Origin: Sialis fuliginosa
Taxonomy: Eukaryota; Arthropoda; Insecta; Megaloptera; Sialidae
Reading direction: 5' to 3'
Length of the DNA: 64,000 nucleotides
Assembly (NCBI GenBank): GCA_961205875.1
Contig: OY540816.1
Span: 14,270,701 to 14,334,700, forward strand
The notes below the pieces were generated by a model. That model was given only the letters and a program-made list of their open reading frames with translations. It was not told the origin of the DNA and made no database searches. Position numbers and translations under genes: made by a program. Below, one piece after another: positions 1 through 64,000 of this stretch. Within the stretch, counting starts at the first letter, position 1; each line of letters opens with the position of its first letter.

Positions 1-1732
1 AAAAAGTTGTGTACCGCATGTAAATAAAATGTTATATAAAGTGTATTGTAAATAATATAATATGTTGATTTTATTCATGAAGAATTTTTATCAAAATTCA
101 ATAATAAATTTAATATTGGACGTCAGGATGTTTCTGAACATAATAAAAAAAATATTATACACCTATACTTTATATTTCGTATGATCAACAAACTTCGGAT
201 TCTGTAAAAGCAGGTCAAACTTTTATAAATGAAAAACACTTTTTCTACAGGATACCCTAGCATTTTTCTCACAATAGAAAAAAGTGGGGTCGTTATTTTT
301 CAATTGTCGACAAATTTTCAATACTCGTTTTAAAGCCAATAGTTTCTTGTTAGTTCTAATAAAAGGAAAAAAGAAGTAAGTATCTTTTTATTCCTATACA
401 TTGGTAAAAAGGTGGGTAGATAAAATCAATGATTCTAAATTCATAAGGATAAAATTTTAAGTAGATATAAAAGAAAAAGTGTATATTTTAAAAAATAAAT
501 AACTAAAGAAAATACGATCTGTTTAAAATTTTAAATTAATTTATTATGCAAAGATAATGATTTAAGTGAAGGATCATCAACCTTTCTTAATTGAAGAGGT
601 GTAGTTATAATTTATGGATGAACCGCACGCTGATCTCTAATTTACCTTATTTAATATACTAAGCTTCTGCGGTTATCCTTACTTATTTATTGACTTCTGG
701 ATATATGCTTTATCATTATGTATTCGACTAAATAAAATATACATATATATTAATACGTGAAAATCGAAAATTGTCATACATTTTTATTACTATTTATTAT
801 AAAAAGAGGAGAATGAACATATCATTCATATCATTTCAAAGGTACTGTGCCATAGATGTGCACAAAAAAATCATTTGTGTATATTGCCGTGTTAAATAAA
901 ATTAACATACATACATGATTTCATATTTGCATAGCAATACTCCTAGCGCCACCAAACGGAAAAAATAAATAGTTTTTGGTTTCTGTCAAACGTAGAGAAT
1001 GCATATAGAGATTTCAAAAATATATCTTACACTATTAACTTTAGGACTATCAAATGCCTTAAGACCGTCGAGACCCCCTTCCCCTATTATTAACAAATTA
1101 AAATTGATAAATTGACAAATAAGTTGAATAGTTAATATCTCAGCTTGATATTATTTCTTTCAGAACATGGAAGTTAAATTACAGAAATATTTATTGAATT
1201 TAATTTTGTTTATTGCTATACTAACTGCCTCATGTAGAGATAAATACAAATAAAAAACATGTATTCTATAACATATTTATTTAATTAAACAAAACTACAT
1301 TAAAACAAAATTTAACTTCATAACATAACAATACAAAACAACAAAATATCTCATTATACATTTCAGCAGCATTTTACCACTCAAAAAATTAGCATAAAAT
1401 TACCATGGGCTATCAGATTCCCCGATTTGAAAACGTATGTTCTAAAAATAAAAATACAATTCAACTTGTTTTCACATACAATTTTTTTATATTATATTAT
1501 ATACATATATTTACTCATTCGCTCGGATGCTTCAAGAATAAATTATACCTCATTCAGTGGTGCCAAAATAAACATTGTACGCGTGGTGACCATAGATAGA
1601 AAACAATTAACATTGCTTGTTGTCTCTGGTTCATTGTATGAATCAGGGTTTGCTAAAAAAAAATCCACCGGAAATTAATTGTTTTTTTTTTTTATAAGTT
1701 ATGCTTGAAAGTTTTTTTAGTTGTATTTGTTA
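1..1732. other. AT-rich sequence, no gene seen
   Basis: No coding exon, RNA gene or clear repeat could be supported here. The N-terminal part of the KIND gene could have an exon here, but I found none joining in phase to the exon at 2440. The short open frames near 1405-1678 are low-complexity and not protein-like. Confidence 0.5.
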
Positions 1733-2350
1733 TACAGTGTATTCCAATTTAACGTGGGAGTAATTAGAAGTGTTGTAGTAACCTTTGGTCAAATTTTACG
1801 ATCTGTCATTGGTGCATTTTGAAATGCCGCCACAAAATTTAATAAAATAGTCATTCGTATTTTGTTTTCAAATTTATATCTGCCAAAAAATATTATTATA
1901 ATTTTATCTAGGATGCTTACTTTAATTTCATGAATGCATTTTATTCTTTATTAAAGTTGAAAACAAAATACTGTTGATTAATTTAAATTTATCAGATAGT
2001 TTCGAGGCGGCATTTCAAAATGCACCAATCACACATCGTGAAATTTGACCAAAGGTTACTACAGCATTTCTAATTGTCCCCATGTTAAATTTCCTATGTC
2101 TAACGCCCGGTATTATCATGTTTAACTAGATGTTCTTTTAACTAACTGTCATATTATTAACAGAACCAAGCATAATACATTTAATTAAATGGATTTTAAA
2201 TTTTCTGAGTAATATTTTTACAAGGTATATTATGTATATTTTTCATTGTGAACCTAAATATTGATTAAAATTACGTTTGTAATATACAAAATTTAGGTTA
2301 AAGGAGCATTTAGCGCTAAAGGAGCTTTAAATTGGTTGGAATACACTGTA
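1733..2350. mobile_element. Tc1/mariner-like MITE with TA target duplication
   Basis: The left end TACAGTGTATTCCAA is mirrored by TTGGAATACACTGTA at the right end, and each end is flanked by TA (1731-1732 and 2351-2352). A second, longer inverted repeat lies inside: about 80 bases from 1756 to 1836 are mirrored at 2005-2087. No transposase frame is present, so it is non-autonomous. It ends about 90 bases before the first visible exon of the KIND-FERM-PDZ gene. The superfamily is inferred from the TA duplication and the terminal sequence only. Confidence 0.7.
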
Positions 2351-2439
2351 TATAGTTTAATTATTTAGACTTTTAGTGGATCATTCTAAAAATATAAATT
2401 ATTAGTTAAACACGTTTTATTTTTATTTTTTGCTTGCAG

Positions 2440-5400
2440 ACAGTGGTAACGTGGGTCGGTGTTTCCCGTTGGTGACTCCAGACACTCTGCTGATGACTTC
2501 CAGAGGACGCGTGATGCTCCCGGAGTCCCGCAGGTGTACCGGAGCGACCGCCCGGACCGTCTTCTTGGCCCCAGAGTATAGAACCGGGAAAATCTTCTCG
2601 GACACTGAATGTGAAAAGGTCAGTAGGGAGATAATGGACGTAAAAGTAAACACGAGTGTAGGAAAGTGGTTTAGAAATAGAGCGAATGCATTTACTAAAA
2701 ACGTAGAGTACACAATAACAATATATGGCACCTTGATCGTAACCGTAACGTTGGAATTATAGGTACTGTTTTATATTTTTTTCCAATTCTTAATAGCTAC
2801 TTAAAAAATTTGTGGTAGTACAAATATCTATAATAACCTCGATAACTCTGAAATTTGTCAGTATGTTTACGGGACACCATGTATATAGTATTTTATATCG
2901 TATGTCAATGTGGTATTATTTAAATCATGTAACCCTAATTAAATCAATGGAAACCATTATTGACAATCGCTTTGTTTCGTGATACACATTTTTGATAAAT
3001 TCATTTAATGTGATACAAAAATGTACTCGGTTTTGCGGTACCGATTTGCGCCTCATTATATTTGTTTACACTCATTAAATAGTTTATTAAAATTTTGTAC
3101 CAGCACAGTTTACATAACCAATAATGTCAATTATTAACGTTATTAAATATACTGATCAAATCGATATGCTAATTATTTCAATGTTTTTGTTAACACTGCA
3201 GATTTCGTTTTCGCTTATAGACATTCGTGTGCCTCATTGAACTACTGGTATATTATCGGAAGTGATAAAATTTTAATAATAATAAAGAAAAGCATTTATA
3301 GACCACTACAATTACTAAAATATTTTGTTGATGCAAATCTCGAGGTAATAAAGAATATCTGTACTTTGTACATATAAGAATCATTGTTTGAACAAATTAT
3401 AAATAAAGGCCAAAGTTTCATAAATAACATGTTTTACCTTTCACAACCTAAGTAGCGAGAACTAAGCAATATACGATACAATTTCCCAATACCTTTTTTG
3501 TAGAGCATAAAATTCTCTACAAAATAGTCAGCGAGGGCATATGTATAACTTTATAGTTTAGACGTAAGAAACATCTGAGTGCCCGCGTCAAAACGCCTGT
3601 TTTTCGCGTGACTCGCGAAATACATCGAGCGCATTTGACAATTGAAACAAACAATTTTAAAATTCACGAAAAATTCTGAAAAAATTCTTGTATTATCTAA
3701 ATCGCATATAGAATTTTTTAACATTTATTAGAAACTTTTTCATGCATTCTCAATTTGTAATGAATGTAAGTGTAAAAGTTGTATGTTTTTATTAACTTTC
3801 GTGTATTATAACAACAGTGTGCACTATTAATACTAAATTTTACTTCTTCTATATTTTTGTTTGCTCTATACGATGGAATATCATTTTTTACCTGTTTATA
3901 GTTAATTTTTTTATTTTTCACTTTAAAACTTAGGTGAAAACAAATTTATTTTCTTATAAATAATACAATTTTAGGTAAAAATAACAATGTTCCATCATGT
4001 AGAGCAGACAAAAATATATATGGAAATATGTATAGTATAATATATCAACATTTACATTTTCGTTCATAACAAATCGAAGAATGCATTAAAAACTGGAAAA
4101 TAAATTTTTAATACAAATAATTCTTTTTTTAATTAATCACTCGGAGCTGAACCGAAAACCAAAAAACCGTTATTTTTTCGGAACGAAAACCGGAACCGAA
4201 CCGAAATATATTTTTTTACTCGAACCGGAACGAAAAAAATAACGGTTCGAAGCCCTGATAAAAAATCTTAATGTGAACTATACTAGAAATATAAATAAAA
4301 CATTAGTCATAAGAAATCTCAACACAAGTCTTATTTAATAATAAAAATAAATAATATATAAAAGCATTGATATTAATAATCAAGTATTAACACCAGTAAA
4401 AATAATGAAAGTAGATTTGTAGCAATCGTATGTAAAAAAAAAAAATAATAAAAAACGAGAGGTCCCACCGAGATTTGAACTCGGATCGCTGGATTCAAAG
4501 TCCAGAGTGCTAACCATTACACCATGGGACCGCACGACGCCTGGCTCTAAATAACAATCATATTCGCACCATTTCACTGGTATCTTCGTTACGAACAGGT
4601 TTTCATTTAGAATTTAAGTTTTGTGGGCATACTAAAACACACGACATGTTCACAATCATGGGCGCCGGGAGGGGGGTGCAAGGAGGTGCACTTGCACCCC
4701 CCTGGCAAATTGGAAAACATATAATAAGTTATAAATGTGAAAATATAAAACTGAGGACCTTTTTTTTTTTTTTTAGTCGTGTCAGTTTCAAATTGTATAT
4801 ATATGAAAACTGAAGACCTTTTTTTTTACTGGTATTAACTTCTATGTGGAAGTTATCATTTTCGTAATCAATTTCACACACGTATCTTCGCATATTATTT
4901 TTTTTAATTGTACTTGAAAACCTTACAATCAGTTAAGATAAAGGCACCAGTTAAGGCCGCTATAAGAGCAAGTTTTCGATTTTTTTTTTTATTAATGGGC
5001 TTGTTTTTTGTAATTCTCATGAACTCATGTTACTAATAAAACAAGTAACTCTTTATTTAATCAATTTAATTACCAAAGTCACCAATATAGTTTGTTTTTT
5101 AAATTATAGCCTTTTATTTTGTTTATGTTTTTTCTCCAGTTTTGGATAAAGTAAAACCAGTAATGACAACGCAGTGATGGACACTTGCTAATGATTACAA
5201 AATGATAAGTACTACGACACAAAATATATATAAAAGAATCGTCAAATTTGAAACAATGTAAAGCAGTTGCTATGATAATAGAATAATTAATAAATAAATT
5301 ATACTAATAATTAGTTTAAATGTTCACCATTTTGACACCTATTGGCCGATATTTTATATTTTTTCTGATGGTTCTGCATCTGACATTTTTTTAACACTAA

Positions 5401-8400
5401 CTAATAATGTTGTGGGGGGGAGGGTCCCCTTCTCCTCAGTTTAGTTACTCATTTATTATAATTTTATTATTTTAAATCATTCTATATTTCTTATTATAAT
5501 GCATAACATGTTTTGGAAATACAAAATCCATAGATTAAAGAAGCATGTATTAAAACGTTTAATTCAACCTGAAGACGGTTCTGTTGTTGACGGTGCATTT
5601 GAGAAAATAATGCCTTTCTCAGCGAAACTGTCCTGAAGGTTTATGACGATAGCGCACCACATGCACAATAATTATTTTCACGTATTAAAATGTAAATTCT
5701 CGAATGTAGTAATTCCACAACTAATTCTAACATTACATTCTTGCCGCATATTGTGTTTACCGCCAGTTGATAATATATTCAAGCAGTAAAATGTGTCATA
5801 TGAAACGTATCATTTATAATTGATTGTTATTATTATTTTACAAACAATTAAATCCTGAGCATGGGCGATTGCAAAGGAGACAAACTGAGCACTTAAATAA
5901 ATTCGTAAAAAATAAAATTATCCAACAAAAGTTTATTGATATCATTATTTGTCTTCAAGTTTTCCCCCCTCCCAGTGGTGTAGCGAGGGAGGGGCAAGGG
6001 GGTCTATCATGTCCCGGACGCCACTTATAGAGGGGCGCTAAATGGCTCATAATCTTTTAAACCGCATAGAGCATATTTATAAAGAGCTAAATACCAGAAT
6101 ATGTAACTGAAGATTTTTTTTTTTTTTTTAGTCGTGGAAATATATTTAATAAATAAGGTTAGATAAAATTAAAACTGAAGACCTTTTTTTTTCAGATTTG
6201 CTATAAAATTATTATTGTTTTTTATTTTCTTAATTTTGGGGGCGCCAAAAAGATATCGTACCCCGGGCGCCAATTATGCTTGCTACGCCACTGCCCCCTC
6301 CTGGATCCACCACCCAATTTGACATCCAGTCTGCAGGGTCCTTGCAGATTGGGTCGTATATAGGCAAGTCGAAGCTATTATATATAAAAAAAACACTACT
6401 TACTATAACAGTACCCAATTTACCCTCACTCTACCTCCCTGCAAATTGGGTGGTGTATAGAAGCCTTAAGTCGACTAATGTTCAATATTATAATAAATTT
6501 GCTCTAGAACAAAAATAAAAAAGCAATATAAATGGCAGCCCATTGACAGCTGTAATCAATTGTATTATACAACTCAGCGATCTAAAAGCAGTTGTGATAA
6601 GCTCTATATTATTAATTGTATATTTATTACCACTGCTCTAAAATTCCAACCAAATTAATAACGATTTGACATTTCGCAGATAGCATTTACTTTGAGTTTA
6701 GTCTAGACTTCTAGAATGTAGAGCAAATTCTTTTTAATACCGAACATAATATTGGCAAGATAAAATGGTTATACTTGTAAAATTGAAAATATAATTTAAA
6801 ATATAAATATTACTTTATCGGAATAATTTTATTTACATTATGTTAATTAATATTTTAATTTTATTATGGAGATGTAAATATTATCTTTGTTTATTTTATT
6901 TCATGAAAGTATCAATTTTAATTAAATTTTATTGGGCCTTATATATACTTACACTTTTATTTGTTTAGTCTATAGAAGAGTACTTCGAGACAGAAAAACT
7001 CAAAGTTTGTGATGGGTTCGGTTTTGATTTCCGTTTATTAATAAGATAGATTTTAGATTATATTTTATAGTACAAATATTGCCCTTTTTAATGCACTACA
7101 ATTACAACATACATTTTTGTGTATCAGATCTTTTAAACCATTGAAAAGAAAAGCTCATATTATTAGTCTTATTAAAGACACGGGCACTGAACAAGTTATA
7201 CAAAATTTTCAATAACACACTCTAATAATTTATATTGGAGTGTAAAGTTATATTAAAAGACCGGCAAATATCAGCACCTTTTCTAAATCTTAGTTTTGAT
7301 AAAAAATAAAGTTGTTTAAAAAACTTGCTTGTTAAAATTAATAAATAAAAATTATTTATTGACAAACATTAGATAAAGATGAAATAATTGTGCGAGACAT
7401 ATTGACAAACTTTTTTTTCTGTATTTTTATTAGTAACCATACAATATATAAATAAAATTCTTAATTGACACTAAATTTAATCGGGACTAGAGCTGGGCGC
7501 GTGAGTAATTTTTGCTCACGATCACGCACGCTCACGAGAGAAAAAATTTTAGTCACGCCCGCTCACTCACGGTTACAAAAAAAGTATTCACGATCACGCA
7601 CGCTCACGAATACTATTTTTTTACTCACGCCCGATCACGCACGACGGGTCACGCGCGTGACCCGATTTAATATTAAATTTTGAAATGATGAAAATTAATG
7701 TTTTTACGTGCAATATATTGTGTGTATTTTATATTCAAATTATTTCTTCTAAACTGCATTCTAGTAAAAGAAATTACAAACAAAACAATAAGAAAATAAA
7801 GCTACAATGCATTTTTAAATCTTTTTTTGGTGTTCTGATATACATAGTTGGCAATACTAACCATGTGAAAGTGCTTCCTAAAATAACATTTATTTTTCAT
7901 ACTATATTTTTTAATGTCAAAATTCGTTTTAAAACATTATTATATTTATGCATTATTAGTTCAGATATTAAAAAAAGATCAAATAAGTTTATAAACAAAT
8001 TATCTTCAAAATATACTCACGAACTCACGCACGAGAAAAATGTACTCACGCACGGTCACGCCCGATTGTTTTAATTTGACTCACAATCACGCCCGCTCAC
8101 GATTCAATATTTGAAAATCGCTCACGTCACGTCGGGTCACGGCCGTGACCCAACGTGACCCGAAAAATTCACGGCCCGCGCCCAGCTCTAATCGGGACTA
8201 TAAAAGTTGATATTTTGAGTAAATTAAAAAGTAAAATAAATGAAAAATTTTTTTATAAAAAAATTCACACGAGACCAAAACTTTTTTCGGTCTCGGTTTC
8301 GTGTACGAGACTAGACTGAAACGAGGCCGACTTAATTTTTTACGATACAGTAATTATCATACAGATACAGATAGGTACGTTTACTTTTAAATAAGTATGT

Positions 8401-11400
8401 ATGTTTGCATTTTATTGAACATTATTTTGTACGAAGACAATTTTCAAATTCAATTGACTTTTTTTGTAGGTACATAATTACGTTCATGGATCATTTTTCT
8501 TGATATTGCAATTCGTTCTCTCTCTCTCTCTTAATGGTATTTTAATGCCTTTGACTTTCTCATCAATTTACAACGAACCTAATGAAAAACTGAAAATAAT
8601 TTAGAAAAAATTGATATTCAATATTCAGTGAAAAGTCGCGTTATGCATTTTAAATTTAATGAAAATAATGTAAATCTGTTTTTGTAAACAACTGCAAAGA
8701 CAGAACAAGAATAATATTTTATATACCTACTGATATTATGTATACTTTTAATAAAAAGATTAAATTTGTGTGGGTTTATCTGAATTAATCTTGAAACTAT
8801 ATAATACTAAAGACAACAATACAATTTTAAATTTTGGAGTAATAGGAAGGGTTTTCATAGAATTTGTATTTTTATTTTCATATCTAGGCATGTGGGGTAT
8901 CAAAATATAAATCTCAATCAGTAGAATTTGACTCTAACTAACTCAAAAATGGCGCGTGCAGGGGGCTCCAAGCAGTAATTTATTTTGTCTACCCCCCTCT
9001 AACTGCTGGCTCAAAAAATCTGAAAAATTGGTAATGAGGTTTTGGTGAGACTACCAACGACAAATACTAAAGTCAACAATATCATTTCAAATTTTGGAGA
9101 AATAAAGAGGGGCGTCATAGAATTTTTATTTTTTATTTTCATATCTAGGTATGTGGGGTGCCAAAATGTAGATCTCAATTAGTAGAATAGGATCTTATTT
9201 ATATATTTTTTTTTAACTCAAAAATGCACCTGTGTCCACATAGTACATAAATCGAAACCCTTATGGCATACATCTGTGTACGTCTTGATAGAATTTTTAT
9301 TAAATTAATTTCTATACCGTATTTTTAAAATTGAATTCCTTTTCAGATGTGGATCTACTCTCTAGGTGAAACCCTAACAAGTGCGGCTCTGGTCGGTCCG
9401 ACACGTAATGGATGCGCATCACCCCTGAGTCCACTCCTGTGCCGGGCCCTTGGGGCCATGACCAGACGTCCGCCGGCACGAAGAGCCACACTGATGTACC
9501 TCTTGGACGTAAGTAAATTGTATTATTTATTTTGTATGTACTATTTATAGAAAGGACTTATTTTAATCCTGGTGGAATTTTATATACGGTTAAAGCGTAC
9601 GGTTCTTTCGTATGACAATAAAAATGTTTGTGTGATGAAAAAATCAGGAACTGTTAATATTGGTTTTTTGTCATTATCTGGTTTATTTTTTTTGTATTCT
9701 GATTTTCATTATAAATAATTTACAGTGAATGAAATATTATTATATTCATTTGATACCCATATCAAGGGGGTTGTGACGGTAATTCGCTATCTTATGTGTG
9801 ACGAAACGTTGGGCGATAACACGACCAAATTGACACGGCTTATACCCAGAAACCAAGATCCATAGTTTAAATGTCCACTCTTTTGACACCTGTTGGCCGA
9901 CAGTTAAATGTATAGATTAATATTCAGAAATGGTAGTAATCAAATATCAACAAATATTTCTAATTTAGTACATTTAATTAAGGAATAGCCATTACTGGGG
10001 TCATATCCAAGACTGGTGCGAGTACCTTATGTATGTACAAAATAATATTATTTGATATAGGTAGGTACTACACATTTCGTGTTTTTACTTCTTCAATCTT
10101 GGTTTGCTCGAAAAAAATTAACAAGGCTACAGAAGCAAAGAATGTTATAATATAGACATTACTCATTTGATTTATGTTTTTTTTATATCCAACATCAATA
10201 AATTTAAATTTACTGTTCAAGTTTTAAAAGAACTACCCCATCGATACCAATAAAGAATACGATGGATTTATAGCTTATGTTTGAAAACCGCTCGTTCATT
10301 ACAAAAAAAATTAATAATCAACCTTTTAGCTGTTATTTAAACATTCAAAACCAATCCAGGACGTGTTGAATTCGTAATACCCCGAATATACAACATATAG
10401 AGAGAGGACCAAAATCTGCAGCGCGCCCTGTAGAGGAAATATGTTATTAAAGTAAACATACCGGCATCTGATCGGATCTAGAAGCTTTTGAATCTGTGTC
10501 ACGTGATGTAGACACAACCCTCCGCCTACTCGTCCTCTCTTTATTCACTCTGTAGCAGGTTCCATCAGTACGGACGGTTTTGCGATATCGTTATCACTGA
10601 AGTTACTATAACTCTGCCTTTTTGCTTCCTCACAATATCGAAGATACGAGAAGCTTTGTGATCGTTTTAGAATGATACAAAATTGATTTCAAAATTGTAA
10701 ATTGATCTTTCCGTTTCACGTCATGACAAACACTTTTCGTTCCGTGTCTGTCTGTCCGTCCGTCCGTGTTCTATCCCCTGAATCCTTGTCACACGCATAA
10801 CTCATGAACCACTGAACCGATATTATTGAAATTTGATCGGGTGGTTGGATCTGATTTGAAGGCGGTCTCATTTCAAAATTGTGTGAAAGGGAGAGGGCTG
10901 ACATCCAAAAATATTTATTTTTTCAAAATATCTCAAGAACAATACATGTTACATAAATTTTATAGGATATTTTTTGTAGAGCATTCAATTTCCTATAATA
11001 TACATAGGTCTACAACGTTAGTTGTAAAATATTTCCTTACAAAGATTTATCTCAATTTGCTTTTAAAAATCGTATTTTTTAACTTGATATTTATTTTTAA
11101 TGTTTTAACGTTTTAAATATCATTTTAACGTAGATTGAAATTGTCAAAAAATAAAAAATATTCGAAAAAATAATCAGATGTGTCTCGAACCAATATTTTT
11201 TAGTAAAACTGTGTAAAAATTAAATGGTTAACCAATGCTAGGCAATTTATCTGAGCACTTTATTGGTTTTTATATAAATTGTTCAATAATTAACTACCTT
11301 TGGTGAATTTAGCACGAGGAAGCACTGAGCATTTACTTGGCAGATGTTTTTTAGATATGCTTAAGATATTATGCATTAAAAAACTGTTTAGTTTGCATAT

Positions 11401-14400
11401 ATTGTTTATAAACGTACACATTTATATGTATGTAGGTACCTTTTGAAAAATGCTTTTCAGTATTTTATTAATTCTAAACTCTTTTTTTACACGGTAGATA
11501 AGTTTCAACGAAACTCGTGTAAAAAAACGCCGCTTGGCTTTCTTTTTATTAAGAAATCTGTTATCAGATGCTGGTTTTTGGTTTTTATTTCAAAATAGTT
11601 TAAAAAAAGACATTACAAAAACTATATATGTTACCGGCAATGTATGTAATTCAGGCATTCTATAGAATTCCTAGGAATTCTATAGAATGCCTGACGATTT
11701 CAGGCAAAGTATGAAATATTTGTTTAATAAAAATTTATTATATACTTTGCCTAGGCATTCTATAGAATCCCTAGGAATTCTATAGAATGCCAAGATAATA
11801 TTAGGAAATGTATGAAATAAAAGACAAAATGATATTAATAAAGCAGATAGGTATTATTTAATTAATTTTAAAAAGTCCAAATTCATATTATGTAAGATTT
11901 AGGTCTTTCATTGTTAAAATAACAAAACCACATAAATAATAGTATAACATTTGATATTTATTATAATAAATAAAATAAAATATTAGTTCAGACGCATATT
12001 AAGTATGATATAAAATTATTAAAATAAAAACCTTAGATATTATTTAAACATTCAATAACATATTAGTCTAGACGTCTATTAAGTAAGATTTAAGGCCCTT
12101 ACTGTTAAAATAACAAATTCACAGAAACAATTACGGAACCTTAAATATTATATAATCAATTCAGTTAAATATTTGTCCGGGCACGTATTAAGTGAGATCA
12201 CCCTATTTATGTTTTTATTTCATACATTGCCGACTATCAATTAGGTATTCTATAGAATGCCTAGGAAATGTATATAATTAAATTCATTTCATACACTGCC
12301 TGGTGATTTTAGGCATTCTATAGAATACCTAGGAATTCTATAGAATGCCGTATTTCATACATTGCCGGTAACATATATATTAAAACTGATTTTTATGCAA
12401 CCCTGACTGTGAATTGTTGTCCAAAGCGGTCCTGACGTCCGCGTCGAGACACATTGAGCTATAGAATATAGAGTGATTGTGAGAGCTCTGTAGAGAGTGG
12501 ATAGAGCGCCAGCTGTGCGCCACTGAAATGGATGCGACGTATACCCGCAGCTTTGCGTTTTCGACAATAAATTAATTACAGTATAATTGATATCGAATTT
12601 AGTGTGTACATCGCAAAAACAGTTCCGTCAATTGTAAACAACAACTAGCCCTTATCTGCTGTCTCTCTTTACCCACATCTCGCCATTTGGTGTCTCTTTC
12701 TGTTATATTTTTATATATAATATTGTCGGCGTATTTTGCTTTATTTCAAATAATTTGATGACGTAACAATCAAGTTTGTTTTATTTAGGTTTTTATAGAT
12801 TGACAACAGATATAAATACATATTTCATATTTATTTATTTTGTTTTATAAGTTTATATCTTTTTGATGTATTAATTAAATAATATTATTTATGTGTTTTT
12901 TTAAAGGTATAACTGATGTAAAACATTAATAAAATGACTTTTTAATTCGTATTTTATATTATAATTATTTATAGTTTTTAATGTATATTCAAGTACTTTT
13001 ATAAAAATATTTAAGTACATTTTTAGGGTTCCAAAGAAGCCCTATTAATCTCACTTTGTAATCCGTCCGTCCGTCCTTTTCAATCAAAACAAAATATCTT
13101 GTAAACTATATAAGCTAGCAATTTGAATTTTTTCCTGAACATGTAAAATGATGCCCTCTAGTAAAAAAAGTACTAATTTTTTGAAAAAATAATTTTTCAT
13201 GTATATAAAAGTACCGCCACACAAAAATCTTTAAGGACCACTGATATAGTTTTGTAGAAAAAGGATGACATATATTTTATTTTGGTTGATGAGTTTTATG
13301 AATCACCGATATATTAAATTAAAGGATATAAATAATTTTTCAAAGAAAAAAAATCATTATTTAAATTTGCTTCAAACACCACTGTAATAATTTTGGATTT
13401 ATATTTCGATCACGAGCCCATCTCTAACTAACTCCTCCCTCCCGGCCGCTAAAAATAGACATTTCGGAGATATTTTGATAAATAAACAAAACACAATATT
13501 TCGGATTTTTTTTTTCTTTATTTTTTTTCGCTGTTTGTTTCTTGCATCCCACACCGTGCTCAGATTGTTATTTATTTTTGTCTTTGTTTGCTCCGATCAA
13601 TTGGAAATAAAGATGGATGTTGTTGATTTATGGATGATTTACTTGTTACAAAAGATTAAAGATCATATTTGTAAACATGTAGGTATACTAGGTATAAGCT
13701 ATACGGTATTGTACGATTTTAAAAATGTCTTCTATTTATGTCACACTAGAACCACTTTATGAATTTTTAAATCATTTGTTAAAAAAAATGTATATTTTTT
13801 TGCTGATTTTGTTTTTAATCCATGAAAAATAGACATCCAACAAGGAAAAAAATTGTAATAGGTTAGGTTTTTGCATACACCTTAGTATTAGGGTTTTTAA
13901 TAACGTGTTATCGATTTGACTGCGGGGTCAAAATTTCGCGAAAACAGTATTTTACAAATAACTCTGGCCTAAACTATGAGACATCAAAATTATATACAGA
14001 GTGAGTCAGGTGGAACAATCTCGAACAGTTGATAGAGAAAACTATTTCAAGTAAAAAAGTTCATTAAAACATGGAACTCTGCGTTAGGGAGCTACAGACT
14101 CTACTACTTACATTACCTATGTTGGAACTAATACTTTATGAACTTTCCCAGCTAAAAAAAATCGTAAAATTAAAATAATTATGTAGGTACGTGTTATTAT
14201 ATTTGAAATTTGGTTTAAGGCCGATGTTAGTTCATTGTATTCGCGAAGAGAGAGTTTTAAACTTCTTGATGTGAAATTTGGCTAAAAATCTTAGAATTGC
14301 TGTAGGCAAAGTTAAGAATATTGTTTTGTATAATAATTAAGATGTATTTTATAAAATTAACTTACCTTGAATTAATTTTAAACCTAATGACTGAAACAAA

Positions 14401-17400
14401 AACATTAATATTGAAATAAGTAACGTTTTCAAATCATAAGAAATAACTTGATTATATAATACTAGTTTTAGTTTTATTTAAACCCATTGCTACGTATTCA
14501 CGTCATTCCTTCGACACAGTCACATTTTTTTGACAATAAATTGAGCTTAAAATAGATGTGTTTAAATGCAATTTTTAGTCGTCAATTTTAACTAGATACT
14601 TATTTAAGTAGGTACTTAAAATTCGTCGAAAAATTGAAAATGCAATACATGTTTCACTATAATATTTTATGGTTGTCAACACTGCTTTAAAAGGTAGAAC
14701 ATGTCACATAATATAATAGGATCTGCTAGTATATTATATTGTAATATCATTTTGGTTTTATTATTTTTAATGCTTTTCTATTCGATTTAATGGCTATGCG
14801 ATTTAGTAGCGCTTACAAAATGAAGTAATGACAGAAAACTATAAAAGAATATGTCAAGTATTAAAACTTTAAGTTATAAAATGGAAACTTTTTCAAATCT
14901 CGTTTATTTTTATATTATCTCTTGATGCAGCAGTATAAGTAGAAAATCGATAAATCAATTTTATCGAACCATCTTCTAATTACATTTGACAAGCCAATTA
15001 ATTTCTTCAGCCATGAAAAAATGATTACGTAATTTCTGATGTATCGGTTTCCATCAATTACTCACTGACCCTATTTATTGTGTTGATTTAGAAAACCATC
15101 ACAAATATATTGGTTTTTGTATGTACCTATTTTTTAAATATCATATTAATCATTTCAAGGAAGAATCATGCATTTTTGAAAATTTTTTTTTTCCATTCAA
15201 AATCCCTATCGACTTCAATATATAGGGTGATCCGGTTTGGGATACTGATATTTTTAAGAGCTCATAGTAAAAAATTATATGGGAAGGGGAGGTCTATTTT
15301 CGACACCCTCTGAGCTACAGGTTGTTTAAATAGGTCCTTCAGAGGTGTACTTACAAACAAAGATTATCTCATAACTTCCAAAGTAACGTAACTAGAACAA
15401 CTACAATGAGTCAGTTTCATAGGTAATTAACTAACGGATTTTTCAGTATTTGCGTCATTGCTAGCCGTGTTTCTCATCAAAGTAAAAAAATTATTTATTT
15501 TTTTGAAAATGTTTATGAAAATGACATTTTTCTCCAAAAGTACCTACAATATGTGGTATTTTTTATCATTATTTTGGTGTATCATAATGTTACCTACAAA
15601 TTCACCATACAAAGTTTTTACCTGGGTTTAACAGTTTGTCAATTATAAATTTATCTAAATTAATCCTCAAAGTGACTATTTTGCTACCTACCTATCATTA
15701 AATGAAACAGTCATACAATTTTTTTGTTTATAATTACATCATTTTATTATTAATGGTAATTTACATAATTTTGAACCTACAACAGGTGTCAAAGCGTAAT
15801 TATGTAATTATAAACAAACAAAAATTGGTCCATAATTTGTTAGATATCTAGCTTTACAACAAATTTCGTACTTATTGAATTTTTTTTGATCATTTTAATT
15901 TTTTGAAGTAGAACTACATCTTCCCCGGAGCACGGTAACCTTAGGAGCACGAATGTAAAGAAAATATGTCACTCTTTAAAAGCTTATATCTCCAGAACTA
16001 ATAATCATAAAGCAATAAATAAAACGCAAATAGATTTATAATAAAAGTTTGGAGCCTGGTTTCTTCTATCTATGTTACCAGTTTGTTTGTGTTGACAGCT
16101 TGGTACACATCTGTTAAATAGCAAATGTTAGGTTCTGATTGGTTACCAATAACAGATTTTGATAAATATGGGGGTTAACCTTCCATCCCTCAATCATTAA
16201 ATATATTAGCACACAAAAGTTAAGCTAATTTTCATAGAATTTTTAAATCATCAATATTTCACCCCCTGTCACAAATGAAGGGTTATAATATAATCATTTG
16301 ATTTGACGGAAAAAATCATATAGAGGTGTAGCGTAAAAAAAATTTACCCCTATCTCGCATAGGAGCCGTGATATTTACGATTTTGTATAATAAATAAATA
16401 TCGAAAAAAAGAAAATTTTAATATTTCGTTTTCTGTCACAGATGAATTGGTCTCATTCAATCAAAAATACTTAAAAAATGTATTTGGTATTATAAAAAAA
16501 GTTTTAACAAGTTACATAAATAAAACAATATTTTAAAGAAAACAACAGAAAATTAAATAATTTGTTCGTATGTGGCCGCGGGCCGCACATGAGAGCGCAG
16601 CGGGCCGCAGGTTAGCAAACCCTGAGATAGACAATCAAGTAAGCTTTTTTTAAATCTGTGGAAATATTTTGACCTATTATTTATACCAAAACGCATCTTC
16701 TGTTATTTATATATATTTCTATATCACCAGAAACACAAAAGCAATTGTATGTTGCACAAAAGACTGAATATGACACTTCTTTGTTAAATCTACATCAATG
16801 AACTTCCAGGGTCGAAATCTTGCTCGTTTTTATAAAAAAATAATAAACTACTATTATGTAAGATTAAATACAGAATACAGAACAGAAAAGGGTTTCTTTA
16901 TATGAAAGTTGTAACAGTTCCATGTTATTATAATAGAAAATAACTGTGTACCGTTTTTTTATAAAGAATGAAGTGGGCATTTTTCATCCAAAAAATAGGG
17001 TTTTGTATACATTTCTTTTCGTTAATTTTTTCCATATTGTGATCCTTTTCGTGTAAAAATAAGTACAAAGAATGAAAATTGCTATGTTTGAAAATAAATT
17101 TATTTTAGGCTTCACACAAGGTATGTAGAGTCGCATGCAGAAGTGGTCGACCAGTTTTCATTCAAATTCGCTTATCACAAATTTAGTAGGCTCTATCATT
17201 TGATTATTATAATATGTAAATCATTTCTCCATGAACCAAACAAAGACAGATATTTTGAAATTCATTTGCTAGATAAAGAAGTACTCTTCGTTTATAATAC
17301 TCATATATATTTGTACGATTAAATTATTTTGTAGTCTATTGAAAAGTGTATAAGTTAATTTTTAAATATGTTAAACTTGATATAAAATTAATTAATGAAA

Positions 17401-20400
17401 TGGACATATATTTGTGTTTTTATTCAAAATTACTTATTGACTTTTGGGTGGCAGACGATTTCTGAAGCCCATAGTACCTGCACAGAATTATTATTTATTT
17501 TTTTAAATTCTATATTGTACAGGAAAGATATAATTTTGTATTTTCTATTTTCCGATGTATACATACATTTATTCATTATTATAGAGCATGTAAATTGACT
17601 TTCTTAATTTTTTTTTCAAAATATCTAATACAAAATTAGTAAATATCAAAATTGAAGAAATTTTTTAATAAAACATTTTTTTATTCTATATATCTACACA
17701 TTTTGAATATCTAATATATTACGCCGAGTTCAACTGTACTCGAAAAACAATTGAAACGATTATTTTGTCATATATCATTTTCGACACCCGGTCCATCACG
17801 TTTTTCTATTTTCATTATAAAAACGAGTTTAAACGTTTTGACATTAAAAAATCAGCGTTCGGAAATTTGTCGCTCAATCGAAAATGACACATAAAGGAGC
17901 ACTGTGTATAACGATAATTGTATTCAAACTGTCTCTCTTCTATTTCTCTCACGATCAATATAGATACTCTTTCATTTTTATTCTTTCACATATAATGATA
18001 AATAAGGTAAAGGCACCAGTTATGGCCGCTTTAATAATGATAAAATGATTTTTCCATATAAACAATCGTGTTTAAACAATAGGTACTATATAATATTTTT
18101 TATTGAGCATGTTATTTCAATACTATATGTAAAAACAGGATATAAGAGTATATTTATAAAAAATGAAAACATTTAATTTAATATGAACATCCGCTATGAC
18201 GTAAATAAAGTAAAACCTACCCTTCCACATCTATTATTCCATCGTACGATTTATTTCCAAAACGCTTCCTCGAAAGTAGCTACAATAAGTCTTGTTGGAG
18301 CTTGAATAAGAGCTAGAGATACGGATCGATTGAAGGAGAATTCTCGGGGCGTAAAATATTGCCCACTTCGTGTAAAACTTCACTGCACTTTTGGAATAGT
18401 TCAAATATCAATAGTGTCTATTGAAAATGCATTCGACTGTATATCGGGAGAATAAAATATATTAGAAGACCAATGTGATAAATTGAAAGAGTTCTTAAAG
18501 AGACGTTAGCGAAGATGTAGACGATATTAAATTATGTCAGTTTCATTCTTAACTCTTTGCGACACGAATTGCGAAATGATTTTTAATATCGTGCCAATAT
18601 CTGTAAAAGGAAGAAATAATATTTATTTGTAAGTTTAATAATATTTGTAAGTTTAATAAGTAAGTAGTTTCCAGAAAATCGTTCAATATTTAATATATTT
18701 ATCAATAAATTGAAAATCTCCTTTAATTTAAAAAACCCAACAACAAGAGATACAAAAATCAAATAATTTATATTTTATGAAACTTTCCCAGATTTTCTAT
18801 TTTTAGGAATGGTCTTTGAACTTTGCCGTTTAAAAACGTTATGGAAACTATAATTTGTATAATGTTTTGGATTATTTTGATGGAGTAAGAAAAGTACATA
18901 AATATAAATAATATACACACATATTTAATTGTTTAAAGCTGGATTTACATTAAAAATGTTTTAATGATTTTTGCAGCAAATTCAACGTTCCTACAACAGT
19001 AAAACTTAGATATAAAGCTTCCGTTTTCTAGCGCTATCCCATGTATTACGCTCTTTTGCCATGGTCCCGACCTCGACACGTAAATTAATACACAAATATT
19101 CCCGTTTTTAACGCGTAAAAGTTTAGGTTGACAACAAAAACCTTTTGTCAAAATTCTTCAAATCAACTTCGCAACATTTCTTGTACACGTGTTGACCTTT
19201 CTAAACTTTCTAGCGAAAAAATGGTGATTTTACGAAAATGTGACGAAAACAAAGTGTTGAAACAAAAAGATTTAGATTTATTGGAATTCCGGGTTCAACT
19301 CTACGTTTTATTCTTCAAAATCGTCAAGAATTCGAGAAAAGTATTAAATGTATTTTTGGGAAAAATATTTATTTTCTATTTTATTTCCCGCCTATTGCGC
19401 TATTCCATTTATAACGCGTTTTTGATCTGATCCGTTTAAAAGCGGTATTACGAAGTTTCACTGTACTTACAAAACGTTGCGTTTGTGCAGCGTGCGTCTG
19501 TAATCAACACGTTTGAGCGTATTTGTTTGAAAAGTTTTTGAAATAACCAAGATATAGATACATTCATCCAAGAACGATGTATTTATAATAATCTGCTAAC
19601 ATCGTCTAAATTTTTATTTGGATAAATATGAGGAGGTGAGTACCAAAACTCGTTCGTTCCAATTTAAAAAATAATCGAGATGCAGTGGATTCTTTCATAT
19701 TGTAATATCAGTTTTGAGCAAATATGAAAGAATGTCAAACATTCTTTCAAAATCCAATGCATCTCTATTATTTTTTAAAATGGAACGAATGAGTTTTGGA
19801 ACTCACCTCCTCATGTTTAATAATCTAATTACGTCTTATTTTACTGACAATGGGCTTCTCTTTTTTTCTTTATTATAATATTAAAATTAAATAAACAAAG
19901 CATATTTAATTTTCAGTAACAATATATCAGACATGGTCAAATAAAATAATATCGAGATTTTAGTTGCTTTTGAGCGAAGCAACCAATACAATAAACATTA
20001 ATAAAAATCACTGTTCGTTCGCAAATGTGTACGTCTATACTACAAATATATTACAACAAAAATCTCTTTGATGTCCAAAAAAAAAGCTCCAGGCATCGCA
20101 ATTTCTCTGAAAAACTGTCACCAATAAACCTATACTTACCAGCCATATTGCATACTGTTTATAATTAATAATGGATAATATAATAATGGCGAACAGTTTT
20201 TTTTGCTATTCAAGAATTATACAAAACAAATCAAAATTTCATGAGGATATCAATTTAACTCGTTCTTTGCAACCTACCGGAAAATCCTAATTATTTGCTA
20301 TGTTGGCCAAACTTACTTATATACAATCACCTACAACCATAGGTGCCGACTCCGGGAGGAATCGCTTTGCCCCCCTGTTAATCTGCACTCTCTTGTTTCT

Positions 20401-23400
20401 ATTAAATTAAATAAAACATACACTCGTCAACAAAATTAAAGGAAGTTTTTTGTTTACCTAAAAAAACTGTGCAATATTCAAATAGATGTAACTTTGGTTA
20501 ACATTTTTCAAATAGGTTTAAGCTTGAAATATGTATTTTAAGTTTTCTTTAAAAAATGTATTTTAATGCACATCTTAAAAAGTTACTGGCCAATAAAAGT
20601 ACGTCCAACAAATGTTTTTTTAATTTTTTTTTACGATTTTTCTCCAACAAACTGAAGTCATTTTTTAATATCACATATTTTTAGGAAATCCCCCCACCAC
20701 AGTACCGCCATAGATTTAACACTGGTTATGAAAATCTCGCCCCCTTCCTAGATAAAATGTTAAGTCGGCGCCTATGCATACAACCATAACAAATTTTCAT
20801 ACAATTTTTTACAAACGTAATTCTGTGCATTGTATCACCAACAAAACTTTCTATTATTATATCCCGAATTAATTATTGTATCAAATATGTGATTTTAGAG
20901 GAAGCGTTATGGTTTCGGGTCATTACCCGGAGCCCGCAAATTCATACTTACACCGTGTTTTGATGTCCTTTCAGATAATATCCGAGTACTGCCAGAGCAG
21001 TTTACAAACTAAGCCACTCTCTCACATTGTTATGGACTTGTACAACGAAGTTAGGGGTAGTTGCGCACAACACCCCATACAACAACTACAGAAGCACCAC
21101 CGTCGACCGGAACTTGATCCAGAACTTTTGTTGAACAGGTATGTAATATAATGCCTATGATTTGTGTTTAGTTGGTTTAAAACTAATTTTGTAAAAAAGA
21201 TTTTACGACAGTCATTTTGATGCGGGGTAGATAACTTTTCTAGGGTAATTTGGGCATGCTGAAACCAAAAGTGACCATCATTTTGCTGATTCAGCTCTTG
21301 TTTTTGCGATATTGCAAAAAAACTTTTTTTTCGATATTTCGAAAAAAAAAATTTTTAATCAAATACTTCAACCAAATATCATTCGTAATGTAGCTATGGG
21401 TTCTAAACTAAAAAACCTTAAATTGTACACATTGATAAAGATATTCCTTTCGAAAATCATGTTTTAAACGAAGAAAAAAATTCGTCAATTTAAAAAAATT
21501 CAAATTACTGTTTGTTGTATTAAAATTTTAACGTAATTGAATGAAAATTGGCGAAATGGTATTAAAATCAACCGTGCGTTTCAAAATTGGTAGTTACAGT
21601 CATTTCCACTCTTGGCGTAAGTATTTTTTAAAATTGCCGAATATTGGATGATACTGGATATCGATAACACTTATTAATATACTAAACCCTGTATCAAATT
21701 TCATAACTGTAGTACAATCGGTTCTCCAGATATTAAATAAAAACTAATTTTGAATAAAATCTTTAGAGGGCTGTAGCCCCCTCATGGAAAATTACCAGTC
21801 ACATGTTTTTTGTTTAAAATATTTTTCTTAACATACTGTTCAAGTTTAGCACAACAGTGCTGAATCAACCTGTATATTTATTTCTTCTAACATTTTGTCT
21901 AATTACCTCTTCATTTTTAGTTAATGTATTTGCAACAAATCATTATTTACTTATGATCTTCATGTAAAATAAATATTTATTCTAGAAACCCACTCGAGCC
22001 GAGATCAATCTCGGAAGTAACGGATTCCAACCCACAGCCAACCATTTCTAACATATCAAGAGAGCCAAAAACTACCACACAAAGCCACCCTGATCATAAC
22101 TCGCATTGGCAAAGTAACGAACGTAGAAGAACAGAGCATCATAACGAAGTTGATTCAACTGAAAGACGTGACTTCAGAAATAGACCTAGAAATCCTGTAC
22201 AAAGGTCTGCATCTAGGTTATACAGGCTGGATGAAAAGTCGCGGCCCTCTACACATACCCGTGGGTGCATTGGGCCAGAGTTTGTTGTCAGAGCGAATTT
22301 ACCAAGTAAATGTTTAAGCATTGGAGAAAACGTTAAGGTAGGATTATTTTTCATTTATTAAAGACTTTATTTTAAATGTTTTATGTATTTTTTAGCCGCA
22401 ATTACGTAAAACTGTGACTGTTATACTTTTGGATGGACAAAAGTTGGATATAAGCTGTGATCCGAATTCTACAACAGCTGGACAAATTTTTGAGGTAAAA
22501 AAATTAAATAATGTTTTTTCTAATCCTTTTTAATGATTATTTATTTTTTTAATATAAACTGTGCCATTTTGCTTTCATCAGTGTTGTAGGGGATTTCAAG
22601 GAACCTGAAATAATTACAGCATAGAAAATAAAATAAAACTCAGCAGTGGCGAAACCAGTCGAAGAACCAGGGGGGGTTTTCCCAAGAAGGTCGATTGGTT
22701 ATTTTTTGTTATTTATGAAATATATAAACGAATTTAAAAAATAATTTTTGCCCCTTTAAAAAATTCTGGTTACGCCACTGTCTCTTGGTTACTTATTTTG
22801 ACAAAAAAATATGTCCTTATCGGGATTTTTGTACTATAGATTGTGGTTCAAGTGTACCTATATAGTTTTTTGTTGTAATTTATAAGTTGTACTATTTACA
22901 ATCATATATATTTATTTTATTTTAGACTGTCATACAATCACAGAACCTTAAAGATAACTTCATGTTGGGCCTTTCTGCATTGATGTCGGGTGATTTTATA
23001 TTTCTACCTTCCGATACAAAAGTGAGCAAAGTTGTAAACAGCAGCTCATGGACAAATCTTACACTGTTTCTTAGGGTGAGGTTGTTTTTACCGAGTCTTC
23101 GGGGAATGAGAGGTTTTGAAGCCAGACACATCCTCTACTTACAGCTAAGAAGAAGTATATTGGAACAGCAACTTCCTTGTTCTGTTAAAACAGCTATAAT
23201 GTTAGCAGGGCTCGCTCTGCAAGCTGAATTTGGTGATTTTAAAGATCAGGTAAAACATCGTAATAAATTATTCTTATTTTCTGGGATTAAATCTTGTATT
23301 TTGCAGATAACTTTGTGCTCTCTAATTATTACTCATGTTTCATTACTTATGGCATAATATTTTATTGTAGGAACATGGGACAACAGATTATTTCCTGTTA

Positions 23401-25894
23401 GAGCACTATCTTCCTGAAATAATGTTGAATGATACAACGGAACAACCATTACGGAAGTCTCTAACAAAAGCCCATATTGAGAGATACGAAATGTCAAGAG
23501 ACAGAGCGGAACAAACATTTATTCAGCATGCACAAGCTCTTCCACATTATGGCAGTCATTTTTATGCTGCAGTATGGGTAAATATTAAATTTAAATTAAA
23601 AATGTTCTGTGCATTATATTAACAAATATTATAGGTAACAAAAGAAAGTCAAGAAAATGTATGGCTATGTGTAACAGCTAGAGGTATATCAATCTATGAT
23701 CGTTTAGCTAACCCTCCTGCTGCAAGTTCTAAGCCCTGTCAAGCATTTGAATGGCGTTCAATTCAAACCCTATGCTACAGTAAATATTTCTTATGTATTT
23801 TACCCCATACAGGGGGTAAACACTCAAAGCCTTCAAAATGTAAATTGAAAATGGATCACAGAAAGTACGTACGAATTATCTTAAATTTTTAATTGAGTTT
23901 AGAATAAGTTCTGTGCTAATGTATAAAATGGATTAATTTAAGTTTTAGTGCTAATAAAGATTTTAAATTAATTAATCCATTTCTCTTGTTTTAGGAGTTA
24001 TTTTACTTTCCGTCTAGCTTCATTACAACATCAATTTTTCCTTAGACTGCGTACAGAATACACATCTTTACAATCACTAGCTCAGGAGTTTGGTGTACCT
24101 TTAAAAGATGTTAAAAATGAAACAAACACTTTATGCAAAATTAATCCTATTTCAAACTCAAGAGATACACAGTTTAAAATATCTTTTCGTGCATCGAGCA
24201 CTTCAAGCCATGAGTCTGATTCAGTTAAAGCTAAATGTAGGAGATCTAAGAGTGCAACGGAAATAAGGATTTCAGATAACAATATGCAGTTGGAGGAATA
24301 TCAAAATAAAGAAAATGAAAATCCTCAGAAGCATTTTGGTAGTTTAAGTCGTGATGTTAGAAATGCATTGATTCTTGAAAGCAGTTATTTATCAGGTGTT
24401 CCTAATGTGCCGTCGTTCAGTAAAGAAAGAAGAAATGGGGTTCTGATGGGAACAAGAGCAATAGGAACAATGGGCACTTTAAATTTAACACTTAATGATA
24501 GTCATGCTCATTCCGATGATCTAGAAAAACTGTCTTTACAATCTGTTTCGTTGAATTGTGGATCGGATAGACATTCATCTTCTCCCGAAGCTTACGTTCT
24601 AAGTAAATACTTAAAATATATTTATTTTGTGTATCATAAATTAATACTTAAAATAATTTTCTTTATAGATTCAAGTATAAAATCTGCAGATAAATTTTTA
24701 CCTGATTTCCAAGAAACTGTAAGCGATTCACTTCTTGAAAAATTTGATCAAATGTCTTACACTGAAGAACGTTTACTCAGAACAGTTACAATAGTGAGAA
24801 ACGTAGTAGGTAGTCTCGGATTACAAGTAACTGAAGGTTCTGATGGAAACGTCTATGTCCAAACAGTTATACCAAATGGACCAGCCGATATAACTAATGC
24901 TATCTTTCAAGGTGATCAAATTGTTGGGGTCGATGGTCAAAATCTATTAAATCTTCCTTATGTGGAAGCTTTGAAAGTATTCAAGAAAACTGGTCGTAAT
25001 GTAGAATTTATCGTTTCTCGTATAACTTCAAGAAATCAGTCTATTGTTAAAAAACCACAGAAATGTACAAAGAAGTCAACAGATTTGTATAAGTCTTGTT
25101 TAAATCTAAATCATACAAATACAGTTTCTAATTCAATGAAACAAACAGCAAAATCATGTTCAGATATAAGTTATTTAGGATTAGATGCGCTAGATTGTTC
25201 AATTATGAATAGAAGCAATATAAAGAATGACTGTATCAATAATATTTCGTTATTGAATTTTGTTGATTTTTCAAGAACGTTAAATGAAACACAAACCAGA
25301 ATTCCAGATTCAAATGTTAGAAAAAGTGCTTCAGTAAAATCAACTCCTACAAAAATTCCTGTGGAAACATCGTATCTTAAACATATTCGATATGAAAGCA
25401 ATGCGAAAATAAATGGAATTGGTGATGTTAGTAAAATATCTGATGATAGTATATCAAATTTGAGAACTACAAAGTCTTGTGGGACTTTAAATGATCCTAG
25501 ACTTTATATATCTGAGGAAAATTTAGATAATACATTAAAATACACTTCATGTAAGAATTTAAATGAAAATATCAAACAAAATCAAAGTTCAGTTGTTATT
25601 GTTGATATGATACCAAAGATATCACAGAAATTTGAAGATTTTCTCTATAGTCATTCAGAAATGCATAATCAAAATGATAAAATTAATTCAAATGAATATC
25701 AAGATAATAGTCAAGATAGTCAAAATAAGTTCAAAAAAATTCCACTGCCTCGTAGTTTAGGATTAGGTAGGAAATGGATAGGTCCAGTTAAATATCCCGT
25801 AACTCCTGCAAAGGTTATTGCATGCGGAGGTTCTGTCAATATTTCAGAAGAAGAGGCGACTAGCACATCAGATGACGAACAAATATTTATTTAA
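2440..25894 (+). CDS. KIND-FERM-PDZ scaffold protein (FRMPD2/PTPN13-like), 5' end missing
   Basis: Ten exons join in phase with GT-AG introns: 2440-2618, 9347-9508, 20975-21138, 21986-22337, 22396-22494, 22926-23249, 23371-23577, 23635-23864, 23995-24602 and 24669-25894, giving about 1,180 residues. Residues 1-168 are the end of a KIND domain; the FLAPE...EKMWIYSLGETL stretch matches the KIND core of PTPN13. Residues 169-285 are a polar linker. Residues 288 to about 610 form a FERM domain, beginning TVTVILLDGQKLDI. One PDZ domain lies at about 813-893, with carboxylate loop GSLGLQV. A Ser/Asn-rich tail follows, ending in hydrophobic QIFI. No tyrosine phosphatase domain follows the PDZ. Such proteins act as submembrane scaffolds; this is family knowledge. 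The first visible exon opens mid-codon after an AG acceptor, so the start codon is upstream or outside. The KIND exons are GC-rich, while the later exons are AT-rich. A poly(A) signal AATAAA lies at 25909-25914. Confidence 0.9.
4140..4257. mobile_element. hAT-type terminal fragment
   Basis: Repeats of the word CGAACCGGAAC / GAACCGAA in both orientations run up to an end reading (complement) CAGGGCTTCGAACCG. Dense short subterminal repeats next to a CAGGG terminus are typical of hAT element ends. No matching left terminus was found, so this is called a fragment. Confidence 0.5.
4460..4531 (-). tRNA. tRNA-Gln (anticodon TTG)
   Basis: The complement folds as a 72-base tRNA. The acceptor stem GGTCCCA pairs with TGGGACC. 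The D-arm region TGGTGTAATGGTTAGCA also serves as A box. The anticodon loop is CTTTGAA with anticodon TTG, and the T-arm is CGAGTTCAAATCTCG (B box). A run of Ts follows on the minus strand just 3' of the gene (plus-strand A-runs near 4451-4455 and 4433-4444), fitting RNA polymerase III termination. It decodes CAA glutamine codons. It lies antisense inside intron 1 of the KIND-FERM-PDZ gene. CCA is not encoded, as expected in eukaryotes. All stems look intact, so it is probably functional. Confidence 0.95.
4661..4850. mobile_element. Degenerate transposon fragment with GTGCACTTGCACC palindrome
   Basis: Begins GGGCGCCGGGAGGGG, followed by a GTGCACTTGCACCCC palindrome. It then carries two copies of an ACTGAGGACC/ACTGAAGACC word, each followed by a T-run. 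The same ACTGAAGACC plus T-run motif occurs in the hAT MITE at 5973-6293, so this is probably an older relative. The right boundary is uncertain. Confidence 0.4.
4935..5353. mobile_element. Copy of the GGCACCAGT MITE family (right end lost)
   Basis: Starts AAAGGCACCAGTTAAGGCC and shares near-identical sequence with 51900-52200, 56100-56455 and 63270-63540, including TTCTCATGAACTCATGTTAC and the AGTACTACGACACAAAATAT block. The right-terminal CCAAGACTGGTGCC is missing, so this copy is truncated around 5353. It has no coding potential. Confidence 0.7.
5973..6293. mobile_element. hAT-like MITE with perfect 8-bp target duplication
   Basis: The left terminus is CAGTGGTGTAGC and the right GCTACGCCACTG. 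The element is flanked on both sides by the identical octamer CCCCCTCC (5965-5972 and 6294-6301). Length is 321 bases with no transposase. The CAGTGGCGTAGC-type terminus and 8-bp duplication are hallmarks of hAT elements. The intact duplication suggests recent insertion into intron 1 of the KIND gene. Confidence 0.88.
7488..8190. mobile_element. hAT-like non-autonomous element with CTCACG subterminal arrays
   Basis: The termini TAGAGCTGGGCGCG and CGCGCCCAGCTCTA-type are inverted, and both sides carry the octamer ATCGGGAC (7480-7487 and 8191-8198). Length is 703 bases. Roughly the outer 180 bases at each end are packed with CTCACG/TCACGC words in the same orientation at both ends, next to GGGTCACG...CGTGACCC palindromes. 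The AT-rich middle has no transposase motif. Dense subterminal hexamers are usual transposase-binding sites in hAT elements (family knowledge). Confidence 0.88.
8804..9232. repeat. Imperfect tandem duplication, period about 250 bp
   Basis: 8804-8960 and 9061-9232 share ACTAAAG.CAACAAT, AATTTTGGAG.AATA, TCATAGAATTT.TATTTTTATTTTCATATCTAGG and CAAAAATG in the same order, with about 10-20 % divergence by eye. It sits just before exon 2 of the KIND gene. No coding potential. Confidence 0.65.
9860..10030. mobile_element. Right-end copy of the GGCACCAGT MITE family
   Basis: Matches the right half of the copy at 63270-63540: AGTTTAAATGTCCAC, ATTAATATTCAGAAATGG, AATCAAATATCAACAAAT. It ends CCATTACTGGGGTC...CCAAGACTGGTGCG.GTACCTTA. 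The left half is absent. Confidence 0.65.
10716..10965. repeat. Dispersed repeat with TCTGTCCGTCC and GAACCGATATTATTG
   Basis: The block with CGCATAACTCATGAACCACTG followed by AACCGATATTATTGAAA recurs inverted at 63120-63270, and a diverged relative is present around 40205-40400 (the ATATCTCAAGAAC...CATGTTACAT part). Words of this type are widespread in insect genomes. I cannot assign the element class. Confidence 0.5.
11623..12379. mobile_element. Palindrome-rich TIR element with seven ATTCTATAGAAT copies
   Basis: The terminal inverted repeat TATATATGTTACCGGCAATG (11623-11642) is mirrored at 12360-12379. Inside, the perfect 12-bp palindrome ATTCTATAGAAT occurs seven times: 11657, 11677, 11757, 11777, 12247, 12315 and 12335. 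Six of these form pairs 20 bp apart centred on CCTAGG or a one-base variant of it, so each pair is itself a near-38-bp palindrome. The AT-rich interior has no protein. The TA-rich ends allow a TA target duplication but do not prove one. Confidence 0.75.
12400..12565. other. CpG-rich patch within intron 2
   Basis: About 165 bases with many CpGs (GACGTCCGCGTCGAG, GAGCGCCAGCTGTGCGCC) stand out from the AT-rich surroundings, directly right of the palindrome-rich element. It is open on the minus strand for about 60 codons, but with no recognisable domain. It could be an alternative promoter or first exon, or transposon sequence; I cannot tell which. Confidence 0.3.
15708..15832. repeat. Hairpin-forming inverted repeat
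   Basis: The arm CAATTTTTTTGTTTATAATT near 15716 is mirrored by AATTATAAACAAACAAAAATTG ending near 15826, with about 70 bases between arms. It is probably an old MITE. Confidence 0.5.
16560..16622. mobile_element. hAT terminal fragment (CAGGGTTTGCTAACC end)
   Basis: The complement begins CAGGGTTTGCTAACCTGCGG, followed by GGCCCGC words and GTGCGGCCCGC. This is the familiar GC-rich end of a widespread hAT group. No partner terminus was located to its left. Confidence 0.55.
17155..17335. repeat. Dispersed repeat shared with 52205-52350
   Basis: Both segments contain TCACAAA.TTAGTAGGCTC, CATTTGATT, and CATTTGCTAGATAAAGAAGT followed by ACTCTTCGTTTATA.TACTCATATA, in the same order. The copy at 52 kb lacks about 40 bases in the middle. 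No coding signal. Confidence 0.6.
17998..18052. mobile_element. Left-end stub of the GGCACCAGT MITE family
   Basis: AAGGTAAAGGCACCAGTTATGGCCGCT matches the left terminus of the complete copy at 56104. The rest of the element is not recognisable downstream. Confidence 0.5.
19628..19814. mobile_element. Foldback MITE, 187 bp
   Basis: Long terminal inverted repeats of about 70 bases: ATGAGGAGGTGAGT...CCAAAACTCGTTCGTTCCA on the left is mirrored at the right end, which reads ...ACTCACCTCCTCAT. The whole element could fold into one hairpin. No open frame. Confidence 0.75.
20340..20778. mobile_element. TIR element with 8-bp flanking repeat TACAACCA
   Basis: The left end TAGGTGCCGACT is mirrored by AGTCGGCGCCTA near the right end. 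The octamer TACAACCA flanks both sides (20332-20339 and 20779-20786), with four extra bases (TGCA) between the right TIR and the duplication. This fits a hAT-like MITE. It lies about 200 bases upstream of KIND exon 3. Confidence 0.7.
22644..22780. mobile_element. Short hAT-like MITE in a FERM intron
   Basis: The left end CAGTGGCGAAACCAG and right end CTGGTTACGCCACTG form inverted termini, 137 bases in total. No perfect flanking duplication is visible, so it is probably older than the copy at 5973. It lies in the intron between exons 5 and 6 of the KIND-FERM-PDZ gene. Confidence 0.65.
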
Positions 25895-26488
25895 GATTAA
25901 ACGTATGTAATAAAATTAATTATACTTTCAAATTCAAAATTGTATTATTTTTTAAATATTCGCATATGAATATTAAACAATAAGTTTGTTTCAAAATATT
26001 TTATAAAATCTGTATCTGTGTAACTAGTGTAACATTCGAGGGTCAAAAGAAAAATCTGAGACCCAAGAAAATGTGATAGTTGTCATATTGTGGTGTACGA
26101 AAAGCAGAAATTGTTCAATTATTATTGAAATTTTTGAAAAAATATCAAGCATCGGGGTTGAGCCCCTATTAAAATATATGATTAATAGTAAAAATATCAA
26201 TGTAGTTACCAAATAAAAAAAATGTAAATAATATGTGAAAGTGGTTAAATTATTGATTATAAATAACGTAAATTCTAAAATTAATCATGATCTGAAAAAT
26301 GGCAGAATGTGAAACATTGCAATTTGTTGATAATAATATTTATTACACCAATATAACTATAACTAATATAACATTATGTGATTCATATCTCTTTCTATAT
26401 TTAATTTTTTAAGTATATAAGAATAAATCAGTTCTTAAAATTTGTATCGCATAAATATATAGTTAGTAAGCAAATATAAAAACCTAAA
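25895..26488. other. 3' flank of the KIND-FERM-PDZ gene
   Basis: Contains the AATAAA at 25909 and a second weaker signal, ATTAAA, near 25972. Otherwise AT-rich, with no gene seen. Confidence 0.5.
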
Positions 26489-26799
26489 CAGTCATACCCC
26501 GTGTCACGTCTATTTTTTTTTTCAGTTCGATTCCCCGAAATTTCATAGTTACGGCTCTTTAGCAAAATGATACTATTACTTAATTTACTTATGATAATGG
26601 CACTATTGTCAGTTTGTTTTGATTTGTTTACAAAATGGCAGATAAAAGTAACAGAAAAGGCTATTACACTAAATTCAAAAATTAAAATGATTAAACTTTA
26701 ACAGTGCAGTAAGAAAAGTAGTCCTTCAAATTGCAGATATTTTAAAGTTACGGTATCAGTCTGGAACCTAAGGTAACGTTACTCCGGAGTATGACTGTA
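26489..26799. mobile_element. Degenerate TIR element (ACAGTCATACYCCG ends)
   Basis: The left end ACAGTCATACCCCG is mirrored by CGGAGTATGACTGT at the right. Length is about 311 bases with no coding content. The ends resemble the Tc1/mariner-like element at 1733 (ACAGT...CC). The flanks are diverged, so the superfamily is not certain. Confidence 0.55.
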
Positions 26800-27860
26800 C
26801 TTATAGAAATAGAAATATAAATGTTGAAGTGCCAATATGAATAGAAGAAAATATAGTAATTTTTTGGCAAACCAAAAATAGTCTTCACTTAAAAATATAA
26901 TTATCTATTATTGTAATCAAAATGTGAGCTTATTGATTATTTAATAATAATTAATTAAGAATGTTAAAAGATAATAGATTTGTGTTGTTAATAGTTGTGA
27001 TAAATACCCATAGGTGGTGCTGTATGTATTGAGAAATTGAATTACTGGTCAGAGTATTTAATTAAATAAAATGACTGTTTGAACAAAAAAGTAGTTATGA
27101 CTTATGCTTATATGTTATGAGAAAATGAAATAATGCTATTGTAGGTTAATTATATATTATAGTAATGTAATCTAAGTTATGTTATTCACTAGTTCGAATT
27201 CAACAAATATTAAGACAGGTATACATTTAAGCACGGACAAATATGAAGTAAATCTAGAATTACCAAAATGTTTACTAACATATAGGGTTGCAGATTACTA
27301 AAACGTTCCAGTAGGACATTGTCTATGTGGAGCTTTAATTTTTTTTTAATTTCTACTAAGATTAAATTAAAACTATATTTAAACTGGAAGTCACCAGCTG
27401 GATTGTTACTGTAAAGGGCAAATTGAAATCATTTATTTCGATAAAGATTAATATTTTGCATGTCATAAGTCCACGTAAACAGAATCCAAATGTTTTTAAT
27501 TTTCTTTGTAACATAAAAGCAGCTATTGTGGCTTGAATATAAAAATTAGATATATTTATTTTAGATCTATTTATTCTACACAATTCTTTATTACATTATA
27601 TTGTTCAATATTTAACGGTTTAGGCAGCGTATTGCTAAAGAGCGTGCTGGCGGCAAACTTTTTTCCAACTTGATTTACTATTATCATTACTGCTTATTCC
27701 TTATGTTACTTAATGTAACCAAATATATCTTATAACCTGACCAGAGAACATCTATGAATTAAAAAAAAAAACATAAATTTGATATTAATTTAATTTTGTA
27801 TTACAGATTTATTTATAATATTTATTAAAATTTACAAAATATATTTATGATAAAACAATA
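26800..27860. other. Intergenic, AT-rich
   Basis: No gene or convincing repeat seen between the TIR element and the 3' end of the RING gene. Confidence 0.5.
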
Positions 27861-27911
27861 TTTATTAAAATTTATAATTAAAATTTTCAAGATATAAAAC
27901 ATATTATAAAT

Positions 27912-28352
27912 TTAGAAGGAAACTCTTTCAATTGGCAAAAAAATGGGATGGACATCAAATTCTTTTAAAAATTTATTGCAAATAGGGCACATTCTAGATC
28001 TTTTTACAATATTTGTGATACATTCAGTACAAAATACATGTCCACAAATCGTGCTACTTAGTGGTTGACTTCCAAACGGGTTAATGCAAATAGGGCATTC
28101 TCCATATAATTTGTTATTTGAATCTTCATTTTCTATAGCTTTTATGGTAATACTAAGATTGTTATTTAATTTTAAACATCGTTTGTTATCGGGAAGCTCC
28201 AAAACCTCAAATTCTAATTCATTCGAAAACTGATCAGCTTTAGGAGATATAATTCCAGAAATTTCTGTTTGAACTTTGACAGATTTCTTTTTCTTTATTG
28301 CACCTGTAGATTGTGGTTTGGTTTTTACAATATTAATTCTATTTTGATTCAT
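27912..28352 (-). CDS. Small C-terminal RING finger protein, RNF4-like
   Basis: A single coding exon of 146 residues. A C3HC4 RING occupies about residues 86-126: CPIC, then C-x-H-x-x-C (CGHVFC), C (TEC), and CPIC. It is followed by a short HPIFL tail like that of RNF4. RNF4 proteins are SUMO-targeted ubiquitin E3 ligases of the nucleus. That role is inferred here from the RING and tail; the hydrophobic-acidic stretch FEVLELPD (about 48-55) is the best SUMO-interaction candidate. The basic KKKKS near residue 20 could be a nuclear signal. At 146 residues it is shorter than vertebrate RNF4 (about 190). A 59-base intron in the 5' leader is likely (28371-28429, donor GTATAT, acceptor TTTTTCAG). 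A minus-strand AATAAA sits at 27861-27866. Another small nuclear RING family cannot be excluded. Confidence 0.85.
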   Translation of the reverse strand: MNQNRINIVKTKPQSTGAIKKKKSVKVQTEISGIISPKADQFSNELEFEVLELPDNKRCLKLNNNLSITIKAIENEDSNNKLYGECPICINPFGSQPLSSTICGHVFCTECITNIVKRSRMCPICNKFLKEFDVHPIFLPIERVSF

Positions 28353-28721
28353 TTTGTTTGCAATTGAATACTGAAAAATATAATATACATTATTAATTTC
28401 TTTTTATATTAATAAATAACCATATATACCTGTATTTACACTTTTAAAAACTAATGTTCTAATAATATAAAATCACAATGTTATTCAGAAGTCTAAATGC
28501 AACTAAAATCTGTTTTCAAACAAGTTGCAAAGTATAATAAGTAGATAATAGATAATGATTTGCATAAATTTGATTTTATAATTAATCAGTATATAATCTC
28601 TTTATTGTAAGATTGGCAAATTTAAATTTATTTTAGTCATGTTTTAGTTAGTTTTACTAAATATTATTTTTGTTTAAAATATCATTAAAAAAGTTTTCAG
28701 TTGTTAATTTGTCAACATGAA

Positions 28722-28928
28722 TTAAAATAATGAAATTGTAAAATGTATCATAAAAAATACTAGTACATTAGCATAGTTAATTCTTCCAAATGGAACAATG
28801 CCAATAACACAAAATATAACATTCAAAATAGATGCAATTAGAAATATGATTTCAGTTCCAGTCCAAACAAATATTACATTCGTTAAATCTTCAAAAATTA
28901 AAATGGATATCAATAAATATTTTAACAT
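28722..28928 (-). CDS. Possible small membrane protein or last exon, unrecognised
   Basis: A 68-codon frame, strongly hydrophobic, with about two membrane-length segments separated by short polar bits (FEDLTN, FGRINYAN). An AG acceptor-like sequence (TTATAATTTAG) lies just upstream on the minus strand near 28942, so it could be a terminal exon. I found no partner exon and recognise no family. In AT-rich DNA, T-rich strands readily yield hydrophobic chance frames, so this is weak. Confidence 0.18.
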   Translation of the reverse strand: MLKYLLISILIFEDLTNVIFVWTGTEIIFLIASILNVIFCVIGIVPFGRINYANVLVFFMIHFTISLF

Positions 28929-29213
28929 ACAAAGATCTAAATTATAATAAATCCAAATTTATTGGGAGATATTTATTATCAAAAAATTTAAAAAAGTAAT
29001 TTTGATGATTCTATACCAGATTATATATTTATATGTATATATGCAGAGCTTTATCTGTCATGTAACGCAGTGGAACAGTGTTCTGATACCTTTTTTTATG
29101 GCATAGAAAAAGCTGCTTTAAATTTAATTTAAATGATATTTGAGTATAATTTTCTTTAGTAAAAAGCTTAACAAAAAGTAGGTTCTGATAACTTTTTACT
29201 TAAAAAAAGCCCT

Positions 29214-29214
29214 G

Positions 29215-29242
<28 letters not shown>
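29214..29242. repeat. (TA)n microsatellite
   Basis: About 13 uninterrupted TA units. The flanking sequence 28950-30560 is AT-rich, with no gene seen. Confidence 0.9.
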
Positions 29243-29245
<3 letters not shown>

Positions 29246-30562
29246 TTGTGCTTAAGTGTGTACCCGTCTTTGCTGTAATTATGTATATTAGATAAGAATG
29301 TGAGCTTACAAACAAAAAACAGTTCAAAAATCGGCATTTTCGACAATGAAAGATTTAAAGTTCTTCTAAATAATGAAATATACAATAAAATAAATAATGG
29401 AGGGACCAGAGAGTTAAATAATTTTATAACATACTTGAATTATAAAGTAAACTGGGACATTACATAACTTCAATGGTTTTTTAAATAAAAAAATTATTAT
29501 CCTTCTATATACCTGGTACCCTGATATTAGTGGCTGGTGTAAGGGGATCATTATACCCTTTTGATGGCGATATGAGTTAATGTGACGTACGTCTTTTAGG
29601 CAAAAGGCAAATTAAAACATCTTGGTGCCTTTTCAATTGTAAAACTCGCTGATACAAAATCTTGAGCCGCCACTGCCTGATATCCAGTAAAATATTTTAA
29701 TATTTCTTTATGCTATTAAAATATTGTTGAAAAATATGTATTCCCTATGAAACTTAAAAAATTATGAATAGAAAACATAAAATGCCTAAACTGTAAATTG
29801 GTACTAATAATATTATTTGTTGAAATATATGTACACAATAAATAATTATCTGTTTATTTTAGAATATTTAAATGCTTTTACAATTTTTACTAAGTCAATA
29901 TTTTATAACTTATAGGTACTATAGTTATTATTTTTAAAATAACATACATGTAGGTATAATAAAATGTAAATAAATTATTATAGTAATTACTATTACATTT
30001 TTATCATGAAACATTTATTTTTGTAGATGTTTATTTTCAATGATTCAAATGTAGGATTTGTATTTTTTATATTATTATTTCATAATATATTCCATAAACA
30101 GTTTTTTTATGTGTTGAAATAACAATTTTTGTAATGATGTTGTTAAAAGTGTGTAAATAATTACAAAAACATCTATTATGTTTATAAAAATAATTAAGGT
30201 AATTGAGTTAATAATTGTTAAGTAATATTTAGGCCTTTTAATATGACTGAATATTTTTAAGCTAAATTTTAGCTTTATTGTCGTATAATCATTATGTGCT
30301 TTGTACTTTATTTTCATAAACATATATGATGTAGAATAGATAGACGTTTAGAACAATATTTGTTGTATAAAATTGTTTATTTACAATAAAAACGCATATT
30401 AAACATTCGTGTATTAAAAGTTATATTTACATATTTGATTCCCTTGTTTTATTCCTTTTACTATATAACTAACTGGTGGACAAGGTTCGTAAATACTTTA
30501 CCTACACCATGACCATGATACAATTAATATAATATTATTATATATAATAATACAATAAAAAA

Positions 30563-33500
30563 TATTTTTTCAATAAATATCCAATAATACATAGTATGTA
30601 TGTCTCAACAATGACGCCATGTAATAAGTACGTATATAATAAATATTTATAAATAAAAGGTAAGTAATTTTCAATCATACAATACTTTATACCTGTGTAG
30701 ATAAACAGGTAACAAAGAACTAATTAAGAGCATCTATGTAGATAAATAGATGTTTTAAATTCACTTAGTTTTCAGTTTTGAAAGTATAAACGTTATCGTA
30801 TGTAACATACATTATATCAGATTTTAAATTCATTCATTAATACATACGATAACGTCTTCTTTGACAAAAAAAATTGATTTAGTCGGAACGGCATCTGAAA
30901 ATAATATTGAAATTTGAAAGATACATGTGGCTCTATCTAACAAAAATAGTTCGAACTAATATTTTTTGATAGTTCAAATTTGTCCCGCTAGATGGTACCT
31001 ACTATGTACTTTTTAAATTTCAATGTATTTTTCAGATGCCATTCCGACTAAATCATTTTTTTTGCAAGTTAGAGACGCTATCGTAAGTATTAGAGCATCC
31101 TAATTCCAAATATGGCCATAAAAAATTGCACTCGGAATGATAAAACCGTTTTTAATTAACTTTTGTCTAAGAAAAAATGTTAAAATTATGAACCAGTGAA
31201 AGCATTTAAAATCTGATATCATATATGATATCAACAAGTCTTCTTACATACGATGGCGTGCATAATATTTTTAAATTCAAAATGGGTGTATCAATTAAAG
31301 TACTGAAAAACACATCCTTATTGAATTTGAAAATAATGAACATGCCATCGTATGTATTATGACACGCTGATAACATAAATGATAATAGATTTTAAATCAA
31401 TTCACTGGTTCAAAATTTGATGAAATTTTTTAAGACTAAAGTTGATAAAAAACCGTGTTATCGATCCGAGCGCAACTTTTTATGGGCATATTTGGAATCA
31501 GGGTGCCCTAATACATACGATAGCGTCTCTAACTCGCCAAAAAAAAAATTTCCCCAAAAAGAAACAACAATAGTATGGCTTAAAAAACAGTCGAAAAACA
31601 CTTTTTTCGATTTTCAAATAATTAGATACGTTATCGCATGTAAAGGGATACGCTAATTCGACAATTTTTATCTGTTGTGAAATTCATCAAAGGGTTCAAA
31701 AGTTACAGCCAATTTACGACGAAAAATTGATAAAAAACAGTGATAGCGGTCTGAGCGGAATTTTTTATCAATATTTTTGGAATCACCATGCTGTTATACA
31801 TCCGATAGCGTGCCTAACTCGACAAAAAAATTTTAATCTAATGACGGCACCTTCACCATGGTGAAGGTGCCGCCGTGTTACGTCATCAGATAAAAAAAAT
31901 TTTTTGTCGAGTTAGGCACGCTATCGGATGTATAACAGCATGGTGATTCCAAAAATGTTGATAAAAAGTTCCGCTCGAATCTCTCTTACAGTTTTTTATC
32001 AATTTTTCGTCGTAAAATGGCTGTAACTTTTGAATCCTTTGATGAATTTCACAACAGATAAAAATTGTCGAATTAGCGTATCCCTTTACATGCGATAACG
32101 TATCTAATTATTTGAAAATCGAAAAAAGTGTTTTTCGAGTGTTTTTTAAGCCATACTATAGCCTTGTTTCTTTTTGGGAAAAATTTTTTTTTTGGCGAGT
32201 TAGACACGCTATCGTATGTATTAGGGCACCCTGATTCCAAATATGCCCATAAAAAGTTGCGCTCGGATCGATAACATGGTTTTTTATCAAGTTTTCTCTT
32301 AGAAATTTTAGTGAAAATTTGAACCAGTGAATGTATTTAAAATCTGATATCATATATGTTATCAGCGAGTGTTCTTACATACGATAGCGTGTCTATTACT
32401 TTCAAATTCAAAAAGAGTGTATTTTTTAGTACGATAATTAATACATCCATTTTGAATTTGAAAGTAATAGACACCCCATCGTATGTAAGAAGACTCGCTG
32501 ATAACATAAATGATATCAGATTAAAATTCCTTTGTTTGTTAAAAATTTCAAGCAAATTTTTTAGACACATGTTGATAAAAAACAGTTTCATCGGTCCGAG
32601 CGAAACTTTTTATATGCATTTTTGGACTCAGGATGCCATAATACATACGATAACGTCTCTAACACGTTTAAAAAAAATTGACTTAATCGGAATGGCTTCT
32701 GAAAAATAATAATAATTTTTTCAGAAGCCATTCCGACTAAGTAAATTTTTTTAAACGTGTTAGAGACGTTCTCGTATGTATTAGGGCATCCTGAGTCCAA
32801 AAATGTATATAAAAAGTTTCGCTCGGATCGATGAAATTGTTTTTTTTATCAACATTTGTTCAAAAAATTTGCTTGAAATTTTTAACAAACAAAGGCATTT
32901 TAATCTGGTGTTATATATGATATCAGCGTGTCCTTTTACATATGATGGCGTGCATAATATTTTAAAATTCAAAATGGGTGTATCAATTAAAGTACTGAAA
33001 AACACATCCTTATTAAATTTGAAAATAATTAACACGCCATGGTATGTTATTTGACACGCTGATAACATAAATGATAATAGATTTTAAATCAATTCACTGG
33101 TTCAAAATTTGATGAAATTTTTTAAGACAAAACTTGATAAAAAACCATGTTATTGATCCGAGCGCAACTTTTTATGGGCATATTTGGAATCAGGGTGCCC
33201 TAATACATACGATAGCGTCTTTAACTCGCCAAAAAAAAATTTTCCCCAAAAAGAAACAAGGCTATAGTATGGCTTAAAAAACAGTCGAAAAACACTTTTT
33301 TCGATTTTCAAATAATTAGATACGTTATCGCATGTAAAGGGATACGCTAATTCGACAATTTTTATCTGTTGTGAAATTCATCAAAGGGTTCAAAAGTTAT
33401 AGCCATTTTACGACGAAAAATTGATAAAAAACAGTGATAGCGGTTCGAGCGGAATTTTTTATCAATATTTTTGGAATCACCATTCTGTTATTCATACGAT

Positions 33501-34985
33501 AGCGTACCTAACTCGACAAAAAAAAATTTATCTGATGACGTAACATGACGGCACCTCTACCATATATACGGAATAAAATATTTTTTGATATTTTTGTATT
33601 CCTTATTCAAAAATAAGATATATATAGTATTTTTGTACTTTTTTATATATGGTGGAGGTGCTGTCATGTTACGTCATCAGATAATTTTTTTTTGTCGAGT
33701 TACGCACGCTATCGTATGTATAACAGCATGGTGATTCCAAAAATGTTGATAAAAAATTCCGCTCGAACCGCTATCACTGTTTTTTATCAATTTTTCGTCG
33801 TAAAATGGCTATAACTTTTGAACCCTTTGATGAATTTCGCAATTGATAAAAATTGTCGAATTAGCGTGTCCCTTTACATGCGATAACGTATCTAATTATT
33901 TGAAAATCGAAAAAAGTATTTTTCGACTGTTTTTTAAGCCATACTATAGCCTTGTTTCGTTTTGGAAAAAAATTTTTTTTGGCGAGTTAGAGACGCTATC
34001 GTATGTATTAGGGCACCCTGATTCCAAATATGCCCATAAAAAGTTGCGCTCGGATCGATAACATGGTTTTTTATCAAGTTTTGTCTTAGAAATTTTAGTG
34101 AAAATTTGAACCAGTGAATGTATTTAAAATCTGATATAATATATGTTATCAGCGTGTCATAATACATACGATGGCGTGTTTATTACTTTCAAATTCAAAA
34201 AGAGTATGTTTTTTGGTACGATAATTAATACATCTATTTTAAATTTGAAAGTAATAAACACCCCATCGTATGTAAGAAGACTCGCTGATAACATATATGA
34301 TATCAGATTTTCAATGCTTTCACATAATTTTTTCTCATAATTTTAACATTTTTTTTAGACAAAAGTTGATGAAAAATGGTTTTATCGTTCTGAGTGCAAT
34401 TTTTTATGGGCATATTTTTAATTAGGATGCTCTAATACATACGATAGCGTCTCTAACTTGCAAAAAAAATGATTTAGTCGGAATGGCATCTGAAAAATAC
34501 ATTGAAATTTAAAAAGTACATGTAGTACCATCTAGTAGGACAAACATGAACTATCAAAAACTTATTAGTTCAAGTAGTTTTTGCTAGATGGCGCTACATG
34601 TACCTTTAAAATTTCAATATTATTTTCAGATGCCGTTCCGACTAATCATTTTTTTTGACAAAGACGTTATCGTATGTATTAATGAATGAATTTTAAATCT
34701 GGTGCAATATATGTTATCAGTGTTTCCTCTTACATACGATGACATGTATACTTTCAAAACTATAAAAACTGAGTGAATTTAAAGCATCTATTTATCTACA
34801 TAGATGCTCATAATTAGTTCTTTGTTACCTGTTTATCTACACAGGTATAAAATATTGTACAATTGAAATTACTTACCTTTTATTTATAAATATTTATTAT
34901 ATACTTACTTATTAAATGGCATCATTGTTGAGACATAGATACTATGTATTATTGATGCACCTATTGATTATTTATTGAAAAATTA
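30563..34985. repeat. 4.4-kb nested palindrome (self-similar foldback element)
   Basis: The two halves, 30563-32711 and 32712-34985, are inverted copies. For example, ACCTGTGTAGATAAACAGGT at 30691 is mirrored at 34827-34846, and CGGAATGGCTTCTGA at 32688 is mirrored at 32721-32735. Each half contains its own palindrome: the left centred at 31860.5 (CACCATGGTG), the right at 33605.5. Those arms contain smaller hairpins centred near 31300, 32425, 32990 and 34215, plus outer ones near 30955 and 34560. The word TACATACGATAGCGT or close variants recurs about 26 times in alternating orientation at hairpin bases. The right half carries roughly 90 extra bases at its inner centre, a loop of low-complexity TTTTTGT. 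No protein is supported; open frames here mirror each other. It could be a foldback transposon or a long-hairpin RNA locus. Confidence 0.9.
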
Positions 34986-35306
34986 CTTTTAATAAAAAAA
35001 TAAAATAAAACAGATCACCTTGGGATTCAAACACTGAACCTCTTTTTAATAAGGTCTCTTATTTTGATTCAATATTTTACTGGTTTAAAGAGCCGACAGA
35101 ATTCTTTTTCGCAATTTTCTCTATCTTTTGAGTGAATCAATAGTTTGTTGACATTGAGTAATCTACGCCTGATACTTGTACACACTAGACATCATCTATT
35201 ACTGTGCTCAAAATTACTCAAATGAAATCAATTTTTAATAAATGAATGAATATTGTTTGCTACACTCAAACGTCAAACAGGATTTTGACAGCTAGCATCA
35301 AAATAG

Positions 35307-35372
35307 GTCACGTGACAGGATTTGGCGCTAGCGTCTAGCGTCACATGAAAAGGCACCCACATTGGGCGGGAA
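35307..35372 (+). promoter_or_regulatory. RNASEH2A promoter: E-box and two E2F-like sites
   Basis: Within 130 bases upstream of the RNASEH2A start are three sites: the palindrome GTCACGTGAC (35307-35316), a canonical E2F word TTTGGCGC (35321-35328), and GGGCGGGAA (35364-35372), whose complement TTCCCGCCC is a second E2F-type site. ATCGAT-like DREF half sequence AATCGATTT follows. E2F control would fit an S-phase DNA repair gene. Function is inferred from motifs only. Confidence 0.6.
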
Positions 35373-35432
35373 GAAATCGATTTAAAAATTCTACTGTGAT
35401 TCTAACCTCTATAAAATTGTCAAACGTTAATC

Positions 35433-37214
35433 ATGGATTCGATGGATTCTTTAGAAAAAATGAATCCTTATTTATCTGAACAAAATAATTCGCAAAACTT
35501 TACTTATATGTCACCTATACCTGAAATATGTAAGAAGGAAGAATGCATTTTAGGTGTTGATGAAGCCGGGAGAGGACCAGTTCTAGGTAAAATTAAAACC
35601 TGTTATTTATTATTCGAATACAAATATAGTTTTAATGGTTTTTCAGGACCTATGGTATATGGTATAGCTTATATTCCTAAATCTAAAGTAGAGGTATTAA
35701 AAACAAATGGTTGCGTTGATTCAAAAGCACTTGATGAAGCTAAACGAGATGTTGTATTTTCAAAAATATGTGATACCTGTGATTGCCTTGGATGGGCAGT
35801 AGAAGTAAATGCGCTTTGTATTATATTAATGTTTTTTGTATTAATTTATTATGTTTTAATAGGTTATTTCACCAAATATAATATGTCAAAGTATGCTTTC
35901 TCGAACTAAAAGATCTTTGAACGTTGTTTCAATGGATTCAGCGATTGATCTTATAAAAAACACTCTTGCAGCAGAAGTGAATGTAACCGAAATTTATGTT
36001 GATACAGTAAGTGTGATGAAATTAAATCCGTACCTATTTCAATCAATAATTAATTCTTTTGTGTCAGGTTGGACCACCAGAAAAATATCAAGCTTACTTA
36101 TCAGATATATTTCCAAATATTAAAATAACTGTAGCAAAGAAAGCTGACTCTACATATCCTATAGTATCAGCTGCAAGTATCTGTGCAAAAGTCACAAGAG
36201 ATCATATGTTGCAAGTTTGGAAGTTTAGAGAGGGCTTAGAAGCTACACACAAAGATTTTGGAAGTGGTTATCCTGGCGGTAATTTTTTTTATATTCAATA
36301 GTTATTTATATCCACAGAATAATTTATATCTAAGTTCTGTTAGAATTATATATTATTGTTAGTTAATTGTATTATGTTTTATTACAAAAGCTAAATAAAA
36401 CTGATTTTTTAACACAAAAAAAGCCAGTACATTCTTGTACAAATGAACGTATTGCATTGGTGATTTCAAATTGTATATATGTCAATCTAACAACATATTC
36501 ACTTTAGAGCAAATAAAATAATGGGAGTACGGGAGTGGTAACAAACAACAATGAAAAGAGAAAAGAACGTACTGAGTTGCTCCTATTCAATCTATATGTT
36601 TTAATTTTTGTCATAATTAACATCATCAAAGCTGGTTAGGTAAAGAGATTTTGGTACAACATTGAGTTACCAGTTTGCTCCAGTTATATTTTATCTCAAT
36701 GCTTTATTAGTAGACAAATTTAAATTAATCGGTATAGTAGACAGTAGAGAACTATTGTATGAAAAAACAATAGCCTTTCAAGAAAATAGCTGCATGCTCT
36801 GTCACCAGTGGAATAAAATGCTTATTGCCAAAAAAATCAAATAAAGTAAAAATATTATATTTTCTTATTTCTTTTAATTAATAATAATAATTTCATTATT
36901 ACAGTAATTTATCTTAAAATTAAAATTAAAATTTTATCACTACTTTTTCAGATCCAGTTACGAAGAAATTTATTTTAAATAACATAGATCAAGTATTTGG
37001 TTTTCCACAACTTGTTAGATTCAGTTGGTCAACTGCTGACAAATTACTTGATGAAAAAGCTTGTAGTGTTGATTGGTCCGATGATGAAAATGAAAAATCT
37101 AATCCAAAATCACAAAAAATGACCACATTTTTTCCTGTTAATGGTGTAAAGAAACCTAAACATTTATTTTTTTCACAAAGAAATTTACAAAATACAGCAT
37201 CTATTTGTGAATAA
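35433..37214 (+). CDS. RNASEH2A: Ribonuclease H2 subunit A
   Basis: Five exons (35433-35586, 35647-35804, 35863-36006, 36068-36278, 36952-37214) join in phase to 309 residues; human RNASEH2A has 299. It is the catalytic subunit of nuclear RNase H2, which cleaves at single ribonucleotides in DNA and in RNA:DNA hybrids, normally with subunits B and C. The motif [14 protein letters not shown] gives Asp43 and Glu44. [12 protein letters not shown] gives Asp151. [22 protein letters not shown] gives Asp179, completing the DEDD active site. SGYPGDP is also conserved. The chosen ATG lies 60 bases after the E2F-like GGCGGGAA, and Met4 or Met10 are alternatives. Intron 4 (673 bases) holds no recognised element. 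The tail [11 protein letters not shown] (residues 274-284) resembles a PCNA-interacting peptide with Ser in place of the leading Gln. ATTAAA at 37305 may be the poly(A) signal. Confidence 0.97.
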
Positions 37215-37314
37215 TGTTAATAAGTTTTAATTATTTTATATTTTCTTGTATTATAATTGTTGCAGTATATATATTTGTATGTAATATCTTTTTTATATCT
37301 TTACATTAAAGAGA

Positions 37315-37392
37315 TTGTATGACATAGATTGATAGATTGACGCTGACTTACATAAAGTGCTATGGCTCACTTAGTCTATGTCATACAATGTC
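37315..37392. repeat. Short inverted repeat downstream of RNASEH2A
   Basis: ATTGTATGACATAGATT is mirrored by AGTCTATGTCATACAAT about 40 bases later, just after the likely poly(A) site. It may be a small MITE or a 3'-end hairpin. Confidence 0.55.
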
Positions 37393-37399
37393 TGGTTTA

Positions 37400-39890
37400 C
37401 ATTCATTGCATTTAGTTAAAATAAATTTATACAAACCACAATAAAAAATAATTTATTAATATTCTTATCATTTTTATATAATATGCATTTGGTAGGTAAG
37501 TAATTTTAATAATCTTATTTCAAAATAAAAAACGCATACACATTATAAATGTTATATAAATTACTATCCAGTTAAATAAATAAATAGGTATTTATTTTGT
37601 ACAAAAGATACGCTTAAAATTTACATTTAAAAAAATCGGCTATTCGATCGTAGGCATAATAAATATAGTTGTGTATCTATTTATGCCTATCCTATACAGT
37701 AATTTCCATTGTTGAAAATAACGACTAACCGAATGAAAAATGTATATTAATTGTTTCAATAATTAACCATTAAAATGGAAGAAACAGCAACTATATGTGC
37801 ATATATGTACATATCTATATATTTTCCAAAAATTAATTGTTAGACGCCAAGATTATTGCGCTTGCGTCACTATCCAGCAATTCTAAAACGATATTTATGG
37901 TTCATTGTGATCAATATATTTAAAAATAGAAATATAATATGAAACATCTATATAAAATAACCAGAAAATTTCACAATTTAATTTAAAATAAAGAATATTT
38001 CGTATCAATTTGTTAGTATTACAACTATTTTGAATTAATGCGGGATTTTAGTTCTTTAATAAATAGTTTGAGTACTACTGGTTTGATATTGTAGTAAATA
38101 CACCTACGCATGGCTTTGAGCATTGACAAATAATGGAGAGAGCTTTAACGAATCTTGATTTTGTACCTGTTGGTTTTTACCCATAAAAGTGGTGTAATAA
38201 AGATAGTTTTTCAGTGAAATTAGTGATTTATGATGTATTCTAAAAACTGATTGTTGAAAGGTAAATATGTATTTATTTTAAATAGTTTTTTTACGCCGTA
38301 CTATATAGCGGTTGTGAGTAATTTCATGTATATAAACAAAACATTGTTATGAAAATAAACGTATTGCTATTATTAGTATTTAATACATCTAACAATGAAA
38401 TGCAAGTTGAATGAACTTGGTAAATGCATATTTCAATTGTGCGAAAAAATCACCCAGACAGTGTTTTTATTACATACTATAATAATATTAGTTATATTTT
38501 ATTATTCTTTCTGTGTATTAACTAAATATTAAAAATTAGTTCTATTTATCTTATATATTTTCGATTATATAAATAATAAATGTCACATTAATCGAAAATC
38601 TATTTTATATATATATATTTTTAGTTATGTATAATAATATATATCAATATTAATAATATTTTAATTATTAGTTCAATGCCTGCAATGTTTGATCAATATT
38701 TTGAAAACTATGTATAATACATACGTGTACATAAAGTTGCATAAGTTAAAATTGTAATTAGTATGCAAAAGCACATTACGCTTTGAAACGTTACATTTAG
38801 GGGCGATTTCATCGATAGTTATATGAGGGGATGGGGATAAAAACATTCAATATTTCCCTCCTAAATAATATTTATTATAACGAAAAATTTATGCTGATTT
38901 AGTAACGGGATTACAAAAATAATTAATTTAAAATATGATTTGCATCGCTATAACATACGTTCCGCCGTTATAAATGAAAAGGCAATATTTATTCACATAT
39001 GTTCATATACGTGAATTATGAACAGTATATTTCCATACGCCCCCTCCCCTATGCAAGTTTAACATTTGTTTTTGCCCCGTATGTAGTTTTGAGATACCGT
39101 AATTGTGTGTTTTTAACTATGACCATTAATCAGATGTGGGCGTCATTATGAAACCGAGCTCGTCTATATCAAATTTTAAGGTAATTTATTTTAATTTTGT
39201 ATTGTCTGCTTTTGTATATGTGTTTAGGTTAATGGGTATAAGCTGGGATATTTGATATGTTCGGAAAAATAGATATCAAATAATTAGACTAGTATGAGAT
39301 GGACAAAATGTCTCAAATGTTTAAAATAATAACAAAAAGTTTCGAGTAAAAGATTTTATTTTGGCAGCGTCTTCACGTAAATTTTATGGGCCTCTTTTAG
39401 TGTTGGGCAGGCAACTTTTGACCCACCAAATTTAATATATTTTTGTTCTTTTTTGTGTCATATTCTAAATTAAAATTAGATATTTATAAATTTTTTAAAA
39501 TACATATATTAAACGTCTTTATAGTATAATAGCACTATTATATTATTTTCTTTATCAATTTTTGGGGAATATGTATAACATATTAACATTATTTTGATTG
39601 ATGTTAAAATGGGGTCCAGAGGTACACATCCGGTAGAAAATTTTAAGAAAAAATCAATTAATAAGCAATTTTTAAGTTTTGGATAAAATTGAAAAACTAT
39701 ATATTATATTATATCAAATACTAATAATATATTGTATACAATATGAAGAAAACGTCGAGAAGGAATCTATTAACTCGTAATATGTATCTTGAAACAGTTT
39801 TATTTTGCTTCCTTACTACATCCAAAAGATAAGAGGAAGGAAGAAGAAAAATATTTGGTCTTCGATTTCAAAATGTCCATTTGGTCTTTC
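37400..39890. other. Intergenic, AT-rich, probable upstream region of the ERICH2-like gene
   Basis: No coding exon was recognised. The ERICH2-like gene probably has an untranslated first exon somewhere here, because its coding exon is preceded by an AG acceptor at 40764-40765. I cannot place that exon. Confidence 0.4.
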
Positions 39891-39929
39891 CGTTTCAGGT
39901 CAATATAAATGTTTGTTTTTCTACGTCTT

Positions 39930-40185
39930 CCCATGTAGGAAATGCCAGCCTTGACGATGGGACCAAGCTTGGCCCAATATTCGGTTGCCAGTGTTGCTTT
40001 TTTGATATTGATCCCAATCTAAATCAACCTTCAGATACCGAGCTTCGAGTCACCTATTCTTTACCCAAGATTGGGTCAATTCTGGGCCAGCCTTGGTACG
40101 ACAAGCCTTGGCCGAGTCTTGAACGAAGTTATCATTTGTATTTTGGCCTATTGTTGGCTAGCATTGGCGCAAGCCTGGGCCAACC
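39930..40185 (+). repeat. Dispersed TTGGCC-rich repeat, copy 1
   Basis: About 256 bases starting CCCATGTAGGAAATGCCAG and ending GCCTGGGCCAACC. A second copy lies inverted at 54177-54436, with about 80 % identity by eye. The internal word CAAGCCTTGGCC and variants recur. The same reading frame is open in both copies (QCCFFDI...SDTELR...TY...LPKIG and DKPWPS.E.SYHLY). No known domain. The right flank (40205-40400) is another dispersed repeat related to 10716-10965. Confidence 0.7.
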
Positions 40186-40790
40186 GTGGCTCTTTTGTAA
40201 TTTCTTTTAAGGGCATATGTCTCCTAAATTCTTGCCACATGTATAACTCTTCAACCAATGAACATATTTCAATGAAACTTGGTTTATTAGTTGGGTTTGA
40301 TTAGTAGATGGTTGCATATAAAAATGATCAAAATCGAATCGAGTTGGGGATGATATCGCAAAATTATCAAAATATCTCAAGAACGACGCATGTTACATGA
40401 AAATTGTTAGTTGCTTTTTTTTATAAAGCACTACATTTTTTTAAGTAAAAAATCATTAGAACTTACGTAGTAAAGTATTCTCTTAAAAAAATACAAGGAA
40501 AGCATTAATTGTGCCATCACTTGACAGAAGTTTTTTTTAGATTTACTTATTTTTTATATATAATATAGCTGAGTCTTCATAAAACCGGCCAGGACCTTGC
40601 TGATTTGGGCGAAATAACTTTAATATTTTATTTTAGAATCTGTCATTAAAACAAAAGAAACCTAAAGTCATTTATTACATTAATTAAAATTATTAGTTAC
40701 ATTTTTCGGTTCATAAATTTTCAGTTAATAAAATTTACTGGTGTTGATAAAATTTTCCGTTTCAGTGTATACTTCCTCGAAATCTCCAGT

Positions 40791-43700
40791 ATGGCAGATA
40801 AAGACAACGGTAACGTCAATCTGCTGAAGCCAAACTCTAGTAGTAACGAAGATTTAAGCGAATATACAGATGCGGATGAGAGTATATCTTCAGCGCCTAC
40901 AGAATTTTTATCGGAGGTTAGTTTAAAGCATTGGAATCTTAGAAACTACGGACGGTAGCGGAATCCGTCACCGTTTCGACGGAGTCCGCCACAGTTTTTT
41001 TTTGTCTTGAGAAAAATTTCTATTGTGAATTTTTATAAACAAACCCGGCTGGCAGTACGTGAGTGTCGACCAAATAAATAATACATGTAGTGCACCAAAT
41101 AAATAATACAGAAAAAATTAATTTCGTGTTTCCATGATTTCGCTTGTAATTATTATTCAATTTGTTTGAAAAAACAATTAATTAAAAACAAAGTATAGTA
41201 TATAATTTATATTTCGACGTCCTTAGTTTACTTTTTATTAAATATGACTTAAAAATTGAATATAAACGATGTAATGTTTTATACAGGCTAGATTTTTTAT
41301 TAAATTACAATTTTACATATATTTTTATTTCGAATTAATCTATTTTCTAATAAATCTAGTTCTGTTAATGTTAATTTGCAATGTAAGCTTTATGTACAAG
41401 GTTAAATATTATTTTACATAATGGTCGCACTTGTAATTTTTAAAATGTGAAATTCACAGTACAATTATATAAAATTTCAAAATAACGTATCAAGCTTCGA
41501 ACATATCGGTATTTTTGTACATATATGTATTATACACATCATATACATACATACGAGTACATCATACATATCAGAGTTGGGCATTCAATCGTAAAAACAA
41601 ATAAAAATTAACAAATAAACTGCATTTCTTATTTAAAACTAACGATTAATAATATAGTTATTTGTAATTGCGAATTATCACAATTAACAATTGATTAATT
41701 GTTAATTTCAGATTTAATTAAAATAAAAAAGAACGACTATCACAATCATATATATATTTCAATTCGCCTTATTAATCAGAAAAAAAGAACTTATTAATCA
41801 GAAAATATGCTCGTAATGTTTTGGCATGGAATGGTTAACACGAGTATGCACAGAAAGACGCGCGTGCGACTATTTCTGTGCGAGTGAGAAAAGATTGTCT
41901 GCACTATAGAGTGTTGTATCTGAACTTCTCTCTCGGCTGACTATATAGGTATATTTGGTAAAAACAAACTTGTTTGTTTAAACGTCAAAATTTATTAAAG
42001 AAGAGGAAACCGCAAGCTTTCGATTCACAGAATCATCGTCAGGCTAAAATATAATAATATTTGGTATATATGATCACAATACAACATACACGCAACACAG
42101 TTGAATCAGCTGTAAAGATTTTGTACTTTTGCATGTTACAATGGTTTTATTAGGTAGGTATATAAGAATTTAAAATTAATATCTTTTTAAATAAAATATT
42201 GAATAGAAAAATCGAAGTTTGTAGTAATGTTGATCGATATAATTAAATCAACAATTTAAATTAAATAAATGGTATAGGTAATAAACTAAGGCATGTATTT
42301 GTTGTGTATAATTACACTTTTCTAATAAAATTAAATATGTAAATAATAAAAATAATTGTATTGTGATATTAGTTATTAGTTACTAATCTAAAAATGTATA
42401 ATGAATTGTGTATTGAATAATTACGACAGGTTATCGAGTGCAAAAAATTTACATAAAATCAAATCTTTCGGATTCGGAGGTCACCGTTTTTTGTAAAGTC
42501 ACAGTCTAATTGATTTGTACAGCTTTGAATGAGCGACGTTATGTCATCCGTTTCTCTAAGGTGCCAGGAACGCGTTTTTTTGTTAGAAACGCCGTTGCGT
42601 TATGACGGATTGTAAAGTGCCACTTGTATTAGAATCGCATATAATAGATTTAGTAAAGTCGTAGCGGTGACGGACACCGTTCTCTAAGATTCCAATGCTT
42701 AAAAGTTATATTGTGTGAGAACACATGTTTATTCTACGCTGATCGACATTAAATTGACTACAAGAACATAAGAGGGAGTGAAGGAGGAAAGTATTTACGT
42801 CGTTAGATAATAGCAGAGTCGTTGTGTGAGAATTGATGTCTAATAGAAAAAGTATTAAGAGTAAAATATTGTAAAAATATGATTTAATTTAAATATGAAT
42901 AATAATATAGGAAGTAGTTTGTAGATTTTCAATTTCTATACAAGTACACTTATAGACCCCATCTTTTTTCGTTTCGATTTGCGTTATTATACGCTTTACT
43001 ATTTAATTCTGAATTTGCATCATTCAAAAGTGACGTCGTTAGGAGGGGGCATGCAGGACGGTCCGCCTCTGATGACACCCATCTCATATGTTAAAAAATA
43101 AATCCTATTTACCTATTTTTTTGGTTATTTAAAGCTTCCAGAACGGAAAATGTGTTAAAATATAACCAATTTTTTCTCTGTTATTGAAAGTCTATAAAGA
43201 GTAATAACCATCTAATTTAATTTAAAAAATAGAGCCCACTGATATATTTGGCGGGGGGGGGGGCGACTTTTGATTTCCGCCCGAGGTGTCACCCGCCCCC
43301 CTCTTATGACGTCACCGTCGTTCGGAGAATCCTATCTCCCATTAATATAGTTACTGAAGGAAAAATGCTGTTTGAAACAATTTTTCATCAGAGCTAGAGG
43401 AAACAACTGTGGCATATCGTAGGTTTCCGCCGCCCGGGGCAAATGGCAAATTTGCCTCTCCCATTGCACTATATGCTAAATGTGAAAATTGAAAACCTTT
43501 GTTTCGAATTTGCCGCTGGCAATTCACAATTTTGCACTTTATAGTAATTTTGATGACTTTTTTTTTGGTTACTACCTCAAATTTGTTGTTCTTAACAAAC
43601 TGCCGTCCGGGGCAAATACCTCCTTTGCTCCCCCCCACGGTACGCTACTAGAAGACAACTCGATAATGAATTGTTTTCTTATTTTTTAATATTAAATTCT

Positions 43701-46700
43701 TCCGCTGCCACTGTTACTAATTGTAAGTTAATTTTGGTAGAAAATTAAATAATGAATCATTGTAAAATTTAATTAGTTACGATTGTGTAACATTCATTTT
43801 TAACTTTTCGTTAATTTAACTTGTTAAATTTAATTAGTTCGAAGTAAAGTTGTACTGATAAAAGTAATTAAAAAATAATTTTCTACAAACAGATTTGAAA
43901 TCAGTTCAGTGGCGCACCTATGCGGGGAGTTAGGGGTCAGAACCCTCTCTCCCTCGAATTGACAACATTATTTAATTTAACAAGTTTATATTATACAATA
44001 CGATAGATAAAAATGTAAATTATATATAATAAAAAGATAATAATTTCCTCCCCCTCTCTATATTTTTTTCTTGGGGCGACGTAAGTTTAAACGTGACATG
44101 TGATATCTATTTAGATATACTATATTTTTAATTTATCTTAAATGTCTATTTTCTGTAGATCAGAATATAAGCATACAATTTTATTTTTTTAAGATTTGGT
44201 TGTATTTATATAATATTTTCGTTACATTATTTTTACATCCATGTGTATTATTTATTTTGTACAATTCTACTGCAATAATATTTTTTTTTAGTTTTTGTCG
44301 GCAGTATTATTGAAAGACTACGCGACTGCTTTAAAGTATTGTAAATTAAGTAAGTATTTACGAAATAAAACAATAATAAATTAAATATAAATAAATACAT
44401 TTTTATTTTTTAGTTCTTCAATATGAACCAAATAATGTCACAGCTAAAGATTTTTATCCCTTGATAATACAAAAATTAAAACAAGGTAGGTAAATTAATA
44501 TAAAATAATAATTATTCTATATTTTTAGTTTATCAGTTTTACTTTTTCGTGATTTTTAATGTTTCGATTGACATTTCACGAAATGAAAGGGGCAAAAATA
44601 AGGACAGAAGCCCGATTTACACGCAGCTAAAGTTTGGTTGACTAGCTTTAAATTTTAGTTGGTACGCAATACACCTATAGACCAAACACAGTGCCAAACA
44701 TATGAAAAAAATGTAATAACAAAAAATACTAGTTAAGAATCAAAGGGTCCAATGGCCCTATACATCCCTGGTCCAAATAACCATTGGTTGATACTGTTTT
44801 TTTTATAATATTAAATTTATCACTAATTAAAACTAGTTAAATGTTTTGATTTATACTTGTATCACGTAGATCTAATCTAGATCTATAATTTGAGACCAAA
44901 ACATTACGTGATAGCTACTCTGAGTGTCGAGATACACTGATTAGAAATTTACGCTAGCGCGCAAACTGATCTCAGTGTGTTACAATCAAGTTTCTGAAAT
45001 GCCCAGTATATATCTGGAGTAAAACATTAGACGTTATTCACGCCAAAATGATGAAATGGTGATCAAAACGTTCAATGACAAATCTTATTTTAATAAGTAA
45101 AATATTGTCAAATATTCGTATTTTTATATAGAATTTGAACAGAACCAAACTAATTCAGACAATAGTGATTCGGACGTTGACGACGAATGTTCGGATGACG
45201 ATGAAGATGAAGAAAACGAGGACGATCCTGAAGAAGAGGTGGAAGGCGAAATATCCGGCGGTAGTGGCGAGGCGGATGCGCATAGTGACGGAACGACTGC
45301 GAGCTATTCGAGTCTAGAAGATGACGAGCCAGGGGTCCTCAACCAGCTCGCGGCACTTGCCGAGAAATACCACATGGACAATGCGGATCTGGGAAACGGA
45401 AACGCAAAAATAGGTAGGGGTTTTCTTAAAGTGCAGTGGAATTTATAGAATTTTTATTTGAAGTTTTGCAGGAAATGGTTGGTGTATATAGTTTATAACC
45501 AGAAAATTGACTGGGTTGATTTTTGGGATTATTTGTCAAGCTTCGTGACGTCATATATAAAAAATAAAAGATCGAAAAAACAAAATAGCAACATCGTGTC
45601 TTTTTGACAAAAGTGCAATTTAAATTATACGATGTATTTTCAAACACCGTGTTGCTGTTTTGTTTTCTTTGGTCTAAACACGGCATAAGAGTAAAAATAT
45701 GAGGAAAAATTAATGTTTTGTTAGTAACTCGAGACCTGTGAAGATTGGGAAAATTTCAAACGTGCATGAAAAAATTTCATAAAAATAAAAATAATATAAA
45801 CAGCAATAAAAAAACAAACATTTTTTTTGTTGATTTTAACTACCTAATTATTGTTTCGAAATTTGTGTGACGTCACAACAGGGGGGGGGGGGGTCATAAA
45901 AATATGACTACCTTCGATAAGGCCGAGGGGGGTGGGCAAAAACCATATTTGTGTGGAGAAATAGGTTTCATTATAAATCAGAAGCCGTTATATATAAACT
46001 TGAGCAGAATTTCGGATTTTAAAATGAAAAATAATATTTTTTCTATAAATCTTTTTTAATAATGTGAAACGTAATTCAGCAGACGGTAGATTTCATCACT
46101 TTAGTTAGCTGCCAATGTTATAATTTATTAACTATGTTTATTAGCAGTTATATACCATCTTTAATAGTAACGTACTTTGCAGTTTACTATGGTTGCCAGA
46201 TGCCCTACATTTTGTAGAATATTAGTGATATTTTTCGAAGGCGAATAGTCATACTGGTAATGATATAATATAATATATCCGTCAAAAAATTAAAAGTATT
46301 TAAAAAAAATAATGTATGAAAATTAAAATCATCACATCTTCGATAAAAATATTCAAAAAACATTTTTAAGCTTGTAATCTCTTCTTTTTGATGTTTTAAA
46401 AAATTTAAATTAAATCGATTTTTCTATAAGTTGGTTTCTACGAAAAATGTTGTAAAATATATTTTTGAATACCAAAAATCGACATTAGGTATCTATAACT
46501 TTCATGTTGGCGGATTGTGGCGTTTTACTTCTTTTTAATTTTAATCTCCAATTTAATAACGGAAAGGAAGGAAATTATTAAAAGTGTCCACATATTTCAT
46601 TATTTTTTGATTTGTTGGGTTTATTATTTATAAAAATAAAACACCCACATTTACGGGTATGTAATTTCTTCAATATCTGCATGCTTTAATCCCCCAAAAT

Positions 46701-47169
46701 AGAGATTGCCCTGAAATACATAGTATAATATAATGAACTGACAAAATTTTGGCAGCACAACGTATTTCTTTGAGTGACATTTTAAAAGAGGGAATACTGC
46801 TAGTATATATCAAACAATATATCTGCAATGTTTTTTTTACAATGTTTACTTTAACCTTTTTTCGAAAAATCGTTAAATTTTTGTTTGAGAAGCACTGACG
46901 TAGTGCAAGAAATAATAAAAGAAAATCGATATGCAGTCTCGTTTATATGACAAAATTACAGAAAGCATCAAAATGTGATTATCATTTCAGAACCATCTAC
47001 GCTGTCTATGAATAAAAACTGGGAGCTGTCGAATATGAGCGAGAAGGGTGACAATATTGACTTTAAATTTAACTGTCAGACAAGTTCCGATTCGGAATCG
47101 CCGACAGAACCGATAAGCCAGAAATTGATAGCACAACTAAGAGCTAAAGTAGTCCCTAGCCAATATTGA
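40791..47169 (+). CDS. Acidic ERICH2-like protein
   Basis: Five coding exons join in phase: 40791-40916, 44292-44349, 44414-44485, 45132-45413 and 46991-47169, giving about 238 residues. The N-terminus is MADKDNGNVNLLKPN. The conserved core FLSAVLLKDYATALKYCKL-ILQYEPNNVTAKDFYPLI (about residues 40-78) has the look of a single TPR-like helical pair and resembles the core of vertebrate glutamate-rich protein 2 (ERICH2). A run of Asp/Glu follows (about 90-130), then NQLAALAEKYHMDN and a polar tail. The biochemical role is unknown. An AG acceptor at 40764-40765 implies an upstream non-coding exon. Intron 1 (3.4 kb) contains a 1.77-kb transposon and two smaller ones. AATAAA occurs at 47404-47409. 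The gene model is strong; the family name is moderate and rests on recalled similarity. Confidence 0.8.
40927..42699. mobile_element. PIF/Harbinger-like non-autonomous element, 1.77 kb
   Basis: The termini AGCATTGGAATCTTAGA and TCTAAGATTCCAATGCT are inverted, and each is flanked by TAA (40924-40926 and 42700-42702). The 3-bp TWA duplication is characteristic of PIF/Harbinger. The next bases (CCGTCACCG.TTCGACGGAGTCCG and AGTCGTAGCGGTGACGGACACCG) are also mirrored. No transposase recognised. It begins just 8 bases after the donor of ERICH2-like exon 1. Confidence 0.8.
43030..43315. mobile_element. TIR element with GTGACGTCRTWAG ends
   Basis: Left GTGACGTCGTTAGGAGGGGGC is mirrored at the right, where CCCCCCTCTTATGACGTCAC ends the element. 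Contains an 11-12 base G-run. It lies in intron 1 of the ERICH2-like gene. No coding content. Confidence 0.65.
43409..43651. mobile_element. hAT-like degenerate MITE
   Basis: The left end TGTGGCATATCGTAGG pairs imperfectly with the right end CCCACGGTACGCTACTA. GCCGCCCGGGGCAAA and its near mirror AAACTGCCGTCCGGGGCAAA lie just inside. The flanks GAAACAAC and GAAGACAAC are a possible damaged duplication. Confidence 0.5.
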
Positions 47170-47419
47170 TCAATTTATTGTTGAGTTAAAATGTATATTG
47201 TGTATAAAAATGTAGAATATCTGTGAAAAATATCATAAAATAATGTGTGTATATAGTTGATTTTTATAGAAACAGGAAGGTATTCTAGGAGAAATTGGGA
47301 AGTCCATATTTTTCTCTTGATTTATTCCCATTCTTGATATATAAGAAAGAAAATACGAAATAACTTCCAAATATTGTCCAGTACAACATTCCCGAATTTG
47401 AGAAATAAATCTAAAGTAA

Positions 47420-48030
47420 ATGAAAATATACGGGAAGATTAAAAATATAATGAACCACGTTTGAGGGGTAGTAAAGGCAACCGATGTTTTTTTAAAAGTA
47501 ATGGCTGATTACAAAATTATCGACGTTTTTATGTTTTTTTTTTTTTTTTTTAAAACTCGCAATCTTTTATTGCCAAATAATTTTTTTTTGGATTTTGCTT
47601 TAATTCCTACATTTTTTTTTTAAAGATGATCTCTAAAATATTTTGATACTACTAATATAATAATATATAATAATCCATTTAAACATATTTTTGTGATTAA
47701 ACGCACTTAGTTTTCGGATTCACGGCGACTTTTCAGCAATTTGTGTAGACACGTTGGAAGAAATTATGAAATAAAGTTGCAAAGCAAATATTTTTGAAAA
47801 TTTTAATGTATCTTCATTTGTCTTGAAGTTATTCAATAAAAACTAAATTAAATTTCAAACGGCTGTAATTTTTTTCCACAAGGTCTATGGCTGGGAACTT
47901 TTGTGTACATACGTATTATTATGGGTACCAAATTTCATCGCACTCCGAATTTGTTCCAAAAACAGGGCAATTTTTTCTTCCTTTGCCTGTACTAATCGCA
48001 TTTTGAATAGGTAACGCCTATGAAATATAA
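47420..48030. other. Intergenic, AT-rich
   Basis: Poly-T tracts near 47530 and 47610. No gene or defined repeat. Confidence 0.5.
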
Positions 48031-48036
48031 CGTTAA

Positions 48037-48383
48037 GGGTCGATCCAGACTATCGAGCCGGTCCCTGTCCGGTCTCGTTTCCAATTAAATATAAATAAAC
48101 AATAAATAATGAAATCATTCACACTATCGCTCAGGTCTCGATCTAATCACGTTCCGAAACAGTATAGTATCGAAGAATACTTTACTGGAGTGTAATCGAA
48201 CTGTGAATAGTCTTAAAATATATTATAGAATATGATTACTAAATGAATACTAACAACGCAGATCATAGCAGATTGATAAAAAAAAAATGAACCGTGTTCT
48301 AAATTTTCGCAAAAATGTGAATATCATAAAATTTGATTGGACCGAGACTGGCTCGAGATTGGCTTGATAGTCTGGATCGCCTC
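48037..48383. mobile_element. PIF/Harbinger-like MITE, 347 bp
   Basis: Left GGGTCGATCCAGACTATCGA is mirrored at the right, ending GATAGTCTGGATCGCCTC. TAA flanks both sides (48034-48036 and 48384-48386). No frame. Confidence 0.8.
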
Positions 48384-48504
48384 TAATAGTGTATTATTGA
48401 ATTTTGCATTTATATAAGCGTGTTACATATAATCAATGAATAATCTCATTGAGATTATGAATGTCATGAGTCATGAGTAATAAGGCTGCATTATAAAGAG
48501 TTTG

Positions 48505-48691
48505 AAGCCTTGGCACTTTACAGAAACGATCTCCGTCACCGCTTTGACCTTGCAAATCTATTACATGTTAGATGCGTCAAAACGCAGCGCCGTTTCGACG
48601 CAGCTAACATGCCACTTGTATTGAATCACATATAATAGATTTGCAAGGTCGAAGCGGTGACGGAGACTGTTTCTGTAAAGTGCTTAGGCTT
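48505..48691. mobile_element. Foldback MITE related to the 40927 element
   Basis: Left AAGCCTTGGCACTTTACAGA through CTCCGTCACCGCTTTGACC is mirrored at the right by GGTGACGGAGAC...TCTGTAAAGTGCTTAGGCTT. The inner words AACGCAGCGCCGTTTCGACG and GCCACTTGTATT.GAATC also occur in the element at 40927-42699, so the two share a family. Confidence 0.75.
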
Positions 48692-48699
48692 GATTGTAA

Positions 48700-49450
48700 G
48701 TATTGAATAAAAACCAAACTGATATTAACAGATATTCTATAGATTATTATATAATGTAGTATGTGTATATGATAGTCATATCATTTTTTGTACTGTATGT
48801 TTTGTAATTTAAAAGATGATATTTTTTTATACAATAATTTTTGATATACTCTCTATATGTATAATGTTTTTCTGCGTTTTTCAACTCATACTATTTATAG
48901 CTAAAAGATTATTTATATACATAATATTTATCTATTAAGCAATGATGTATCTTCTTGAAATTTACTTCCAATATATGTACAAGAAAATTATGTTTAATAT
49001 ATAGGGTTACCAATTTTTAAACAAGAAAATTAAATATTAAAATAAAAGCATTAAAAACTAGTCATTTTTGAAAAATATAATTCTTGTTTAAAATTGGAGT
49101 CCCGATTCCACCTAGATTTTTGCATATCTCATAAAAAAATCACATTCAATGTGCCAACCTTCTTCCCGATCTATAGACCTTACAAAGTAGTAAAAGTATT
49201 AAGTCGCAAAAAATATGTTGGTGTATTAATCTAGAAAGAAAGATTCTTGACTCGAGATAAATAAATTTCTGTAAAACTTACAAAAATATTACATAATAAT
49301 TAAGAGTATCTATTAATTATTTATCACCGAAAAAGAATGATGAAATCATCACAGATAAATTTTTCATTTGTATCTTAACTGATTGTCAGTATTATTATTA
49401 CTATAAAAGTATCTTTTAAATAGCTATAAGTATTTGTTTGTGGAGTAATT
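48700..49450. other. Intergenic, AT-rich
   Basis: Nothing supportable seen. Confidence 0.5.
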
Positions 49451-49452
49451 TA

Positions 49453-49740
49453 TGCCCGGTATTATAAAGAAGAGATAGAGTCAAATAGCAAATTAGCTTC
49501 CAGCTAACGCTATCTGTCAGGTATTAAATATAAATGACAACCACTCACAGATGTAGCGAATGAAATCATATATATGATAACCTTAACGCATGCGCGATTA
49601 CAATCATAAAATGCATAGCATTTATATTATTATATATTTATTACCACTGCTTTAAAATATCGAGAAATTTCATAACAATTTGACACCTAGCAGATAGCGT
49701 TAACAGGAAGCTAATTTGCATTTGCACTTAATAACGGGCA
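49453..49740. mobile_element. PIF/Harbinger-like MITE, 288 bp
   Basis: Left TGCCCGGTATTATAAAG is mirrored by CTTAATAACGGGCA at the right. The subterminal inverted words AAATTAGCTTCC and GGAAGCTAATTT, and GCTAACGCTATCTG and CAGATAGCGTTA, follow. TTA flanks both ends (49450-49452 and 49741-49743). A decayed relative may be present at 6535-6710 (TATTTATTACCACTGCT, CGCAGATAGC). Confidence 0.85.
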
Positions 49741-49749
49741 TTAAAATTG

Positions 49750-51630
49750 TATTTTTTGTATTATGTTATCTATTTTAATGTTATCAGTTTAGTCGAGAAT
49801 CTACAGTTATGGTTTAATAATGGTATATTTTGTTGATTTTTTTATTAATTGGTAGATATAATTGATGAAAATATTTGAGGTATGATGATATGACGAAAAA
49901 ATATTTTGCACTCGTTTTTTATAGATTGTTCCACAATCTGACAATTTTTTATAGAAGAAAACTCAATTTTTTCTAATGAATTGTTGAATAAATGGACCAA
50001 ACAAAAATAAAATTAAAACTTTTACCAAAGTTTTTCCATCAGTAAATTAACAAACAAAAAATTCACAAATGTGCAAATTATGGACCTTTACTTTTTAATA
50101 ACAAGAATAGATGATTTTTTTTTTGGAAAAATTATTAAGAGACCATTTGTACTGACTTAGCATTAAGACTGAGTATTTAAGACATTGAAATGTTATTTTA
50201 TTACATCTAACCTAAAAAAATTATTAACCCCTTAACTGCCATATTCTTCATACGCATGGGATTATTTACTTTCAATTACTTTTATTTTAATTAATGACTA
50301 TTTGTTATAATATAATGGGTAACATAATTAAAATAAAAAATCGCAAAATTTAAAGATAAAACTGTTGAAAATTTGGCAGTAAACGGTTAATATTTAAATA
50401 GTTTGGATTTTTTGGTAGTTGAAAGTAGTGATTCAAAGTTTTTTTTGTGAGCAAGTACTTAATTAAAAAAATAAAATAAAAATTGTTAAAACAAAGTTCG
50501 ATATTACAATAAAAACATAATTGGGGAGAATTATCTATATAAGAAAATATTTAAATATGAATTAGTATAAAATATACAAAATTATGTTTATACAAATATA
50601 AAATGTTTTGGTTAAATATTAGTCTTTTATTTATCAGAAATCAGTTTTGATCTGACTACGACTGTAGTTAGTGCAGTAAAGTTCAATAAGAATTCAAAAC
50701 AATACATACGTCAACTAACGTTAAAAAACAATTTTTTTATCTCATTATAAAACGATCACAAAGTTTATCATATCTTCGATATTGCGAGGAATCAAAATAA
50801 GAATGATACTAGATCAGTGATAATCAGGAATATAATAAATGGACGTATTTGATTCGATTCGCTAGTATTAGATTTGATTGAGTAAAAAAATTACAATATT
50901 TTCTATTATTAATGTTTAGTATTTACATTTTATATTTGTATAATAAGAATAATGCTAAATTTGATAAAATTAACCATGTTGCAATGCCTTTGGTATAAAA
51001 TTGAACTTAAATATTGATTAATAAGGTATATAATATTTATTATAATAAATATGTATTTATAAAATTTATATGTAACATATCATTCGTAAAAATGTAGAAA
51101 ACAAAATAATGTTGAATGATAGAAATCTGTAGGAATCTGTCAGACCTTTTTCAATTTTCTTATGATTAATTGGCCTACTGGATGAAAAAAATAATAAATG
51201 GTGGAAACTAATTTTTATATGAATTTGGAAACGAAGTAATCTTGTAATGGAATTGTAAATTAATCTGTATATTATAAATATATAAAAGATAAATAAATGT
51301 ATTCTAAAAACATATTTATTGTTGTTTTTGGTATAGAACAACATACATTTTATCATTATGATTTATAGTTTGCACGTGGTTTGCAATAATTTAAAAAGAA
51401 AAATTATTCTATTGTTTTTAAAATTTGGTTTGAGTACACGATAAGATAGGATATGAACCTTAAGTTGTAGTTAATTGTACTGACGATAGATGTCATAAAA
51501 ATAGTATTTTCATATTGTAGAAGTACGTATTAAAATTTTATTTATTTAAATAAAAAGGTGATAAACTTTGAAAAATTAATATTTTAGGGTGTAAATTTTA
51601 CTCGTTAAGGTTTATTATCTGTCATAACAT
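49750..51630. other. Intergenic, AT-rich
   Basis: No gene or clear repeat. The open frame at 51066-51356 on the minus strand has a low-complexity I/F/L/Y composition and is not convincing. Confidence 0.5.
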
Positions 51631-51634
51631 TTAG

Positions 51635-51890
51635 GTATCGATCACCAGCGCAGCAGCCGCAGAATTAATTGTAATTCAATCAGTTTCCTTGCACGATCCA
51701 CGATCAGTATGTAATTTGTTCCGACAACGAAATTGCTATTAATATTAGAGCCATCGATGCAGAAAATTGTTCCGTAGATATTTATTTTGCGGCGTGTGGA
51801 TCTCTCTACATTGCGTATATATAGTTAGGCTCATTACGCACGTATTTTCTCGTACGAATTCGAACGAGCGTGAAAAATATTGTTTGTTGT
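51635..51890. promoter_or_regulatory. CpG-enriched island with TATA-like box, possible promoter
   Basis: A 250-base patch is richer in CpG than its surroundings: CACCAGCGCAGCAGCCGCAG, TTTGCGGCGTG and TCGTACGAATTCGAACGAGC. A TATATATAG box at about 51820 has CpG words on both sides. No coding exon lies close enough to tie it to a gene. Confidence 0.3.
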
Positions 51891-51896
51891 AATTAT

Positions 51897-52200
51897 CACT
51901 ATACTAATAAGACGAATAATTCTTTATTTAATCAATTTAATTACCAAAATCACCAAATATAGTTTGTTTTTTAAATTTTAGCCTTTTATTTTGTTCATGT
52001 TTTTTCTCCAGTAATGGCAAAGGTAAAACCAGTAATGAGCACGCAGTGATGGACACTTGCTAATGATTACAAAATGATAAGTACTACGACACAAAATATA
52101 TAAAAGAAAGAATCGTCAAAATTGAAACAATGTAAAGTAGTTGCTATGATAATATAATAATTAATAAATAAATTATACTAATAATTAGTTTAAATGGTAT
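51897..52200. mobile_element. Copy of the GGCACCAGT MITE family, both ends lost
   Basis: Near-identical to 5035-5325, including GTAATGA.CACGCAGTGATG, AGTACTACGACACAAAATAT and AAACAATGTAAAG.AGTTGC. It lacks both termini. It is followed immediately by the repeat shared with 17155-17335 (52205-52350). Confidence 0.65.
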
Positions 52201-52460
52201 TCTAGTTTGTATTCATTTTCGCTTAAGTATCACAAACTAAGTAGGCTCCTCCCATTTGATTTTGAAACTCATTTGCTAGATAAAGAAGTACTCTTCGTTT
52301 ATAGTACTCATATACATATATTTGTGCAATTAAATTATTATACATAATCATAGTAAATAATCATAATAAGTATAAGAAATTAGATAACAAAAGCAAAATT
52401 TATAATAATAAATCATTATTTGAAATGATATATTTATTGTTTTTATTTAAAATGTTATAC

Positions 52461-52661
52461 CTATATAAGCTCCGCCCTAGAAAAAGATAACCGATGATGT
52501 TTGTGCTTAAATTTGGAATCTGTTGTAAGCGATTCTGGTCTTTAAGGTGGGAGACGAGTTCTGCAGGCGATGGTACATAGATAAATGTGTTACTATGGCA
52601 CACGATGGAGAGGAAGGATGCTAATGGACCGATTACAGCAGGAGTAAACAAACATGATGGC
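52461..52661 (-). CDS. Candidate internal exon, unrecognised protein
   Basis: 201 bases with near-normal base composition in an AT-rich region, open in one frame only: SCLFTPAVIGPLASFLSIVC, then HSNTFIYVPSPAELVSHLKD and QNRLQQIPNLSTNIIGYLFL. A consensus acceptor (ATTAATCAG) precedes it and a donor (AG|GTATAA) ends it. Codon choice (CTC, GTC, TCC, ATC) resembles that of the KIND exons rather than chance frames. I recognise no family. A further weak frame lies upstream on the same strand (52831-53028), but no splice joining the two is clear. Confidence 0.35.
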
Positions 52662-52830
52662 CTGATTAATTAAATAACATAGTTACCATAAATATAGCTT
52701 TTAAATTATCAAAGTTGATATATAGAAAAATATCTCTAAGCATGGCAGAAATATTCCTATTTTCTATCTATTAAGATAATTATCATTATGTATTGGCACT
52801 GAGTAGATTCCTTAGCGGCAAGTCGCAGAA

Positions 52831-53028
52831 CTAACTTATGATAGATAAAAATACGAATACACAACTTATCGTTTTGTTCATAATTTTTTTCATTGAAATG
52901 TTAAGATGGATATGAATAATGATAAAAAAAGGAACTGTCAACATTCCACTTTTAAAATACTGTTCACGCTCGTGAAGAGGTCTTATAGTATTTTTCACTA
53001 CTTCGTAGATGTCTAATAATGAAATCAT
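52831..53028 (-). CDS. Weak candidate coding segment, unrecognised
   Basis: The first half, MISLLDIYEVVKNTIRPLHE followed by REQYFKSGMLTVPF, has balanced composition like real protein. The second half becomes I/H/K-rich low complexity, as expected of non-coding AT-rich DNA. It lies 5' of the candidate exon at 52461-52661 on the same strand. No good donor is visible where the composition changes. It may be a first exon or chance. Confidence 0.2.
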   Translation of the reverse strand: MISLLDIYEVVKNTIRPLHEREQYFKSGMLTVPFFIIIHIHLNISMKKIMNKTISCVFVFLSIIS

Positions 53029-53588
53029 AGTAGAATTTTTTAAAGAATAAAAAATTACAATGAACTCGCTCTGTTTATTACACAGCTAATGTCATACGTT
53101 AGTTCCGCAAACAGCCACTTGGGAAATTGTCTCGTTACCAATATCTTTCCGTGTCTACTATAATTAAATTGTATATGAACTATTATTTACAGTAATAATG
53201 ACTCGTTTCGCTGTATTTGGTGTGTATGCAGCTTTATGCGAGGCTATTTTTCATTGATTGCATTGTGATTAATACAGAGTGCATATTCGTAATGTTAGTT
53301 TGTGTGATTCTCAACTTCAATTATTATAAATTATCCAGCTGATTGTTGCAGATATGTGTGAATAAATAGGAATCCAGTTGTTTTAAGATGATTGTCGGTT
53401 ATTTCTTCGGCGCGTGAAACTTCATTCCTATGCTTTATTTACATACATACATAGTTGTATGCACATCCAAGATCTGTGATCTATGATTAAATTTATAACC
53501 ATTGATTAATGTCTTAAAAAATTTATCGACTCTTTCAGTTCTGTGTATGTAGGTATGTTGCAGTAGGGTGATAATTAATTAGGCGACT

Positions 53589-53911
53589 TTCGAAATTCTT
53601 TAAAGTTACCCCCCAAATTTAAGAGAAAAAAAAGTTTGTGCAAAATTTTAATACGATTGGACATTATTAACCCGCGCCCCCCAGCAATCGAAATTTAACA
53701 CGTAAAATAGTACATAAAAATCTGTTTATTTTTCGCAAAGATACAGCTGTTTAAAGAAAAAATTAAAAAATCAAATGTATTTTACGTGTTAAATTTCGAT
53801 TGCTCGAGGGAACGGATTAATAACCTCCAATCGCCTTAAAATTTTGCACAAGCTTTTTTTCTTACCTAAAAGAAATTGTAGGGGGATGGGGTGACCTTAA
53901 AGAATTTCGAA
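53589..53911. mobile_element. Foldback MITE, about 320 bp
   Basis: The arms TTCGAAATTCTTTAA and TTAAAGAATTTCGAA end a nearly complete hairpin. TTAACACGTAAAAT near the centre is mirrored by ATTTTACGTGTTAA, with a loop of about 70 bases. Outermost bases may extend to about 53565 and 53937. Confidence 0.7.
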
Positions 53912-54176
53912 CGTCGCGGCCACCCCAAAATATTTATTTATTAGACAAATTTTGATCTTTCTTTTATCGAAATATATTTTTGTTACATATTGCAATTTAT
54001 TTAATAATTTGATATTCAAATATATTGTGTTATTTATAACTAGTGTATTTTTTTTCAGTATTATTTGTGTAGGTACATGGAAAAATTGAATTGGGCGGCA
54101 AAATCAGTGGGAAGAGTGATGATGAAAGAAAATAACGGTAATCAGAGCTCCATTTAGGAAATTATTAAGGGGTCAT

Positions 54177-54436
54177 GGTTGGCTAAGGCTTGCGCCAATG
54201 CTAATCAACACTGGGGCAAGATACAAATGATAACTTTGTTCAAAACTCGGCCAAGGCTTGTCGACCAAGGCTTGTTGTATCAAGGCTGGCCTAAAGTTTT
54301 TCCCAATCTTGGGTAAAAAATAGGTGAATCGAAGCTCAGTATCTGAAGATTGGCTTAGACTGGGACCAATATCGAAAAAGCAACACTGGCAACTCAAGCT
54401 TGGACCCATCGTCAAGACTGGCATTTCTTACATGGG
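54177..54436 (-). repeat. Dispersed TTGGCC-rich repeat, copy 2
   Basis: Inverted copy of 39930-40185. It keeps the same open frame on the minus strand (CQCCFFDIGPSLSQSSDTEL, then DKPWPSFEQSYHLY), with a small length change in the middle relative to copy 1. Confidence 0.7.
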
Positions 54437-54690
54437 GCTGTCACAAGTACTCAAATAAATACTTTAAGTACTTTATTTGTTAAAATCAAGCATTATGAAA
54501 AAGAACTTGATGTATTAACAATCTTAAGTACTTCAAGTATTTAACAAGTACTTCAAGTACATTACTTGGTAAGTTCAAATATTACGTTCAGAAAGTACTA
54601 TTTTTAAATACACTTGAAGTGAAGTACTAAAAAGTACTTGAAGTTTTTTAAAAAGTATTTTACTTGAAGTATTGATAGCTCTGGTGGTGA
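54430..54690. mobile_element. AAGTACTT-rich hAT-like element
   Basis: At least ten copies of AGTACTT or AAGTAC words in both orientations lie between GGGCTGTCACAAGTACTC on the left and an end reading (complement) CAGAGCTATCAATACTTC. Dense subterminal repeats and CAGAGCT-type ends fit a short hAT element. It abuts the TTGGCC-rich repeat. Confidence 0.55.
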
Positions 54691-54699
54691 CAGGGGTTC

Positions 54700-56095
54700 A
54701 TTTGAAAGTGCTTGCTATCTAGCAAATTTTTTGTTAGCTTGTTTATAATACCAAACATTACACTTTTTTATATTTTTCTTTCTAGGTACTTACATTTTTT
54801 CAACTACACTAATTTTTAAAAGTACCATACAATTTTCAACATTTCTTTGCTGGTATATTATTTTTCGATTTAATGAAATAATATAAACCGGTTAAAAAAA
54901 TTATTGTTGCCCCAGGTTATCGATTTTCAGAGTCAATTAAGAAAACATGTCTAATTAAAAATCAATTTATAAAAAATAGTGCTTAAACAAATATATTAAT
55001 ATGTACTTACCTTCAATATAAATTATATTTATTAAAAGTTCCAATTGATTTTGAAGCATTGGGTGTTAGCCCAAAAATTATGTTTTGAGATATTCAAGTT
55101 CAAATGTTGAAACTCATAAAGTAAAAATACAATTGAGTTGATTGTTTTAAAAAAAAATTAATTATTCTTACATTAGCTTGTACTCGTATCTCTGCTGATG
55201 ATATACGCCCTTATTGCACAATATCGATGTTCTTTTTGTTAGTTCTGTCCATAGATTGTTACGTTATTTTGTATATTTTTGCATGTCATAATGATGTGTT
55301 ATTTTAAGAAAATTTTACAACATTTTTCTTATTTTTTTTTTGCTTTGTACTTGTAATTTTTCAACTGTGCTCTACATTTATAATTTTTAACTACACAAAT
55401 AGACTTTTACAATAGCTATGTACAACTACACACTAAAATAACCCATGGTGTTTTGTGTCAGATATGGAGATGTTATTACAATCGCAATGCGGAGTTTTAA
55501 TCAGACCTATTTTGTGCCGAAAAATGCGGAGTGTAGCCTAGTACGTATTTCAAAATCCTTGTCAGCACCCCAGCTCTAAAGTATTTTATATTATCGAGCC
55601 AACCCTGTAATCCCATCTACCACTTTTTCCACTTGTTGCATTCTTGCATGCTGCATATTTACTGCACTAAAATTTTTCCTCTGCGAGAGTTTTTTCAGAT
55701 TAAATTAATAGAAAGTTTCCTGGTTATTGAGTCTAAATGAAAAACAGACGACAAAGGATTCTAATATACCTCAATTCGTTACGCTGCACTTATATAGCGT
55801 GACTCTTACATAAATTGTAAATACCTAACACAAATCTATTACTGCAGGGATGGCCAATTGAATCCTTGCTAAGGATAAAGTATAGTCATTATACTTTAAT
55901 TATAAAAAGTGGCAGTTATTTGTAAAGTGATTCTAACAAGTTTTAATAGTACGGATCTTATTGTTAGTACCTACAGCTTACTGTAAGAAATGCGGTCATT
56001 AACTTCAAACAAATGACAATTTTAATATCGTTAGGTAGGGTAAATTAAATATTATTTTCAATCTACGCAGATTGTGTTAGATAAGTCTTTAATAA
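54700..56095. other. Intergenic, AT-rich
   Basis: No gene or defined repeat seen. Confidence 0.5.
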
Positions 56096-56099
56096 ATAT

Positions 56100-56460
56100 A
56101 AGGTATTGGCACCAGTTATGGCCGCTATAAGAGTAAGGTTTACTGTTTTTGTGATTGGCGGGCTTTTTTTGTAATTCTCATGAACTCATGTTACTAATAG
56201 AACTAGTAACTCTTTATTTAATCAATTTAATTACCAAAGTCCGCAAATACAGTTTGTTTTTTAAATTATAGCCTTTTATTTTGTTTATGTTTTTTCTCCA
56301 GTAATGGATAAAGTAAAACCAGTAATGAGCACGCAGTGATGGGTACTTGCTAATGATTATAAAATAAGTACTACGACACAAAATATTAACAAATAATTCC
56401 AATTCAGTACAAATAGTCATTACTGGAGTAATATCCAAGACTGGTGCCAATACTTTATAT
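56100..56460. mobile_element. Complete GGCACCAGT-family MITE
   Basis: The ends ATAAGGTATTGGCACCAGT and ACTGGTGCCAATACTTTAT are inverted across about 355 bases. This is the only copy in the window with both termini, so it defines the family also present at 4935, 9860, 17998, 51897 and 63270. TA-rich flanks (AATA, TATA) could include a TA duplication. Confidence 0.8.
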
Positions 56461-56737
56461 CTACTTATTACAAAACAAAAATTGTAAGTGCATGGTATCT
56501 AATATCTATCTTATTAATAGATATTCTTAATTTAGCCCTTTTTTCCTCGGGCCATATAAAAAATACTCACATTTGAAATGGTTTCTGATTGCAAAAATGT
56601 TGAGAAACACTGCTTTTTATGGTCGATTTGCTGGATCGGATTGAGGACGAATTTAGACCTGGAGATTTTTTGTAAAAACTAAGAACTAACGAATTTCGTC
56701 TTATTGTTAGTAAAAATTGCATATGCACTCAAGCGTG

Positions 56738-56800
56738 GATCCAGATGGGGAGGGGTCATGTCCCCCATGACCCCCCCCCCAAATCTCAGAAAATTAAGCA
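56738..56800. mobile_element. Transposon end fragment with GGGGGTCATG palindrome
   Basis: GTGGATCCAGATGGGGAGGG followed by GTCATGTCCCCCATGACCCC resembles the ends of hAT-like elements. No partner end was found. Confidence 0.35.
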
Positions 56801-57074
56801 AATTAAATAGAAAAATGCTTATTAAATTCACAAAAATAACGTCATCAAAAACAGGACAAAAATCCTGAAAAATGGCTTTTATTTCAAATCCCTATGTTAA
56901 GCTATTTTCGAAAGGTATTTGGTTATTTGATCAAATCATTGTATCCCTACTAAAAATGAAGGATACATTAGAAACAAAACATACACCTTTATACTCATTG
57001 AATGAAAGCTTTAATTATTTCTATATAAAAGAATCCTAATTGGCTGTGCATCACAATCAAGAAAAATAAAACTT

Positions 57075-57245
57075 TAATTTTACCCCAGAAGATCGAAGGC
57101 GTCTGTGGTCTTGCATGCTGCAACAGCGAGCGCTATATTGCGGTAGGCCTGAAGTTAGCCAGCTAGTTGCGAACGGAGCTTCGACCTGTGCAGTCAAGTA
57201 GTAGAACAGAGTCGCTCTCTACATGCGGTATTAAAAAACCACGTG
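57075..57245. promoter_or_regulatory. CpG-richer patch, possible upstream exon or promoter
   Basis: GATCGAAGGCGTCTG, GCGAGCGCTATATTGCGG and GAACGGAGCTTCGACC stand out in AT-rich DNA and end near a CACGTG word (57241). It lies 3.6 kb upstream of the Ras-like coding exon on the same side and could be that gene's non-coding first exon. This is only positional. Confidence 0.25.
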
Positions 57246-57249
57246 TTTG

Positions 57250-58600
57250 TGTTATTTAAAACAGAAAAAAACTTATAATTAATTACTGGCGTTCAGTTTT
57301 TTTTAGTTGTTGTGGAATTTAATTTAATTGTAATTGTTGTGATTGATGTTTTTTTTATTTTTTTATTTGAATTTTTATAATAAAAATAATTGTGGTTTTT
57401 TGAACATTTTTAAAAATTGTGTGACAATTTGAGATGTGAATTTTTTTGTGTATTTATTTGAATTGAAATAATTTCGTATTGTAGTTTTTTTAATTTGAAT
57501 AATATTAAAATATTATTTTCAAGGTACTTTTTACTTACTTAAGCTAATTAATTTTTATTTTACTATTTATTAAGAAAGGATATATGGTAATTATATTTTG
57601 ATGAAAATTTTAAATTTTCGTTATCACATATGTAGGTAGGTTACGATACTACATAATTTTAGCCTTGACATACCTATATAACAATTTGTGCATATTTTTA
57701 TAATAGCAACAAAACGATAACGGAGGTCTTTAGTTCATACAACAATACACTATTATTGCAAAATAATTTTAATAAAATGGTTAAAGCTACATAGTAATGT
57801 TTAGAATGACTATACAATTTATACCTTCGACATTCCGAAGTCATACTGTACGATTGTAAAATAATGGCAATTGCGTGCGTAAAAATTGCTGAACACAGTG
57901 TTATTGAATAAAAAGAAAAACAAAACACGACTGGGCTGTTTAGTTTTTTCCTTTTTTTCAAACAGAGACAGAACATTTTTGTGTTGCATTTTTTGTGTAA
58001 CGCACATTGTTTTTTTGTTTGTTTGTTAGATTGTTTATGCGTAGAATACGTATTTGTTTTCTATTAGTTTACAATTGAACTAAATAAAAAATGTAAATAT
58101 AGATATTACAAAAATCAACTGTCGCTGTATAGGTAAGAACAGTGGTGAGGTATGAAATTTTTAACAAAGGGTTCGCACATAGTTAAGTTTAAAAAAATAA
58201 ATATATGTTATTAGTTATTATATGGTTTATTTATGAAAATAATGTGTGGGGTAGTTACAAACCCCTAAGGGAAAAATCAAATAAATTAAAACCTGAGTAA
58301 GAAACCAATAAATGCATTGTTTATTATTATTATATTATAATCTATTAGTTATAAATTTTCAGTATCGACTTTTATAAACTTAGGTGTTTGTGATTATTCG
58401 ACTAGCATGGAGTAATTACAAACAGTGGGATAATTTAACCCAATTGGTGCAAAAGTCGCAGCGAAAGCCTCTGGATGTACTTTTGACCATTATCATGTGC
58501 CCATAAATTGTACTTGTAGCACATTACTTAGTATTCAACAGGAGGATCTTGATATTTTTCATTACAATAACAAAAATAACAACATTGCATATAATGGAAG
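57250..58600. other. AT-rich, no gene seen
   Basis: T- and A-rich sequence. Frames at 57698-58007 are low-complexity and overlap each other. Confidence 0.5.
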
Positions 58601-58604
58601 TCTA

Positions 58605-58683
58605 GGGAGATTAAATTTTTTTTTAATATGTGGCCCCCAAAATATTTTGCGGCCGGGCCCCCGTTCTCTCAGCTACGCCACTG
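58605..58683. mobile_element. hAT terminal fragment
   Basis: The complement starts CAGTGGCGTAGCTGAGAG and runs into CGGGGGCCCGGCC. It has the same CAGTGGCGTAGC terminus as the complete element at 5973-6293. No left end recognised. Confidence 0.6.
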
Positions 58684-59519
58684 ACGAGTGACATCAAATA
58701 CTGTTTGATAGAGGCTTACTCGAGCATTACTTAATCATATTTATATTAATTACATATCAGTTATTACCTGGTTTTTATTTTAATAAAAAGTTAGATGAAA
58801 TATGATATAAAAATTGTACTGTCAACGTGATCTACACTGAACGTTAACGGTCTGATACTAGACGTAGGCCCAACAGTCGATAAGTGCAGAGAGAACATTA
58901 GTTTTCCTACTATAACACACTGAAACCACTGAATTCGCGATTACCCCGCGTTCGTGATTACCCCACTCTCTCCTTCTTATTGAAATTGTATATATATATG
59001 AATGGATAATTTTAAATATAAGTTTAGATGTGCCCAAAGAAATGCAAATATTATTGTTTGTTAATAAAAATAAAAAATTTAAAACAAATATATTTCAATA
59101 AAAATTTTATATTTTTCAGGTATGAAAAATAAAATTTACTTTATTCGTAGATTATTCTTTACTATACAAAAATTAGTTGCAAAAAATGTTTAAAAAAAAC
59201 TATAGAAAGAAAATAATTTTTATGTTATGAATGGATTTGTATATTTTATTTGAAATTTTTTTATTACACGCTCATTACTATCAAATTTAGTACAAAGAAT
59301 TGTTACTAAAAACACCCAATTACGTTTAACGATATATTCTTGTTTGTTTTGATTGTGCACATTTCATAATTGAATTTTATCAAATGTTTACAATTGCTAT
59401 TAATGATTAATTTTATGTAAACCTTCATAAAGTTTAACGACATGTTCAGTAGGTACATAATGTTCAATTTATCAAGGGCGCGATAAGTTCTGGACGATTT
59501 GGGTGTTCACTGGTTTTTG

Positions 59520-59815
59520 AAAATAAAATTCCCTGACTTTTCCCTGACCACAGATTCAAAATTCCTCTGACTCGGGGAGGCCCCGGAGCAAGAATGTGCA
59601 AAAATAAAATTTGAAGACTTTTTTTTTGGTCATAACTTGAAAATTTTACATTTGTTCTTACTTTCAATTCAATTACCTTTTTCTTTTTTTTGTTCGTCAA
59701 CTTAAATTTATATACTTTTTTCCCTGACTTTAAAAAAAAAAAAAATTAATAAATTCCCTGACTTTTCAAAATTTTAAATAAATTTCCTGAATTCCCTGGC
59801 CACTTTAGGCTACTC
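59520..59815. repeat. Repeat with multiple TTCCCTGAC words
   Basis: TTCCCTGACTTT or close variants occur at least five times between 59529 and 59790, in one orientation, with TTGAAAAT/ATTTTGAAAA words nearby. Probably the remains of a dispersed element. Boundaries uncertain. Confidence 0.5.
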
Positions 59816-60855
59816 TGACTTTGAAGAGCAATCAAAACCTAATTTGTAGCTTTGTTATTAACTAAATTGATAAAACAATTTTTTCGCTTTTTAATATTTT
59901 AACGAAATATATAATTTTTCGCAATAATTGAAATAGGTAATTTATTTTTTTTAAAATCAAAAAAAACGAGGAGACAATCTTTTTTCCATGTCTTCAATTT
60001 TGAGATAAAAATGGTTTAAATCAAAATTAAAGATTGCAAAATTCTCTATAAATATGTTTTATAGGTTTATATTCTACAATTCAATTGTTTCTGCATAGAA
60101 TATGAGAAAAGTGGTTTTTCTAAAATAACTCCTTATCTGTTCGTGAAATCACAAAAATAGTTATTTTCAAACATGAAGATAAAAAAAAACACTATAAAAT
60201 TTTGAGTTCTGTTTATATATTTTAATTATAATTATTAATTTAAGGTAGAAGATACAATAACTTTTAAACCAAGACAATAACATTTACCCTAGAAGTCAAT
60301 ATCGATACATATTTTTATTAATTACTTATTTTAATTCTTGCAAAAAAGTACTCTAGTTAAACAACATTTTTATAATAATAAAATAAAATAATAAGAAAGA
60401 AATAAAAACTTGATTTTAGTATTACACCCATACATTGGTTAATTGGTAATATTAATGTAGTACATAAAATGTTATATTATTATACAATATTAATAAATTT
60501 ATTTTTATTTTCCTTTTGAACTGCTATATTTTAGTATTAGTACCTATAATATTTAATGGAATGTCAAATCAATACACAATTAATTATTTACAGTGAAACT
60601 TTTATTCAGAATTTAAATGATTTATTGTAACATTAACAAAAGAAATTTTAGTTATTTTATTTTATTAAATTAAACATAAACATTGTTTTTTTTATATAAT
60701 AAAACAGTTCGACGAAACAAAGTAACTTATAATAACAAACCAAAGTTTATAATAAAAATAAAGCAGTGAATTTTGCTTTATATAAAAAAAAGTTCCTAAA
60801 CAAAAGTGTATAGAATTGTTTTTGCGTACTCTGGTTTTAATTGTATGTTCTGAAA

Positions 60856-60916
60856 ATGACAAATGCGCCGAGAATCAGGGTCGTTGTTTTGGGCAGCCCT
60901 CGTGTTGGAAAATCAG
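60856..60916 (+). CDS. First coding exon of a Ras-like small GTPase
   Basis: MTNAPRIRVVVLGSPRVGKS followed by an AG|GTCAGT donor in phase 1. The sequence is the beta-1 strand and P-loop (GxxxxGKS) of a Ras-superfamily G domain, with the intron just after the P-loop Ser. Pro and Arg replace the Gly-Gly of canonical Ras (positions 12 and 13). RASL10-type proteins also have Pro there (GAPGVGKT), so that branch is the best guess. The role is presumably GTP-dependent signalling. Upstream in-frame context is AT-rich, so this ATG is the likely start. No following exon could be recognised in the remaining 3 kb, so the gene continues beyond the window or has very diverged exons. Confidence 0.75.
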
Positions 60917-63115
60917 GTCAGTACTAAGTTATTTTTTACTTTTTATTATATATGTAGGTATTTTTTATTTTCAGATTTACAATTAATTTATCGATTTAAT
61001 TATTTGACAATGTTTTTATAAATATTTGGGTGAAAATCAATATTTATATACATAATAATTAAATAAATAAAAACCGAAGTAAAAAATTATTGACATTTAA
61101 TTATATTATTTTAAAAGTTTGAACTAATTCAAAATAAAATAAATTTTATATACCTACGTACCACATTGTTTTATTTAGATATTTTATTATTTTTCAATTT
61201 TTTTTTATATTATTAATATTGATGTGCATTTTGTGTCGATTTCTAGAGGTTGTACTGTACACGCATCGTTAATGTGTGAATGTATGCGAGTAAGTTGGAA
61301 GATGATTTTGCAAGTGTAATGAACTCATTTTCAGTTTGTGTAGTTATTTATGATCAAGAGGCGAATATTTGGGGCGTGTATTTTTACCAAGGACCGGATT
61401 TACATTGTCACCTGCATTGCACAGGTCCGTATTCTGTTATAATTAATAATTTACTATAATATAAACTTTTATAACATTCATAATAAAAATTTATCGTCTT
61501 TAATAATTTATGATCTAATTTTTCGATAAAACGAATTTTGGTTTCGAAAAGTAAGCTGTTTTTTATGTTGATAAAAAATATATCAAAAACTTGTTTTTTC
61601 TTAAAAACTATAAAAAATAAAGCTAAAAAACATTAACAATGTTTGTTACACTAGTAATTAAAACATTAAAAAAAATTCCTAGAGTTCAGTTTATTGGACC
61701 ACTGTATCTGTACATTCTTCAAAATAATTTGCAATTATATTATATAGTTAAGATTATTGGCAGAAATTATTAATAATAATTGTATGATAAATATATTTAA
61801 CCACGAAAAGTGTAGATAATATTATTATAATCGTTTATATTTTCATTGCGGTATGAAAAAAAAAAATCCGCATTGTCCCCGATTAGTTCAAACAACATGC
61901 ACTCTACTGTATATAATATTTACATTTTTGTTGTTAGATGAAAACGTAAATAAAGATATCCGTAAAAAAAGAAAAACGATGTACGTAGTATCCATTGCAA
62001 CGAGATTAATTTCACATAAATAACACTATCATATATTAAACTTTCATAAAGGTATTGCGCGTGTCAGATAGGTTAGTATGAAAACTTCTTTATCAACAGA
62101 GCATCAAGCCAAGTGAGAGAAGATGGGTTTTGTACCTATTAATTATATGATTTATCATATAGGTATGTATGTATGCTGTAGTAGGCTATGTTTATACGAG
62201 ATGCAAAAGTGTACACTTTGTACTTATAGTGCAAGTAATAGTTGCTGGATTATTTTTTTTTTTTACAAAATTTTATAAAAGATGTATAGATGAATAATGA
62301 GGTTGAAAAAAAAATTGTTAATTAGGGTGAAGTGGGGTAAATGTAAATCTATTTTTTACTACATAGCTTTTTAATATTCCTTTTTACTGGGGTGGATTGA
62401 CCTTCTATAACAGGAAACAGGTACACATTTATATTTTAAATTAAATATAATAATAAATAATAAAACCGGGGCTAATATAGTCGTAATAATAATAATAATA
62501 ACAATAATAATAATCTATTTGCACATGAATCAATTGTGTATACAAAAGGTCGCATACATCAAAAGTTAAACAAATAAATATATACAGTGCAGTAATATTT
62601 ACAAGTTAATTATTTATATTCGCAAGAACATTGATGGTAATAGAAATAAAATTAATAATTTTAAATCAACTTTGATTTTTATTTTATTCAGATCAGATAG
62701 AAACTTTCTGAGATATGAACTGGTTAGTAAGTTGTTAATATAGTATTTAAATCTTTCAAGAGATGGCAAACTGCTTTGATTACGTAGAAAAAAATAATAA
62801 ATCGTTGTTATTTTTATCCTGGTATTGCATTTATCCCATTTTACCCTATAGACTTTCTTGTTGGATTCAAGTTGTAGCCTTGTTCTTGATTGTAATTTAA
62901 GATAAAACTTTTAAAAGAATCATCATTTTCTATTAAAAAACATCTGCCAAGTGAATGCACAGTGCTTCCTCGTGGTAAATTCATCAAAGAGAGTTAATTG
63001 TCAAACAATTTTATTATTTGATAATTTCAATATAAATCTAAATTTTTCTGTTATGAAAACATCAAAATGACTTATAATTTTACGAGTTTTTAAAGCAAAT
63101 TGAGATATCTTGAAA
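60917..63115 (+). other. Presumed intron 1 of the Ras-like gene
   Basis: No exon with a Ras effector or switch region was found. A (TAA)n microsatellite lies at about 62487-62514. The segment 61240-61440 is somewhat richer in G+C, but its frames are interrupted. Confidence 0.4.
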
Positions 63116-63119
63116 TTTT

Positions 63120-63270
63120 TTTTTGGAATGTCACTCCTCCCCCTTATACACGATGATTTTGAAATGGAACCATCCTCAAGCCAGACCTAACTAACCAACC
63201 AAGTTTCATTAATATCGGTTCAGTGATTTATGAGTTATGCTTTTGACAAGGATTCAGGGGGCAGAAAGAA
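63120..63270. repeat. Inverted relative of the 10716 repeat
   Basis: AAGTTTCATTAATATCGGTT followed by CAGTGATTTATGAGTTATGC is the complement of the block at 10790-10840. CAAGGATTCAGGGG also matches inverted. Confidence 0.6.
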
Positions 63271-63540
63271 GTCAAATTTGAAACAATATAAAGCAGTTGC
63301 TATGATAATATAATAATTAATAAATAAATTATACTAATAATTAGTTTAAATGTCCACCATTTTGTCACTTATTGGTCGATTGTCATCAAATCACGGTGTA
63401 AGACAGTTAAATGTATATAGATTAATATTCAGAAATGGAAGTAATCAAATATCAACAAATATTTCTAATTCAGTACATTTAATTAAAAATTTGCCATTAC
63501 TGGGGTCCTTGCCAAGACTGGTGCCACTACCTTATAGTAT
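63271..63540. mobile_element. Right half of the GGCACCAGT MITE family
   Basis: Starts GTCAAATTTGAAACAATATA as in the 4935 copy and ends CCAAGACTGGTGCCACTACC. It joins directly to the repeat at 63120-63270. The apparent 81-codon open frame here belongs to the MITE. Confidence 0.65.
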
Positions 63541-64000
63541 ATTTTCTAGATATATTGTATCTATGTATACGTATGTACATTGTAGTGTATCGTGAGTAAA
63601 GTTCTTAAGTCTAAAACAATTTATGTCTAGTGTATAAAATATTTCCTGGTGGTATGAGGAAACACAGCACTTATGTATAGTAAATATTTTACATTGCAAC
63701 ACAATTTCACTTGTATGTATTAATTATTCGAGGAATAGTTTACGATTTTGATTCAGCCGTTCAATGAAATACAATAAATCACACATCGTAATTAAATATC
63801 GATTTTAAATTGTCGAAAAAATAATTTTCTTATTTCACACATTGCAATTTCAATTTATTTTAAGTAAAATCTATTTCTGTTTCGAGTTGACTTCTATGGT
63901 AGTGTAGTTGGTACGGTATTTAACGAAGAATATTTTTATATTTAATATCTATGTGAATTACGAGAAAATGTTCACTTTTCTTTCACCTCCAAGTAGTTTT
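63541..64000. other. AT-rich, no gene seen
   Basis: Nothing supportable. Confidence 0.5.

What the first reader, a model, noticed from the sequence alone, without database searches (positions are those of the whole stretch)
30563..34985. Self-similar 4.4-kb palindrome: palindromes within palindromes at three scales
Seen directly: the whole element is an inverted repeat centred near 32711. Each half is again an inverted repeat (centres 31860.5 and 33605.5), and each quarter contains short hairpins (near 31300, 32425, 32990, 34215). A TACATACGATRRCGT word sits at hairpin bases in alternating orientation about 26 times. Inference: it grew by repeated inverted duplication of a roughly 100-170 bp unit, either as a foldback transposon or by replication template switching. 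A transcript across it would make kilobase-long double-stranded RNA, a natural substrate for Dicer-2 (an hpRNA/endo-siRNA locus). I know of no named element with this three-level layout.
Basis: partly seen in the sequence, partly recalled or inferred. Interest (0 to 1): 0.8.

Follow-up and report, generated by a model that had tools for sequence, protein, structure and literature searches.

The report
Foldback Harbinger transposon with tandem palindromes
The nested palindrome is one of very roughly a hundred or more copies of a cut-and-paste transposon family whose body is an inverted repeat, and its fractal look comes from a palindromic block present one to three times in a row; there is no clear sign so far that it makes a useful RNA.

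Summary
The element holds 28 copies of the 15-bp word in strictly alternating orientation, marking 14 related units, twelve of them 184-191 bp. It is not a one-off: the genome has 883 matches to a 25-bp word-plus-flank pattern (reversed control 0), very roughly 110-200 copies. Of 38 copies laid out, 21 have one whole palindromic cell, 10 two (the window), 3 three, 4 none. Better-preserved copies run outward into a decayed PIF/Harbinger transposase in both arms and end in GGGTGCC... repeats; in 6 of 8 copies with both ends seen, TAA or TTA flanks both ends. So this is a non-autonomous, foldback-shaped PIF/Harbinger transposon. Arms of one copy are more alike (96.5%) than arms of different copies (91.7%), unevenly along their length, which suggests arm-to-arm conversion. 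How cells multiply is open: the window's halves match better as direct repeats (93.5% against 89.5%), but 11 of 13 multi-cell copies favour inverted pairs. Arm differences show no significant RNA-pairing bias. The window copy has lost its left end.

The parts
30535..35358 (.). Whole element as it survives here: non-autonomous foldback PIF/Harbinger transposon, two-cell copy, left terminus lost
   Evidence: arm mapping; layout
35338..35358 (-). Right terminal inverted repeat GGGTGCCTTTTCATGTGACGC; the only match in the window at up to 4 mismatches
   Evidence: same ends in other copies
35041..35358 (-). Terminal part of the right outer arm (reference arm -1631 to -1297); the part that carries most of the transposase remnant in longer copies is deleted here
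   Evidence: 90% match
34958..35040 (-). Inner part of the right outer arm (reference arm -102 to 0)
30535..30583 (+). Stub of the left outer arm (reference arm -56 to 0); no terminal repeat found to its left
30583..30789 (+). Block E, left end of the palindromic core
34746..34957 (-). Block E', right end of the core, inverted
30790..30855 (-). Unit t, internally deleted (66 bp); orientation uncertain
30856..31074 (+). Spacer Sx, itself an inverted repeat
31075..31259 (+). Unit C (185 bp)
31342..31526 (-). Unit A (185 bp)
31628..31811 (-). Unit B (184 bp)
31797..31932 (.). Centre of palindromic cell 1 (31860.5); short form, word-to-word spacing 121 (cell 2 has 215)
   Evidence: spacings in other copies
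31918..32101 (+). Unit B
32206..32390 (+). Unit A
32473..32656 (-). Unit D
32642..32780 (.). Junction between the two cells (centre 32711); resembles Sx' without its middle part
32766..32951 (+). Unit D
33034..33218 (-). Unit A
33322..33505 (-). Unit B
33491..33720 (.). Centre of palindromic cell 2 (33605.5), AT-rich loop kept
33706..33889 (+). Unit B
33993..34177 (+). Unit A
34260..34450 (-). Unit C (191 bp)
34451..34663 (-). Spacer Sx'
34664..34745 (-). Unit t', internally deleted (82 bp); orientation uncertain

Best explanation
It is a damaged two-cell copy of a non-autonomous DNA transposon family of the PIF/Harbinger superfamily with a foldback body. A complete copy reads: terminal repeat; about 1.6 kb with a decayed transposase gene pointing inward; core; the same in reverse; terminal repeat; with a 3-bp TAA/TTA target-site duplication. 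The core holds up to three palindromic cells built of ~185-bp units delimited by an alternating 15-bp word. Shown here: layout, copies, terminal repeats, duplications, transposase remnant, variation in cell number, uneven homogenisation of arms. Inferred: copies were moved in trans by a PIF/Harbinger transposase acting on the terminal repeats; arms are kept alike by gene conversion, possibly through cruciform or foldback repair; cells were gained and lost by unequal exchange or slippage, perhaps also by inverted duplication (left open); the words may be extra transposase-binding sites. The three-level self-similarity follows because a row of palindromic cells is itself a palindrome.
For: Same kind of array in 37 further copies of the own genome and in 6 others that I picked from the listed exact pattern matches. 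Pattern search 449 + 434 matches at up to 2 mismatches, reversed control 0. DDE_Tnp_4 matches above the Pfam cut-off inside two arms (C6:16870388 and C6:19922435); further transposase-like pieces read inward in order in L018 (named beyond the Pfam match from recall). Terminal repeats at both ends of 8 copies; matching TAA or TTA in 6 of 8, two of them (L012, L030) depending on where a damaged end is placed. Cell number among 38 copies: 4 with no whole cell centre, 21 with one, 10 with two, 3 with three. Word alternation 812 of 837 adjacent non-overlapping pairs in 44 loci; unit spacing 169-170 in 329 of 419. Core arms (57 taken from 38 copies; 23 copies gave both): same-copy 0.965 against 0.917 between copies, own other arm nearest in 16 of 23, left-left/right-right equal to left-right (0.917 and 0.917). 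Uneven arm identity, e.g. L010 97.8%, 99.5%, 90.7% in successive stretches.
Against: The window copy has no left terminal repeat, so its own target-site duplication cannot be tested. Many copies have ragged outer arms ending at scattered points, and only 28 terminal-repeat matches with up to 1 mismatch exist for perhaps 110-200 copies, so most copies lack a recognisable pair of ends. L010 and L028 do not show matching duplications. No intact partner transposase was found: the 48 matches to the N-terminal fragment lie in frames of at most 133 aa, but a search with a catalytic-domain fragment did not complete (and repeats). The similarity of the word region to the terminal repeat is weak (0.96% of 5000 shuffles score as high, with the word version chosen by me). 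The window copy does not show arm homogenisation (its other arm ranks 40th). Direct and inverted comparisons disagree between the window and most other multi-cell copies, so the mode of growth is not settled.
Confidence: 0.85

Rival explanations
1. It is a hairpin-RNA (endo-siRNA) locus: a transcript across it folds into long double-stranded RNA that Dicer-2 cuts, and the pairing is what is kept.
For: RNA of 31196-32529 folds into one long hairpin of -883.5 kcal/mol (no shuffles at that length). Longer copies carry inverted transposase remnants, as in maize Mu killer. In the window alone, arm differences lean towards G-U pairs on the plus strand: 65 against 46, p = 0.087.
Against: Copy by copy there is no excess in either direction (chi-square 21.8, 22 degrees of freedom, p = 0.47); summed over 23 copies 255 against 257, a sum that would hide opposite transcription directions. 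461 of 973 arm differences are transversions, which break pairs on either strand. The window copy lost most of the transposase part. No RNA data were available.
Confidence: 0.09
2. Rounds of inverted duplication made the larger cores, as the first reader proposed (foldback growth or template switching at each level).
For: Units alternate in orientation and the cell is itself a palindrome, so inversions happened at the lowest level. In 11 of 13 multi-cell copies the inverted A and B unit pairs are on average closer than the same-orientation pairs.
Against: The two window halves are closer as direct copies (85 differences in 1316) than as inverted ones (139 in 1324); A 31342/33034 (0.95) and A 32206/33993 (0.96) are same-orientation pairs, against 0.88 to 0.91 for inverted A pairs. 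Three copies have three cells, whereas doubling gives one, two, four. Arm conversion would also make inverted pairs closer, so one search does not decide.
Confidence: 0.3
3. Arms of one copy are alike not through gene conversion but because each copy was made palindromic anew, by foldback synthesis, when it was inserted.
For: Some copies have arms identical over more than 1.2 kb (L014, 1246 of 1246 columns).
Against: Arm identity within a copy is uneven: L028 98.7%, 91.5%, 97.1%; L010 97.8%, 99.5%, 90.7%, where one event should give one level. Part of the low values comes from loops at centres (e.g. 22 of 31 mismatches of the last L028 stretch lie in its last bin), and exchange between copies could also give patches. 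The same design occurs in L057, whose arms are only 72-84% alike to the main family.
Confidence: 0.2
4. One-off rearrangement or assembly artefact.
For: Palindromes are hard to assemble.
Against: Many copies with different flanks, different cell numbers and diverged arms.
Confidence: 0.02

Closest known systems
Galileo (P superfamily) and Foldback elements of Drosophila
   Same: [quoted passage not shown] non-autonomous two-arm copies; exchange between copies (PMC3573991, abstract and section 7 read); repeated transposase-binding sites inside the long repeats (PMC3688188, abstract read).
   Different: Other superfamily: here DDE_Tnp_4 remnant and 3-bp TAA/TTA duplications. Here the units alternate in orientation, so each cell is a palindrome, and a transposase remnant sits in both arms of the longer copies.
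Tetris, foldback transposon of Drosophila virilis
   Same: Modular foldback body, ~220-bp repeats inside the arms with variable number, a 37-bp stretch shared by the repeat and the terminal domain, unequal crossing-over proposed (PMC4079207, abstract and section 19 read).
   Different: Its repeats are described as tandem within the arm; here they alternate in orientation. No Harbinger transposase remnant is described in the parts read.
Mu killer of maize
   Same: Inverted duplication of part of a transposase gene between two copies of one terminal repeat (PMC3440606, start of abstract and passages read).
   Different: Mu killer is a single locus shown to silence MuDR; this is a dispersed family with an extra palindromic core and no RNA evidence.
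PIF/Harbinger elements and their MITEs
   Same: Transposase domain, TAA/TTA duplications, short terminal repeats.
   Different: Ordinary members have a unique body between short terminal repeats (recalled; a midge survey reports 84-bp repeats, PMC8504770, passages read); here the full copies measured, 4.7 to 11 kb, are inverted repeats nearly from end to end.

Membership tests
PIF/Harbinger superfamily | DDE_Tnp_4 type transposase | tested here: met
   Degenerate fragments inside arms of L018 and L021, above the Pfam cut-off; ordered pieces in the L018 arm. Not in the window copy, where that part is deleted.
PIF/Harbinger superfamily | 3-bp TWA target-site duplication | tested here: met
   6 of 8 copies with both ends seen (with for L012 and L030); L010 and L028 fail; not testable for the window copy.
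PIF/Harbinger superfamily | Terminal inverted repeats at both ends | tested here: met
   8 copies with both ends seen; the window copy has only the right one.
PIF/Harbinger superfamily | Second gene for a Myb/SANT-like protein (in autonomous members; recalled) | not tested
   No search was made for it; the copies studied are non-autonomous.
Foldback (FB-like) elements | Long terminal inverted repeats making up most of the element | tested here: met
   Self-comparison: L018, L032, L010 and L028 are palindromic nearly from end to end, apart from deletions in one arm.
Foldback (FB-like) elements | Internal repeats of variable number in the arms | tested here: met
   0-3 whole palindromic cells in 38 copies.
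Foldback (FB-like) elements | Common descent with FB or Galileo (P-like transposase in Galileo, longer duplications; the lengths recalled) | tested here: not met
   Transposase remnant is DDE_Tnp_4 and duplications are 3 bp. It works like a foldback element but is not filed as a relative of FB.
hpRNA / endo-siRNA locus | Transcript folding into a long hairpin | tested here: inconclusive
   A transcript could fold so; transcription not testable here.
hpRNA / endo-siRNA locus | Phased 21-22 nt small RNAs | not testable with these tools
   No RNA libraries.
hpRNA / endo-siRNA locus | Arm changes biased to keep RNA pairing | tested here: inconclusive
   No copy-wise bias over 23 copies (p = 0.47); the window alone leans that way, 65 against 46, p = 0.087.

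The most novel reading that the evidence does not exclude
The family is a self-spreading 'Mu killer': a transposon whose full copies carry their transposase gene as an inverted duplication around a long palindromic spacer, so that any read-through transcript makes double-stranded RNA against the autonomous partner. Spreading copies would then have silenced and extinguished the parent, which fits the failure to find an intact close partner transposase in this assembly.
Probability: 0.1. Interest if true: 0.85.

Novelty: new variant of a known kind. Interest (0 to 1): 0.5.

Why it matters
It extends the foldback body plan to the PIF/Harbinger superfamily; my literature searches listed no such element (titles and starts of abstracts seen). 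It gives a natural series of giant palindromes (4.7 to 11 kb in the full copies measured) with one, two or three cells at many sites of one genome. That series could test how chromosomal palindromes grow, shrink and keep their arms alike. It also shows how an apparently fractal sequence can arise from a row of palindromic cells.

Tried and rejected
RNA pairing: no copy-wise bias. Rfam: only a tRNA elsewhere in the window. Viral contigs: one pattern, 0 matches. Element ends at block E: rejected when flanks of copies proved homologous further out. Special constraint on the 185-bp unit: dropped, because two spacer classes are as constant (97 in 115 cases, 118-119 in 99 cases). Origin of block E from the Y-Y spacer: no support (score 20, below the best of 500 shuffles, 32). 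Intact autonomous partner: none of the 28 terminal-repeat matches lies within 10 kb of a DDE_Tnp_4 match in the list (146 matches, 150 of 189 candidates scored), except those of L018 and L021 by their own degenerate arms; compared by eye. The exact word in full-text papers: 0 papers. Species: not identified; TTAGG repeats near the end of C1 suggest an arthropod (that link is recalled). I also raised the hairpin-RNA rival from 0.07 to 0.09 because the window's own lean (65 against 46) had been left out.
Full report
What was checked. The window stretch 30563-34985 contains 28 copies of TACATACGATRRCGT at up to 2 mismatches, 14 on each strand, in strict alternation; the rest of the window has 8 matches, each with 3 mismatches. 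The words delimit 14 units: twelve of 184-191 bp and two short ones of 66 and 82 bp at the outside, which look like internally deleted units. The twelve fall into types A, B, C, D, 63-84% alike across types and 88-96% within types. In order and orientation they read t' C A' B' B A D' D A' B' B A C' t' (the orientation of the short t units is uncertain). Most spacers between units are themselves inverted repeats; self-match to the reverse complement ranges from 0.54 to 0.91 over 13 spacers.

Copies elsewhere. The window lies in a 392-Mb assembly of 20 contigs. A search with the left 938 bases gave 570 matches (40 of 385 candidates scored). I fetched 37 further copies and laid out their units. 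A common core, about 2.7 kb, is E t Sx C A' B' B A C' Sx' t' E', one palindromic cell. Among 38 copies including the window, 21 have one whole cell centre, 10 have two, 3 have three and 4 have none. The period per cell in the window is about 1.79 kb (unit A 32206 to unit A 33993). A pattern of the word plus ten neighbouring bases has 449 + 434 matches at up to 2 mismatches, and none for the reversed control. With 8.0 matches per copy in the 38 and 4.5 in six others, this means very roughly 110-200 copies. Those six, picked by me from the listed exact matches, all have the same kind of array in varied arrangements. Over these 44 loci adjacent words point opposite ways in 812 of 837 cases, with words at up to 3 mismatches and self-overlaps removed.

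What kind of element. Homology between copies continues beyond block E on both sides. With the arm of L010 as a reference, copies can be followed outward for about 1635 bases to a terminal repeat GGGTGCCTTTTCATGTGACGCTAGACGC. Inside the arm lie pieces of a PIF/Harbinger transposase pointing inward; the Pfam model DDE_Tnp_4 rings above its cut-off in one arm each of L018 and L021, and further pieces can be read in order in L018 (recognised from recall). In eight copies I saw terminal repeats at both ends. Six of these have the same 3 bases, TAA or TTA, on both sides: L018, L021, L032 and L057 clearly, L012 and L030 if a damaged end is placed as; L010 and L028 do not. Self-comparison shows L018, L032, L010 and L028 to be inverted repeats nearly from end to end, apart from deletions in one arm, 4.7 to 11 kb. 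L057, whose arms are only 72-84% alike to L018's arm while its core units match the window's at about 80-96%, has the same design and TAA on both sides.

The window copy. Its right arm keeps the terminal repeat (35338-35358) and the outermost 318 bases, but the next 1.2 kb, with most of the transposase part, is deleted; its left arm stops about 48 bases outside block E and no terminal repeat lies further left in the window. Its own insertion footprint can therefore not be tested. Its left and right core arms are only 91% alike and sit on different branches: the left is nearest to L009R, the right to L028L. It looks like a recombinant between two family members, or an old copy.

How the nested look arose. 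In the window the two halves of the core agree better in the same orientation (93.5%, 85 differences in 1316) than when one is inverted (89.5%, 139 in 1324); inverted arms inside each half agree at 88-90%. That fits a direct tandem duplication, an exchange between two copies in register, or conversion between direct repeats. But among 13 multi-cell copies, the mean identity of same-orientation A and B pairs exceeds that of inverted pairs in only 2 (the window and L034); in 11 the inverted pairs are closer, by 0.1 to 2.7 points (Wilcoxon p = 0.057; the layouts may mix D with A units). This can mean inverted duplication, or arm conversion that overwrote the history. Three copies have three cells, which plain doubling does not give. 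So the mode of growth is open. In any case each cell is a palindrome, and a row of palindromic cells is again a palindrome, which gives the three levels. The junction between the two cells resembles the outer spacer Sx' without its middle. How the basic cell arose is not shown.

Upkeep of the arms. 57 core arms could be cut out of the 38 copies, and 23 copies gave both. Their arms are on average 96.5% alike, arms of different copies 91.7%, and the own other arm is the nearest relative in 16 of 23. Left-left and right-right pairs are no closer than left-right pairs (0.917 and 0.917), so there is no fixed left or right type. Identity along the arms is uneven, for example 97.8%, 99.5% and 90.7% in successive stretches of L010 (Fisher p = 2e-4 and 2e-31), and 98.7%, 91.5% and 97.1% in L028; some of the low bins are loops at centres. 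Patchy gene conversion between arms is my preferred reading; renewed palindrome formation and exchange between copies are rivals. Seven of 23 copies, the window among them, do not have their own arm as nearest.

RNA. One half of the core would fold as RNA into a single hairpin of -883.5 kcal/mol (no shuffle control at that length). If such pairing were selected, arm differences should favour changes that leave a G-U pair on the transcribed strand. Copy by copy they do not (chi-square 21.8 with 22 degrees of freedom, p = 0.47); the sum over copies, 255 against 257, says little, since copies could be transcribed in either direction. The window alone leans to the plus strand, 65 against 46 over whole arms (p = 0.087). 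This does not exclude transcription or an RNA role; it gives no clear sign of one.

Partner. The N-terminal fragment of the transposase has 48 matches in the genome, all in frames of at most 133 aa. A search with a catalytic-domain fragment did not complete. None of the 28 close matches to the terminal repeat lies within 10 kb of a DDE_Tnp_4 match, apart from those of L018 and L021 by their own decayed arms. An autonomous partner is therefore missing from this assembly, or its ends have diverged, or the searches missed it. The 15-bp word and its flank resemble the terminal repeat weakly; in Galileo, repeats inside the long ends carry extra binding sites (PMC3688188, abstract), which is the model for the proposed role of the word.

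Literature. Searches for foldback, palindromic and Harbinger elements listed Galileo, Tetris, Tm1, MuTAnT and others but no foldback PIF/Harbinger element in the titles and starts of abstracts shown. Mu killer is the known case of an inverted duplication of a transposase gene between like ends (PMC3440606, passages). Repbase was not available, so a database-only name cannot be excluded.

Noticed in passing
window 35338-35433: The surviving right end of the element lies about 75 bases upstream of the first ATG of a frame matching RNase HII (PF01351; probably RNase H2 subunit A), so the element may sit in that gene's promoter or 5' leader.
   Followed up: partly
G000 contigs C1-C9 (one search list): Exact matches to the 25-bp word pattern are very uneven: 5, 0, 1, 5 and 2 on C1-C5 but 16, 15, 19 and 28 on C6-C9, although C1 and C3-C5 are longer than C6-C9 (length of C2 not seen); the list of 100 is cut off in C10.
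   Followed up: no
G000 C13: 11 of the 38 laid-out copies lie on C13, a 17.9-Mb contig (4.6% of the assembly); possibly a special chromosome or a local subfamily. The set is biased to near relatives of the window copy.
   Followed up: no
G000 C14:48546 and C14:62310 (L072, L073): Two terminal repeats in opposite orientation with the same outer flank gacatttttttgtaa, which suggests an inverted segmental duplication containing an element end.
   Followed up: no
G000 C14: Many of the 146 DDE_Tnp_4 matches lie on C14 (not counted); it may be a repeat-rich chromosome.
   Followed up: no
window 31797-31932: The left cell centre is a 26-bp perfect palindrome (GGCACCTTCACCATGGTGAAGGTGCC); many copies have a longer centre with a loop (word spacing 217-218 in 29 cases), so a loop was probably lost here.
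   Followed up: partly
window 30690-30760 and 34770-34850: Block E carries two small hairpins sharing the motif GTAGATAAA (ACCTGTGTAGATAAACAGGT and CATCTATGTAGATAAATAGATG).
   Followed up: no
window 4459-4531: tRNA-Gln gene (TTG anticodon) on the minus strand.
   Followed up: no
G000 C1 interior: Besides the array near the end of C1, short TTAGG arrays occur at several interior places.
   Followed up: no
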